Positions 1 to 38,389 of a stretch of DNA of 38,389 nt are shown piece by piece. Below the pieces are notes generated by a model, which saw nothing but the letters and a program-made list of their open reading frames with translations, had not been told where the DNA came from and searched no databases. Source of the stretch: an uncultured Muribaculaceae bacterium. GTDB lineage: Bacteria > Bacteroidota > Bacteroidia > Bacteroidales > Muribaculaceae. The translations under genes were made by a program, and so were the position numbers. Positions within the stretch are counted from its first letter, which is position 1. Every line of letters starts with the position of its first letter. The DNA lies in the NCBI GenBank assembly GCA_947625935.1, contig CANQQE010000030.1, positions 1-38,389 on the forward strand, written 5' to 3'.

Positions 1-77
1 AGCGCGCCGCACGTTTCGCACGTCCTGTCGTCGAGCGTGGCGAGGTATTTGTATTCGGTAATACCCAAATCCTCATA
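1..77. repeat. Terminal direct repeat (contig overlap)
   Basis: Bases 1-77 are identical to 38313-38389. The repeat lies inside the minor head protein gene, and joining the ends keeps its frame open. A 77-base overlap is what a de Bruijn assembler leaves on a circular contig, so it marks circularity or circular permutation rather than a biological terminal repeat. Confidence 0.95.
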
Positions 78-836
78 CGCCTTTTTGTCCGCTACGGCAT
101 GAATATGCGACGTTTCCGTGCGTACCAGCGTGACCGCGCGGAACTTATCGACATCAAACCGATCCGCCAATTTCTGCGCCGTTTTCGCGTAGCTCTCGCC
201 AGATATAATAGCCTTCGATATAAGCTCCTGCGCTTCCTTCGCGAGATCATCCGTATTGCCCCATATGCGCTCGGAGAACCGCTTCCCGTGCCATTTCGCA
301 TTGACCGCCTCGTCGATCGCTCTGTCATTCAGCACCGCGAAGCCTATTCCCGCGTTCAATCCCTTCGCCGTATCGTCGATCATGCCGTAATAGCTCTCTT
401 TATATGCGCGTTTGAGCAGCGCTCCCACAAGCGACGTTTCCTTTACAGCCATATTTTTGATTTTCGTATAGATCACGCTTTTCAGCTGTTCATACCGTTC
501 TATCCGCGCCGAGTACGCCCTCACCGATAAGCCGTCGCGGTGTATGTACTCAAGTATATCCCGCCGCGCCTGCTCGTTCGGCGCGTCCTCAAGCAGCTTT
601 ATAAGCGAGCGCAGATTATCCTCCTCCATCGCGCGGCTGATATGATATTCCGCCGTAACCTCGTCTATACCGTAACGCTTTCCGAAATTGTATTTGATTT
701 TCCTGATCTCGCCCTGAATATCATCAAGCGCGCCGTCGTAAAGCCTGAGAACCTCCTCCGCCGTATACGTCGCTCCCGTCTGCACCGCGATCTCGCGCAA
801 AAGAGCCACCCGCTCCCAATACGCCGCGCTTCTCAT
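1..836 (-). CDS. Minor head protein, MuF / SPP1 gp7 type (N-terminal part, continues at 38312)
   Basis: This is the 5' part of a 535-codon gene cut by the contig ends; it starts at ATG 836 and continues at 38312. MuF/SPP1 gp7 proteins are a few copies of a minor capsid protein bound near the portal and often delivered with the DNA. I translated the junction by hand and no stop appears. The helical N-terminal half (residues 1-256) is encoded here, with the conserved stretch TLVRTETSHIHA near residues 235-250 just before the zinc-like Cys/His cluster, which lies across the join. The start overlaps the stop of the upstream gp10-like gene (ATGA), so translation is coupled. The C-terminal part is described at 37541-38389. 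Family assignment is secure; the exact structural role is inferred from family. Confidence 0.9.
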   Translation of the reverse strand, partial: MRSAAYWERVALLREIAVQTGATYTAEEVLRLYDGALDDIQGEIRKIKYNFGKRYGIDEVTAEYHISRAMEEDNLRSLIKLLEDAPNEQARRDILEYIHRDGLSVRAYSARIERYEQLKSVIYTKIKNMAVKETSLVGALLKRAYKESYYGMIDDTAKGLNAGIGFAVLNDRAIDEAVNAKWHGKRFSERIWGNTDDLAKEAQELISKAIISGESYAKTAQKLADRFDVDKFRAVTLVRTETSHIHAVADKKAYEDLGITEYKYLATLDDRTCETCGA

Positions 837-1174
837 CCACTTATCGCCGCCGCGATCAATCCGATTATCGCCTGTTCGTTGCCCTCAAGCGCCGGCACAA
901 GATACGGATGCGCCGCCATCTTGTACGTCCCGAACTCCTGATAAATTCCGTATTCAACGTTCGTTCCTATTTCGCACCGCATATCCGACGGAACAGAAGT
1001 GATTGACTCTCTAAGCGCGCCGGTATCAACCGGAGCCATAGCCTTCGCGTCTGTTTCAACCATCATACCGCCCTCAGCCATCGCCGCCGATACTTTCTCT
1101 TTCATTACGTCTGCGATTGATAGGAGCAATCCCGCAGCCGCCGCGCCGCCTTTTACATCAACCCGAATTTCCAT
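833..1174 (-). CDS. HK97 gp10-like head-tail/morphogenesis protein
   Basis: A 113-residue protein of the HK97 gp10 family, small neck components that act at the head-tail junction. The signature is clear: APVDTGALRESI near residues 48-59, then IGTNVEYGIYQEFGTYKMAAHPYL, matching the family pattern APVDTGxLRxSI..VGTNVEYAxYxEFGTxxMxAxPFL. The start is ATG 1174, inside the portal stop codon (TGATG), using the Shine-Dalgarno-like GGGAGG in the end of the portal gene; an upstream in-frame TTG is less likely. The stop overlaps the ATG of the MuF gene. The position between portal and MuF is unusual, because this family normally lies in the connector cluster, which here (34.2-35.3 kb) lacks one. Confidence 0.85.
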   Translation of the reverse strand: MEIRVDVKGGAAAAGLLLSIADVMKEKVSAAMAEGGMMVETDAKAMAPVDTGALRESITSVPSDMRCEIGTNVEYGIYQEFGTYKMAAHPYLVPALEGNEQAIIGLIAAAISG

Positions 1175-2514
1175 CAATAACCGCCTCCCGCCGCCATATC
1201 CTGAACCTCTTTGATTTTCATAATGCTGTTTGTTGCGCGTTCCTTTTCGCGTATCTTCATTTCTTCTTTCGCGTCCGTCACAAACGGAAGTTGTTCAAGC
1301 AATGTTTCATTCGATACAACGTCCGTCAGATTATTCGCCATCTGCGATATCTCCAGCTCATTCGCCGGAAGATTGCGCGTAAACACCACATCAATCCTAT
1401 GCGTCGGCACAAACGCCATCGAGCCCTTCAGATACAGAAAATTGATATACAGCTCCAACCGCCGCTTCAATCCCTTCGCGATCTTGCGCTCCTTGTTCAT
1501 AATGCTCTGCTCGAAGCCCAACAGCTTGTACTTTATAGCTACGCCCGAAAGATTGTTGCCGAAGCTCTCATCCGACAGATCCGGCACCATAGAAAACCGG
1601 TGTATATCGTCCTTCAGATTATTCCGCAGAACCTCGACGTCGCTCTCCTGCATAACCTTCGACAGATACTCCGCCTTTGCGCCCTCGTAGCCCATAAGGA
1701 TTTTCTCCTCGCGTAGCTTCTGCGCCGTCTCCGAGTCTATATCCAAATCGACGAGAAATAAAAACGCCTCAACAAACTGCTCCTTATCGTTCACGCGGTC
1801 GCTCATCAGCGTATTATACGCGTCTATCGCCGGTATAAGCTGCTCAAAATCTCCCTGCTTTTCCGTATTGTTGCAATACTCGATCATAGGCACGCCGCCG
1901 AAATGATGCGCCTGGGTGTCGATAAGCTCCATATTGTCGAAGCTGTCGCTGTGTCCCGCGAACACATACACGTTATTCTCATCATACGCCCTACACTCCA
2001 CGCCCGTAACTCTGCCGTCGAGATCACGCTTCTTGAAGAAATAAACACCCAAAATAGGATCATGTCTGCACTCGTCGCCATACACAACAAAAGCCTTGTC
2101 CGGCGGCAAAACAGCACTCTCCGGCGCGGCGTTTTCGTTTGCGTATATCAGCTCATAAGCGCGTCCGTAAATACTGACATTCTTAACGATCTCACTGTCC
2201 GTCGACGCTATATCCTGCTCCAAATACGCGTTTTTCAGCGCTTCGATGTCAAACTCCTCCGACGCGGCATATGTAACCGCGTTGCCGATCAAATACGACG
2301 TAGTCATATCTGTTATATATTTTGCGTGATTTAACACTATCCTCGTATTCGCCGCCTCCTTCGATTTCCTCTGCCGATGAAGTATAGCGTGCCGCCCCTC
2401 GTAATAATCGCGAAGCCTGCCGAACTTCTCCGCCTCCGCCCTATACCGCAGTATCAGCTTCGCCAAAAGCGGCGCGTCGATCCCGCCGTCAAGCAGCGTC
2501 CTGTCAATAATCAT
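1174..2514 (-). CDS. Portal protein, SPP1 gp6-like
   Basis: A 446-residue portal protein, the dodecameric ring at one capsid vertex through which DNA is packaged and ejected. Typical features of the SPP1 gp6-like family are the N-terminal helical region (RYRAEAEKFGRLRDYYEGRH), the stretch RIVLNHAKYITDMTTSYLIGNAV near residue 60, and the clip/stem segment ending in NNLSGVAIKYKLLGFEQ near residue 325. Length fits the family (about 450-500). The ATG overlaps the terL stop (ATATGA), and the gene is followed directly by gp10-like and MuF genes, the normal partners of an SPP1-type portal. With TerL of the PBSX/SPP1 class this suggests headful (pac) packaging. Confidence 0.93.
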   Translation of the reverse strand: MIIDRTLLDGGIDAPLLAKLILRYRAEAEKFGRLRDYYEGRHAILHRQRKSKEAANTRIVLNHAKYITDMTTSYLIGNAVTYAASEEFDIEALKNAYLEQDIASTDSEIVKNVSIYGRAYELIYANENAAPESAVLPPDKAFVVYGDECRHDPILGVYFFKKRDLDGRVTGVECRAYDENNVYVFAGHSDSFDNMELIDTQAHHFGGVPMIEYCNNTEKQGDFEQLIPAIDAYNTLMSDRVNDKEQFVEAFLFLVDLDIDSETAQKLREEKILMGYEGAKAEYLSKVMQESDVEVLRNNLKDDIHRFSMVPDLSDESFGNNLSGVAIKYKLLGFEQSIMNKERKIAKGLKRRLELYINFLYLKGSMAFVPTHRIDVVFTRNLPANELEISQMANNLTDVVSNETLLEQLPFVTDAKEEMKIREKERATNSIMKIKEVQDMAAGGGY

Positions 2515-3770
2515 ATTCCCAGATCCTTTCTCTCGATAACCCGCGCTTCTCTGCGCCTCATATCGTCCTCAAGCGCATACCGCGCCGCGTCAATCGTATG
2601 GTTGTTCGTGTCGGGATATCCATCTTTAAACCCGTCATTTCCATCAGCCTCCAATTCATAGCTGTAAAATTCCTCCGCCGCGTTCGGACATCTCTCATTG
2701 TCAATTATAATTTCTTCAAGCGACTGCAAAAATTTAATACCGTATTCCACGCTGTCAGGACCTTTTTTCGCGCCCTTCACCTTCAGCCCGTACCCTCGAA
2801 GCTCCGCTATTGATTTCGGCTCGGCGCTGTCGCATATAATACCCTGCCGGTATTTCGTCCGCGCGTTTATCATAGCCGCCGCCTTTGCGTTCGATAATCC
2901 GACCTTGTAAATCTCGTCAAAAATATACAGCCGTTTCCGCTTGCTGTCGTAGTTGCATACAATATACGCGAACGGATCCGCCGCGTAACCGAAGTCTATA
3001 CCGCGCTTTATCCGGTCGAACGCCGCTATTTCCTCGTCGGTTATCCGCCGCATTGTAATATTCGTGAATACCTCGCCGCCCGTACCCGTAACCTCGCCGA
3101 GATACTCATGCTCGTACGCGTCTGGCTTCGTTCGCTTCAAATGCTCCGCCTCGATTATAAACTTCTCGCCGAGCCATCCCGCCGGAACATCAAGATATGT
3201 GCTGTGATGTACCAATCTGTCGCCGCGCTCCGTCAGCACCTCTTTATTTACCCAATTACGCTGAGACTGTGGAGGATTGTACGTGTAAAATATAACAAAC
3301 GCGCTCCCGCCGCGCATTAAGGATTGATTTATCGAGCGTATCTCCGTCATGCCTACGAACTCCGCGACCTCCTCATACCAGATATATTTGATATACCCCT
3401 TCTTTACCTTCGTCGATTTCAGCTTCTGCGGCTTATCCGCCCCGCGAAATAAGATACGCTGTCCCGTCGGAAGATAAACAAGCTCCATCGGGCTTAATTT
3501 CTCCTGCCACAAATGCGCCACGCCGAGCATATCGATAGCCCACAACAGCTGACTGTAAACGCTGTCGCGCAGATTATCCTTGACCTTTCGTATCGCGGCG
3601 GCGTTCGCGTCCGCGTCCTTCATCATGCCTATTATGATTTCAACGCTCGCGAACGTGGATTTCGTTGAACCGCGCCCGCCCTTAAGCCAATAATGAGTAT
3701 GCCGCCCCCGCTTTAAGTCATGATGCACCGAATAAAACGACGGCGCTATCAGTTTGTCAAGCCTCATCAT
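2511..3770 (-). CDS. terL: Terminase large subunit (PBSX/SPP1 class)
   Basis: The packaging motor ATPase and nuclease, about 419 residues. The Walker A-type loop is KGGRGSTKST near residues 30-39 and the Walker B/catalytic carboxylate is YIWYEEVAEF near residues 129-138. The RNase H-like nuclease shows three acidic sites: GIDFGYAADPF (D259), ICDSAEPKS (D314) and NNHTIDAARYALE (D394). It docks on the portal encoded next and receives DNA from TerS just upstream. The start is ATG 3770 or 3776; AAAGGTG in the end of terS is the ribosome site, and the first codons overlap terS by 14 bases, so the two are translationally coupled. Confidence 0.95.
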   Translation of the reverse strand: MMRLDKLIAPSFYSVHHDLKRGRHTHYWLKGGRGSTKSTFASVEIIIGMMKDADANAAAIRKVKDNLRDSVYSQLLWAIDMLGVAHLWQEKLSPMELVYLPTGQRILFRGADKPQKLKSTKVKKGYIKYIWYEEVAEFVGMTEIRSINQSLMRGGSAFVIFYTYNPPQSQRNWVNKEVLTERGDRLVHHSTYLDVPAGWLGEKFIIEAEHLKRTKPDAYEHEYLGEVTGTGGEVFTNITMRRITDEEIAAFDRIKRGIDFGYAADPFAYIVCNYDSKRKRLYIFDEIYKVGLSNAKAAAMINARTKYRQGIICDSAEPKSIAELRGYGLKVKGAKKGPDSVEYGIKFLQSLEEIIIDNERCPNAAEEFYSYELEADGNDGFKDGYPDTNNHTIDAARYALEDDMRRREARVIERKDLGI

Positions 3771-4218
3771 TTTCATCACCTTTCACCGCGCATTCGGGAA
3801 TGTTATCAATGATCTGCACCGGAACCGCTCCGTCGATCTGCGCCTTATCCGTAAACATAGCATAATATTTCCCAAGCAGTTCCGCCGCCTTCAATCTGTC
3901 CTTTGCCGACGGCAAGCCCTTTCTGAACCTCTGCTCACCGTCGCCGACAAATATAGGGATATTCTCAACCTCGCTTTCGCCGCGCATAACCTCGGTCAAA
4001 AACTCTATAACCTCATTGCGTTCGGCGGTCTTTTCCTCATGCTGCCGCCGCTCCCACTCATCGACCGCCGCTCTTACGTCCTCGTCGTTATGCAGTAACG
4101 TATACGCCCGCTGTTTTGCGTAGGCTTCGGAATATCCCGCCGCAATAGCGGCTCTCGCGCCGTTGCGGTCTATTATGTATTCCTCAAAAAATCGCTTTTT
4201 CTTTCCCGTCAGCGTCAT
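3757..4218 (-). CDS. terS: Terminase small subunit
   Basis: A 153-residue DNA-recognition subunit of the packaging terminase (Terminase_2 type). The N-terminal helix-turn-helix is visible in KKRFFEEYIIDRNGARAAIAAGYSEAYAKQ, residues 6-36, with the family landmark AAIAAGYS. A central helical segment (LLHNDEDVRAAVDEW) and a C-terminal stretch that would bind TerL follow. ATG 4218 is chosen because AAGGGGG lies seven bases upstream; an upstream in-frame start would run through that ribosome site. It is the first gene of the late operon, with a 250-base leader and the probable late promoter upstream. Confidence 0.9.
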   Translation of the reverse strand: MTLTGKKKRFFEEYIIDRNGARAAIAAGYSEAYAKQRAYTLLHNDEDVRAAVDEWERRQHEEKTAERNEVIEFLTEVMRGESEVENIPIFVGDGEQRFRKGLPSAKDRLKAAELLGKYYAMFTDKAQIDGAVPVQIIDNIPECAVKGDENDEA

Positions 4219-4476
4219 TCCGCCGCCCCCTTTCAATCGCAAATATAAAAAGGATTACCTCGTCCCGCCGCCGCACGAATTTCTTCCATTATCGCGCCCG
4301 CGCGCGTACGCGGCAAGGTAGTCCAAAGTAGACCAAGCAAAAAGCGTACCGCCGCCGATACGCCTTTTATTAAAATTTACCCACCCCTGTCCCGTTGCCG
4401 TTCCTCAGTTAGCAACCACCATTTCACCTGAAAAAAGAAGCATTTCTACGAAATATTCACTGCTATCTCATTTTGA
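4219..4476 (-). other. Leader region of the late operon (no convincing gene)
   Basis: About 260 bases between the probable late promoter and terS. It holds a hairpin with flanking A and T runs at 4339-4368 and a short direct repeat GTAGTCC/GTAGACC at 4319-4334. An 18-codon frame starts at ATG about 4284 and stops within the terS ribosome site; it has no ribosome site of its own and I do not call it. The hairpin before terS could attenuate late transcription. Confidence 0.5.
4339..4368. terminator. Bidirectional hairpin upstream of terS
   Basis: GCGTA (4344-4348) pairs with TACGC (4359-4363), flanked by AAAAA on one side and TTTT on the other, so it can act in both directions. It lies downstream of the candidate late promoter, which would require antitermination or tolerate partial read-through. 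Confidence 0.5.
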
Positions 4477-4510
4477 ATTGTAACACAGAAAAAACGAACA
4501 AAACGAACAA
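4477..4510 (-). promoter_or_regulatory. Probable activated late promoter with tandem 9-bp repeats
   Basis: On the minus strand TGTTACAAT (TACAAT at 4482-4477) is an extended -10 box, but no -35 hexamer stands 17 bases upstream. In its place are two perfect tandem copies of TTGTTCGTT (4510-4502 and 4501-4493). Missing -35 plus tandem repeats is the layout of a promoter needing an activator; the late regulator encoded at 4817-5230 is the obvious candidate. Function is inferred. Confidence 0.5.
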
Positions 4511-4538
4511 CTTTTAAAATTTCGTAAAAAATTTTTTA

Positions 4539-4567
4539 TTGAACAGTAACACAATTTATGATATACT
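4539..4567 (+). promoter_or_regulatory. Promoter of the small hydrophobic peptide gene
   Basis: TTGAAC (4539-4544), 17 bases, then TATACT (4562-4567) preceded by TG one base upstream (extended -10). Transcription should start near 4574 and give a leader of about 68 bases before the ATG at 4642. Confidence 0.75.
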
Positions 4568-4641
4568 GATTATAGGTAATAGAGAAATCTATACGACCTT
4601 GATAACCGGAGCGGGGCGGTCTGTTTCGGAAAGGACGCATC

Positions 4642-4704
4642 ATGAGCGAAGTAACAATACAGCTTATAATTATTTTGCTCATTGTATACTGGATAAAGAA
4701 ATAA
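4642..4704 (+). CDS. 20-residue hydrophobic peptide, probable type I toxin
   Basis: The frame encodes MSEVTIQLIIILLIVYWIKK: a short polar start, one membrane-spanning stretch (residues 5-18) and a basic Lys-Lys tail. This is the build of membrane-acting type I toxins (for example TxpA, BsrG and Fst families), though I cannot assign a named family. AAAGGA lies six bases before the ATG, and a near-consensus promoter stands at 4539-4567. The gene points against the flanking minus-strand operon. In the mRNA, GGGCGGT in the leader (4614-4620) is complementary to ACCGCCC just after the stop (4704-4710), a long-range 5'-3' pairing of the kind that holds type I toxin mRNAs inactive. A convergent antisense transcript covers the 3' end. 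Confidence 0.6.
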   Translation: MSEVTIQLIIILLIVYWIKK

Positions 4705-4805
4705 CCGCCCTATCTCACAAATAGGACGGTTATGGGGTAGACATATTTCGGTCTACGCATAATAATCTTAGTGGAATAGAAACAGATTTGTTTCCGCTCC
4801 CGTTA
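4693..4805 (-). ncRNA. Probable antisense RNA (antitoxin) to the hydrophobic peptide mRNA
   Basis: A minus-strand promoter (4839-4811) should start an RNA near 4805. It would fold into three hairpins: GAAACA/TGTTTC (4779-4794), GTAGAC/GTCTAC (4737-4756), and a 13-base stem with one mismatch (4701-4713 with 4721-4733). The last is followed on the minus strand by the T-rich run TTATTTCTTTAT and so is an intrinsic terminator for this direction only. The RNA of about 110 nt would be complementary to the stop codon and 3' region of the peptide mRNA. The same promoter could instead help late transcription if the terminator is bypassed. Confidence 0.55.
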
Positions 4806-4810
4806 TCTAA

Positions 4811-4839
4811 ACTATATCACATTTCTTTTTTTTTGTCAA
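4811..4839 (-). promoter_or_regulatory. Promoter of the antisense RNA
   Basis: On the minus strand TTGACA (4839-4834), 17 bases, TATAGT (4816-4811) with TG one base before the -10. It is embedded in the last codons and stop of the late regulator gene (4817-5230), so part of its sequence is also coding. Confidence 0.7.
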
Positions 4840-5230
4840 CAACTTTCTCCAAATATCTATTATGTATCATTCGCACCCCATCGGCGGTATTCCCGCCGCC
4901 TATCTTAACCGCGATCCTCTGCCAGCTCCACCGCCGCTTCCCCGCTATATACCTATACCGAAATATCCGCCGCGTTTCGCTGTCGGGAATATTGTCAATA
5001 AAATCCTCGATCCGCCGCTTCCGACGTTTTAGCTCATTCTGCCGTTTCAAAAGACGCGAATTATCGCCCGAGCCCTCAAGCCCTTCAATGCTCACGGTAT
5101 GTGAGGTGTACGGAAATTCCGAACTACTGCCGCGCACGCTATCGCGGAGCGTACTCTCCCGAATACGCTCCTCATTTTCCACGATCTCCGCAGCAATACT
5201 CCTATACTGCAATAATTCCTTTTTCGTCAT
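4817..5230 (-). CDS. Late transcription regulator-like protein (ArpU/RinA/DUF1492 type)
   Basis: A 137-residue basic protein. The N-terminal half is helical and charged (LLQYRSIAAEIVENEERIRE; later RLLKRQNELKRRKRRIEDFI). The C-terminal third reads IPDSETRRIFRYRYIAGKRRWSWQRIAVKIGGGNTADGVR, the pattern of sigma-70 region 4-like helix-turn-helix proteins of the ArpU/RinA/DUF1492 group, which activate late genes of Gram-positive phages. Its place as last early gene before terminase fits that job. ATG 5230 is chosen for AAAGGGGA seven bases upstream. It likely acts on the repeat-bearing promoter at 4477-4510. Family level is fairly secure; the target is inferred. Confidence 0.75.
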   Translation of the reverse strand: MTKKELLQYRSIAAEIVENEERIRESTLRDSVRGSSSEFPYTSHTVSIEGLEGSGDNSRLLKRQNELKRRKRRIEDFIDNIPDSETRRIFRYRYIAGKRRWSWQRIAVKIGGGNTADGVRMIHNRYLEKVVDKKKEM

Positions 5231-5279
5231 ACAAACGTCCCCTTTCCACGCAAAATAAAGCCGCACACTCCGCCGACCG

Positions 5280-6017
5280 CTATTCCTCGTCCTTCACCTT
5301 TACCAGCTCGTATTCCTGATATGTAAATCCGTCTATGTCCTTATATCCCGTAAACACGTTTTCAATTTTGTATCTATACCCGTATTCCCGGCACTTCGGC
5401 GGCTTCGGATTTTCGCGGATACTGTTCATATGTACAACTCGTTTAATTTCTTTTGGCTTCCTGAGATTTCGCGAATGTCCGAATTTCTGATACGTCAAAT
5501 TCTTATGCTTACCGCCGTCCAAGAAATATTTCACAAGATTTCCGCTCTCCATGTCGGTTATCTCTTTCGGATCTGTTACAATTCCGTATTCCTTCCAGTA
5601 ACCGAGCAGCATTGATATAATTTCGGGACTGGTATTCCTGATAAGTAAATGATGATGCGCCCTCTGCGTATCGCTCCCCTCAGTCACCTTATACCACACA
5701 AACGGAATGTTCCGCCGCTTAAGCCGCTTCTGCATTTTGCTCAAAACCTTGCTGAGTATCTTATCCGCTTCTTCAGGTTCATGCCATTTTTTATACGTCA
5801 GCGTTACCCAGTAATCTCCCACGTCGAAATTCTCATAACAATCATGCTTAATTTTCAAATACGCCTGCCGCTTATTCCGAGCCTTTTTCCCTTCGCCTGA
5901 AATACTCACCCGAACGCCGCGCTTCTTTTTTGAGTTCGAGGGATTATAATAAAAGCATTTTGAATAATAAATAAACTCTCTGTTTTTTGTTATCACATGA
6001 TTACGTAACACAAGCAT
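5280..6017 (-). CDS. HUH-type replication/nicking endonuclease (rolling-circle Rep-like)
   Basis: A 245-residue protein with the three motifs of rolling-circle initiators: motif 1 YWVTLTYKKWHEP (residues 69-81), motif 2 with the metal-binding histidines in RAHHHLLI (H121-H123), and motif 3 LVKYFLDGGKHKN with the probable catalytic Tyr164. The order and spacing resemble the G2P/ORF2-like Rep group of small phages and plasmids. Such enzymes nick one strand and stay bound through the tyrosine. Finding one in a tailed phage that also encodes a DnaD-like initiator is notable. ATG 6017 has GAGGGA about seven bases upstream; a terminator hairpin (6067-6107) separates it from the gene before, so it may have its own regulation. 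Confidence 0.75.
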   Translation of the reverse strand: MLVLRNHVITKNREFIYYSKCFYYNPSNSKKKRGVRVSISGEGKKARNKRQAYLKIKHDCYENFDVGDYWVTLTYKKWHEPEEADKILSKVLSKMQKRLKRRNIPFVWYKVTEGSDTQRAHHHLLIRNTSPEIISMLLGYWKEYGIVTDPKEITDMESGNLVKYFLDGGKHKNLTYQKFGHSRNLRKPKEIKRVVHMNSIRENPKPPKCREYGYRYKIENVFTGYKDIDGFTYQEYELVKVKDEE

Positions 6018-6066
6018 ATTATGATCCCTCTCTTTCTATTTTGTCTATAATTTTAGCCTACAAAAC

Positions 6067-6107
6067 AAGGTTTAAAGCGGCATCTCCCGCCGCTCATTTT
6101 AAACCTT
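6067..6107. terminator. Large hairpin terminator
   Basis: AAGGTTTAAA (6067-6076) pairs with TTTAAACCTT (6098-6107), with an inner GCGGC/GCCGC stem (6077-6081 with 6089-6093). T-rich flanks on both sides allow both directions. It ends the transcript of the accessory genes from 8655 to 6139. Confidence 0.7.
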
Positions 6108-6138
6108 ATTTTATATAGTAGAAACTCAATCAGCCTGC

Positions 6139-6846
6139 CTATAAGAGGAACTCTCCTTCAGCCAATCCTATTCTTTTTGCGCCTTCAATTGCTTTTTCAC
6201 CGCCACGGCGAATATTTATCTTTTGCTTCCCTTTTTTTATTTCCGCCATTCGTTCATCAAATCCGTTGTCAGTTTCAGCAAAGAACCGTATCGGCAAACC
6301 CAGCCGCCCCGCCTCCGCGATCTCGCGCGTCATGCCGTCGGAAAGTGTTTCGCCAAGCACCCATATTTCCGAGCATTCGTTCAGCCATTGTATACCCATA
6401 TCCATCCCAAACACCCGCTGATCCTCGTTATCGTCGTCCAAAAACTGCGTAAAATATATATGCGGCGCGATCGGCATAACACATTTTTCAGACACCGCCC
6501 ATTTGCAAAAATCCTTTGCATTTTCCGTGTTCGTATAAACATTCCCACGATACGGCGAACAGATATAAACCTTTTTATACCCGCTTCGCTCCGTATCATC
6601 CATATCATCGTCTTTTTGCGGTCTGTCATCGCTTACCGCCGCGACCGGAACTTCCGGCACCTCAATCTCGTAATTCATAATTTCATCAAAACGCTTTTCG
6701 AGTTCTCTGAAATCCGGTAAAAGGCAACACTCGTTCTTGGTCTGACACGTGCAGCCTTCGCAATCTCCCACATTAGTGCAAAACCGCGCCGCTTCTTCCA
6801 TAGTTCTACCGTTTTTAAATTTTAAATCGCCAAATCTTACTTTCAT
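6139..6846 (-). CDS. Nucleoside 2-deoxyribosyltransferase-like protein (DUF4406/DUF7768 type) with Cys-rich N-terminus
   Basis: A 235-residue protein. The core from residue 90 on, KVYICSPYRGN...PIAPHIYFTQFLDDDNEDQRVFGMDMG...CSEIWVLGETLSDGMTREIAEAGRLGLPIRFF, is the Rossmann-like nucleoside 2-deoxyribosyltransferase-related fold that phages often carry; members are thought to act on nucleotides, but the substrate is unknown. The N-terminal 45 residues carry seven cysteines (CTNVGDCEGCTCQTKNECC), a probable metal-binding head not usual for the core family. The start overlaps the end of the MazG gene by four bases, suggesting a joint nucleotide-pool role. Substrate and activity are not shown by the sequence. 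Confidence 0.75.
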   Translation of the reverse strand: MKVRFGDLKFKNGRTMEEAARFCTNVGDCEGCTCQTKNECCLLPDFRELEKRFDEIMNYEIEVPEVPVAAVSDDRPQKDDDMDDTERSGYKKVYICSPYRGNVYTNTENAKDFCKWAVSEKCVMPIAPHIYFTQFLDDDNEDQRVFGMDMGIQWLNECSEIWVLGETLSDGMTREIAEAGRLGLPIRFFAETDNGFDERMAEIKKGKQKINIRRGGEKAIEGAKRIGLAEGEFLL

Positions 6847-7310
6847 GCTTCTACCTCCCGTCTGCCGCCATATACATTCAATGCCAATCTGTGAATTTTT
6901 TTATTTACATAATCCTCAAACATAGCGTTCTCGTTGTATATTTTCACCATCTGTAACAGCGTAATATATACGTCTGCCATTTCCTCTACAACGGCTCGCC
7001 TGTTCTCTTCGCTGCATTTGACAGCGTTTTTTTGCGCCCTGCGCTGTTTGAGAAGTGCCTTTGTTAATTCTGACATTTCCTCAATCATCATATCTGTTTG
7101 TGTATCGCGACCATATACACCGATAGCAACAAGTAATACGTCTGTATCTATGGGCGGTATGCTCATTTCCTCATATTCACGCAGTTTCGCCACTGCCGCC
7201 GCAACCGGCGCGCAGTTAAACACCGCCGCATCAATAGCTTCCTGCGCCATATGCGGAAAAGCCGCCGCGTCAATCGTTACTTTCCCGTTCGAGTATTTCT
7301 TAGTTATCAT
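6843..7310 (-). CDS. MazG-like NTP pyrophosphohydrolase
   Basis: A 155-residue all-helical protein of the MazG/dUTPase-like superfamily, which hydrolyses (d)NTPs to monophosphates or alters alarmone levels. The metal-binding motifs are EEMSE (residues 77-81) and EEMAD (109-113), the expected ExxE...ExxD arrangement on two helices. The first 60 residues are an N-terminal extension of unknown role. A GGAGG lies six bases before ATG 7310, and the gene is coupled to the deoxyribosyltransferase-like gene that follows. Phage MazG proteins are usually placed in nucleotide recycling or host shutoff; which one applies here cannot be read from sequence. Confidence 0.8.
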   Translation of the reverse strand: MITKKYSNGKVTIDAAAFPHMAQEAIDAAVFNCAPVAAAVAKLREYEEMSIPPIDTDVLLVAIGVYGRDTQTDMMIEEMSELTKALLKQRRAQKNAVKCSEENRRAVVEEMADVYITLLQMVKIYNENAMFEDYVNKKIHRLALNVYGGRREVEA

Positions 7311-7311
7311 G

Positions 7312-7629
7312 TTATCGCCTCCCGTACTTATTTCTGGACTTCGCGTATCTCGAAGCCGCTCCTAATTTAAATTTTCGTATATGACCTCTAAATATTAATT
7401 GCCTGTATGGCGGCGTATATGTATATCTATCGTACGAGAAATCATAATCTGATTTCCCGTCAGACCACATAGCATGGATATTTTGAAAATTTCCATCTTC
7501 TGTTATACGTGGTTTGCAGATATATATTTTGACATTCTTTGGATCACGAATTTTAGCTTTTACCGCTTCAATTAAGCAATTTGAAACATAATCGCCGGAA
7601 ATAATTTCCCACTTCGCACCATTCATCAT
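7312..7629 (-). CDS. Hypothetical phage protein
   Basis: A 105-residue protein that I do not recognise. It has a mixed alpha/beta start (VKIYICKPRITEDGNFQNIHAMW), an aromatic middle rich in Tyr (YDFSYDRYTYTPPYRQ), and a very basic tail (KFKLGAASRYAKSRNKYGRR) that could bind nucleic acid. GGAGGG lies five bases before the first ATG and eight before the second. It is followed after one base by the MazG gene, so it is in the same operon of accessory early genes. Confidence 0.65.
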   Translation of the reverse strand: MMNGAKWEIISGDYVSNCLIEAVKAKIRDPKNVKIYICKPRITEDGNFQNIHAMWSDGKSDYDFSYDRYTYTPPYRQLIFRGHIRKFKLGAASRYAKSRNKYGRR

Positions 7630-7651
7630 TCCGCCCTCCGTGATTTCTCTA

Positions 7652-7858
7652 TCAGCTTTTCGGCTGTTCTTTGACCTGTCGCAATGTAATCATAGTTGGA
7701 CAAAATTCAGCATCGCACGTAACCCGTCCGACTATTTTACATCCGTTGTTCCGGTGAAATTTTATCTGTTCGTCGTCATCCGCCGCCACAATCGGGTACA
7801 TATCGTTATTACCCGCCGTTTCGGGGTGACATATAATCACATATTTCTTATTAGCCAT
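7652..7858 (-). CDS. Hypothetical small phage protein
   Basis: A 68-residue protein starting MANKKYVIICHPETAG. The start at 7858 is set by GGAGG seven bases upstream; a longer frame from 7900 would run through that ribosome site and overlap the preceding gene. Two cysteines (VTCDAEFCP) may bind metal. No family recognised; the context is the early accessory operon between a DUF5131 protein and another unknown. Confidence 0.65.
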   Translation of the reverse strand: MANKKYVIICHPETAGNNDMYPIVAADDDEQIKFHRNNGCKIVGRVTCDAEFCPTMITLRQVKEQPKS

Positions 7859-7887
7859 TTTGCTACCTCCAACAATTTCGTATTCTT

Positions 7888-8655
7888 CTACTTGTCCCAC
7901 GGAAATTCCCTTCGCATATTTTCCTCGCCGACAATCGGAACGAGGCTGTCCTTCATAAACAACGGTATATTATGTCTGTCGCACAAATCAACAATATCGT
8001 CTATCCATTCCTTTTTAGGTGTAACCTTGCCTTTGCGGTTGCCTGTTTCTGCACCTATAATTATCCATTCCGGCAGGTGCCTTTCTTCTGACATAGCTCC
8101 AAACCGTTCGAGCATAGGTTCTATGGATAAAAACCAATGATATTTCTTATTCTCGAAATATGTATAATCCTCGTTCGGTCTTGTTACTGTTGTACCAAAC
8201 CAGAAGTTCTCCGCCCACGGCAATATACGGCGGTCGTCAAGGTCGATGTATCTGTTTGGGTTCTTTGTGAGGAATAAATATCTGTTCTGAGGCGCACACT
8301 TGCAAGCCACGAATACTTTCTCGATCCAACTGTCCGGCACCCAATCGCCGAATAAATCCGCCATACTGCACACGAATATGTTTCTCGGCTTTTTCCACCG
8401 TGTCGGTTCATCAAGGCGATAACGATGAAAAGTTGGTGTGAATTTGCCCGGATATGGATTTTTAACTTTATGCTTTACCTCATAGAGGGGAGTGCTTGTG
8501 TTTGCATTAGTCACCTTAACAATGTTTCCGTCTATTGTCGAAAAATCACCGAATCTACAAGCAATACGCCGCGCATAGCAATACTCGCATTCGTGATAAC
8601 ACCCTGTAACCGGATTCCATGTACTGTCGCACCATTCTATTTTTGTCTTGTTCAT
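7888..8655 (-). CDS. DUF5131 / phage Gp37-Gp68 family protein (radical-SAM-like)
   Basis: A 255-residue member of the family annotated as phage Gp37/Gp68 or DUF5131. It starts MNKTKIEWCDSTWNPVTGC and has a CxxxCxxC cluster (C19, C23, C26 in GCYHECEYCYARR), the form of a radical-SAM iron-sulfur site. Other family marks are FVCSMADLFGDWVP, LTKNP, and SIEPML followed by IIGAETGNRKG. The reaction is unknown; the family is often found in phages and near DNA or RNA modification genes. GGAGG lies before ATG 8655. Coding is certain, chemistry is inferred from the cysteine motif. Confidence 0.88.
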   Translation of the reverse strand: MNKTKIEWCDSTWNPVTGCYHECEYCYARRIACRFGDFSTIDGNIVKVTNANTSTPLYEVKHKVKNPYPGKFTPTFHRYRLDEPTRWKKPRNIFVCSMADLFGDWVPDSWIEKVFVACKCAPQNRYLFLTKNPNRYIDLDDRRILPWAENFWFGTTVTRPNEDYTYFENKKYHWFLSIEPMLERFGAMSEERHLPEWIIIGAETGNRKGKVTPKKEWIDDIVDLCDRHNIPLFMKDSLVPIVGEENMRREFPWDK

Positions 8656-8664
8656 ATTTACCTC

Positions 8665-9504
8665 CTACAATTTCCCCATAATAATCTCCTCTAACGCCTC
8701 ATGATCAATATCCGATTTATACAGCCCGCTGTCGCACTTATCCCGCAAATAATTCCGCGACGCGCCCTCCACCGCCGCAAGCGTCGTCCGACCGGCGTTA
8801 AAGTGGTTTTCCAGTATCCTTTTTATGTAACTCCACGTCCGCACATTATGGCTCACCGCTTCACTTATCGCCCACTCTATTACAGCGGGTTCGACTTTCT
8901 CACACCAAAACGCAAGATTATCCAATTCCATCGAAGTAATATAATTACGCGATATATTGTTCTGATAACAGTCTATCAGATCCTGCGGCACGTCGGCGGC
9001 TTCTGTTTCCTTTACTTTACTTTTATTTACTTTTCTTTTCTCTACTTTCCTTTGTTCGGAAATGTTTACATTTTCGCTTGAAATGTCAACATTTTCTTTA
9101 AAAATGTATACATTTTTATAATTTTGTTCGACCTGAACCAAGAGGTATTCGGCTTTGACTTCGACCTTCACACGGCGACTGACTGCCTCAAAATATCGTT
9201 TCTGAATCCCTCGCGATGTCAGAATTTGATATTTCTCGTAAAGATTTCTGTCAAAAATACCTCTTCTGATCGAAGCTTCAACTATTTCGGACACAACATT
9301 GTCACCCGGCTTGAAGCCCAAATTCTTGCCGAACAGCAATGCCACGTCCTTTGTCCATTCACAGTAGTAACCTTGCCCGCCGTAGATCCTCTGCAGGAGC
9401 TTAACGACTACCGCAAATCCCGTCAATCCGAACTCAGCTTCGATCAAGTCAAATTTATCGTCCAAGTGAACATCAAGCGGAAAGTATGTAATTCCACTGT
9501 TCAT
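8665..9504 (-). CDS. Replication initiator, DUF4373 + DnaD-like domains
   Basis: A 279-residue two-domain initiator. Residues 1-110 (MNSGITYFPLDVHLDDKFDLIEAEFGLTGFAVVVKLL) are the Lin1244/Lin1753-like DUF4373 winged-helix domain, and the C-terminal part (FWCEKVEPAVIEWAISEAVSHNVRTWSYIKRILENHFNAG) is the DnaD/DnaB-like domain that loads the replicative helicase. The linker (residues 125-180) is Lys/Glu-rich and is encoded by DNA with three evenly spaced palindromes (9060-9115), a probable origin inside the gene. AAGGAG precedes ATG 9504. No helicase or loader gene is nearby, so the phage should recruit the host helicase. Domain assignment is good; origin function is inferred. Confidence 0.88.
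   Translation of the reverse strand: MNSGITYFPLDVHLDDKFDLIEAEFGLTGFAVVVKLLQRIYGGQGYYCEWTKDVALLFGKNLGFKPGDNVVSEIVEASIRRGIFDRNLYEKYQILTSRGIQKRYFEAVSRRVKVEVKAEYLLVQVEQNYKNVYIFKENVDISSENVNISEQRKVEKRKVNKSKVKETEAADVPQDLIDCYQNNISRNYITSMELDNLAFWCEKVEPAVIEWAISEAVSHNVRTWSYIKRILENHFNAGRTTLAAVEGASRNYLRDKCDSGLYKSDIDHEALEEIIMGKL
9060..9115. repeat. Three palindromic iterons, probable replication origin
   Basis: AAATGT-nn-ACATTT occurs at 9060-9073, 9081-9094 and 9102-9115, each exactly 21 bp apart (two helical turns). The centre dinucleotides differ (TT, CA, AT) while the arms are perfect. The array is in the linker region of the replication initiator gene, next to a pyrimidine-rich, AT-rich tract (plus-strand view, 9003-9055). 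This mirrors phage origins placed inside the initiator gene, as in lambda O. Confidence 0.7.
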
Positions 9505-9514
9505 AGCTCACTCC

Positions 9515-9970
9515 TTAAAACGGCAAATCTTCTTCGCTGTAATCGTAGTCCTCGAAATCATCAAACTCCGAAGCCTGATCCGTCATACCGTCCTCCGTAT
9601 CGCTGTACCCTTCTTTATATCCATCCTCCTTATACGGCTTCGCCGTCTGCGTCTCCGCCTTGCTTCCGGTAAAATAAGCTTCGTCAACGACAACTTCATA
9701 ATTCGTATGCGTCACGCCGTCATTATCGACCCATTTATTCATCTGCAAGTTCCCGACAACCGCGATCATACTGCCCTTGCCGAAATACTTCGCAATAAAT
9801 TCGCCCGTCTGCCGCCAAGCGACGCAGTTTATAAAATCCGCCTGCTGCTGACCTTCCTTAGCGAACCGCCGATTTACCGCGATCGAAAACCGCGTACACG
9901 TAATTCCCGAAGCCGTCTGCCGAACCTCCGCGTCCCGCGTCAGCCGACCCATTAATATAACCTTGTTCAT
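9515..9970 (-). CDS. ssb: Single-stranded DNA-binding protein
   Basis: A 151-residue SSB. The OB fold begins MNKVILMGRLTRDAEVRQTASGITCTRFSIAVNRRF and continues FINCVAWRQTGEFIAKYFGKGSMIAVVGNLQ, which is diagnostic. A disordered acidic tail ends in EEDLPF, the standard SSB-Ct peptide that recruits host replication and repair proteins. AGGAGG lies before ATG 9970. It belongs with the initiator downstream and the ERF annealase upstream in the replication-recombination cluster. Confidence 0.96.
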   Translation of the reverse strand: MNKVILMGRLTRDAEVRQTASGITCTRFSIAVNRRFAKEGQQQADFINCVAWRQTGEFIAKYFGKGSMIAVVGNLQMNKWVDNDGVTHTNYEVVVDEAYFTGSKAETQTAKPYKEDGYKEGYSDTEDGMTDQASEFDDFEDYDYSEEDLPF

Positions 9971-9981
9971 AAAACTTCCTC

Positions 9982-10263
9982 CTATAAATAATTCTTCCCG
10001 AACACGTCCCGAAACTGCTCCGCGCTCCAGCCCTGTTCATTCATCGCCTTTTCCTGCCCGTATCTATGCAGATACGCCGCCACATCAGCGTTGCGGTGCG
10101 CCGAATACTCGCCGTTACGGTGACACCTGTCGCCGCATAAATACACCACAAGCCCGTATTTCTCCGACAGCTTACGATTAGCCCCACCGAAAATATGATG
10201 CCGCTCCAGCGGGTCGCCGTTGCCGTTCCGACCGCATAGGAAACACTCTCTTATTTCGCCCAT
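9982..10263 (-). CDS. HNH-like zinc-binding phage protein
   Basis: A 93-residue protein with CFLCG near the N-terminus, DPLERHHIFGGANRKLSEKYG, then YLCGDRCHRNGEYSAH. The paired Cys sites, the His-His and the later CH fit a small HNH/treble-clef nuclease fold of the sort found between ERF/NinB and SSB genes. In such sets it may process recombination intermediates. The start overlaps the end of the NinB-like gene by 13 bases. The catalytic pattern is plausible but not complete enough to claim activity. Confidence 0.7.
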   Translation of the reverse strand: MGEIRECFLCGRNGNGDPLERHHIFGGANRKLSEKYGLVVYLCGDRCHRNGEYSAHRNADVAAYLHRYGQEKAMNEQGWSAEQFRDVFGKNYL

Positions 10264-10751
10264 TCCTCTTTCATCACCGCTAACTCTGCCGGTGTCATTG
10301 TCTCAATACCAAGCGCCTTACAATCCTGTACAATATTATCGATAAGCCGCGACATCTGCTTCGTGTCGTACACCGATGAACCGTAATAAAGCGTTACATT
10401 CGTACAGCCGGGGATTTTGCTCTTACTCCGCTCGGCTTGCCAACCCTCGCCGTTGTGCTCCCAGCCCCTGCAAATTTTATCGACCGCGCTGTTCTTTACG
10501 CACACCGTCTCGCTGTTGCCGCCGATTTCGCGTACCGCGCTCCGATAGATTTCGGATTTCTTCAATCTCGTTTCCTCCGCGAGCCTGTCAATCAGCACCC
10601 AGCAATAAGCATTCGCGTCGAGCGACCGCTTTTTATGATACTGCTTAACACTGATAACATACTGCCTGTTATCCGTGATCCCCGCGATAAAGGACGACAG
10701 CCACGCCACCGCCTTTATCGCGTCGCCTCGGTTGAATATACACTGCTTCAT
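10251..10751 (-). CDS. NinB-like recombination protein
   Basis: A 166-residue protein recognised by QYHKKRSLDANAYCWVLIDRLAEE (residues 37-60), the hallmark of NinB/Orf-type phage recombination mediators, followed by the conserved SEIYRSAVREIGG and a C-terminal IDNIVQDCKALGIETMTPAELAVMKEEW. Such proteins bind single-stranded DNA and SSB to help annealases load. It overlaps the ERF gene (ATGA) and is translated with it. The family is clear; the mechanism is from lambda Orf. Confidence 0.8.
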   Translation of the reverse strand: MKQCIFNRGDAIKAVAWLSSFIAGITDNRQYVISVKQYHKKRSLDANAYCWVLIDRLAEETRLKKSEIYRSAVREIGGNSETVCVKNSAVDKICRGWEHNGEGWQAERSKSKIPGCTNVTLYYGSSVYDTKQMSRLIDNIVQDCKALGIETMTPAELAVMKEEWAK

Positions 10752-11383
10752 GCCGCGTTCTCCAAATAATTTTTAAGCGTATTGATTGAAACATCTAACT
10801 GCTTATCGTTTAACTTAGATAAATCGTCCGTTTTCCACTTTTTCTTTATCCAGTCCATAAACGACGCGCCGTTGTCGTCGAGCCCGCTCATCATGTCTAC
10901 AAGCTGTGTGACCTTTTCCATGTTTGCACCACCTGAATTTTGCGCTTTCGGCTTCGGCTGCGCGGGCTCCGGAGCATCGTCCTTGCCGTGCTTATTCGCC
11001 GCGTCGGGATCTTTATTATCGTCCAGCAACAGCAGTCCCGCCAGCGCATATTTCCGCGCATAACTGCTCGCCGCTCCCGTAATCTGCGCTCCGTCCATGC
11101 CCTTCTTGCTGTCCTCCTCGCGCGCATACGCCGTCACTTCCACAACCTCGTTAGTTTCGCAGTCCGCAAACTTAGCCGTAGCCATTATGTAATATCTGTC
11201 GCCAACCTGCTTTATGTCGTCGCGGATTATAATCGAGCTGTCATACTTCGCCAGTATCGGCTTGACCGCCTCCAATATGCTCTCACAGCTCCTGTAGTGA
11301 TACTTTCCGAACGCATTATACGCGTCCTTTGTAGCCTTGACCTCGCTCTGCACCGCCGCAAGCTTTTTGAATATGTTTCCCAT
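10748..11383 (-). CDS. erf: ERF-family single-strand annealing protein
   Basis: A 211-residue annealase. The core FKKLAAVQSEVKATKDAYNAFGKYHYRSCESILEAVKPILAKYDSSI and later DGAQITGAASSYARKYALAGLLLLDD (residues 95-120) are strong ERF signatures. The tail (from residue 122) is Asp/Pro/Lys-rich, then a short helical domain (MDWIKKKWKTDDLSKLNDKQLDVSINTLKNYLENAA). ERF rings pair complementary single strands, circularising or recombining phage DNA. It is followed by NinB-like, HNH and SSB genes; no phage exonuclease is seen nearby. Confidence 0.93.
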   Translation of the reverse strand: MGNIFKKLAAVQSEVKATKDAYNAFGKYHYRSCESILEAVKPILAKYDSSIIIRDDIKQVGDRYYIMATAKFADCETNEVVEVTAYAREEDSKKGMDGAQITGAASSYARKYALAGLLLLDDNKDPDAANKHGKDDAPEPAQPKPKAQNSGGANMEKVTQLVDMMSGLDDNGASFMDWIKKKWKTDDLSKLNDKQLDVSINTLKNYLENAA

Positions 11384-11397
11384 GATCTATCCCTCCG

Positions 11398-11874
11398 TCA
11401 TTTAATACTAATATTAACCCGCTCAACCGTCGCCGCGTAATTCACTCCGCCCGCGTCGGCAATCGCCGCCTTGATCGCCGTCTTGTTCGGCTCCGGCTCC
11501 TTAAACGTCAGCAGTTCAGGCGCGTTTTCTTTCGCCCAGCCGACAAACTCCGGCTCTATCTCTATCGCAGTCGATTTGCGGTACGAAATAGCCGTTTTCG
11601 CCGTCTTGAATTTCTCGCCGTTAAGTAACTCGCCCAAGTAGCTTTTAAGCCTCTCCGCCTTATTCTCGCAAGCCCTGCGCCGCTCTCCGAGCGCTCTCTC
11701 CTCCTCGCGGATAGCCTTACCCTCGGCGATCAATTCCTTATACCAGAGCGCCATATTTTCGATTTTCGTTTCCCTCTGCATTTGAAGCTCCGCAAACGCT
11801 TCAAAATCAGAAATCTCGCCCGTTTCCTCATCTATCAGCGACAATATCGCCGCGTCAATATCATAAATTTTCAT
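11398..11874 (-). CDS. Siphovirus Gp157 family protein
   Basis: A 158-residue helical protein. It starts MKIYDIDAAILSLIDEETGEI, has the middle IENMALWYKELIAEGKAIREEERALGERRRACENKAERLKSYL and ends VGWAKENAPELL...ERVNISIK, which matches the Gp157 family of Gram-positive siphoviruses (once linked to phage resistance in Streptococcus thermophilus). ATG 11874 is set by AGGAGG eight bases upstream; the longer frame to 12024 has no ribosome site. The ATG and ribosome site overlap the promoter of a plus-strand small RNA candidate (11874-11902), so the two transcripts may interfere. Confidence 0.9.
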   Translation of the reverse strand: MKIYDIDAAILSLIDEETGEISDFEAFAELQMQRETKIENMALWYKELIAEGKAIREEERALGERRRACENKAERLKSYLGELLNGEKFKTAKTAISYRKSTAIEIEPEFVGWAKENAPELLTFKEPEPNKTAIKAAIADAGGVNYAATVERVNISIK

Positions 11875-11902
11875 TGACTTTTCCTCCTTTTTGTGGTATA
11901 AT
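11874..11902 (+). promoter_or_regulatory. Promoter of counter-oriented small RNA 1
   Basis: TTGACT (11874-11879), 17 bases, TATAAT (11897-11902) with TGG just before the -10. It points against the surrounding minus-strand operon and overlaps the start codon and ribosome site of the Gp157 gene. Confidence 0.75.
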
Positions 11903-11908
11903 AACAAT

Positions 11909-11970
11909 ATAATTGATTTTGCAAGTGTAATCTTGCTGCGGAGGGCTTTAACCACCCTCCGCTTTTTATT
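11909..11970 (+). ncRNA. Candidate small RNA 1 (about 62 nt) with intrinsic terminator
   Basis: From the predicted start near 11909 the RNA has a small hairpin GCAAG/CTTGC (11921-11936) and then a strong terminator GCGGAGGG/CCCTCCGC (11938-11945 with 11955-11962) followed by TTTTTATT. There is no ribosome site plus start codon. The terminator works only in the plus direction, because the minus side has no T run. It fills the whole gap between two minus-strand genes. Confidence 0.6.
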
Positions 11971-12670
11971 ACTCCACAACAATAATGTATCCCTCGGATT
12001 TGAATATTTCGCGCAAATACTCACCTATGCTGTGCATCGCGTCCAATTTCCACTTGCCACCGTCAGCTTCAAACAACGCCGCCGAGCCCTTGCGGATCCT
12101 TATAAGAAAATCACTTTCCGGCTGTTCTACTTCAATAAATGTTCTGTACGGCTTGAGCTTTACGATAGGCTTTACGTCCGTCGCTCCTACCAACTGAATA
12201 CCCGCGCTAACATTGACGTTCTGAGTTATGCCGTCGTCTGTGGTTGTAACGTTCTCGCTGTCGGTAATGTTGCCGAGCAGTTGAATAAGCCTTTCCCTGT
12301 CCTCGGTCGGCATGAATTTTGATTTTAATGCGATAATTAATTCCTCTATGCTATACCAATATCCGAAATTAAATATCGGTATGTTCGCCACCGCTCTAAA
12401 CGGATTTTCCCTCTGTGTATCATCTCTCAGCGTACCAAACGCATCAACCTCCGTCGGACTTGTCACTCTCACATACATCGGCAGGCTATAATAATTCTTC
12501 TCGTTTGAAACCATCGTCGCAAAGCCGCTCAATGTACACACGCTCAGATTTTCCGCAACCGGAGCGTTAAGCCTATATAACGGCGTTTTTGAAAATGTAC
12601 CCTCCGAGGCTTCAACTACCTCCGGACTTGCCATTTCTTCAATTTTTTCGATAAAACTTCTGTCAATCAT
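11969..12670 (-). CDS. Conserved phage protein of unknown function (recombination-module neighbour)
   Basis: A 233-residue acidic protein starting MIDRSFIEKIEEMASPEVVEASEG. I know this type from Clostridia and Bacilli phages next to Gp157/ERF genes, but no function has been assigned. Its middle carries LLGNITDSENVTTTDDGITQNVNVSAGIQ and its end KLKPYRTFIEVEQPESDFLIRIR, a beta-rich region. No membrane segment or catalytic motif is visible. AAGGAG precedes ATG 12670, and it lies 18 bases after the gene before it in the same operon. Confidence 0.75.
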   Translation of the reverse strand: MIDRSFIEKIEEMASPEVVEASEGTFSKTPLYRLNAPVAENLSVCTLSGFATMVSNEKNYYSLPMYVRVTSPTEVDAFGTLRDDTQRENPFRAVANIPIFNFGYWYSIEELIIALKSKFMPTEDRERLIQLLGNITDSENVTTTDDGITQNVNVSAGIQLVGATDVKPIVKLKPYRTFIEVEQPESDFLIRIRKGSAALFEADGGKWKLDAMHSIGEYLREIFKSEGYIIVVE

Positions 12671-12688
12671 AATATGTACTCCTTTCTT

Positions 12689-13060
12689 TTAAGCTGTTTT
12701 TACAATCTGAATTACCTTCGGGCGCGCCTGCTCTGTACCGTCGATCGCGAGCTGACCGGGTACCTGCGGCACCATCTCTACAAGAGCTGCATTTCCTCTG
12801 TCTTTGGTAAGATACAATGCAGTTTCAATGTTGTTCGTCGGTACGAGCGTCGGCTTTACCTGAGTTGACATCTGAATGCTTTTGCGCTCCGCGTCCGGCT
12901 TGAATGAAATCGTAAGCTGCAGTTTTCTTACAGCGTCCGGCTTAGTGTTCGGATCGCTTATGTTGTCAACCACCTTCGCCAGCTCATACGCCAACCTCTC
13001 TCCAATTGCGCCGCTTGCCACTTCAAGCAAATTAGCATTTTCTAAATTCACATTGTTCAT
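12689..13060 (-). CDS. Phage protein annotated as 'replication terminator protein' family
   Basis: A 123-residue protein: MNNVNLENANLLEVASGAIGERLAYELAKVVDNISDPNTKPDAVRKLQLTISF... It matches the small family in Firmicutes phages usually named replication terminator protein, with the core pattern GALxERxxxELxKVxxNIxDPNTxxxxxRKlxxxxxF and later QVKPTLVPTNNIETALYL. The name has weak experimental basis, so the function should be seen as unknown. A GGGAG ribosome site precedes ATG 13060. Upstream is the gap with small RNA 2. Confidence 0.7.
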   Translation of the reverse strand: MNNVNLENANLLEVASGAIGERLAYELAKVVDNISDPNTKPDAVRKLQLTISFKPDAERKSIQMSTQVKPTLVPTNNIETALYLTKDRGNAALVEMVPQVPGQLAIDGTEQARPKVIQIVKTA

Positions 13061-13080
13061 AAAAATATTTCTCCCTTCTC

Positions 13081-13109
13081 TTGATTTTTATTGAATTTTA
13101 TGTTATAAT
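13081..13109 (+). promoter_or_regulatory. Promoter of counter-oriented small RNA 2
   Basis: TTGATT (13081-13086), 17 bases, TATAAT (13104-13109), with TGT just before the -10 (extended). It faces against the minus-strand operon. Confidence 0.75.
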
Positions 13110-13115
13110 AGAGGT

Positions 13116-13180
13116 ACAGAAATGTCAGAAACAATCTGTACCACTGACCGTCTGAGCCGCAATCTCAGCGGTCATTTTTT
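13116..13180 (+). ncRNA. Candidate small RNA 2 (about 65 nt) with intrinsic terminator
   Basis: The RNA would form a first hairpin GGTACAGA/TCTGTACC (about 13113-13142) and then a terminator made of TGACCG/CGGTCA plus CTGAG/CTCAG with one bulged T (13145-13174), followed by TTTTTT (13175-13180). An ATG at 13122 opens a frame, but it runs through the terminator with no stop, so I regard the RNA as non-coding. Confidence 0.6.
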
Positions 13181-13475
13181 ATCCCACATCCTTCATCAAC
13201 TCCGAAATCCTAACCTTACCCATGCCCTTGACATTTACAATGCCCGCATTCTTCGCCTTCTCCAGCTTGCGGTTCTGCGCTTCCAAATACCACACCTGCC
13301 GTACGAGCCGCGCCTGAAAAGCCGCATCATTCTCCGCGAGCTCCTTCGCCCGCCGCTCCGCGTGTATTTTCCACCGCCGCTTGATCCTCTTATGCCGCTC
13401 CCACAGCACCATGCCGACCAAACAAGCCCCCGCATAAGCCGCCGCCACCGCACATAATGTAAACACTTCTAACAT
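13179..13475 (-). CDS. Small single-pass membrane protein
   Basis: A 98-residue protein starting at ATG 13475, which has AAGGA nine bases upstream; a GTG at 13496 is the alternative. Residues 2-25 (LEVFTLCAVAAAYAGACLVGMVLW) are one membrane-spanning helix, followed by a strongly basic, helical, probably coiled-coil cytoplasmic part (ERHKRIKRRWKIHAERRAKELAEND). The end, GKVRISELMKD, is soluble. No family recognised. Small membrane proteins in early operons may act in exclusion or host takeover, but nothing here shows which. Confidence 0.65.
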   Translation of the reverse strand: MLEVFTLCAVAAAYAGACLVGMVLWERHKRIKRRWKIHAERRAKELAENDAAFQARLVRQVWYLEAQNRKLEKAKNAGIVNVKGMGKVRISELMKDVG

Positions 13476-13496
13476 AATTTCATATCCTTCTATCAC

Positions 13497-13793
13497 CTAT
13501 GCCACAGGCATCAGCCCGAGCTTCCTAAGCTTCTCCCGCCGCTTTTCTAATTTAACAACATCAATTCCCCACACGTCATACGCCGTTTCGGCATCTACCG
13601 TGTATAGCTGCGAAGTCCTAACCCCAAGTTCAATCTGCTTTTCCAGAACCGCGCCTTTGTATCGGCTTACAGTCGAGTCCGCTATATCTCCGAACAGCTC
13701 CTTTATATCGGAGTTCGTAAGCTCCGTCTTGCTGTAATAAATCCTCAGCGCCGTGTCAATATCCTTTATAGGCTTAACCTTAATATCAATCAT
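13497..13793 (-). CDS. Small helical, possibly DNA-binding phage protein
   Basis: A 98-residue protein: MIDIKVKPIKDIDTALRIYYSKTELTNSDIKELFGDIADSTVSRYKG. The segment LTNSDIKELFGDIADSTVSRYKGAV (residues 25-49) reads as a helix-turn-helix, and the tail KLEKRREKLRKLG is basic. I recognise it as a recurring early-phage protein without a known role. GGAGGTGA precedes ATG 13793, immediately after the repeated junction sequence at 13808-13818. Confidence 0.7.
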   Translation of the reverse strand: MIDIKVKPIKDIDTALRIYYSKTELTNSDIKELFGDIADSTVSRYKGAVLEKQIELGVRTSQLYTVDAETAYDVWGIDVVKLEKRREKLRKLGLMPVA

Positions 13794-13807
13794 CGTCTCT
13801 CACCTCC

Positions 13808-13818
13808 CTACGCCGCGT
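13808..13818 (-). repeat. Junction repeat copy A (ACGCGGCGTAG)
   Basis: Minus-strand ACGCGGCGTAG followed by GGAGGTGAG and the start of the 13793 gene. In frame the sequence before it reads ICKRLFAADAA-stop, the look of a lost gene's C-terminus. Copies B-D lie at 14297, 15261 and 15560. Confidence 0.7.
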
Positions 13819-13835
13819 CCGCCGCGAACAGCCGC

Positions 13836-13888
13836 TTGCAAATTTTATTACCCTATGCTATAATCACCGTAGAAAGGTGGTGATTATA
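13836..13888 (+). promoter_or_regulatory. Promoter with dyad TATAATCACC-N10-GGTGATTATA (copy 1)
   Basis: TTGCAA (13836-13841), 17 bases, TATAAT (13859-13864) with an extended TGC. The -10 box is part of a perfect 10-bp inverted repeat: TATAATCACC (13859-13868) and GGTGATTATA (13879-13888). The right arm contains the ribosome site and touches the ATG at 13888. The left arm lies mostly upstream of the transcription start, so it is better read as a DNA operator than as an RNA hairpin. Confidence 0.7.
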
Positions 13889-14163
13889 TGCCGGACTATC
13901 CCGAATTCAAATATTCCTATCGGAAAAGGCGCTGTTACAGGAAAGCAGTGTATGTTGACTGCACATCAACATATCAATACATTCCCGAAAAGAATATGTA
14001 TCGCCTAATAAAACAAACCTGCAGCCGTAACATGACGGGAGTCGGTCGTGCTTATTGCTCCGGTCGGTCGCACGGCGGTCTTTGCGAACTCTTAACCGTC
14101 ACTCCGATTGAAGTTCCGCCAGACGCTTCAGACTTTGAGCCACAATCTCATCTGTCAGAGTAA
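13888..14163 (+). CDS. Small basic Cys-containing protein, plus-strand gene in the early region
   Basis: A 91-residue protein (MPDYPEFKYSYRKRRCYRKAVYVDC...). It has five cysteines and many Arg/Lys/Tyr in the first two thirds and an acidic tail (EVPPDASDFEPQSHLSE). I do not recognise it. Expression signals are excellent: a near-consensus promoter and GGTGGTGAT just before the ATG, all within a dyad shared with the gene at 15880. Its 3' end overlaps the convergent minus-strand gene 14099-14278 by 65 bases, so the two mRNAs are antisense to each other there. It may be expressed in the lysogen, since it points the same way as the repressor. Confidence 0.6.
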   Translation: MPDYPEFKYSYRKRRCYRKAVYVDCTSTYQYIPEKNMYRLIKQTCSRNMTGVGRAYCSGRSHGGLCELLTVTPIEVPPDASDFEPQSHLSE

Positions 14164-14278
14164 TCGGCGGCGTAAAGCACAATTCTCTAAAACTGCACTG
14201 TTCACAGAGGTTTCCGTCTCCACCGGAAAACTGTTCACAGTGTTGTTTTAGTTTCCTGAAAAACTCTAATATATCCAC
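14099..14278 (-). CDS. Small Cys-rich (probable zinc-binding) protein
   Basis: A 59-residue protein starting at GTG 14278 (VDILEFFRKLKQHCEQF), which has AGGGGGGTGA five bases upstream; a GTG at 14287 lies inside that ribosome site. Four cysteines in the pattern HCEQFSGGDGNLCEQCSFRELCFTPP resemble the short C-x(n)-CxxCxxxxxC proteins common in Clostridia phages. Role unknown. The gene follows junction repeat copy B and converges with the plus-strand gene at 13888. Confidence 0.65.
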   Translation of the reverse strand: MDILEFFRKLKQHCEQFSGGDGNLCEQCSFRELCFTPPITLTDEIVAQSLKRLAELQSE

Positions 14279-14296
14279 CGTATTCACCCCCCTTCT

Positions 14297-14307
14297 CTAC
14301 GCCGCGT
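14297..14307 (-). repeat. Junction repeat copy B (ACGCGGCGTAG)
   Basis: Minus-strand ACGCGGCGTAG followed by AGAAGGGGGGTGA and the start of the 14278 gene. The preceding in-frame codons read KLSRNAA-stop, not part of any complete gene. Confidence 0.7.
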
Positions 14308-14363
14308 TCCGTGACAATTTATTTTTGTAATGTTTTCTTAACAGTTATGCAATGTATTTGTAA

Positions 14364-14424
14364 TTGACTAGTACTATATATTGTAGTAAAATGTCCTTGT
14401 ATATAGAGAATACACAATATATAG
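14364..14424. promoter_or_regulatory. AT-rich operator-like inverted repeat with embedded promoter
   Basis: CTATATATTGT (14374-14384) and ACAATATATAG (14414-14424) are perfect 11-bp inverted arms 29 bases apart. A plus-strand promoter TTGACT-N17-TAAAAT (14364-14392) overlaps the left arm and would make RNA antisense to the small HTH gene at 14435-14626. No gene lies in 14311-14434. Confidence 0.5.
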
Positions 14425-14434
14425 TTCGTTTTGT

Positions 14435-14626
14435 TCACATAAAATCGTCAAGGGTTATTTCCGTATTCATAAGTATCGCCGCAAGCTCGTCCGCAGTCAT
14501 AACCCTCGCCCCGTTCAGTGAACGCCGCAGAAGCTCATACCGTATTCCTGCCGCTTCTGCAATAAACGAAATCTTTATCCCGTTTCGCCTCAAATATTCT
14601 GCTAACAACTGTTGTGTTTTTCTCAT
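14435..14626 (-). CDS. Small Cro-like helix-turn-helix protein
   Basis: A 63-residue XRE/Cro-type regulator: MRKTQQLLAEYLRRNGIKISFIAEAAGIRYELLRRSLNGARVMTADELAAIL. The helix-turn-helix is ISFIAEAAGIRYELLRRSLNG (residues 19-39), and it ends with the usual ITLDDFM. ATG 14626 is chosen because the protein family begins here and the upstream extension is unrelated; its ribosome site (GGGATGGTG) is weak. The AT-rich inverted repeat just downstream at 14374-14424 is a possible target. Confidence 0.7.
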   Translation of the reverse strand: MRKTQQLLAEYLRRNGIKISFIAEAAGIRYELLRRSLNGARVMTADELAAILMNTEITLDDFM

Positions 14627-14677
14627 ATGCACACCATCCCGTAAAATTCTACCACTGCGAAAGTGAGGTGATTTGAC

Positions 14678-14935
14678 TTGCAAATTGAAGGCGCAATTAT
14701 AAAAGAACAAGGCGTTACATTTTCAGTTGTTATAGTAAAGCCGTATGTCTTGAATAGTCCTTCGGAACAGGAAAACATCAGACAGTCATTGCAAAATGTT
14801 TTCCCGTCTCCTATAATCCTGATGGCACAAGATAGTCGGGGCGTTCCCACATACCAAGGTCGCCGTGATATAGTAAATTTTTTAGCGAAATTACACATAT
14901 CACAGATTCCTTGGAAAAAATATACCGTTAATTAG
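14678..14935 (+). CDS. Conserved small phage/mobile-element protein (plus strand)
   Basis: An 85-residue protein of a family I have seen in Clostridia and Bacilli phages and integrative elements: QIEGAIIKEQGVTFSVVIVKPYVLNS...FPSPIILMAQDSRGVPTYQGRRDIVNFLAKLHISQIPWKKYT. No function is known. The start is TTG 14678, with GTGAGGTGA six bases upstream. The 15 bases GAAAGTGAGGTGATT of its leader (14659-14673) are identical to those before the plus-strand gene at 15880, but here the promoter/dyad left arm is not intact. It converges with the HTH gene at 14932 with a four-base overlap. Confidence 0.75.
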   Translation: MQIEGAIIKEQGVTFSVVIVKPYVLNSPSEQENIRQSLQNVFPSPIILMAQDSRGVPTYQGRRDIVNFLAKLHISQIPWKKYTVN

Positions 14936-15243
14936 CCCATCGGGTTACTGAATTGAGGCATCCCGAACTTATCCTTCGGGATGTCCTCTGTTTTTACCCC
15001 GTCCATAAGCGGCGCTCCTTCCTGCAAAACTGTTTTTTTACAGCCAATCCCGAATAGCCTGTTCAGTTCTACATCCAGTGCAATCGCGATATTTTTTACA
15101 TCATTGTCGGTAATAACCTTACGTCCGTTCAGCATATTGTTGAATGTCTTAGGATTATATCCGGCACGCTCCGCAACCGAGCGCTGCAAAAATCCCTTCT
15201 CGCGGATTATCCGTTTAATATTCCCCGCCGTCGCCGATCTCAT
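14932..15243 (-). CDS. XRE-family helix-turn-helix regulator
   Basis: A 103-residue regulator starting MRSATAGNIKRIIREKGFLQRSVAERAGYNPKTFNNMLNGRKVITDNDVKNIAIALDVELNRLFG. The helix-turn-helix is LQRSVAERAGYNPKTFNNMLNG (residues 19-40). The tail (GAPLMDGVKTEDIPKDKFG) is disordered. ATG 15243 is set by AAAGGGGTGAG upstream; the longer frame to 15369 overlaps the preceding gene. It could act as Cro or as an anti-repressor for early promoters. Confidence 0.8.
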   Translation of the reverse strand: MRSATAGNIKRIIREKGFLQRSVAERAGYNPKTFNNMLNGRKVITDNDVKNIAIALDVELNRLFGIGCKKTVLQEGAPLMDGVKTEDIPKDKFGMPQFSNPMG

Positions 15244-15260
15244 AAAGCCCTCACCCCTTT

Positions 15261-15271
15261 CTACGCCGCGT
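15261..15271 (-). repeat. Junction repeat copy C (ACGCGGCGTAG)
   Basis: Minus-strand ACGCGGCGTAG followed by AAAGGGGTGAG and the start of the 15243 gene. The preceding frame reads RQKRTDAA-stop with no complete gene attached. Confidence 0.7.
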
Positions 15272-15331
15272 CTGTTCGCTTTTGGCGAACCCCATATGCC
15301 TATAAGTTCACAAATAGCCTCGAATGAACGG

Positions 15332-15547
15332 TCAATTCTGATGGGGTTCGTCAATAATATGCTTAACAAAAGTTTCGGTATCTTTTATAAACATATTTTT
15401 GACTGCGCAATCGTACGCTTCTTTTGTAATTTTTAAAATTGTCTCTATTTCTGTTAGTTCACTAAAATCGCGTTCTGACTCAATTTCAAGAGACAATTTT
15501 ATTTTATCGCCTTTTTTAGTTTCTTTTTCTATTACAGAAAATTTCAT
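15332..15547 (-). CDS. Hypothetical small phage protein
   Basis: A 71-residue charged protein: MKFSVIEKETKKGDKIKLSLEIESERDFSELTEIETILKITKEAYDCAVKNMF... It reads as a beta strand pair followed by two helices. I do not recognise a family. The start at ATG 15547 follows AGGGGGTGAGGAA; an upstream GTG at 15556 is inside that ribosome site. The gene lies in the early regulatory string just downstream of the Cro-like gene and an operator copy (15585-15601). Confidence 0.6.
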   Translation of the reverse strand: MKFSVIEKETKKGDKIKLSLEIESERDFSELTEIETILKITKEAYDCAVKNMFIKDTETFVKHIIDEPHQN

Positions 15548-15559
15548 TTTCCTCACCCC

Positions 15560-15570
15560 CTACGCCGCGT
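15560..15570 (-). repeat. Junction repeat copy D (ACGCGGCGTAG)
   Basis: This copy is the true end of the 15560-15799 gene, whose last codons read ATDAA-stop, followed by GGGGTGAG and the start of the 15547 gene. It is the only one of four copies still joined to a complete gene. Confidence 0.75.
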
Positions 15571-15799
15571 CCGTCGCTTTTAATATAACTTTATAAGTTA
15601 CTTCTTTTTTAAAAAAAATATCCATAGGGTTATTAATATTCAATTTTTCTGTCAAAAGCTCTATTTCATCACTGCCGAGAACGCCTTTTTTCAATTTCAA
15701 ACTAAGCGTTTTAGGTGCAATTCCTAACAGGTCAGCAACATCTTTTTGACGCAAGCCCTGACGAACCCATTCAGCTTTTAGTGCATTAACATCTAACAT
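15560..15799 (-). CDS. Cro-like helix-turn-helix protein (DUF739-like)
   Basis: A 79-residue regulator: MLDVNALKAEWVRQGLRQKDVADLLGIAPKTLSLKLKKGVLGSDEIELLTEKLNINNPMDIFFKKEVT. The helix-turn-helix is LRQKDVADLLGIAPKTLSLKLKKG (residues 16-39), and the NPMDIFF end is typical of the DUF739-like group of small phage Cro proteins. GAGAGGTGAT precedes ATG 15799. It is the second gene of the leftward early transcript, as expected for Cro. An operator copy for the repressor lies within its last codons. Confidence 0.82.
   Translation of the reverse strand: MLDVNALKAEWVRQGLRQKDVADLLGIAPKTLSLKLKKGVLGSDEIELLTEKLNINNPMDIFFKKEVTYKVILKATDAA
15585..15601. promoter_or_regulatory. Repressor operator copy O4 (inside a gene)
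   Basis: ATAACTTTATAAGTTAC differs by one base from a perfect GTAACTTnnnAAGTTAC palindrome. It lies 650 bases from the switch, in the 3' end of the Cro-like gene, where a bound repressor could block elongation or form a DNA loop. Confidence 0.55.
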
Positions 15800-15823
15800 T
15801 TATATCACCTCTCTTTACAAATA

Positions 15824-15877
15824 TTGCTTTTTTGCCTGACTTATGTTATAATCACCGTAGAAAGTGAGGTGATTATA
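15824..15877 (+). promoter_or_regulatory. Promoter with dyad TATAATCACC-N11-GGTGATTATA (copy 2)
   Basis: TTGCTT (15824-15829), 17 bases, TATAAT (15847-15852) with an extended TGT. The 10-bp arms TATAATCACC (15847-15856) and GGTGATTATA (15868-15877) are the same as in copy 1 at 13859-13888, with one extra spacer base. The right arm holds the ribosome site of the 15880 gene. Confidence 0.7.
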
Positions 15878-15879
15878 AA

Positions 15880-16068
15880 ATGGAAATTAATCAAATCGCT
15901 CATGATATTACGCTAACCATTCTACAAAACAAGATTGCGGATCAGTCTCCCGAACAGTTTGTAGCGACATACTTTGAAACTCTGCAAAAAGTTACTGATG
16001 CCGTGATACAACATAAACGTGATAATCGACCAAAAGGTCGCGTAGTATCAAGAGATACAATTTCCTAA
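15880..16068 (+). CDS. Small phage protein, plus-strand gene next to the switch
   Basis: A 62-residue helical protein: MEINQIAHDITLTILQNKIADQSPEQFVATYFETLQKVTDAVIQHKRDNRPKGRVVSRDTIS. It resembles small proteins often found beside regulators in Clostridia mobile elements, of unknown role. GTGAGGTGAT is the ribosome site before ATG 15880, and a near-consensus promoter lies in a dyad shared with the 13888 gene. The leftward early transcript from 16267 is antisense to it, so lytic transcription would oppose it. Confidence 0.65.
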   Translation: MEINQIAHDITLTILQNKIADQSPEQFVATYFETLQKVTDAVIQHKRDNRPKGRVVSRDTIS

Positions 16069-16070
16069 TG

Positions 16071-16229
16071 TCAAATATTATTGAAATAATCAATAATCAT
16101 CCGTAACACTGCCGGTGCGTAATCTAAGAAGCGTTCCGGCTGTGTTTTTTTTATCTCTGATAACATATCTACTGCCGAGATAACTAACTTACACGCCTCT
16201 TTTGTTAAATCAATCTCCTTTTCTCTCAC
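16071..16229 (-). CDS. First gene of the leftward early operon, 52 residues
   Basis: A 52-residue protein read from GTG 16229 with AGAGGTGAG five bases upstream: MREKEIDLTKEACKLVISAVDMLSEI, then KKTQPERFLDYAPAVLRMIIDYFNNI. It is all-helical and I do not recognise a family. It sits directly downstream of the leftward promoter (-10 at 16274-16279), with operator O1 in its leader, so it is the first lytic product. The tail nearly touches the convergent plus-strand gene (ends 16068 and 16071). Confidence 0.65.
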   Translation of the reverse strand: MREKEIDLTKEACKLVISAVDMLSEIKKTQPERFLDYAPAVLRMIIDYFNNI

Positions 16230-16252
16230 TTTTCTCACCTCTTTTCTTGATA

Positions 16253-16269
16253 GTAACTTATTAAGTTAC
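16253..16269. promoter_or_regulatory. Repressor operator O1
   Basis: GTAACTTATTAAGTTAC is a perfect 7-3-7 palindrome at the start region of the leftward transcript. Confidence 0.75.
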
Positions 16270-16273
16270 TTGC

Positions 16274-16302
16274 ATTGTACCATATATCTTGTAACTTGTC
16301 AA
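16274..16302 (-). promoter_or_regulatory. Leftward early (lytic) promoter
   Basis: On the minus strand TTGACA (16302-16297), 17 bases, TACAAT (16279-16274) with TGG before the -10. The -35 box lies within operator O2 and the start site in O1, so bound repressor should shut it off. Confidence 0.82.
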
Positions 16303-16307
16303 GTGTT
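16291..16307. promoter_or_regulatory. Repressor operator O2
   Basis: GTAACTTGTCAAGTGTT: the left half is perfect and the right half matches at four of seven bases. It covers the -35 box of the leftward promoter. Confidence 0.65.
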
Positions 16308-16330
16308 TTTTGAAAATTTTATTTACTTTT

Positions 16331-16347
16331 TTGACTTGACAGGTTAC
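16331..16347. promoter_or_regulatory. Repressor operator O3
   Basis: TTGACTTGACAGGTTAC: six of seven bases match in the right half and four of seven in the left half. It overlaps the -35 of the repressor's own promoter and is the weakest copy, as expected for negative autoregulation at high repressor level. Confidence 0.55.
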
Positions 16348-16364
16348 ACAATAGGTGCTATACT
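16336..16364 (+). promoter_or_regulatory. Repressor promoter (rightward)
   Basis: TTGACA (16336-16341), 17 bases, TATACT (16359-16364) with an extended TGC. Start near 16371 gives a very short leader before the repressor start codon. Confidence 0.8.
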
Positions 16365-16393
16365 ATAATAAAAAGGATGGAAGGATGTTTTCT

Positions 16394-17032
16394 ATGACTA
16401 AAGGTGAAAAAATAAGATCCTTGCGAGAACAATTCAAACTTACTCAAACTGAATTGGCAAAAAGATTGAATACAACCAAGCAGAATATATATAAATACGA
16501 AAATAATATTGTTACAAACATTCCGTCGGATAAAATTGAAATTATGGCAGATATATTCTCGGTATCTCCTGCCTATATAATGGGTTGGGAAAGCGAAAAT
16601 GATAGTCGTCCTCTCAATATTATTCCGGCGAATATATCAGATTACGTCAATATCCCCGTAATCGGCAAGGTCGCCGCAGGCATAGAGTGTTTCGCCGAGG
16701 ATAACATAGTCGATTATGAGCCGGTTTCCCCTGATGATATTACCGAAGGCGATGAATACGCGTTTCTGAAAGTAGTCGGTGACAGTATGGAGCCGCAATT
16801 CAGAGAAGGAGATCTCGTTCTTATCCGCGTCCAGCCCTCGGTTGACAGCGGCAGCTATGCCGTAGTAATCGTTGATGATGAAAACGGTCTTGTAAAACGT
16901 GTTATATACGATAAAAACTGGATTGAACTGCAGTCGCTCAATTCCATATATGCCCCCCGCCGCTTCGAAGGATCCGAAGTCGAGCGTATCAGAGTGTTCG
17001 GGCTGGTAAAGGCATTGAAAAGAAAATTTTAA
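16394..17032 (+). CDS. LexA/CI-like phage repressor (HTH + S24 self-cleavage domain)
   Basis: A 212-residue repressor of lytic genes. Residues 1-60 are an XRE helix-turn-helix (KIRSLREQFKLTQTELAKRLNTTKQNIYKYEN). Residues 85-212 are a LexA/S24 peptidase-like domain with the cleavage site Ala95-Gly96 (KVAAGIECF), catalytic Ser131 in VGDSMEP and catalytic Lys168 in NGLVKRVIY. So RecA-stimulated self-cleavage, and induction by DNA damage, is expected. ATG 16394 has AAGGA eight bases upstream; ATG 16385 is also possible, and an earlier ATG at 16355 is before the transcription start. It binds the GTAACTTnnnAAGTTAC sites and starts an operon with the lipoprotein. Confidence 0.92.
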   Translation: MTKGEKIRSLREQFKLTQTELAKRLNTTKQNIYKYENNIVTNIPSDKIEIMADIFSVSPAYIMGWESENDSRPLNIIPANISDYVNIPVIGKVAAGIECFAEDNIVDYEPVSPDDITEGDEYAFLKVVGDSMEPQFREGDLVLIRVQPSVDSGSYAVVIVDDENGLVKRVIYDKNWIELQSLNSIYAPRRFEGSEVERIRVFGLVKALKRKF

Positions 17033-17053
17033 TAAATCAAAGGAGGAATTTTT

Positions 17054-17773
17054 ATGAAGAAAATAGTATCATTGGCACTATCCGCAATCATGTTGTTATC
17101 AATCACCGCCTGCGGCAACAACGCCGAGCTGGAACAGCTCCGCAAGGAAAATGAAGAATTAAAGCAACAGCTGACAACTCAACCGCCTTCAACTAAAGCT
17201 CCGGGAGAGGCATTAAAAGCCGAAGATGTTTGCTCCGTTAAGGAACTTAAATGGACAAAGCACTATAGCAATGCCGTTAATTATCATGATGATTTAATTA
17301 TAACAAATACGTATAATACTGCCTTACAATATAACGTAGATATGCTGTTTTATGATGCTGACGGTAATGTAATAGGTACGGATGATTACACAACCCATCC
17401 GGTGTTAAACGGTCAAAGCACTTATGTGAATTTGTATCTTGACGATGCCGAATTTAGCTCTGTTGAATATACGATCACACCTAAGCGCTCATCCTCCACG
17501 CCAATAGATATTTCCAAGCTAACATACGAACTATCTAATGGCGGAAACGACACAAAATATGTGCTGAGTATGACAAATAATGATACCGTTGATTACTACA
17601 ATACAGCAGCCTATATTGTTTTTTATAACGGTGATGAAATAGTAGAGGTTGAGTATCAAAATGTCGCTAATTCCGACTATACACTTGCCGCAGGAGCAAC
17701 AGAATACGAAGATTTTTCATTTGATGATTTGTATACTGATTATGAAATATACCCTATAGGTCGAATAAAATAA
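17054..17773 (+). CDS. Surface lipoprotein in the lysogeny module (candidate superinfection exclusion)
   Basis: A 239-residue lipoprotein. The signal peptide MKKIVSLALSAIMLLSITAC ends in lipobox ITAC with Cys20 as the lipidated residue, followed by a short coiled coil (AELEQLRKENEELKQQL) and a Pro/Thr linker. Two similar beta-rich domains follow, about residues 57-145 and 150-239, each with the pattern ..L.ITNxYxxxxxYN..xxFYxxxGxxIxxxxY.., ending in LYTDYEIYPIGRIK, like FxLYD-type immunoglobulin-like domains. It follows the repressor by 21 bases (AAAGGAGG) and so should be made in lysogens. A lipoprotein at this position excludes other phages in Streptococcus phage TP-J34 (Ltp); this one is unrelated in sequence, so that role is inference. 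Confidence 0.8.
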   Translation: MKKIVSLALSAIMLLSITACGNNAELEQLRKENEELKQQLTTQPPSTKAPGEALKAEDVCSVKELKWTKHYSNAVNYHDDLIITNTYNTALQYNVDMLFYDADGNVIGTDDYTTHPVLNGQSTYVNLYLDDAEFSSVEYTITPKRSSSTPIDISKLTYELSNGGNDTKYVLSMTNNDTVDYYNTAAYIVFYNGDEIVEVEYQNVANSDYTLAAGATEYEDFSFDDLYTDYEIYPIGRIK

Positions 17774-17843
17774 TAAAAAATCCCCCGACCGCTACCAACA
17801 GTCGGGAGACTGAATAGAAGTGCTATGATATAACACCAAAACC
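17773..17843 (-). ncRNA. Candidate small RNA 3 (about 70 nt), against the lysogeny operon
   Basis: A minus-strand promoter (17878-17850) should start an RNA near 17843. It ends at a terminator of nine pairs (17801-17809 with 17781-17789, including one G-U pair) followed by six T on the minus strand (17780-17775). The RNA includes one arm of the 15-bp inverted repeat. There is no start codon with a ribosome site. The hairpin has no T run in the plus direction, so it is not the lipoprotein operon's own terminator. Confidence 0.6.
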
Positions 17844-17865
17844 AATTAAATTATATCATAGCACT
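17819..17865. repeat. 15-bp perfect inverted repeat before the integrase
   Basis: AGTGCTATGATATAA (17819-17833) and TTATATCATAGCACT (17851-17865) are perfect inverted arms with a 17-base loop. It lies 40 bases before the integrase ATG. The right arm contains the -10 box of the small RNA 3 promoter. It could be an operator for integrase control or an RNA hairpin in the integrase leader. Confidence 0.7.
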
Positions 17866-17878
17866 CCGCAAAAATCAA
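17850..17878 (-). promoter_or_regulatory. Promoter of small RNA 3
   Basis: On the minus strand TTGATT (17878-17873), 17 bases, TATAAT (17855-17850) with TGA before the -10. It has the same architecture as the promoters at 11874, 13081 and 15824. Confidence 0.72.
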
Positions 17879-17905
17879 GCAAAATTCGAAAGGAGTGTTA
17901 TTTTT

Positions 17906-19057
17906 ATGCCGATTTATAAAATGAAAGGCAAAAAAGACGGTTTGCAGAAGTACCGCGTCCGCATAAATTATACCGACAGCGCCGGCATAAGGCGCCAACT
18001 CGACCGCGTCGCCTACGGATCGGAACAAGCGAAGGAACTCGAACGCCAATTAAACCGCGACCTGCGCGAGGAGACAATAGGTAAAATCACGCTCCAACAG
18101 CTTTACGATGAGTATATCGCCACCAAGCAATATGAGGTGCGCGAAAGCACTATGCGGACTATACGCGGCAGGCTCTCGCTCTACGTTCTGCCGGAGCTTG
18201 GAAGCTATCGTATAGACAATCTTAATTCCACCGTGCTGCAAAAATGGAAACAGTATATAGAGAATTGCTCAAACGCTAAAAACCCGTCCGAAAAGCTATC
18301 CTCGTCAATGAAAAAGAGTATTTTCGGCGAATTTCGCGCGCTGCTTAATTATGCGGTTAAAATGGAATATCTTATAAAAAACCCTCTTAACACTGTCGGA
18401 AACTTCCGCGATGCGTATGAAACAAAAAAAGAAATGGATTTCTACACCGCCGACGAGTTTAAAAAATTCAAAGCCGCCGCGTTGAAACAAGCCGAAGAAG
18501 TCGAAAAAAAGACCGGCAGCATATTCGAGTGGTATTTCTACGTATTTTTTAATATCGCTTTCTATACCGGAATGCGGAAGGGCGAAATAAATGCGTTGAA
18601 GTGGACTGATATAGAAAATAATATTATTCATGTCCGCCGCAGCATAGCGCAAAAACTTAAAGGAGCGGATCGCGAAACACCGCCCAAGAACAAATCATCT
18701 ATCCGCGACCTGCAAATACCGCTCCCGTTAGAAAATATACTTACCGAGCACCGCCGACGCTGTGAAAGAATAAGCGGTTTTACCGCCGACTGGCGCATAT
18801 GCGGCGGTGCTGCCTGTTTACGTGACACCACAATTCAGCATCGTAACGAGCAATACGCGAAATCCGCCGGACTGAAAGTTATCAGAATACACGATTTCCG
18901 CCACAGCCACGCCTCGCTTTTAGCGAACAACGGGATAAACATACAAGAGATAGCCCGCCGCCTCGGTCACTCAAAAATAGAAATGACGTGGAACGTATAC
19001 TCGCACTTATATCCCCGCGAAGAAGAACGTGCATTGGACATATTAAACAAGGTTTAA
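17906..19057 (+). CDS. int: Tyrosine recombinase integrase
   Basis: A 383-residue integrase of the Tn916/lambda type that recombines attP with attB. Residues 1-55 form an arm-binding AP2-like domain (KDGLQKYRVRINYTDSAGIRRQLDR), residues 62-160 the SAM-like core-binding domain, and 175-383 the catalytic domain. The catalytic residues are present: Arg224 (TGMRKGE), His329 and Arg332 (HDFRHSHAS), His355 (LGHSKIEM) and the nucleophile Tyr365 (NVYSHL), so the enzyme looks intact. AAAGGAG precedes ATG 17906. attP lies 160 bases downstream. No excisionase was recognised; one of the small HTH proteins might serve. Confidence 0.96.
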   Translation: MPIYKMKGKKDGLQKYRVRINYTDSAGIRRQLDRVAYGSEQAKELERQLNRDLREETIGKITLQQLYDEYIATKQYEVRESTMRTIRGRLSLYVLPELGSYRIDNLNSTVLQKWKQYIENCSNAKNPSEKLSSSMKKSIFGEFRALLNYAVKMEYLIKNPLNTVGNFRDAYETKKEMDFYTADEFKKFKAAALKQAEEVEKKTGSIFEWYFYVFFNIAFYTGMRKGEINALKWTDIENNIIHVRRSIAQKLKGADRETPPKNKSSIRDLQIPLPLENILTEHRRRCERISGFTADWRICGGAACLRDTTIQHRNEQYAKSAGLKVIRIHDFRHSHASLLANNGINIQEIARRLGHSKIEMTWNVYSHLYPREEERALDILNKV

Positions 19058-19071
19058 TCCGGTCAATTTCA

Positions 19072-19095
19072 TACACGATTCTTACACGTTTAATT
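19072..19095 (+). promoter_or_regulatory. int arm sites: Integrase arm-type sites, left pair
   Basis: TACACGATT (19072-19080) and TACACGTT (19083-19090) are direct repeats 11 bases apart. The same pair, TACACGATT twice, occurs at 19076+200, on the other side of the attP core. Direct repeats flanking the core are the expected arm sites of this integrase class. Confidence 0.6.
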
Positions 19096-19213
19096 AAAAA
19101 TTGTACAAAACAGAAATAACAAATAAAATAATATAAATTAATAAAATCGGCATAAACACTATGTTTTTATCATTCATTAAAAAGCTAACAGGCTACAAAA
19201 ACATACACAGTTC

Positions 19214-19232
19214 ATTCCTGTCATCTGCACCA
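19214..19232. other. attP: attP core, matching a tRNA 3' end
   Basis: ATTCCTGTCATCTGCACCA reads as the last part of a tRNA: T-loop/T-stem end, seven-base acceptor strand CATCTGC, discriminator A and CCA. The matching 5' acceptor strand would be GCAGATG, as in clostridial tRNA-Leu genes, which also have A73. The bases further upstream do not form a T-arm, so this is not a complete tRNA gene. Integration at a tRNA-Leu 3' end is inferred. Confidence 0.65.
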
Positions 19233-19239
19233 AAGACGC

Positions 19240-19267
19240 AAAATACCGCGTTAATACGCGGTATTTT
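19240..19267. terminator. Bidirectional terminator beside attP
   Basis: A perfect 12-bp stem (19240-19251 with 19256-19267) with a four-base loop, followed by GTTTTTTAT on the plus side and preceded by A-rich bases. It ends the integrase transcript and insulates the lysis genes. Confidence 0.85.
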
Positions 19268-19274
19268 GTTTTTT

Positions 19275-19295
19275 ATACACGATTTTTACACGATT
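19275..19295 (+). promoter_or_regulatory. int arm sites: Integrase arm-type sites, right pair
   Basis: TACACGATT at 19276-19284 and again at 19287-19295, 11 bases apart, repeating the spacing of the left pair. Nothing else is seen in 19296-19357. Confidence 0.6.
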
Positions 19296-19357
19296 TTTTT
19301 CTATTGCTGAGCAAAAAAAGCGGCGGATTTGCTCCGCCGCCCCTTTCTCATCGCTTC

Positions 19358-19618
19358 CTACAGCTCCACGCCTTCCATGACGGCGCGCGCTTCAAGCACC
19401 GCGAGGTAATCCGTCATAGCTCTTATCTGCATATTGAGGGTACTCCTCGGACACGTCGGTGAAAATTCCAACGTGCCGTTATCCCACTTTTTAAGCATAG
19501 CAGAGAGCTTCTCATAACGTATTGCCGTCTGGTAATATTCCGCCTTAAAACGTTCCTTATAGTCGGCAGAGTTCATCATATCCGCCGTTTCTTTTATATT
19601 CGTAATTTTCATATCCAT
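19358..19618 (-). CDS. Small phage protein, crAss001_48-related type
   Basis: An 86-residue protein: NIKETADMMNSADYKERFKAEYYQTAIRYEKLSAMLKKWDNGTLEFSPTCPRSTLNMQIRAMTDYLAVLEARAVMEGVEL. The run DYKERFKAEYYQ, then L.FxPTCP and YLxVLExRAxxEGxEL, match a small family widespread in gut phages and labelled crAss001_48-related. Function is unknown; many members are seen near lysis or early genes. AAGGAG precedes ATG 19618. As the last gene of the late operon it could be cargo. Confidence 0.75.
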   Translation of the reverse strand: MDMKITNIKETADMMNSADYKERFKAEYYQTAIRYEKLSAMLKKWDNGTLEFSPTCPRSTLNMQIRAMTDYLAVLEARAVMEGVEL

Positions 19619-19636
19619 AGTTAATTTCTCCTTTCA

Positions 19637-20368
19637 TCACACTTTCATCCCAACCAACTTCGCAATATACTTAGCCAGCCGATACATCACAACGCACACC
19701 CAAAGCTTCGTATTACTCAGCCCGAGCCCGTCGCCCGTACCTTGAATAATACCCTTATCCACGCACCACTTCACAGCCTCATGCGCCCATGCGGGCATAT
19801 TCTTGTCGACGTAGTTGTAAATCATGGTATCCTGCTGCTTTTCGAGCTTCTCAACCCGCGCCGCAAGCGCGTTATATTCCTCTCTCGACACTTCGTCCAC
19901 CTCCTTCTCCGCCGCATACGCGCGGTAATTCTGTTTTATGTCCTCCAACGGGTAATTCCTGCCCGGACAATCGCTGTCGCCGATTTCCTTGTGTCCGACT
20001 ATTTGCGCGTTCGGATAGTAGCAATCCTTCAGATACGCCAATAAGCGGCAAATAGCTCTTTTCTGCTCGTCCGGCATGGTTTCAGTAGAATACTTTCCCT
20101 CCGCGCAAATCCCGATCGAGCGGTTATTCATGCCGTATACGTGCGCGCCCTGCTTGTCGAGCGGTCTGCCGCGATAAATTTTGCCGTCCTTACGCACGAA
20201 GAAATGATACCCGATACCCGACCAGCCGTTCTCTTTGTGCCACTGGTCTACCTGCTCCGCCGTGCAGCTCGAAGCCTCGGCATGATGAAGCGCTATGTAG
20301 TCGGTTCTCGCGCGGTTCGCAAGCGCACCGTTCCAGTGCCAATTAGGACTGATAATAATTACTGACAT
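19637..20368 (-). CDS. Endolysin, N-acetylmuramoyl-L-alanine amidase (Amidase_2)
   Basis: A 243-residue lysin that cuts the amide bond between muramic acid and peptide stem. The amidase_2/PGRP fold spans residues 1-150: IALHHAEASSC (zinc His28), WSGIGYHFFVRKDGKIYRGRP with the family YHF motif, and GHKEIGDSDCPG with zinc ligands His126 and Cys134. A short coiled segment follows (YNALAARVEKLEKQQ). The last 55 residues, AWAHEAVKWCVDKGIIQGTGDGLGLSNTKLWVCVVMYRLAKYI, form an SLH-like cell-wall binding unit. No signal peptide is seen, so export depends on the holin encoded next to it. Confidence 0.94.
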   Translation of the reverse strand: MSVIIISPNWHWNGALANRARTDYIALHHAEASSCTAEQVDQWHKENGWSGIGYHFFVRKDGKIYRGRPLDKQGAHVYGMNNRSIGICAEGKYSTETMPDEQKRAICRLLAYLKDCYYPNAQIVGHKEIGDSDCPGRNYPLEDIKQNYRAYAAEKEVDEVSREEYNALAARVEKLEKQQDTMIYNYVDKNMPAWAHEAVKWCVDKGIIQGTGDGLGLSNTKLWVCVVMYRLAKYIAKLVGMKV

Positions 20369-20369
20369 A

Positions 20370-20609
20370 TCACTTATCTCCCTTCAACTCATGCATAAAA
20401 TCATCCGCCCGAATAGCCGCGTCGGTGAAGCTGTTATTCTTCCACCATGCCACAACCGCCGCGATTATCGTCCACGCGGTCGAAATAACCGTTGAAATAT
20501 CATCGTCGGCGATGTTCAGCGGACTTAGTCCAAGCATTGCAAGCACCTGATTTATCAACGCCAGCGCGAGGATTATTGTCCTGATTAACGTACCCTTCGA
20601 AATCTTCAT
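20370..20609 (-). CDS. Holin, phi LC3 family
   Basis: A 79-residue holin of the phi-LC3 type (Phage_holin_1). Two membrane helices: residues 8-25 (LIRTIILALALINQVLAML) and 39-58 (DISTVISTAWTIIAAVVAWW), followed by the conserved KNNSFTDAAIRADDFM. It forms the timed membrane lesion that releases the endolysin encoded immediately downstream. GGAGG lies ten bases before ATG 20609, inside the end of the preceding gene. Confidence 0.93.
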   Translation of the reverse strand: MKISKGTLIRTIILALALINQVLAMLGLSPLNIADDDISTVISTAWTIIAAVVAWWKNNSFTDAAIRADDFMHELKGDK

Positions 20610-20914
20610 TGTTCAATTTCCTCCTTCCTGTTCGGCATAGCCAAATATTCGTCCTTTATCGCGTCCATAACGCCGTTTGCTCCTAAATTGTGGTAATTGT
20701 CCCACATATTCTGAAAGTTCTCTTTCGCGTAAATCGGCGCGTAGCCTTTGTCTTTCGCCTTGTTATACTCGCTTATCATCTGCGCCCGAAGCATTGCCTG
20801 AACGCCTAATTTAACAGCTTTTATACGCTTACCGAACGTGACCGCAACCGCGATAATAGCGGTTGAAAACACTGTTGGTATACCTAAAATCTGTAAAATC
20901 GTAACCCATGTCAT
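20606..20914 (-). CDS. Membrane protein next to holin (possible second holin or lysis accessory)
   Basis: A 102-residue protein with one N-terminal membrane helix (residues 4-26, VTILQILGIPTVFSTAIIAVAVTF), followed by a helical cytoplasmic part (KRIKAVKLGVQAMLRAQMISEYNKAKDKGYAPIYAKENFQNMWDNYHNLGANGVMDAIKDEYLAMP). This is a conserved protein between XkdX and the holin in many Firmicutes phages; some are annotated as holin-like. Its ATG overlaps the XkdX stop (ATGA) and its end overlaps the holin start. A lysis role is inferred from position. Confidence 0.75.
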   Translation of the reverse strand: MTWVTILQILGIPTVFSTAIIAVAVTFGKRIKAVKLGVQAMLRAQMISEYNKAKDKGYAPIYAKENFQNMWDNYHNLGANGVMDAIKDEYLAMPNRKEEIEQ

Positions 20915-21036
20915 ACCTTAGCCTTCAACTCCTTCGCTTCTTTCTCGCTGATATATCCCGCCTCGACGAACGTGTCCAAATCCGCGTCGGAATAAATCCC
21001 CATGCGGTAGTACATTTTAATCAACGTCTTACTCAT
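20911..21036 (-). CDS. XkdX family protein
   Basis: A 41-residue protein: MSKTLIKMYYRMGIYSDADL, then DTFVEAGYISEKEAKELKAKV. This is the short XkdX family, named from B. subtilis PBSX and found between tail fibre and lysis genes; role unknown. ATG 21036 overlaps the stop of the preceding gene by eight bases, and its own stop overlaps the next ATG. It is easily missed because of its length. Confidence 0.85.
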   Translation of the reverse strand: MSKTLIKMYYRMGIYSDADLDTFVEAGYISEKEAKELKAKV

Positions 21037-21382
21037 TCACAACACCCGCCTTTATTCTCGCTATTTCCAGCATCAGCATAGCGTTTATCTGCTCCTGCGT
21101 CGGAGCGTTTTTCATCTCGTTATACGCTTCCTCGCCCATCTTGATTGCCTTCTCGACCGCTCCGGCTCTGACTTCCTCGTTCGTGAATACCTCGCCGTCA
21201 AGCCATTCGAAGCCTGAGTTATCAACCGCTGTCACTTCCGCGTCGGGATAGCGTTTGAGAAGTTCGTCCTTTTCCTCATCGCTTGCAGCCGTGTACTCCG
21301 ACGGCGTTTCGCTCCACGGGACGGTAACGGTTATTTCATATCTGACAAGCTGGAGCGTGTCTCCTAAAAATCTGTATTTCAT
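21029..21382 (-). CDS. Small tail-associated protein (XkdW-like position)
   Basis: A 117-residue acidic protein, MKYRFLGDTLQLVRYEITVTVPWSETPSEYTAASDEEKDELLKRYPDAEV..., with a beta-rich front and a helical end TQEQINAMLMLEIARIKAG. This ending is common in small proteins encoded between the fibre and XkdX in Firmicutes phages. It may be a fibre accessory or assembly protein. AGGAGG precedes ATG 21382. No enzymatic motif is seen. Confidence 0.7.
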   Translation of the reverse strand: MKYRFLGDTLQLVRYEITVTVPWSETPSEYTAASDEEKDELLKRYPDAEVTAVDNSGFEWLDGEVFTNEEVRAGAVEKAIKMGEEAYNEMKNAPTQEQINAMLMLEIARIKAGVVNE

Positions 21383-21392
21383 ATTGTACCTC

Positions 21393-22625
21393 CTATACCA
21401 ATCTGTTGTTGTCTTGAATTAGATCATTGGAACCGCTAAGTATATCCCCGCCCAGTATATTACCTACCACCACGCAGTCTTTCGCAGAGTTCTTTACCGT
21501 TATAGCATAGCCACTTCCGGTGCTCAGACACATATTTCCAATAACTAAATTCTGGGCTCCATCCAAAACCACACTTTCTTCACTGGCGCCGTCTACGCAG
21601 TAGTTACCGGTAATTATATTATTATTTTTCGCATTAATTCCTGAGAGGGTGTTTGATATGTAATTTCCCGTTATAGACGATTCTTTGATGTCTGATATAC
21701 CTCTGCTGTCGCATTTTTGTATGATATTATCGGAAATTATTATTTTTCCGTAATTGGAACCCTGTATACCATTACCCGTGAGGTCGTGGATATGATTGTT
21801 TGTTATTAACGTTTCCGATTCGGCTATATTAATAGCTATTCCAAATCCATATCCGCAAATCTCACAGTTTGTTACAGTAGGCGACGAACCATTAATTGCC
21901 ACACAGGTTGGATAACCCGATATAGAATACGACGATTTATTGCCATCAACTTTTAAATTTTGTATAATAACGTTACTTGCCGTTATCGACATAATAGTAA
22001 TAGATGATGATGTCGATCTTCTAATTATCGTGCTTCGTCCCATGCCCTCGAGCGTCACATTCGCCTTATTCAACGTAATCGAACCGCTTATGTTGTACGT
22101 ACCCTCCAGCAGCAGCACCTTACCCCCTGTTGACGGCAGAGCGGATATTGCGTTATTTATCTCCGTTTGGTCAGCCGTACCATCGCAGACGTAATCCGCC
22201 GCCGCTTTGGATTTGGCGGAGCTGTTCGACGCGGCTACGACAAGCGTGGCATTCGCACCACGCTCGCCCGTATCGCCTTTCGCACCCGTGTCGCCCTTTA
22301 CGCCCTTAAAACAGCCGCGATATGTCCATTTCGCATTGCTTCCGCTTCCGGCAGTGGTGCATTCGTACAGATTGCCGTTCGACGTGTTTAAATACGTGTC
22401 GCCGACCTTTACTGTCGGGCATGAGCTGTAGCTGTGATAGTTCGTTGTTGTCGTTGTGCCGCTCAGCGCCGTACCGAGATACTGCTTCGTCCCCGACATA
22501 TTCACGTTACCGCTGCCCGTACCGACGAATAACTCGTGCGTGTCAGTGGTGTATAACGGCTCTCCGACCGCCGCGGTAGGAATTTTCGCTTTCGTTCCGC
22601 GCCGTATCTGTATTCTATTCGCCAT
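21393..22625 (-). CDS. Tail spike/fibre with beta-helix (receptor-binding candidate)
   Basis: A 410-residue fibre. The N-terminal 45 residues (MANRIQIRRGTKAKIPTAAVGEPLYTTDTHELFVGTG) are the virion-attachment domain common to many Firmicutes fibres. Next is a short collagen-like stretch (GVKGDTGAKGDTGERG, near residue 108). Residues 150-410 form a right-handed parallel beta-helix of the pectate-lyase kind: GGKVLLLEGTYNISGSITL, then repeated NxIxxxxxNGI turns such as ITNNHIHDLTGNGIQGSNYG. Such spikes bind or cut cell-surface polysaccharide; catalytic residues cannot be named. It is the last and likely host-specific tail gene. Confidence 0.85.
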   Translation of the reverse strand: MANRIQIRRGTKAKIPTAAVGEPLYTTDTHELFVGTGSGNVNMSGTKQYLGTALSGTTTTTNYHSYSSCPTVKVGDTYLNTSNGNLYECTTAGSGSNAKWTYRGCFKGVKGDTGAKGDTGERGANATLVVAASNSSAKSKAAADYVCDGTADQTEINNAISALPSTGGKVLLLEGTYNISGSITLNKANVTLEGMGRSTIIRRSTSSSITIMSITASNVIIQNLKVDGNKSSYSISGYPTCVAINGSSPTVTNCEICGYGFGIAINIAESETLITNNHIHDLTGNGIQGSNYGKIIISDNIIQKCDSRGISDIKESSITGNYISNTLSGINAKNNNIITGNYCVDGASEESVVLDGAQNLVIGNMCLSTGSGYAITVKNSAKDCVVVGNILGGDILSGSNDLIQDNNRLV

Positions 22626-22639
22626 ATTTCAGCCCTCCT

Positions 22640-23209
22640 TTAGAACGTGCCTCCGTCAATCGTGTCACCCGTGCCGAGCTTCGCGCTCCATGTCGATTTT
22701 TCCGTCTCGGTTACAAATTTGTGCGTTGAGTCCTCTACGATCATAGTCGCTTCGTGTGTTGCCGGGTGAGTGTAGTTATTCGCGTTCGGGGCAATACCTT
22801 CGAGCTTTGTCTTTTCCTCGCTCGTGTAATTTTCATCAGAAAGATCTTTGCCTTCCACCTTGTCAACCTTATTGCCGATCGCCGCTTCTATCGCATCAAC
22901 CGCGCTTTGATTTTCCTGAAGAGCCGTCGCGATCTCGTTGAACGTATCGAGCGTTGTCGGCGCGTTGTCGATCAGTGCCTTTATTCTTTCATCAACCTTT
23001 GTGTCCGTGTACTGATTTGCCTGCTGAAGCGCCGCCGAAACCGCTCCCGCCACGTCAGCCGTTACGAGTATTTTGTCACCTTCACCGCCGACATAAAGCT
23101 GCGCCGATTTCTTTTCCGCGTCGTACGCGATAGCCATTTCGCCGTATTCCAGCGAGAGATTACCTAAGTCCGTTGCCAGTCCTCTTTTTAATAAAATTAC
23201 GTTTGCCAT
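22640..23209 (-). CDS. Tail fibre-like protein
   Basis: A 189-residue protein starting MANVILLKRGLATDLGNLSLEYGEMAIAYDAEKKSAQLYVG, again a fibre N-terminal attachment domain, then coiled-coil LQQANQYTDTKVDERIKALIDNAPTTLDTFNEIATAL and the common KVDKVEGKDLSDENYTSEEKTKLEGIAPNANNY module of phage fibres. It ends TGDTIDGGTF. ATG 23209 has AGGAGG eight bases upstream; a longer frame to 23299 would include the structured element at 23239-23338 and is rejected. It is probably a short fibre or neck of the beta-helix spike. Confidence 0.85.
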   Translation of the reverse strand: MANVILLKRGLATDLGNLSLEYGEMAIAYDAEKKSAQLYVGGEGDKILVTADVAGAVSAALQQANQYTDTKVDERIKALIDNAPTTLDTFNEIATALQENQSAVDAIEAAIGNKVDKVEGKDLSDENYTSEEKTKLEGIAPNANNYTHPATHEATMIVEDSTHKFVTETEKSTWSAKLGTGDTIDGGTF

Positions 23210-23238
23210 TTTTGTTTTCCTCCTTGAAAAAATTTTTA

Positions 23239-23338
23239 GCGCGCTCAGAAACTCGTTGAGACAAGGCAAACGGGGCGCAGGCGTATGTGTATACTCCAAG
23301 TCCCGTTTAACGCAGTATCGGCGAGTTTATGAGTGCGC
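23239..23338. repeat. 100-base structured inverted-repeat element of unknown type
   Basis: Outer arms GCGCGCTCAGAAACTCG (23239-23255) and CGAGTTTATGAGTGCGC (23322-23338) pair at 15 of 17 positions, with one more as G-U. Inside, AAACGGG (23268-23274) pairs with CCCGTTT (23302-23308). There is no ribosome-site-backed gene and no T run. It sits exactly between the stop of one fibre gene and the ribosome site of the next. It looks like a mobile palindromic repeat or a structured RNA. Confidence 0.65.
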
Positions 23339-23341
23339 GTT

Positions 23342-24181
23342 TTAATATGTTCCGCCGTCCACGACAGTACCCACGCCGCCGCCTGACGATATTACGTACG
23401 GTTCAAATCCGCCGCAGTCGAGCGGCGTAAATACCGTGTCCTCAAACAAACCGCCGTCGAGCGGTATGTCTATCTGTTCCATGCCGAACCAGCCGCCGTC
23501 ATAAACAGCCATGCCGAGCAGCCCCCAAAGCATACCAAACTGACGCTCCGCCTCGGCGAGATGTTCAAGATATTCCCCGAGCGTGATTTGCCCTTCCGAG
23601 CCCTCGTCCCATTTCCGAACGCGCTCCGCGTCGATCCCGTCGAGAATTTCCATATTCTCATGCGTATGGGCTTTTTGCTCGACAGCGGATAACCGCTCAT
23701 CGAGCGCCGTATCCGCTTCCCTACGGCTGTTGGCTTCGGCGTTAATGTTGTTCTGCAGTTCCTCATCGCCGTTTTGCCTGTTGCCGATCTCCGCGTCGAG
23801 ATCCTTTGTAAACTGCGTAACCGCCTCGGTTATACGCGTTCCAAGCGCCTCGTCCGCTTCCCTGCGGTTGCCGGCTTCGGCGTTAATTTGATTTTGCAGT
23901 TCCTCATCGCCGTTTTGCCTGTTACCGACTTCCGCGTCGATCAACTTTCCGAGCTCTTCATCCGCGGCTTTTCTGTCTGATATTTCTTTGGTTATGCTCG
24001 TTCCGAGCGCGGCGAACACTTTCTCGCGTTCCTTAGTCTCATCCTCGAGTTTTTTGCTTTCCTCATCGATCCGACTGCCGAGCTGCGTCATACCGGTTTC
24101 TATTTCCTTGAAATTATCGCGCACGATAGTCCACCATTTCGACAGCAGCGTTTTCGCGTTGAAATTAAAATTCAAATTCAT
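23342..24181 (-). CDS. Coiled-coil tail fibre/upper baseplate protein
   Basis: A 279-residue protein. It starts MNLNFNFNAKTLLSKWWTIVRDNFKEIETGMTQLGSR, then has a long coiled coil of near-repeats such as DAEIGNRQNGDEELQN and NAEANSRREADTALDERL, about 36 residues apart (three partial copies, residues 70-175). The end is glycine-rich (SSGGGVGTVVDGGTY), sharing the DGGT-aromatic ending with the 22640 fibre. It follows Tal and a terminator, so it is probably a baseplate-proximal fibre. ATG 24181 with GAAGGGA upstream is preferred to TTG 24202. Confidence 0.8.
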   Translation of the reverse strand: MNLNFNFNAKTLLSKWWTIVRDNFKEIETGMTQLGSRIDEESKKLEDETKEREKVFAALGTSITKEISDRKAADEELGKLIDAEVGNRQNGDEELQNQINAEAGNRREADEALGTRITEAVTQFTKDLDAEIGNRQNGDEELQNNINAEANSRREADTALDERLSAVEQKAHTHENMEILDGIDAERVRKWDEGSEGQITLGEYLEHLAEAERQFGMLWGLLGMAVYDGGWFGMEQIDIPLDGGLFEDTVFTPLDCGGFEPYVISSGGGVGTVVDGGTY

Positions 24182-24222
24182 ATTTCCCTTCTTTCCAATC
24201 AATTGGGATTTTGTACTAAAAA

Positions 24223-24238
24223 ACCGCCCTACGGCGGT
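24223..24238 (-). terminator. Terminator after the Tal gene
   Basis: ACCGCC/GGCGGT with a four-base loop, followed on the minus strand by TTTTTTA. It separates the Tal gene from the fibre genes and may lower fibre expression. Confidence 0.75.
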
Positions 24239-24264
24239 ATTCCCATAATCAATGCAATCACCCC

Positions 24265-25869
24265 CTATAAATCAACCGGCGTATCATTTATGTTGACATT
24301 CCCGACGAGCTTTATATTATCGGCTCTAATAATCATTTCATGGTCTACAACCTCAATACTCCCCTCCGAAGCATTTATCATACCCGCGAAATCAATTCTT
24401 CCCGAGCTCGTATTCTCGCCGACAACAAGGTTAGATCCGACTATAGTCTCGTCGTGCGTTTTAATCCTGCCCGCAACTACAATATTTCCATCCTCGTCCA
24501 TATAAATCGCGGGATTTTCTCTGCGGTCATATATAGCGAACGCATAACTGCCGCCGTGGTCGCCGAGCTTTATTCGGAGGTTTTCGTTCTCGTCGTAAAT
24601 GCTCAAAATAAACTGCCCGCCGTCGTTTCCGAGCTTCAGCCTTGCGCGCCCGTTTTCGTTATAAATCGTCAGCAAATCACCGATTATTTTAAGCAGTTCG
24701 TTCTCCGACTGTATCGCGTTGTTATCCGTATCGACATACCCCGACAGCTTACTCGCCGCAACCCCGCCGCCCGTAGTTTTGACACGCTCAAACGCTCGGC
24801 GGTTCTTTCTGAGCTGATACAGCGTGTACGTAAACGTCTGCCGCATATGCCCGATCGATATGGTCGTCTGCTTCGGCTCGAACGGATAATGAAGCATTTC
24901 AATTACGCGCTCCTTATGCTCCGCTCCGTCATTGTCGATTACATGAACAGTGTCGCCGAGCTCGATCTTTTCCAACTCGCCGTACTCCGAAAGTTTGGAT
25001 AAATCAATGATTTTTCCGGTTATCGTGATCTTCGGCACGTCAATTCTTTCCTCGTTTTCCTCGGAAAATTCCCATTGTGCATTCGCGAGAATATCCTCCG
25101 GCTCTACGTAGTCACTGTAGTCCTTGTAGCCCTCGTATACGCCGTATGCCGTTATATTCGGACTTTCGATATACGCTTTGCCGCCGTTGACTGATTTAAT
25201 ATGTAAATCGTTCGATCCGAACGGATACAGCCTTGTCACAAGCTCCTCGGTGTTCCGCTCGATACTGATATTCTGGGCGTTCTTGGTCAATGAAATTCTT
25301 ACCCCGTTATCGCGTCCTATCCGCTTCACGAGCGCGAATTTGAGCCCCTCGTTATACAGCTCCCCGCGCCCGCAATTCTCGATTATATCCTGAATATAGT
25401 CCCACAGGCTGACCTTATCGACCGAAAACACGTCTATCAGAAAATCGCCGCTGTCAATCCACGTCATGCCGCGCTCGTTCAGTTCGCTTTCGGTGAACAG
25501 CGAAAATCCCGTAACTTCGCCGACCGCTTGATTTAAAACATAGCTCGGTTTCTTTCCCATCAAGTCGCCCATAGTCGGGATAAACGCCTTTTTCGCGCGG
25601 TAGCTGAATATTCCTTCCGCCGCGATATGAAACGTGTCCGTCCCGTCCATAGTCCGCTTGATTTTCAGAACCTCGTACAGCCTCCCGCCGCAGGAAATAA
25701 GCATATTCGGGGCTATCATGCGTCCCTTCTCGTCTGCGGGATAATCAAATTCCAGCGCGGAAATATCGTTTATTTTGCGGTTTTCCGTAACCTCGTACGC
25801 CGAATTTAAAACCTCGCCCGTCTCGAAATTCGCCGCCGTTCGTTCGTGTAATTTCAGCAAATCAATCAC
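24265..25869 (-). CDS. Tail-associated hub protein (Tal / prophage tail endopeptidase family)
   Basis: A 534-residue baseplate hub of the Prophage_tail/Tal family, which closes the tail tip and opens during DNA ejection. Family marks: MIDLLKLHERTAANFETGEVLNSAYEVTENRKINDISALEFDYPADEKG at the start; DYIQDIIENCGRGELYNEGLKFALV near residue 165; LVTRLYPFGSND near residue 215; and ELGDTVHVIDNDG near residue 305. The C-terminal 140 residues contain repeated NGRARLKLGNDGGQFIL / ENLRIKLGDHGGSYAF units, a beta-rich extension. GTG 25869 overlaps the Dit end by eight bases; a TTG at 25860 with GGGGTGA upstream is an alternative. No lytic catalytic motif was identified. Confidence 0.88.
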   Translation of the reverse strand: MIDLLKLHERTAANFETGEVLNSAYEVTENRKINDISALEFDYPADEKGRMIAPNMLISCGGRLYEVLKIKRTMDGTDTFHIAAEGIFSYRAKKAFIPTMGDLMGKKPSYVLNQAVGEVTGFSLFTESELNERGMTWIDSGDFLIDVFSVDKVSLWDYIQDIIENCGRGELYNEGLKFALVKRIGRDNGVRISLTKNAQNISIERNTEELVTRLYPFGSNDLHIKSVNGGKAYIESPNITAYGVYEGYKDYSDYVEPEDILANAQWEFSEENEERIDVPKITITGKIIDLSKLSEYGELEKIELGDTVHVIDNDGAEHKERVIEMLHYPFEPKQTTISIGHMRQTFTYTLYQLRKNRRAFERVKTTGGGVAASKLSGYVDTDNNAIQSENELLKIIGDLLTIYNENGRARLKLGNDGGQFILSIYDENENLRIKLGDHGGSYAFAIYDRRENPAIYMDEDGNIVVAGRIKTHDETIVGSNLVVGENTSSGRIDFAGMINASEGSIEVVDHEMIIRADNIKLVGNVNINDTPVDL

Positions 25870-26677
25870 CCCAATCTATATCCTCGAAATTCGCATTGTA
25901 AATAAATCGCGGCGTGTACCTCGCCTGTACCGTAATATCCGCCGATATGTACAGCGTGTTGTCCCCCGGCGCAAGCTCGAAAAACGAGCCGGTAACGGCG
26001 TTCATTATGCTCATGCCCGAAGCGTTTGTCACGACCTGCCGCTCGCAGTCAACGGTACACGCCTGCGGAACGCTGATCGTATGTCCGCCGCAGGTAAGCG
26101 ACGCCGCGCCCGAAACCGTCAGTATCGGCTTTACCGGCGCGTCGCCTATGTTTATAAACTTATGCGTTCCGCGTCCCTCAAAAATGAAATATGACGCCAT
26201 ATCAAGCGGTATATTTGAGCCTATCGGTATCCTGTCGCCTATCACGGGACCTGTCGGCACGTCAAACACCAGCCGCGCCAGCGGTTTCGCGCGAAACGAT
26301 ACCGAAAGCACCGTCTTGTGTCCTTCGCGCTCCGGTTTGTACGTGACCGCGTCTATTACCCTCGCGTCCCATATCACAAGCGGTATGTCGTCAAAAATCA
26401 GCTCGCCCTTGCCGCGGAGCCATTTTGACAGCCTCGTCACCGTGATTTGAAGCTCGCCGATATTTTCCGCGCCCGCCTGAATATCGACCTCGATAACGCG
26501 GTCTTTATAAAACTCGCGCGCGAACTCGTTCGCCTCGGAAAAATCATACTCGCCATCGACCGCCGCCGCTTCGAACGTATACGATTTCACCTCCGGCAAT
26601 ACCGGACGCGACTGCGTAAGCGCCGTAACGCCGAAATCCGACGTGTGCTTGTCTTTAAATGTAAATCCAATTTTCAT
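25862..26677 (-). CDS. Distal tail protein (Dit)
   Basis: A 271-residue Dit of the Sipho_tail family, the hexameric ring that joins the tail tube to the hub. It starts MKIGFTFKDKHTSDFGVTALTQSRPVLPEVKSYTFEAAAVDGEYDFSE, the standard opening, with the beta-barrel TVTRLSKWLRGKGELIFDDIP next, then the galectin-like C-terminal part (MASYFIFEGRGTHKFINIGDAPVKPILTVSG). ATG 26677 has GGAGG six bases upstream; TTG 26683 is rejected. The link between domains carries VIGDRIPIGSNIPLD, similar to the end of the head closure protein. Confidence 0.93.
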   Translation of the reverse strand: MKIGFTFKDKHTSDFGVTALTQSRPVLPEVKSYTFEAAAVDGEYDFSEANEFAREFYKDRVIEVDIQAGAENIGELQITVTRLSKWLRGKGELIFDDIPLVIWDARVIDAVTYKPEREGHKTVLSVSFRAKPLARLVFDVPTGPVIGDRIPIGSNIPLDMASYFIFEGRGTHKFINIGDAPVKPILTVSGAASLTCGGHTISVPQACTVDCERQVVTNASGMSIMNAVTGSFFELAPGDNTLYISADITVQARYTPRFIYNANFEDIDWGD

Positions 26678-26679
26678 GA

Positions 26680-29600
26680 TCAACCTCCGAGCCCCGCCAT
26701 GTATTCAACGTCATATCTGTCCACCGAGTAAATTGTAACAGTCCTGTTATCCGAGAAATTCTGCTGTTCCATTTTGAAATCAAGACTTTTTATCGCCGTG
26801 ATAATCTCCTGCAGCGTCCTTAGCGTATTATCGCTCGACCGCGATATGTTTGTCGTAATCTCTCGCACATATCCGCCCACGTCGATATCCGTATTCTCGG
26901 CTATGCCCTTGATAAAATCAACCTTCGCATTCTCCAGTTCATCATATTCCGCCTGCAGATCCTCAATAACCGCGTTGTTGCGAACCTCAAGCTGATATAG
27001 CTCCTCCTCGCGCTGTGCGTCCTTGTACTGTTCGAGCAGGTCTTTATAATGCTCCTGCCCTTTGTCCGTAACCGCGCCCTCGAAAATTGCGAGCTGATGT
27101 TCAAGATCAGCCATATCAACGGCTCTGTCCTCGACCTCCCACGACGCCCGAAGCTCCGACTCCTGATCCGAAAACTTCTTTTCCAATTCTCGGATATATT
27201 CGGACTGCGTATCAAGCATATCGTCATACGCTTCCGCCGCCGCGTCCCAGCGATCGTGGTCGATTTCCTTCATTTCCTCGTTGAATTTCCGAAAATCTAT
27301 AATACCGTTCGCGTAATAATCGCGCGTATACGCTTCTCGTCGGTCAAGCGCGGCAAAATAGCCGTCGTTATCCATAGCGTAATACTTGAGTTGTTCATCA
27401 GTCCAGTCCAGCGAATTATCCTTACGATAGTCATATGCCTGTTCGCCAAATTCTTTTAGCTTCTCCTGACCTTCTTCCCATGTGATTATACCGGCAGCCA
27501 CATCAGCATTAATTCTGTCGCGGACACGATTAAAAGCCGTAATCGGATCGTCGCCATAGTCCGCCCAGTCGTTAAAATATGAGCGTTCATCAAACCACGC
27601 ATCCGATTGTTTCATCTGCTCGTCAAGCTGATCTCGCAATGTATCAATCTTTTCATCGTTTATCTCCGCGATACCTTCTATATACTCGCGGTGATTTATA
27701 ATCCCCTGCTCGTAATATTCCTGTGTATACGCCGCCATACGATCAAGTCCGGCAATATAATCGTCCTCGCTCATGCCGCGATATTTTTCTTCATGTTCGA
27801 GCCAGTTCTTGGACTGTTCTATCTGCGCGTTATACATATCCGCGCCGAGGTCGGAAATAATGTCGGTATATTCCTCCCACGTAAGCCGCCCCGCCTCAAA
27901 TTCCTCGAGGTTTCGCGCTCGAACTCTGTCGAACGCCGCGATAGCGGTGTCTCCGTATTCTTCCCAGTCGTTGAGCGCCGTCCTGTCGTCGATCCACGCC
28001 GCCGAGCGGTCGTTCAATTCCTCGTTTATTTCGCGCTGGAGCGAATAGATCTCCTCGGCAATATCCGCCGCGTCCTTCTCGTTGTCAACAAACTCCTTCG
28101 AAAGCTCGATCCACTTTTCAAGCTCCTCCGAGGTAGTAACCGCGTGAATTTTTGTGTAGTGCGTCCAGCTGTCTTTTGCCGCCGTAAACGCGTCGGAGTT
28201 TTCCTTGCCCTCGGCATAATGCGGAATACCGATCCCCGCCATGATCGCCTTAGTCTGCGAAGCCGTATACACCTTCGCGCCCTTCGAGAGCGGCAATACA
28301 ACGTCCCGCCCCTCGGGAATAAACGCTCGTCCGTGGTCTACAACAAGCTCGCGCGGATCAGCCACGCCGCGCTGGTCGTTCACCATAGCCAGCCCGCCGC
28401 CAAAGTAATCAGTACCTGTCGCCTGTTTTGAGAATTTCGCCGTATATACAACGGTTCCCGTAAGAGTCGGAGCAGAGCCGATACCGGAGAAATCCGCGCT
28501 GTAATGAACAATTCCCGAAAGCTCCGGAGCGGCGCCGATACCGCCAAAGTCAGCGGAATAAATAACCGCGCTCGCCAATTCCGGCGCATTTCCTATACCG
28601 CCATAGTCGGCGGTGTATGTAATTGTGCCTGTAACCGTAATATTTACCGCCGCGCTTGCGTCTGCTATATTTGCAACGCTTGAAGCAACCGCCGCCGATA
28701 TTGCGGACGTATCGACCGTTCCGGCTGTGACCGTAACATTCGCGGTAGCATTTATATTGTTTGTTGTAGCCGCGCTAACGATCTGCATTGCCGTTGACAC
28801 CGCCCCGGTAAGCGCCGCAACATTTATTGTTCCCGCCGTTACGGTCACACTCGCGGTTATATTAACCGGCTGTGTCCCGAACGAGCTGACGATCTGCATC
28901 GCGCTCGATACCGCGCCGGTAAGGGCTTCAACATTAATCGTTCCCGCGGTTATATTAACACTTGTCGTAATATCGACTGAATTTCCGGCAATCGGGTTTG
29001 TACCGACCGCGCTTATAAGCTGTGTAGCAGTCGATACCGCCGAGGACAGTGCTTCAACGTTTATAGTCCCGGGCTTGATATTTACGTTGGTTGTGATGTC
29101 AACCGAATTTCCGTTTATCGGATTGGTTCCGACGCCGAGTACATCAGATAAATTTTTTCCTGAACCGCCGCCCGCTCCCCATGTAGGTTTTATCGGTACT
29201 TCCACAGGCTTCGGGTCTGTTGTATTATCTTCACCGTCTACTTTATCTACCGGTTGCGTCTTAGGTTCGTCCGATGGGTCTGTTGTATTATCCTCGCCGT
29301 CTACTTTATCTACATTCTGCTCTGCGTTATCAGGATCCGTTGTATTATCCGCCCCGTCTACTTTATCTACATTCTGCTCTGCGTTATCAGGATCCGTTGT
29401 ATTATCCGCCCCGTCTACTTTATCGACATTTTGCTCTGCGTTATCAGGATCCGTTGTATTATCCGCCCCGTCTACTTTATCTACATTTTGCTCTGCGTCG
29501 TCAGGCTCGGTCGTATTATCCTCGCCGTCCTCTTTGTTGATTTTTATTGTATAGTTTCCCTCTTCATCCAGCCCGAGAGAGCCGAGCAACCCGTCTTTGC

Positions 29601-32600
29601 CGTAAACATCAATACCGCCGGTATCTACGTTTATTTTTAATTCTGTCGCGCCCAAATCCTGAAGGGACTGGATCGTTTCACCGAGCGTGTTTACAATATC
29701 GACGCCGCCGCTTCCGTTAATTTTTACGTCAATGCCGTCGGTCTTATTGAACGCTTCGATAACACTTCCCGCTTCGTCTATGGTTTTTACAAATTCCTTA
29801 CCGCCTGCGGTAGCTCTTTCCAGCTTCTGATCTTCGCCGATAAGATTAAACTTATGCGCCGCGTCCGTCAGATCCTCACTTGCCGCATTTGCCTGAACAC
29901 CCAAATCTTTAAATTGAATCTGAACCGCGTCAAACGCCTGCGGACCCTTTAAAAGCGCGTCATATACATTTGTAAATCCGTTTTGTATCAGGCTTTGACC
30001 CGCCGCGATTTCGGAAGCGGTCATTCCGAACTGCTCGCCCAATTCAGCATAGTCTTTAACTACAGAGCCAAGTTTTCCGTGGTCTTGCGCGCTTTGTAAA
30101 TCCTCGACGCCGTTTTTCGCAAGCGCGATCTGCTGTGCAATTTCATTATCTACGCCCAATCCGCGCGTTGTCTGTATCAGCGTTGAAATCATTCTGTCCG
30201 CGCTTCCGTCAGCCGCCTTTATTGCGTCAGGCAGCTTATCGGCATATACGCTCGCCAAATCAAGCGCCGCAGTTTGCGCCTCATTCTGCTGGGTTTTCAA
30301 ATCGTTCATCTCGCTCGACAGACGATTTATTTCCTTAAGGCGGTTATCAGCCTGATTTTGTTCGCGTTCGGCTCTACTGTATGCCGCGTCACTGCTTTCC
30401 TCCATGAAACCGTATTCTTTTCGGAGGTCTGCCATCGCGGCTTTTTTCTCTTTCGAGGTTATAATGCCCTGCTTTTCTTGGTTTTCCAAATCGAGCAGAG
30501 CGTTTCCGTATTCTCTGTACGCGTCCGCGCGCGCAAGAGCCGCGTCTCTGTCGGCGTTATTTTCGGCTAAAGACTCTTTGATCTCGCCTATTCGTTTTTC
30601 CGAATTGCTGTATTCTTCCTGCGCTCCGATAAGGCTCGCCTCGTATTCGAGCTGCTGCCGCTCAAGCTCAAGATCGTTGCGCTTTCGAATAGCCGCTATA
30701 CCCTTTTCCGTAACGCCGTTTTCGCGTTCCGATAGGGTAATATAATCACCATAGTTGTCGGTGATCCATTCCTGCAGCTCCGCCTGACGTTCGAGCGCCG
30801 CTGTTTTTTCGTCGCCTTTCAGCTTGCCGCTGTTTATTTTATCGGTAATATCCGCATATTCGCTAAGTCTTTGATTACTTTCCCATACTTGGTCATTAAA
30901 AGCCTTAAACTCTTTACCTACGCCGTTTACGGACTCGCCGAATTTCTCATCGACCTTTGTTGTCTTTTCGGCGTTTGCCATCAGCGCCGCCCATATTCCG
31001 CCCGATAAAAGTCCTATTCCTGCGGCAAAGCCCGCGCCGCCGCCGAGAATACCGGACATACCGCCTTTTTCTGCAATTTTTTCAGCAAGACCGCCAAAAA
31101 CTTCTTTTGTTTTTCCTACGCCTTTAACAACCTTCGATGTAACCTTCGCCGCCGCGCCTAACCCGACAACGACCGCTCCGGTATTAACAACAGCCTTCTT
31201 TTCCTCGTCGCTCATGCCGGCGAGCCCCTGCGCGAACTTCGACACGCCCTGCGACACGTCGACCACCGTCGGCAGAAGCACCTCGCCGAACGACCTCGCC
31301 GCTTCGGTGATATTATGCTTCGCGATCTCCATCTGTCCGGCTGTCGTCTGCGTCATAGCGTCGGCTTCCTTCTGAAGCGCCGTGTTCTCGCTCCACGCCT
31401 TGTTGGAGCGCTCGATCGCCTCAGTCAGAACGCCAAAGCCCTTTTCACCCGCCAGTGCGAGCAACGCTCTCTGGTCGCGAACATTATTGAAACCGAGCTC
31501 GTTAAGTACGCCGACCTGATCCTCGCTTTCGTTCAAACCCTTCAAGAAATCACGGAACGCGCCGTCCGCGTCCTTGCCCCACGACTTTTTGAACTCGTCC
31601 GCACTCTTGCCGCTGAGTTTTGCGAAGGCTTCAAGCTCCTCGCCGCCCGATGAAACGGCGTTTTGCATATCCATCCAAATACGCTGTAACGCACTGCCTC
31701 CGGCAGCCGCTTCTATACCCATACTGGATAACGCCGTCGCATAGCCTAATACAGCCTGCGCAGATATTCCCACGGTCGCGCCGGTCGAACCCATGTCGAG
31801 AGCCATGTCAACGATTTCCGCCTCGGACGTAGCGAAATTGTTACCTAAATCAACGATGGCGCTTCCTAAGTTCTTAACCTGATCCTGCGACACATTCGCG
31901 ACATTCATAAACCGCGCCAGGGCTTTCGCTCCCGCCTCGCCGCCTAAGTTTGTCGCGCTCTGCATCTGCGCCATCGTTTCGGTAAATTCAACGATATTCT
32001 CGGTTTTGATACCTAACTGACCGCCCGCCGCCGCAAGCTCCGTCAGCTCCGCCGTAGTAGCGCGGACAGGATTTCGCCCATTAACGCCGGTCGTCGTAAG
32101 GTCGATAAGCCCCTGCTTTACGGCTTCAAGCTGTTCCGGCGTACCCTCGACGGTTTTCTTTACGCGCGCGAAATTATCCTCGAACGAAATCGCGGTCTTG
32201 CCCGAAGCAACGCCGAGCCCCGCGATACCGACCGCCGCATACTGTAACGGTTTGGTAATAGTGTCAATACTTTCCCCGACCGCCTGAATACGACTGCCCG
32301 CGTCCTGTAAATTTTCAGCTTTCGCCAAACGTTCGACTGCCTCTAAATTTTTCTCATAGCTCTCGTATTGTTCCGAAGCCGCTTTGACCGCCGCTCCCGA
32401 GCTTTCGAAATTTAGTCTACTCGCAGTAAGCGTATTTTGGGCGGATTGAATGGAATTTGAAATGTTTCCGTACCGCGTTTCAAGCGCGGCTAACTCATTT
32501 TCAGTCCATTCAATCGCCTTCTGATTGTCCTTGTATGCGACGCTGCCTTTATTAATAACGGAATTTGCCTGTTTTAAAGCGGAGATCTCGTTTCTTTTAG

Positions 32601-32970
32601 CCGCTATGACCGTACCGAGACTTTGCTGCTCCCTTGTCAGCATACCTATATTGCCACTTATGCTTTTTTTGTTCGCGTCATACTCTCGGCGGGAAACCGC
32701 AAGAGCCGCGCTACTTTCTGCCAGTGTCGTTTTAGCGGCCGACATCTGGCGTTTATATGCTTCAAGTCTCTGCGTGCCTTTAAGCACTGCCGAATCCGCG
32801 ATCTTTCCGCTTCGCGCTGTTCCCGTAAGCGCCGCGTTCATGGAAGCGGTACCTCCTGCCGCCGATGCGCTCGCGCCTTCCAAGCCCGCGAGCTGCGACG
32901 CAACGCCCGCAATAACGCCCGACGCGTTATCGGTTGCGCTGATAACAACATTTAATTCCGCCGCCGTCAT
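26680..32970 (-). CDS. Tape measure protein (TP901 family), 2096 residues
   Basis: It sets tail length and leaves during DNA ejection. The N-terminal third has long coiled coils and the TP901 core (VKQGLIDLTTTGVNGRNPVRATTAELTELAAAGGQLGIKTENIVEFTETMAQMQSATNL, residues 285-345), then a hydrophobic stretch (ILGGGAGFAAGIGLLSGGIWAALM, near 645). Residues 1144-1250 carry a 19-residue repeat (DGADNTTDPDNAEQNVDKV, DNA period 57 bases). Residues 1280-1520 have beta-rich GTINVEALTGAVSxAMQ repeats and three YSADFGGIGxAPEL repeats. The last 550 residues have the usual DQRGVADPRELVVDHGRAFIPEGRDVVLPLSKGAKVYTASQT segment, then a tandem 133-residue duplication. At about 1.5 angstrom per residue this predicts a long tail near 300 nm, if all of it is extended. 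Confidence 0.93.
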   Translation of the reverse strand: MTAAELNVVISATDNASGVIAGVASQLAGLEGASASAAGGTASMNAALTGTARSGKIADSAVLKGTQRLEAYKRQMSAAKTTLAESSAALAVSRREYDANKKSISGNIGMLTREQQSLGTVIAAKRNEISALKQANSVINKGSVAYKDNQKAIEWTENELAALETRYGNISNSIQSAQNTLTASRLNFESSGAAVKAASEQYESYEKNLEAVERLAKAENLQDAGSRIQAVGESIDTITKPLQYAAVGIAGLGVASGKTAISFEDNFARVKKTVEGTPEQLEAVKQGLIDLTTTGVNGRNPVRATTAELTELAAAGGQLGIKTENIVEFTETMAQMQSATNLGGEAGAKALARFMNVANVSQDQVKNLGSAIVDLGNNFATSEAEIVDMALDMGSTGATVGISAQAVLGYATALSSMGIEAAAGGSALQRIWMDMQNAVSSGGEELEAFAKLSGKSADEFKKSWGKDADGAFRDFLKGLNESEDQVGVLNELGFNNVRDQRALLALAGEKGFGVLTEAIERSNKAWSENTALQKEADAMTQTTAGQMEIAKHNITEAARSFGEVLLPTVVDVSQGVSKFAQGLAGMSDEEKKAVVNTGAVVVGLGAAAKVTSKVVKGVGKTKEVFGGLAEKIAEKGGMSGILGGGAGFAAGIGLLSGGIWAALMANAEKTTKVDEKFGESVNGVGKEFKAFNDQVWESNQRLSEYADITDKINSGKLKGDEKTAALERQAELQEWITDNYGDYITLSERENGVTEKGIAAIRKRNDLELERQQLEYEASLIGAQEEYSNSEKRIGEIKESLAENNADRDAALARADAYREYGNALLDLENQEKQGIITSKEKKAAMADLRKEYGFMEESSDAAYSRAEREQNQADNRLKEINRLSSEMNDLKTQQNEAQTAALDLASVYADKLPDAIKAADGSADRMISTLIQTTRGLGVDNEIAQQIALAKNGVEDLQSAQDHGKLGSVVKDYAELGEQFGMTASEIAAGQSLIQNGFTNVYDALLKGPQAFDAVQIQFKDLGVQANAASEDLTDAAHKFNLIGEDQKLERATAGGKEFVKTIDEAGSVIEAFNKTDGIDVKINGSGGVDIVNTLGETIQSLQDLGATELKINVDTGGIDVYGKDGLLGSLGLDEEGNYTIKINKEDGEDNTTEPDDAEQNVDKVDGADNTTDPDNAEQNVDKVDGADNTTDPDNAEQNVDKVDGADNTTDPDNAEQNVDKVDGEDNTTDPSDEPKTQPVDKVDGEDNTTDPKPVEVPIKPTWGAGGGSGKNLSDVLGVGTNPINGNSVDITTNVNIKPGTINVEALSSAVSTATQLISAVGTNPIAGNSVDITTSVNITAGTINVEALTGAVSSAMQIVSSFGTQPVNITASVTVTAGTINVAALTGAVSTAMQIVSAATTNNINATANVTVTAGTVDTSAISAAVASSVANIADASAAVNITVTGTITYTADYGGIGNAPELASAVIYSADFGGIGAAPELSGIVHYSADFSGIGSAPTLTGTVVYTAKFSKQATGTDYFGGGLAMVNDQRGVADPRELVVDHGRAFIPEGRDVVLPLSKGAKVYTASQTKAIMAGIGIPHYAEGKENSDAFTAAKDSWTHYTKIHAVTTSEELEKWIELSKEFVDNEKDAADIAEEIYSLQREINEELNDRSAAWIDDRTALNDWEEYGDTAIAAFDRVRARNLEEFEAGRLTWEEYTDIISDLGADMYNAQIEQSKNWLEHEEKYRGMSEDDYIAGLDRMAAYTQEYYEQGIINHREYIEGIAEINDEKIDTLRDQLDEQMKQSDAWFDERSYFNDWADYGDDPITAFNRVRDRINADVAAGIITWEEGQEKLKEFGEQAYDYRKDNSLDWTDEQLKYYAMDNDGYFAALDRREAYTRDYYANGIIDFRKFNEEMKEIDHDRWDAAAEAYDDMLDTQSEYIRELEKKFSDQESELRASWEVEDRAVDMADLEHQLAIFEGAVTDKGQEHYKDLLEQYKDAQREEELYQLEVRNNAVIEDLQAEYDELENAKVDFIKGIAENTDIDVGGYVREITTNISRSSDNTLRTLQEIITAIKSLDFKMEQQNFSDNRTVTIYSVDRYDVEYMAGLGG
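29230..29540 (-). repeat. 57-bp tandem repeats in the tape measure gene
   Basis: Four full copies and two partial, diverged copies of a 57-base unit (19 codons) encode the acidic repeat DGADNTTDPDNAEQNVDKV. The centre copies are nearly identical in DNA, which shows recent expansion or homogenisation. The unit length keeps the reading frame. Confidence 0.9.
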
Positions 32971-32985
32971 AGTACCACCACCCTT

Positions 32986-33207
32986 TTATCCGAATACAGC
33001 CCGTATATATGGGCTGTCATAATTTGCATTTCCTTTTACCGCCGCTCCCGCGTTTGTATTTTCGCTCATACTGTCCAAAACATCAAACAGCAGCTTCGGC
33101 GGCTGATTGCTTAACACGCTCGGCATAACGCGGTACGTCTTAAACATCATGCCATAAATATCCCTTAGTTTTCCGCCGTCTCCGCTTCCGGCGTGGGCGC
33201 GTTTTTT
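32986..33207 (-). CDS. Tail assembly chaperone, frameshift extension (gpT-like part of gpGT)
   Basis: This frame has no ribosome site of its own and continues gpG after a -1 shift at A-AAA-AAC (33201-33207). It adds 71 residues (RAHAGSGDGGKLRDIYGMMFKTYRVMPSVLSNQPPKLLFDVLDSMSEN...IRAVFG), giving a fusion of about 159 residues. The fusion protein with the tape measure protein just downstream is a standard siphophage feature; the minor GT form coats the tape measure protein before tail tube polymerisation. Confidence 0.8.
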   Translation of the reverse strand, partial: KKRAHAGSGDGGKLRDIYGMMFKTYRVMPSVLSNQPPKLLFDVLDSMSENTNAGAAVKGNANYDSPYIRAVFG

Positions 33208-33464
33208 CCCGAAATAACATCTACATACATCTGCCATAGATCAAGGCAAAGTCTCGTATGCGTCGTTACATCAAGCGAATTGATAACATCCTGAGTAGCC
33301 TCCGTTCCTTCGAACATATAATCGACCGCCTCACGGCACTTGGTAAGCGGACCCTTCTTGCTCGGTTCGTTGTGCGCGTCGTTTATAATACACATGGTTT
33401 CAAAATCAAACGGCTTTGAAACATACTTTTTCTTTCCCTGTGTAAACGATAAAATATTCTGCAT
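33165..33464 (-). CDS. Tail assembly chaperone gpG-like
   Basis: A 99-residue protein (MQNILSFTQGKKKYVSKPFDFETMCIINDAHNEPSKKGPLTKCREAVDYMFEGTEATQDVINSL...) encoded between the major tail protein and the tape measure gene, the invariant place of the G chaperone. AAGGA lies upstream of ATG 33464. At codons 87-88 the sequence GGA AAA AAC includes the slippery heptamer A-AAA-AAC in the correct frame, and GC-rich arms CGCCG and CGGCG follow as a possible stimulatory stem. So both G and GT should be made. Confidence 0.85.
   Translation of the reverse strand: MQNILSFTQGKKKYVSKPFDFETMCIINDAHNEPSKKGPLTKCREAVDYMFEGTEATQDVINSLDVTTHTRLCLDLWQMYVDVISGKNAPTPEAETAEN
33201..33207 (-). promoter_or_regulatory. 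Programmed -1 frameshift site (A AAA AAC)
   Basis: The minus strand reads TCG GGA AAA AAC GCG in the gpG frame. Slipping one base back on A-AAA-AAC moves ribosomes into the 32986-33207 frame. A short stem CGCCG/CGGCG about 12 bases downstream could stimulate the shift. Confidence 0.82.
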
Positions 33465-33489
33465 AATAAAAAATCCTTTCTCTAAAATC

Positions 33490-33521
33490 TAAGGGACGCC
33501 ATACCTGCTTAGCGTCCCTTA
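33490..33521 (-). terminator. Hairpin after the major tail protein gene
   Basis: TAAGGGACGC (33490-33499) pairs with GCGTCCCTTA (33512-33521), ten perfect pairs. Only GATTTTAG follows on the minus strand, so it is a weak terminator or attenuator, as is usual after highly made major tail proteins. Confidence 0.65.
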
Positions 33522-33546
33522 CCTGCTTAATATTCTTGTTTTCCTT

Positions 33547-34155
33547 TTATTCCGCCGCCGGCGTATAGCTCATATCGGTGAACCACTTCTCCGCGATTTC
33601 CTTTTTCTTCTCCAGCGTGAGCTTGTCGTCGTCGAGATAGTAATAATACGCGTCGTCGCTCGTGCGCTTGACCGCCGAATATGTAGCCTGCGCGGTCGAA
33701 GGCTCCGGCGCGCCGTTCGAGGGCTTTGTCTGCGCTCCCACCTTCGACGCAAAGCCGTAGCGTCCCTTGTAACAGCGGAAATATCTGTATGTTCCGTCAT
33801 TGTGAAGCGTTCTCCAAGCCACGCCGAAATATACGTCCTTCACATCGCCGCCCATCTTAACGCCGCCGTATTCGTCTACCTCAAGACCGCGCCACATAGC
33901 GTCGACCGCCGGCGGAATATCCGCGTTCGTGATTTCATGTCCGATATTACCCACATACGCGAGCGTCTCATACGCGCCGTTATCCGCGTCGAACGGCTCG
34001 GCGTCGCCCTCGTCTGTCGGCGCGATCTCAACCGTACCCGGAAGCGTTACCGCCTCGTCGTACGTAGTTTCAGACTCTGTATCGGTCAGCACCTTAAAAA
34101 ACGTGTACTTGTCAACACCAATCGTTACCGATGGTCTTTTAAATGTTTCAGCCAT
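33547..34155 (-). CDS. Major tail protein (phi13/TP901-1-like)
   Basis: A 202-residue tube subunit of the phi13 family. Family landmarks: SVTIGVDKYTFFKVLTDTESETTYDEAVTLPGTVEIAPT at the start; DADNGAYETLAYVGNIGHEITNADIPPAV near residues 57-85; VKDVYFGVAWRTLHNDGTYRYFRCYKGRYG near residues 103-133. Hexamers of it stack around the tape measure protein. AGGAGG precedes ATG 34155. Two hexads of acidic/aromatic residues near the end (DDAYYYYLDDDKL) are a local oddity. Confidence 0.92.
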   Translation of the reverse strand: MAETFKRPSVTIGVDKYTFFKVLTDTESETTYDEAVTLPGTVEIAPTDEGDAEPFDADNGAYETLAYVGNIGHEITNADIPPAVDAMWRGLEVDEYGGVKMGGDVKDVYFGVAWRTLHNDGTYRYFRCYKGRYGFASKVGAQTKPSNGAPEPSTAQATYSAVKRTSDDAYYYYLDDDKLTLEKKKEIAEKWFTDMSYTPAAE

Positions 34156-34167
34156 AAGTTATTCCTC

Positions 34168-34512
34168 CTAATCTACGATAAAATTTTTACTAAACCTCAT
34201 TGTTTTGTGAAATGTTTCTCCCGCTCTCGGCGGTATGTCCGCGGAAAACTCGCGTCCCCATCCGTCAGCGGTCATTATGTCGTTTACCTGCAAGCTGATT
34301 TTGCCGATTTCGCTCGGATTGTTCCCCCAAACGTCAACAACGACCGTCCCCTTCTGTATCGCTTCGATATTGTCATACCCGAAGCTCGGGCGCTCTGTAA
34401 GCTGATAATAGCTCACAAGCGGCAGTTTATTGAAGTCGTCGGGATAATAGTATACCGCCTCGCAATCGAGCTTAGACAGCGTTTTTTCGGTCTCCGCGTT
34501 TACATCAACCAT
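34168..34512 (-). CDS. Probable tail terminator/neck protein
   Basis: A 114-residue protein (MVDVNAETEKTLSKLDCEAVYYYPDDFNKLPLVSYYQLTERPSFGYDNIEAIQKGTVVVDVWGNNPSEIGKISLQVNDIMTADGWGREFSADIPP...). The beta-rich pattern with a long central strand (TVVVDVWGN) and its place directly before the major tail protein match tail terminators, which cap the tail tube and join it to the head. Its start overlaps the head closure gene by eight bases. Sequence similarity to a named family is weak by eye. Confidence 0.72.
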   Translation of the reverse strand: MVDVNAETEKTLSKLDCEAVYYYPDDFNKLPLVSYYQLTERPSFGYDNIEAIQKGTVVVDVWGNNPSEIGKISLQVNDIMTADGWGREFSADIPPRAGETFHKTMRFSKNFIVD

Positions 34513-34927
34513 AGCCGCCCACCGTCCTTTCTAAGGGGATATTTGTTCCGATAGGCATATGCGCGCCGATAACCAAATCATACGGCGCGTCGGCAGTCAT
34601 ACGCACAAACTGCAGCAGCACCTCCGGGCTCGGCGACCATTGCGCCACATATATGATCCTGTATACCCGCCCCGCCGCCTCGACGTAATTCCCGACCTCT
34701 ATACAGTCGTTTTCTCCGCAGAACATCCGCATTTGGCATTCCTCGGTCACGCCGTATTCCCTCTCGGCAAGCTCGCCGCCCAAAGGCTGTAGATCCGCTT
34801 TTATCACGGCGAGCTCTTCTTCGATTTGTTTACCGCGCTCGCTGTAGCCTTTGCCGTCGGTTATGCGTATGATCCGAACGTCGTCCTTGTAGAAACGCTT
34901 AAATACATTCGCAAACCTTCCCAACAT
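34505..34927 (-). CDS. Head closure protein
   Basis: A 140-residue neck protein, MLGRFANVFKRFYKDDVRIIRITDGKGYSERGKQIEEELAVIKADLQPLGGELAEREYGVTEECQMRMFC..., with the small beta-barrel pattern of head closure proteins (phage_H_T_join type). It follows the connector protein and closes the portal channel after packaging. The C-terminal LVIGAHMPIGTNIPLERT is unusual and resembles the linker of Dit. GGAGGG is nine bases before ATG 34927. Confidence 0.8.
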   Translation of the reverse strand: MLGRFANVFKRFYKDDVRIIRITDGKGYSERGKQIEEELAVIKADLQPLGGELAEREYGVTEECQMRMFCGENDCIEVGNYVEAAGRVYRIIYVAQWSPSPEVLLQFVRMTADAPYDLVIGAHMPIGTNIPLERTVGGYG

Positions 34928-35282
34928 CGCTCGGAACCCTCCCTCGTCTGTTCACATACGGCTTCAGCCGCTTATAGTAATTCGCGAGAATACTCTCGTC
35001 CGTCGGCGCGGCAAAACTCACGGATCGCCCGCCTTCGCTGACCGACTTTACCGCTCCCGCGAAATCCGCGTCGCCATACCCTTTCGCCCGGTACATATCC
35101 GCCGCAATAACCGGAATAAGTCCCTCAAGCGCTTCGGGCAGACAACACAGTCGGCAGTAGCCCAAAATAAGCCGCTCCGCGTCGTCGAGCAAAAAGAACA
35201 GCAGCTCATCTTTGCCGCTGTCCTCTACTCCCAAAAGCATTTTAAGCGTCTTCAGCTCTTCCGTCCGCTTCTCCTGTTCCAT
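34899..35282 (-). CDS. Head-tail connector protein (gp6/gp15-like)
   Basis: A 127-residue helical adaptor of the Phage_connect_1 (HK97 gp6) family: LKTLKMLLGVEDSGKDELLFFLLDDAERLILGYCRLCCLPEALEGLIPVIAADMYRAKGYGD is the standard pattern, with ILANYYKRLKPYVNRRG at the end. It binds the portal and receives the head closure protein. The start overlaps the previous small gene by 41 bases, and no strong ribosome site is seen, so translation is probably coupled. Confidence 0.9.
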   Translation of the reverse strand: MEQEKRTEELKTLKMLLGVEDSGKDELLFFLLDDAERLILGYCRLCCLPEALEGLIPVIAADMYRAKGYGDADFAGAVKSVSEGGRSVSFAAPTDESILANYYKRLKPYVNRRGRVPSDVGKVCECI

Positions 35283-35400
35283 TTTTACCGCCGCCTTTCT
35301 TTGCCGTCGGCTTCACCTCGGTAAAACCTGAATTTTTATACGCCGCTATCTGTATCTCATTCGTCAGTGTAACCGTTTCTTTTCCGCGTCTGAGTATCAT
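35242..35400 (-). CDS. Small protein between capsid and connector (DUF7302-like)
   Basis: A 52-residue protein, MILRRGKETVTLTNEIQIAA, then YKNSGFTEVKPTAKKGGGKNGTGEADGRAEDA. The front half is a recurrent motif (VxLxNEIQIAAYKNSGF) of short proteins encoded after the major capsid protein in Firmicutes phages; function unknown, perhaps a decoration or neck factor. The ATG follows the capsid stop by two bases with GGGTGA upstream, and the gene overlaps the connector gene by 41 bases. Confidence 0.75.
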   Translation of the reverse strand: MILRRGKETVTLTNEIQIAAYKNSGFTEVKPTAKKGGGKNGTGEADGRAEDA

Positions 35401-35402
35401 AA

Positions 35403-36227
35403 TTATTCACCCGATTTCTTGTGAACGTAGATAGCCGCCTTCTTGTTGTTCAGCACAAACGCGTCGTAATACAAACGACCTTCGACAAGCCAGCCGTTAA
35501 TGCCCGGCGGGTTGTCGTGTATCTTGTATTCCGCCAGCTTCACCGGCGCGACCGTCGCGATTTTGTTCGTGATAATAAACAGCGTATTCTCCGGCAGATA
35601 GCTGTCCGGTACGAGAATAAGCGGTACGCCGTCGATCTGACCTATTACGCCCTTCAATGTAATATTCTGCGCCATATCTCCCTGCTTCACAAATGCGGGG
35701 TCGAGCTTGATCAACTTATAATACGCCGCCGTAACATAGGCAACTCTGCCCGCGACAGGCGCTTTCTGATTGGTAAGCTCCACCTGACCGTCAAGGAACG
35801 CGTCGTAAGCGTTCTCTTTTGTCACGTCCGCCGTCGCGGTCTTGCCCGCGCCCGCCGCTATTTTCGATAAGCGGTAAACGTCAAGCTCCGGTATAATTAC
35901 CTCGTCGATCTGACGCTGAAGCGCCTGACCCGCGCTGTTCGCCATCATCGTATCGTCGTAATTGCCGCGGTCGATCGTAAACGTGAACGAACGGTCACGT
36001 TCGAGCGGCATTTCCTGCAAGCTGTTCTCCAGCTCCTCCGGCGTGCCGTAACGGTTCGCGCCCGTTCTCTGATAATCATTCATCTCCGACGTGGGAACGC
36101 TGTAAACCTTTACCGTCTTAACGCCGATAAAATCGTAATCGTTGTTGACGGCGGGCGTTGTGACCGCTCCGAGCTTAAAGCGTTCGTCAATTTTCGCCGA
36201 ATACTTTTCCGCATAATTAATTGCCAT
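35403..36227 (-). CDS. Major capsid protein (HK97 fold)
   Basis: A 274-residue coat protein: MAINYAEKYSAKIDERFKLGAVTTPAVNNDYDFIGVKTVKVYSVPTSEMNDYQRTGANRYGTPEELENSLQEMPLERDRSFTFTIDRGNYDDT, the typical start of this capsid group with an N-arm, E-loop and spine helix (QALQRQIDEVIIPELDVYRL). The P-domain end is EGRLYYDAFVLNNKKAAIYVHK. AAGGAGG precedes ATG 36227. It lies after a scaffold gene and has no protease gene, so the capsid probably does not cleave its coat. Confidence 0.94.
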   Translation of the reverse strand: MAINYAEKYSAKIDERFKLGAVTTPAVNNDYDFIGVKTVKVYSVPTSEMNDYQRTGANRYGTPEELENSLQEMPLERDRSFTFTIDRGNYDDTMMANSAGQALQRQIDEVIIPELDVYRLSKIAAGAGKTATADVTKENAYDAFLDGQVELTNQKAPVAGRVAYVTAAYYKLIKLDPAFVKQGDMAQNITLKGVIGQIDGVPLILVPDSYLPENTLFIITNKIATVAPVKLAEYKIHDNPPGINGWLVEGRLYYDAFVLNNKKAAIYVHKKSGE

Positions 36228-36247
36228 AAATTATTTTCCTCCTTCTC

Positions 36248-36826
36248 TTAACTCCCGAATCCCGCAAGAAACGGATCCGCCGCCGACGGTGACGACGGTG
36301 ACGACGCTCCCGGCGGAGTTTTGCCCTTCATCCGCTCCGTGACCGCCGCTTCGACCGCCTTTGAAAACGCGTCCTTGAACACCGCGACGTTCGCCTTTGT
36401 AGCGTCCGCGTCAGATCCCGTGAGCTGTTTCGCGAAATCCACCGGCAGACCGTCCGCCGCTAAGAGCTTTGTGCATTCGTACTCCAATCTCTCGGCGTTG
36501 AACTTGCGCCGCTCCTCCTCGAACCGCTCCGCCGCTTCCTTTTTCGCGGCTTCCTCGCGCTCCGCCGCCGTCATTTTCGACTGCTTCTCCCACTTAGCGT
36601 GTTCCTCCGCAAGACGTTTCTCAAAATCCGCCGCGGCTTTCATGTTCGCGGTCTTTACCGCCTCCGTAACGCGTCTGTCCGTTTCCGCCTTTAATTCTTC
36701 GGCCGTATATGTTTTTGTTTCCTGTGCGGCACCCTCGCCGCCCTGCTGCCCCTGTTGGTTGTTCTGCCCGGTTGCGCCTTCCGCCCCCGCCGAACCCCCG
36801 ACAGTTGCCGTTATAGTTTCATCCAT
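36248..36826 (-). CDS. Capsid scaffolding protein (DUF4355)
   Basis: A 192-residue scaffold. The Gly/Gln-rich N-terminus (GSAGAEGATGQNNQQGQQGG) is followed by a long charged coiled coil (TAEELKAETDRRVTEAVKTANMKAAADFEKRLAEEHAKWEKQSKMTAAEREEAAKKEAAERFEEERRKFNAERLEYE) and a globular C-terminal piece that binds coat (GLPVDFAKQLTGSDADATKANVAVFKDAFSKAV). This is the usual arrangement of DUF4355/GP20-like scaffolds. AAGGAGG precedes ATG 36826. Confidence 0.9.
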   Translation of the reverse strand: MDETITATVGGSAGAEGATGQNNQQGQQGGEGAAQETKTYTAEELKAETDRRVTEAVKTANMKAAADFEKRLAEEHAKWEKQSKMTAAEREEAAKKEAAERFEEERRKFNAERLEYECTKLLAADGLPVDFAKQLTGSDADATKANVAVFKDAFSKAVEAAVTERMKGKTPPGASSPSSPSAADPFLAGFGS

Positions 36827-36891
36827 CGTGAAACCCTCCTTGAAATAAAATTAAGCAGTTTTCCGCCATGCTCAGGGCAATATGCGCATAT

Positions 36892-36919
36892 AAAAAGCAC
36901 GTCCGTTTGAACGTGCTTT
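36892..36919 (-). terminator. Terminator after the cargo genes
   Basis: AAAGCACGT (36894-36902) pairs with ACGTGCTTT (36911-36919), nine perfect pairs, followed on the minus strand by TTTTTA. It lies between the YjcQ-like gene and the scaffold gene. No clear promoter is seen between it and the scaffold, so late transcription must read through in part. Confidence 0.75.
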
Positions 36920-36940
36920 ATAAGCTATGTTAAATTATTA

Positions 36941-37330
36941 TCATATAATCTCGCCGAGCGCCTTTAACGCTTCGACCCCGAATGTTTTCAAAGCCGACAG
37001 ACCGAAAACGCCGCATTTCTTTATAACATATCGTAATTTATCCTCGGCGGTCAGCTCCTTCTGTATGCCGAAATTATTTTCAACATACTCTATCCCGTCG
37101 CGCGTCAAACGAACTCCGCTCAAAATAATTTCATAAAACCGCTCATTTTCCGCCGCAACCGCTTTGAAGCCGTCAATATATCCTTCGGTTTGCAGCTTGC
37201 TCAGGGCAACGCAAAACACTTCATAATCCATATTAAGCGCCGTACAAGTCACTCTCGCCATATCCGGCAAATCCTTCTGATATTCGATATACAGCGCAAG
37301 AAGCACCTGCTGTTTAGTATCAAGTTTCAT
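36941..37330 (-). CDS. YjcQ-like winged-helix protein
   Basis: A 129-residue protein of the YjcQ family: MKLDTKQQVLLALYIEYQKDLPDMARVTCTALNMDYEVFCVALSKLQTEGYIDGFK, a winged-helix front, then RLTRDGIEYVENNFGIQKELTAEDKLRYVIKKCG. YjcQ-type proteins are common in prophages; the B. subtilis member has no known role. GGAGG lies eight bases before ATG 37330. It is between the MuF/66-residue pair and the scaffold, in a cargo position followed by a terminator. Confidence 0.85.
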   Translation of the reverse strand: MKLDTKQQVLLALYIEYQKDLPDMARVTCTALNMDYEVFCVALSKLQTEGYIDGFKAVAAENERFYEIILSGVRLTRDGIEYVENNFGIQKELTAEDKLRYVIKKCGVFGLSALKTFGVEALKALGEII

Positions 37331-37350
37331 AGACTATTCCTCCACAACCC

Positions 37351-37551
37351 TTACGACAAATCGCTATATGGACACTTTCCGCAAAGTCGTCGAGCATTTT
37401 CAATATCATCAATATCGCTTAATTCGTGAACCGATGATATTTTAAAAGACTTGTTAAGAGCCATTAAAGAATCATAGCATAGGTCTATGTCAATTACACG
37501 TCTGTAAACAGGGCAATAATGCGGTTCTGTATAGTTTAAATTACTTGACAT
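37351..37551 (-). CDS. 66-residue Cys-containing protein, coupled to MuF (possible immunity protein)
   Basis: A 66-residue protein: MSSNLNYTEPHYCPVYRRVIDIDLCYDSLMALNKSFKISSVHELSDIDDIENARRLCGKCPYSDLS. Two cysteines at the front (YCPVYRR...DLCYDS) and two at the end (LCGKCPYS) suggest a small zinc knuckle. I have seen similar short proteins in Firmicutes genomes but no function is known. The start overlaps the MuF stop by 11 bases, with GGAGG in the MuF end, so it is made together with MuF. This fits, but does not prove, an immunity protein for the MuF C-terminal domain. Confidence 0.65.
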   Translation of the reverse strand: MSSNLNYTEPHYCPVYRRVIDIDLCYDSLMALNKSFKISSVHELSDIDDIENARRLCGKCPYSDLS

Positions 37552-38389
37552 TCTTACTTACTACCTCCATAATACGTTCGGTACGTTCGTCAAAATCTTC
37601 TTTTTTCCATGAAGTTCTGAATACCCACTGCTCCGGATTTTGCGTGATAACACTCACTCCGTCCCGCGAATAATACGCCTTTCTTGTACCATGCCACTGT
37701 GAAAACATAACTAAAGCGTCATTTTTGTACCGCCTTACTTCATCATCTGTAATTTGACGTTCTTTCATTCTGTACATGATATGATATGGATCTCGGCGTG
37801 AAACTTCGTCTTTCAAGATATAAGCAGAAACATTATCCGGCGGCAGTACTTTACCGTTATCAATTCCTTCGTTCTTTAAATCTCTGTATATTTTATAATG
37901 CGTAAATTCCGCTGTCGGTTCTGATTTCTTATATCGATAAAATCCCTTTAATTCCTCATATTCCGCCCTATCTCCATTATACTTCAATTCCTGGAATTTG
38001 TCAAATGAACTCGGCACATTTTTCCGTCCGAGCACATCCTGATACTGCTTATACTGCAATTTATCCGCGCTCTTGCGGCTATCCTTCCGCTTCGCTAAAT
38101 CCAACGCCTCCCGCTGCTCCGGCGAAAGGCTCTCCTTCCACGTCGTATAATCCAAATCGCCGTCAACATAAACGCTTTTTCCCGACAAAGGATCACGCGC
38201 GCTGCGCTTTATGTACGGCTTATTCATAGTCGTGGTACACCTGCATCTCGGATGCATACTCGGATAATTCACGCCCTCGCGCGCCTCCGACAGCTTGAAC
38301 ACCTTCCCGTCAAGCGCGCCGCACGTTTCGCACGTCCTGTCGTCGAGCGTGGCGAGGTATTTGTATTCGGTAATACCCAAATCCTCATA
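37541..38389 (-). CDS. Minor head protein MuF (C-terminal part) with nuclease-like toxin domain
   Basis: This is the 3' part of the 535-residue gene starting at 836. Residues 273-304 carry the MuF metal-like cluster: TCETC (C273, C276), then HPRCRC (H299, C302, C304), close to the end of classical MuF proteins. About 230 more residues follow. The last 95 (from about residue 440), with DPYHIMYRMKERQITDDEVRRYKNDALV, GTRKAYYSRDGVSVIT and VFRTSWKKEDFDER, have the order His, Arg/Lys-rich strand, Ser and Thr-Ser-Trp seen in phage-borne Barnase/EndoU/ColicinE5-D/RelE-like nuclease domains. MuF proteins with such toxic C-termini are known from temperate Firmicutes phages. The nuclease assignment is by pattern and needs a profile search. 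Confidence 0.8.
   Translation of the reverse strand, partial: YEDLGITEYKYLATLDDRTCETCGALDGKVFKLSEAREGVNYPSMHPRCRCTTTMNKPYIKRSARDPLSGKSVYVDGDLDYTTWKESLSPEQREALDLAKRKDSRKSADKLQYKQYQDVLGRKNVPSSFDKFQELKYNGDRAEYEELKGFYRYKKSEPTAEFTHYKIYRDLKNEGIDNGKVLPPDNVSAYILKDEVSRRDPYHIMYRMKERQITDDEVRRYKNDALVMFSQWHGTRKAYYSRDGVSVITQNPEQWVFRTSWKKEDFDERTERIMEVVSKNVK
38313..38389. repeat. Terminal direct repeat (second copy)
   Basis: Identical to bases 1-77; see that entry. It should be counted once in the circular genome. Confidence 0.95.

Follow-up and report, generated by a model that had tools for sequence, protein, structure and literature searches.

A probable type I toxin-antitoxin locus of convergent layout, encoding a 20-residue peptide, in a temperate phage from an uncultured Muribaculaceae bacterium

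The window, meaning the whole stretch of 38,389 nucleotides analysed here (assembly GCA_947625935.1, contig CANQQE010000030.1), appears to be a whole temperate phage, as it encodes an S24-type repressor, a tyrosine integrase and a Cro-type HTH gene. An exact direct repeat of 77 bases at its two ends (1-77 and 38313-38389) indicates a circular assembly. On the minus strand, a replication initiator is followed by a transcriptional regulator (4817-5266) and then by TerS and TerL. This initiator (5280-6017, minus strand) is of the REP_ORF2-G2P type (PF23343, E 5.4e-11), here in a tailed phage. Elsewhere in the window, a tandem repeat at 29282-29529 (57-base unit, 4.4 copies, 93% match) encodes a repeated DNTTDPDNAEQNVDKVDGA stretch within a minus-strand gene of 2096 residues that is tape-measure-like by its length. 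Between the repressor and the integrase, the plus-strand gene at 17054-17773 has a lipoprotein-like start and no Pfam match, and is a possible lysogenic-conversion or exclusion gene. The product of the minus-strand gene at 19637-20368 is endolysin-like (Amidase_2) and matches S-layer homology close to its C-terminus. The cassette described here lies in the gap between the regulator gene and TerS, on the strand opposite to those genes (Table 1).

Table 1. Features of the cassette and its neighbours in the window. The stretch named L127 comes from a related phage.
Feature	Position	Strand	Basis
Small terminase subunit TerS, next minus-strand gene	3757..4242	-	PF03592, E 2.3e-24
AAAAACGAACAAAACGAACAAC, candidate regulator site between toxin promoter and terminase	4490..4511		sequence; unchanged in L127
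Toxin mRNA promoter TTGAAC-17-TATACT, TG before -10	4539..4567	+	9/12; 25/29 bases kept in L127
Toxin mRNA 5' end, small hairpin (putative start near 4574)	4574..4600	+	predicted fold; 27/27 identical in L127
Leader element GATAACCGGAGCGGGGCGGTCTGTTTC	4601..4627	+	can pair with stop-codon hairpin and with mRNA 3' end
Ribosome site GGAAAGGA	4628..4635	+	first seven bases invariant in 14/14 aligned sequences
Toxin-like peptide MSEVTIQLIIILLIVYWIKK, 20 residues (ATG 4642, TAA ending 4704)	4642..4704	+	relatives under purifying selection in this frame
Predicted antitoxin RNA, about 115 nt (putative ends)	4691..4805	-	promoter and terminator; fold
Stop-codon hairpin with stem 4733-4701 followed by TTTCTTT, predicted terminator of the antitoxin	4701..4733	-	sequence scan, fold
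mRNA 3' segment complementary to leader (GAAACAG, CCGCTCC, GTTATC); antitoxin start region when read on minus strand	4779..4807	+	inverted repeat I2; 28/29 identical in L127
Antitoxin promoter TTGACA-17-TATAGT with TG	4811..4839	-	11/12; 4808-4839 32/32 identical in L127
Phage transcriptional regulator gene	4817..5266	-	PHROG 36 'transcriptional regulator', E 9.8e-16; antitoxin -35 within its 3' end

The leader, the ribosome site and the hydrophobic 20-residue peptide with a Lys-Lys end all lie where the initial annotation had placed them, and the strong minus-strand promoter that it described was also recovered (11/12), with a -35 element falling in the final codons of the regulator gene, as it does in the phage of L127. 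The plus-strand promoter, likewise annotated as strong, is present but moderate (9/12), and is outscored by the antitoxin promoter. A TTTCTTT run stands 3' of the stop-codon hairpin on the minus strand only, so that a terminator spanning the stop codon is predicted in that direction only; this agrees with the annotated one-way terminator and, at the level of sequence, with the annotated 3' overlap of the two RNAs. At one position of the hairpin, the plus-strand sequence has a C-A mismatch where the minus-strand sequence has a G-U pair. The antitoxin RNA is predicted to fold at -37.0 kcal/mol (z -4.3), with equally stable folds in 1 of 200 shuffles. A plus-strand terminator for the toxin mRNA was looked for in the window and in L127 and was not found; the 3' end of the mRNA, and hence pairing between its 5' and 3' ends, is therefore only assumed. 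In simple scans around the locus, there were 10 promoter-like sites compared with 4.3 ± 2.3 expected, and 2 terminator-like sites compared with 2.5 expected from shuffles, so that terminators are not above chance. By themselves such scans are weak evidence, and the case is carried by the comparative data.

Upstream of the cassette, ACGAAC occurs twice, nine bases apart, within 4490-4511, between the toxin promoter and a TACAAT-like -10 element on the minus strand (4482-4477) upstream of TerS. This stretch is a candidate binding site of the late regulator, which would set the toxin and late promoters back to back. In addition, a direct repeat is formed by TTGAATTGTAACACA (4473-4487) and TTGAACAGTAACACA (4539-4553), which are 87% identical, with the toxin -35 element inside the second copy. 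A possible link between the antitoxin and the lytic switch, as raised in the initial annotation, is suggested by position. The antitoxin terminator could also end regulator transcripts, so that lytic read-through would add antisense RNA.

The peptide (best 13-residue mean hydropathy 2.84) belongs to a family of at least 15 copies in at least 13 loci, with the window counted and 13 distinct frames among them, the close relatives of which came from a pattern scan of bacterial genomes. In the set of 15 copies, pN/pS is 0.35 in the peptide frame compared with 0.65 and 5.17 in the other two frames, a substitution pattern indicating that the frame is real and that purifying selection is confined to it. 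Because this set was chosen for exactly 20 residues, its constant peptide length is no evidence; in a free-length search, the five MSExT representatives likewise had 20 residues. Tandem pairs of copies are found in L125 and L141. The scanned neighbours of L125, L163 and L135 (eight proteins) are non-phage genes, and the L134 copy lies near a prophage tail gene. Since the window peptide matched no Pfam family and had sub-significant matches only in PHROGs and NCBIfam, such loci are easily missed. A match to PHROG 9048 (E 0.025) and weak matches to NCBIfam and Hol_Tox were taken as chance. A tblastn search with the 20-residue peptide in phage records returned no match, a Hol_Tox search of the window's own genome returned none above the cut-off, and no prior description of the 20-residue family was found in the literature searched.

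In the one related phage found, L127, the cassette occupies the corresponding site next to the same regulator gene and its peptide frame is intact, which is the opposite of the frame loss in homologous phages that the initial annotation had named as a refutation. Over a 5-kb part, L127 and the window align in six pieces of 157-695 bases (about 2.0 kb in total) at 80-91% identity, and their TerS genes are partly different. Identity is 34/35 in the leader and ribosome site (4601-4635), 51/63 in the frame, 24/33 in the stop hairpin, 28/43 in the next hairpin and 107/121 in the regulator gene. The leader (34/35), its 3' complement (28/29) and the antitoxin promoter (32/32) are thus more conserved than the adjoining protein gene. 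With conservation highest in these three elements and not in the frame, the cassette could instead be an RNA regulatory element of the early/late boundary, in which hairpin and antisense RNA act on regulator or terminase transcripts, the frame being incidental; the position of the hairpin downstream of the regulator gene, as a possible terminator, would fit as well. Purifying selection in the frame argues against this explanation, as does the presence of the same scaffold with different peptides, some of them in non-phage surroundings (see below), and we consider it highly improbable.

A blastn search with the cassette in 199 genomes of the family (27 matching at E <= 0.1) returned, besides the window, only short matches judged to be chance; of 398 family genomes, a single one contained the stop-hairpin pattern, and it was that of the window; an Rfam scan gave two sub-threshold matches; and a TerS query in viral contigs gave 11 candidate stretches without a relative among them. 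Remote relatives of the regulator (L041-L043, 36-43% identity) have no such frame within 900 bases downstream, and among 393 genomes of the order the regulator was found in its own genome only. From these two observations, the cassette is presumably an accessory of this phage line.

Among the loci collected more widely, at least 232 stop-hairpin motifs were found, and at least 160 of these have a hydrophobic frame with a ribosome site that ends in the hairpin (72 of the 232 had no suitable frame). By an automatic filter that dropped 63 of the 160 as redundant, the window included, at least 97 non-redundant scaffold loci remain, of which a few, such as L201, are doubtful; their peptides have 20-35 residues, and 20-28 residues in 87 of the 97. 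Three of the pattern searches required GGCGGT and the first arm of the stop hairpin, and one also required part of the second arm; the presence of GGCGGT and of the hairpin arm in those loci is therefore no evidence. In a search without the leader requirement, GGCGGT was found at all nine toxin-like places (about five distinct), after four of 13 places had been set aside: the two strands of L032, where the motif is an ordinary terminator, and two truncated places, L034 and the first of L038. Among the 80 matches listed, out of at least 117 from one pattern scan, 76 are named as Clostridia or as groups placed in that class, and the others are three Selenomonas and one named only 'Bacillota'. 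The scaffold offers a means of detecting loci that peptide databases miss. For comparisons between loci, ten of the 97 were excluded for incomplete flanks and the window was put back, giving 88 loci, 86 of which had wide flanks. A terminator-like antitoxin hairpin is present in 87 of the 88, a count made without a shuffled control. In the 86 loci, the antitoxin promoter scores higher than the toxin promoter in 62 and lower in 18 (mean scores 11.5 for the antitoxin, 10.4 for the toxin and 8.1 for shuffled sequence), the stretch scanned being longer for the antitoxin (160 vs. 125 nt).

The initial annotation had noted a GGGCGGT/ACCGCCC match between the leader and the 3' end of the peptide mRNA. 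GGGCGGT (4614-4620) is indeed complementary to ACCGCCC (4704-4710), and the match represents a pairing of the leader with the stop-codon hairpin, of 8 pairs and with a score reached by 4 of 500 simple shuffles. The same pairing, with other sequences used, can be formed in five loci that were identified by peptide similarity only (bsrG of phage SPbeta and L242-L245; combined p 3.0e-6). Against shuffles that preserve base composition only, the bsrG leader forms 11 pairs with the stop-codon region (0/500), and the leaders of L244, L243 and L245 form 10 (0/500), 9 (7/500) and 8 pairs (21/500), respectively; the 8 pairs of L242 (53/500) are not significant. The bsrG gene (L241) is unannotated in its record and was identified by its 38 residues and by a match named BsrG in a sister phage. 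Positions 601-684 of L244 correspond to gene 17 of Brevibacillus phage Osiris, annotated as hypothetical, which is a toxin-like frame with this pairing. Helix P1 of the bsrG mRNA and the long helix of the txpA mRNA, both reported from probing (PMC7430163; PMC3531473), are probably the same pairing of leader and stop hairpin.

The toxin mRNA is predicted to fold tightly: the form spanning 4574-4760 has a fold of -59.3 kcal/mol (z -5.3), and none of 200 shuffles is equally stable. In the full-length form (-80.9 kcal/mol), the stop-hairpin pairing is used together with the outer two of three helices, of 7, 7 and 6 pairs, that are possible between the leader and the 3' end. Of these 20 pairs, which were chosen on the window and are 20/20 there by construction, the other aligned copies (14 of the 15 copies were aligned) can form 20 in L127, L125 (two copies) and L141, 17 in L160 and L163, and 11-12 in seven others, partly because the leader shifts in that alignment. 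In every predicted form long enough to include the beginning of the stop hairpin, the ribosome site is largely open (unpaired probability 0.74-0.80); a hairpin within the frame hides the start codon instead (0.05). When the leader is removed in silico, openness of the ribosome site drops to 0.15, so that the predicted leader pairing frees the site rather than hiding it. This predicted effect speaks against simple silencing by closure, and leader pairing may instead serve stability, metastable folding during transcription or access of the antitoxin.

Within each locus, the leader and the 5' part of the antitoxin are alike in the same sense, which makes the leader complementary to the distal 3' end of the predicted mRNA. 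Across the 88 loci, the alignment score of the leader with its own antitoxin averages 33.0, compared with 19.8 (sd 5.1) for antitoxins of other loci, a level reached by none of 10,000 re-pairings. The own antitoxin is the single best partner in 37 loci and among the top three in 58; when partners are ranked by duplex energy, 32 loci have their own 3' end in first place. For the window leader, its own 3' end ranks first of 88 by alignment and sixth of 88 by duplex energy. Four controls exceed background slightly, by 0.6 points for the reading frame (a level reached by 113 of 2000 re-pairings), 0.8 for the DNA upstream of the promoter (35 of 2000), 0.2 for the direct orientation (691 of 2000) and 1.0 for the DNA further downstream (5 of 2000), and there is thus a small effect of shared composition. 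Direct repeats like those of par were rejected as a description of these loci, as the direct orientation is at background (16.7 vs. 16.5) and the repeat in the window is inverted. The five loci found by peptide similarity show a weaker likeness, reached by 7 (bsrG), 45, 24, 14 and 6 of 300 shuffles that preserve base composition only (combined p 7.6e-4).

Matches that are specific to each locus are not expected from an ancient duplication without constraint. They are expected from gene conversion between the arms of a DNA inverted repeat, which would also make arms match better within than between loci and would require no RNA function; this explanation, which is compatible with a type I module, is in our view unlikely. 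Conversion predicts no direction for the differences between arms, whereas the transition differences are skewed towards retention of a G-U pair in the mRNA (194 retaining, 44 breaking), compared with 475 to 259 for mismatched partners. This objection is weakened in that mismatched partners are biased the same way, less strongly, and the differences are non-independent, so that the p of 7.7e-7 is merely indicative. From the locus-specific match of leader and antitoxin 5' region, a testable model for control of the toxin mRNAs can be drawn. This match is undescribed in the literature searched; the original structure paper on bsrG/SR4, which lay outside that search, may describe it. More tentatively, a hidden RNA chassis may be common to TxpA/BsrG, Hol_Tox and many undescribed loci of Clostridia, in which the peptide is exchangeable and the RNA parts are kept by covariation; the 5' end of the antitoxin would be a copy of the leader that competes for its 3' target, and control would proceed by strand exchange on an mRNA closed between its 5' and 3' ends, not by simple antisense pairing. 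We regard this broader model as doubtful.

Taken together, the locus is very probably a type I toxin-antitoxin module, carried by a temperate phage and with the convergent TxpA/BsrG layout, as the initial annotation had proposed: the relatives keep the peptide, the stop hairpin and the antitoxin promoter, and bsrG of SPbeta has the same architecture. The novelty claimed for it applies to the peptide family but not to the kind of system, which is already known. In the proposed mechanism, the plus-strand mRNA would give a membrane peptide of 20 residues with a single helix, and the stronger minus-strand promoter would keep in excess a short antisense RNA, complementary to the mRNA in its 3' part and terminating over the peptide stop codon. 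By analogy with TxpA/RatA and BsrG/SR4, the two RNAs would pair at their 3' ends and RNase III would cut the duplex, leaving the toxin unmade. Within the mRNA, the leader would pair with the stop hairpin and, if the mRNA extends that far, with its own 3' end. The antitoxin shares the sequence of the leader there; the two would thus compete for a single target, and the antitoxin could bind by strand exchange. If the phage is lost, the antitoxin would decay first and the leftover toxin mRNA would act on the membrane, favouring cells that keep the prophage.

Retention of the prophage is the most likely benefit by analogy with known systems, and such maintenance by type I systems has been demonstrated in Clostridioides difficile (PMC7699646). 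As the scanned neighbours of three copies are non-phage genes, it is unlikely to be the sole role; abortion of infection by other phages is the alternative role that the initial annotation had raised. The peptide might also be a small phage membrane protein with another job, such as holin helper, superinfection exclusion or phage release, whose expression is timed by the antisense RNA; its location in a phage would fit, and a type I locus has been reported to promote the release of prophage Sp5 (PMC8621323). The non-phage neighbours in L125, L163 and L135 and the tandem pairs in L125 and L141 better fit a self-contained toxin module, and the gene is on the other strand from the lytic genes and distant from that of the amidase (19637-20368), which together make another job improbable.

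The type I reading can be placed among systems already described. In hok/sok, long-distance pairing between the 5' and 3' ends inactivates the toxin mRNA, and the antisense RNA of AapA is aimed at the 5' part of its mRNA. By contrast, the predicted antitoxin of the window (4691-4805) covers the 3' part only, and it therefore differs from the AapA/hok type. Inactivation of the toxin mRNA through 5'-3' pairing is also reported for Helicobacter AapA/IsoA (PMC6733600). The par locus (fst/RNA II) of pAD1 differs in that it is described as having direct repeats, compared with the inverted repeat of the window. Prophage systems of C. difficile, including CD0977.1/RCd11, share a hydrophobic peptide with a lysine-rich end, an antisense RNA and a prophage location (PMC6563280); their toxins have 34-59 residues and are likened here by published description, not by sequence.

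The window shows three features of type I loci as far as sequence can tell, namely a hydrophobic peptide with a charged end, an overlapping antisense gene and an antitoxin terminator spanning the stop codon, and its peptide shows no sequence homology to TxpA/BsrG or Hol_Tox toxins by Pfam search. Pairing of the leader with the stop codon region, used here as a further mark of the class, is our own addition drawn from bsrG and its relatives. The same RNA scaffold encodes Hol_Tox (PF16935) peptides in L103 and L101, the two of seven scaffold peptides tested that exceed the model's cut-off (5.3e-11 and 1.7e-9); the window peptide differs in having no match to this model. The txpA/RatA pair of the skin element in Bacillus subtilis is likewise convergent, overlapping at the 3' ends and located in a phage-like element, and the long helix of its mRNA is reported to be cut by RNase III on both sides, at nucleotides 96-98 and 218-220 (PMC3531473). 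Its toxin has 59 residues, and the likeness to the window comes from that published description, not from a comparison of loci. Convergent layout, 3' overlap and the mRNA helix are thus already on record for the TxpA/BsrG type. Closest in architecture is bsrG/SR4 of SPbeta in B. subtilis, with convergent RNAs, a 3' overlap and a stronger antitoxin promoter (PMC6562991; PMC7430163); the two loci also share a leader complementary to the stop-codon region, the likeness of leader and antitoxin 5' region, and a phage location. They differ in that BsrG has 38 residues of other sequence, the stop-hairpin sequence is different, and the Shine-Dalgarno sequence of bsrG is reported to be sequestered, whereas in the window the start codon is predicted to be sequestered instead. 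With the loci described here, the range of TxpA/BsrG-like modules widens to gut Clostridia and to phages of these bacteria, the peptides being very short.
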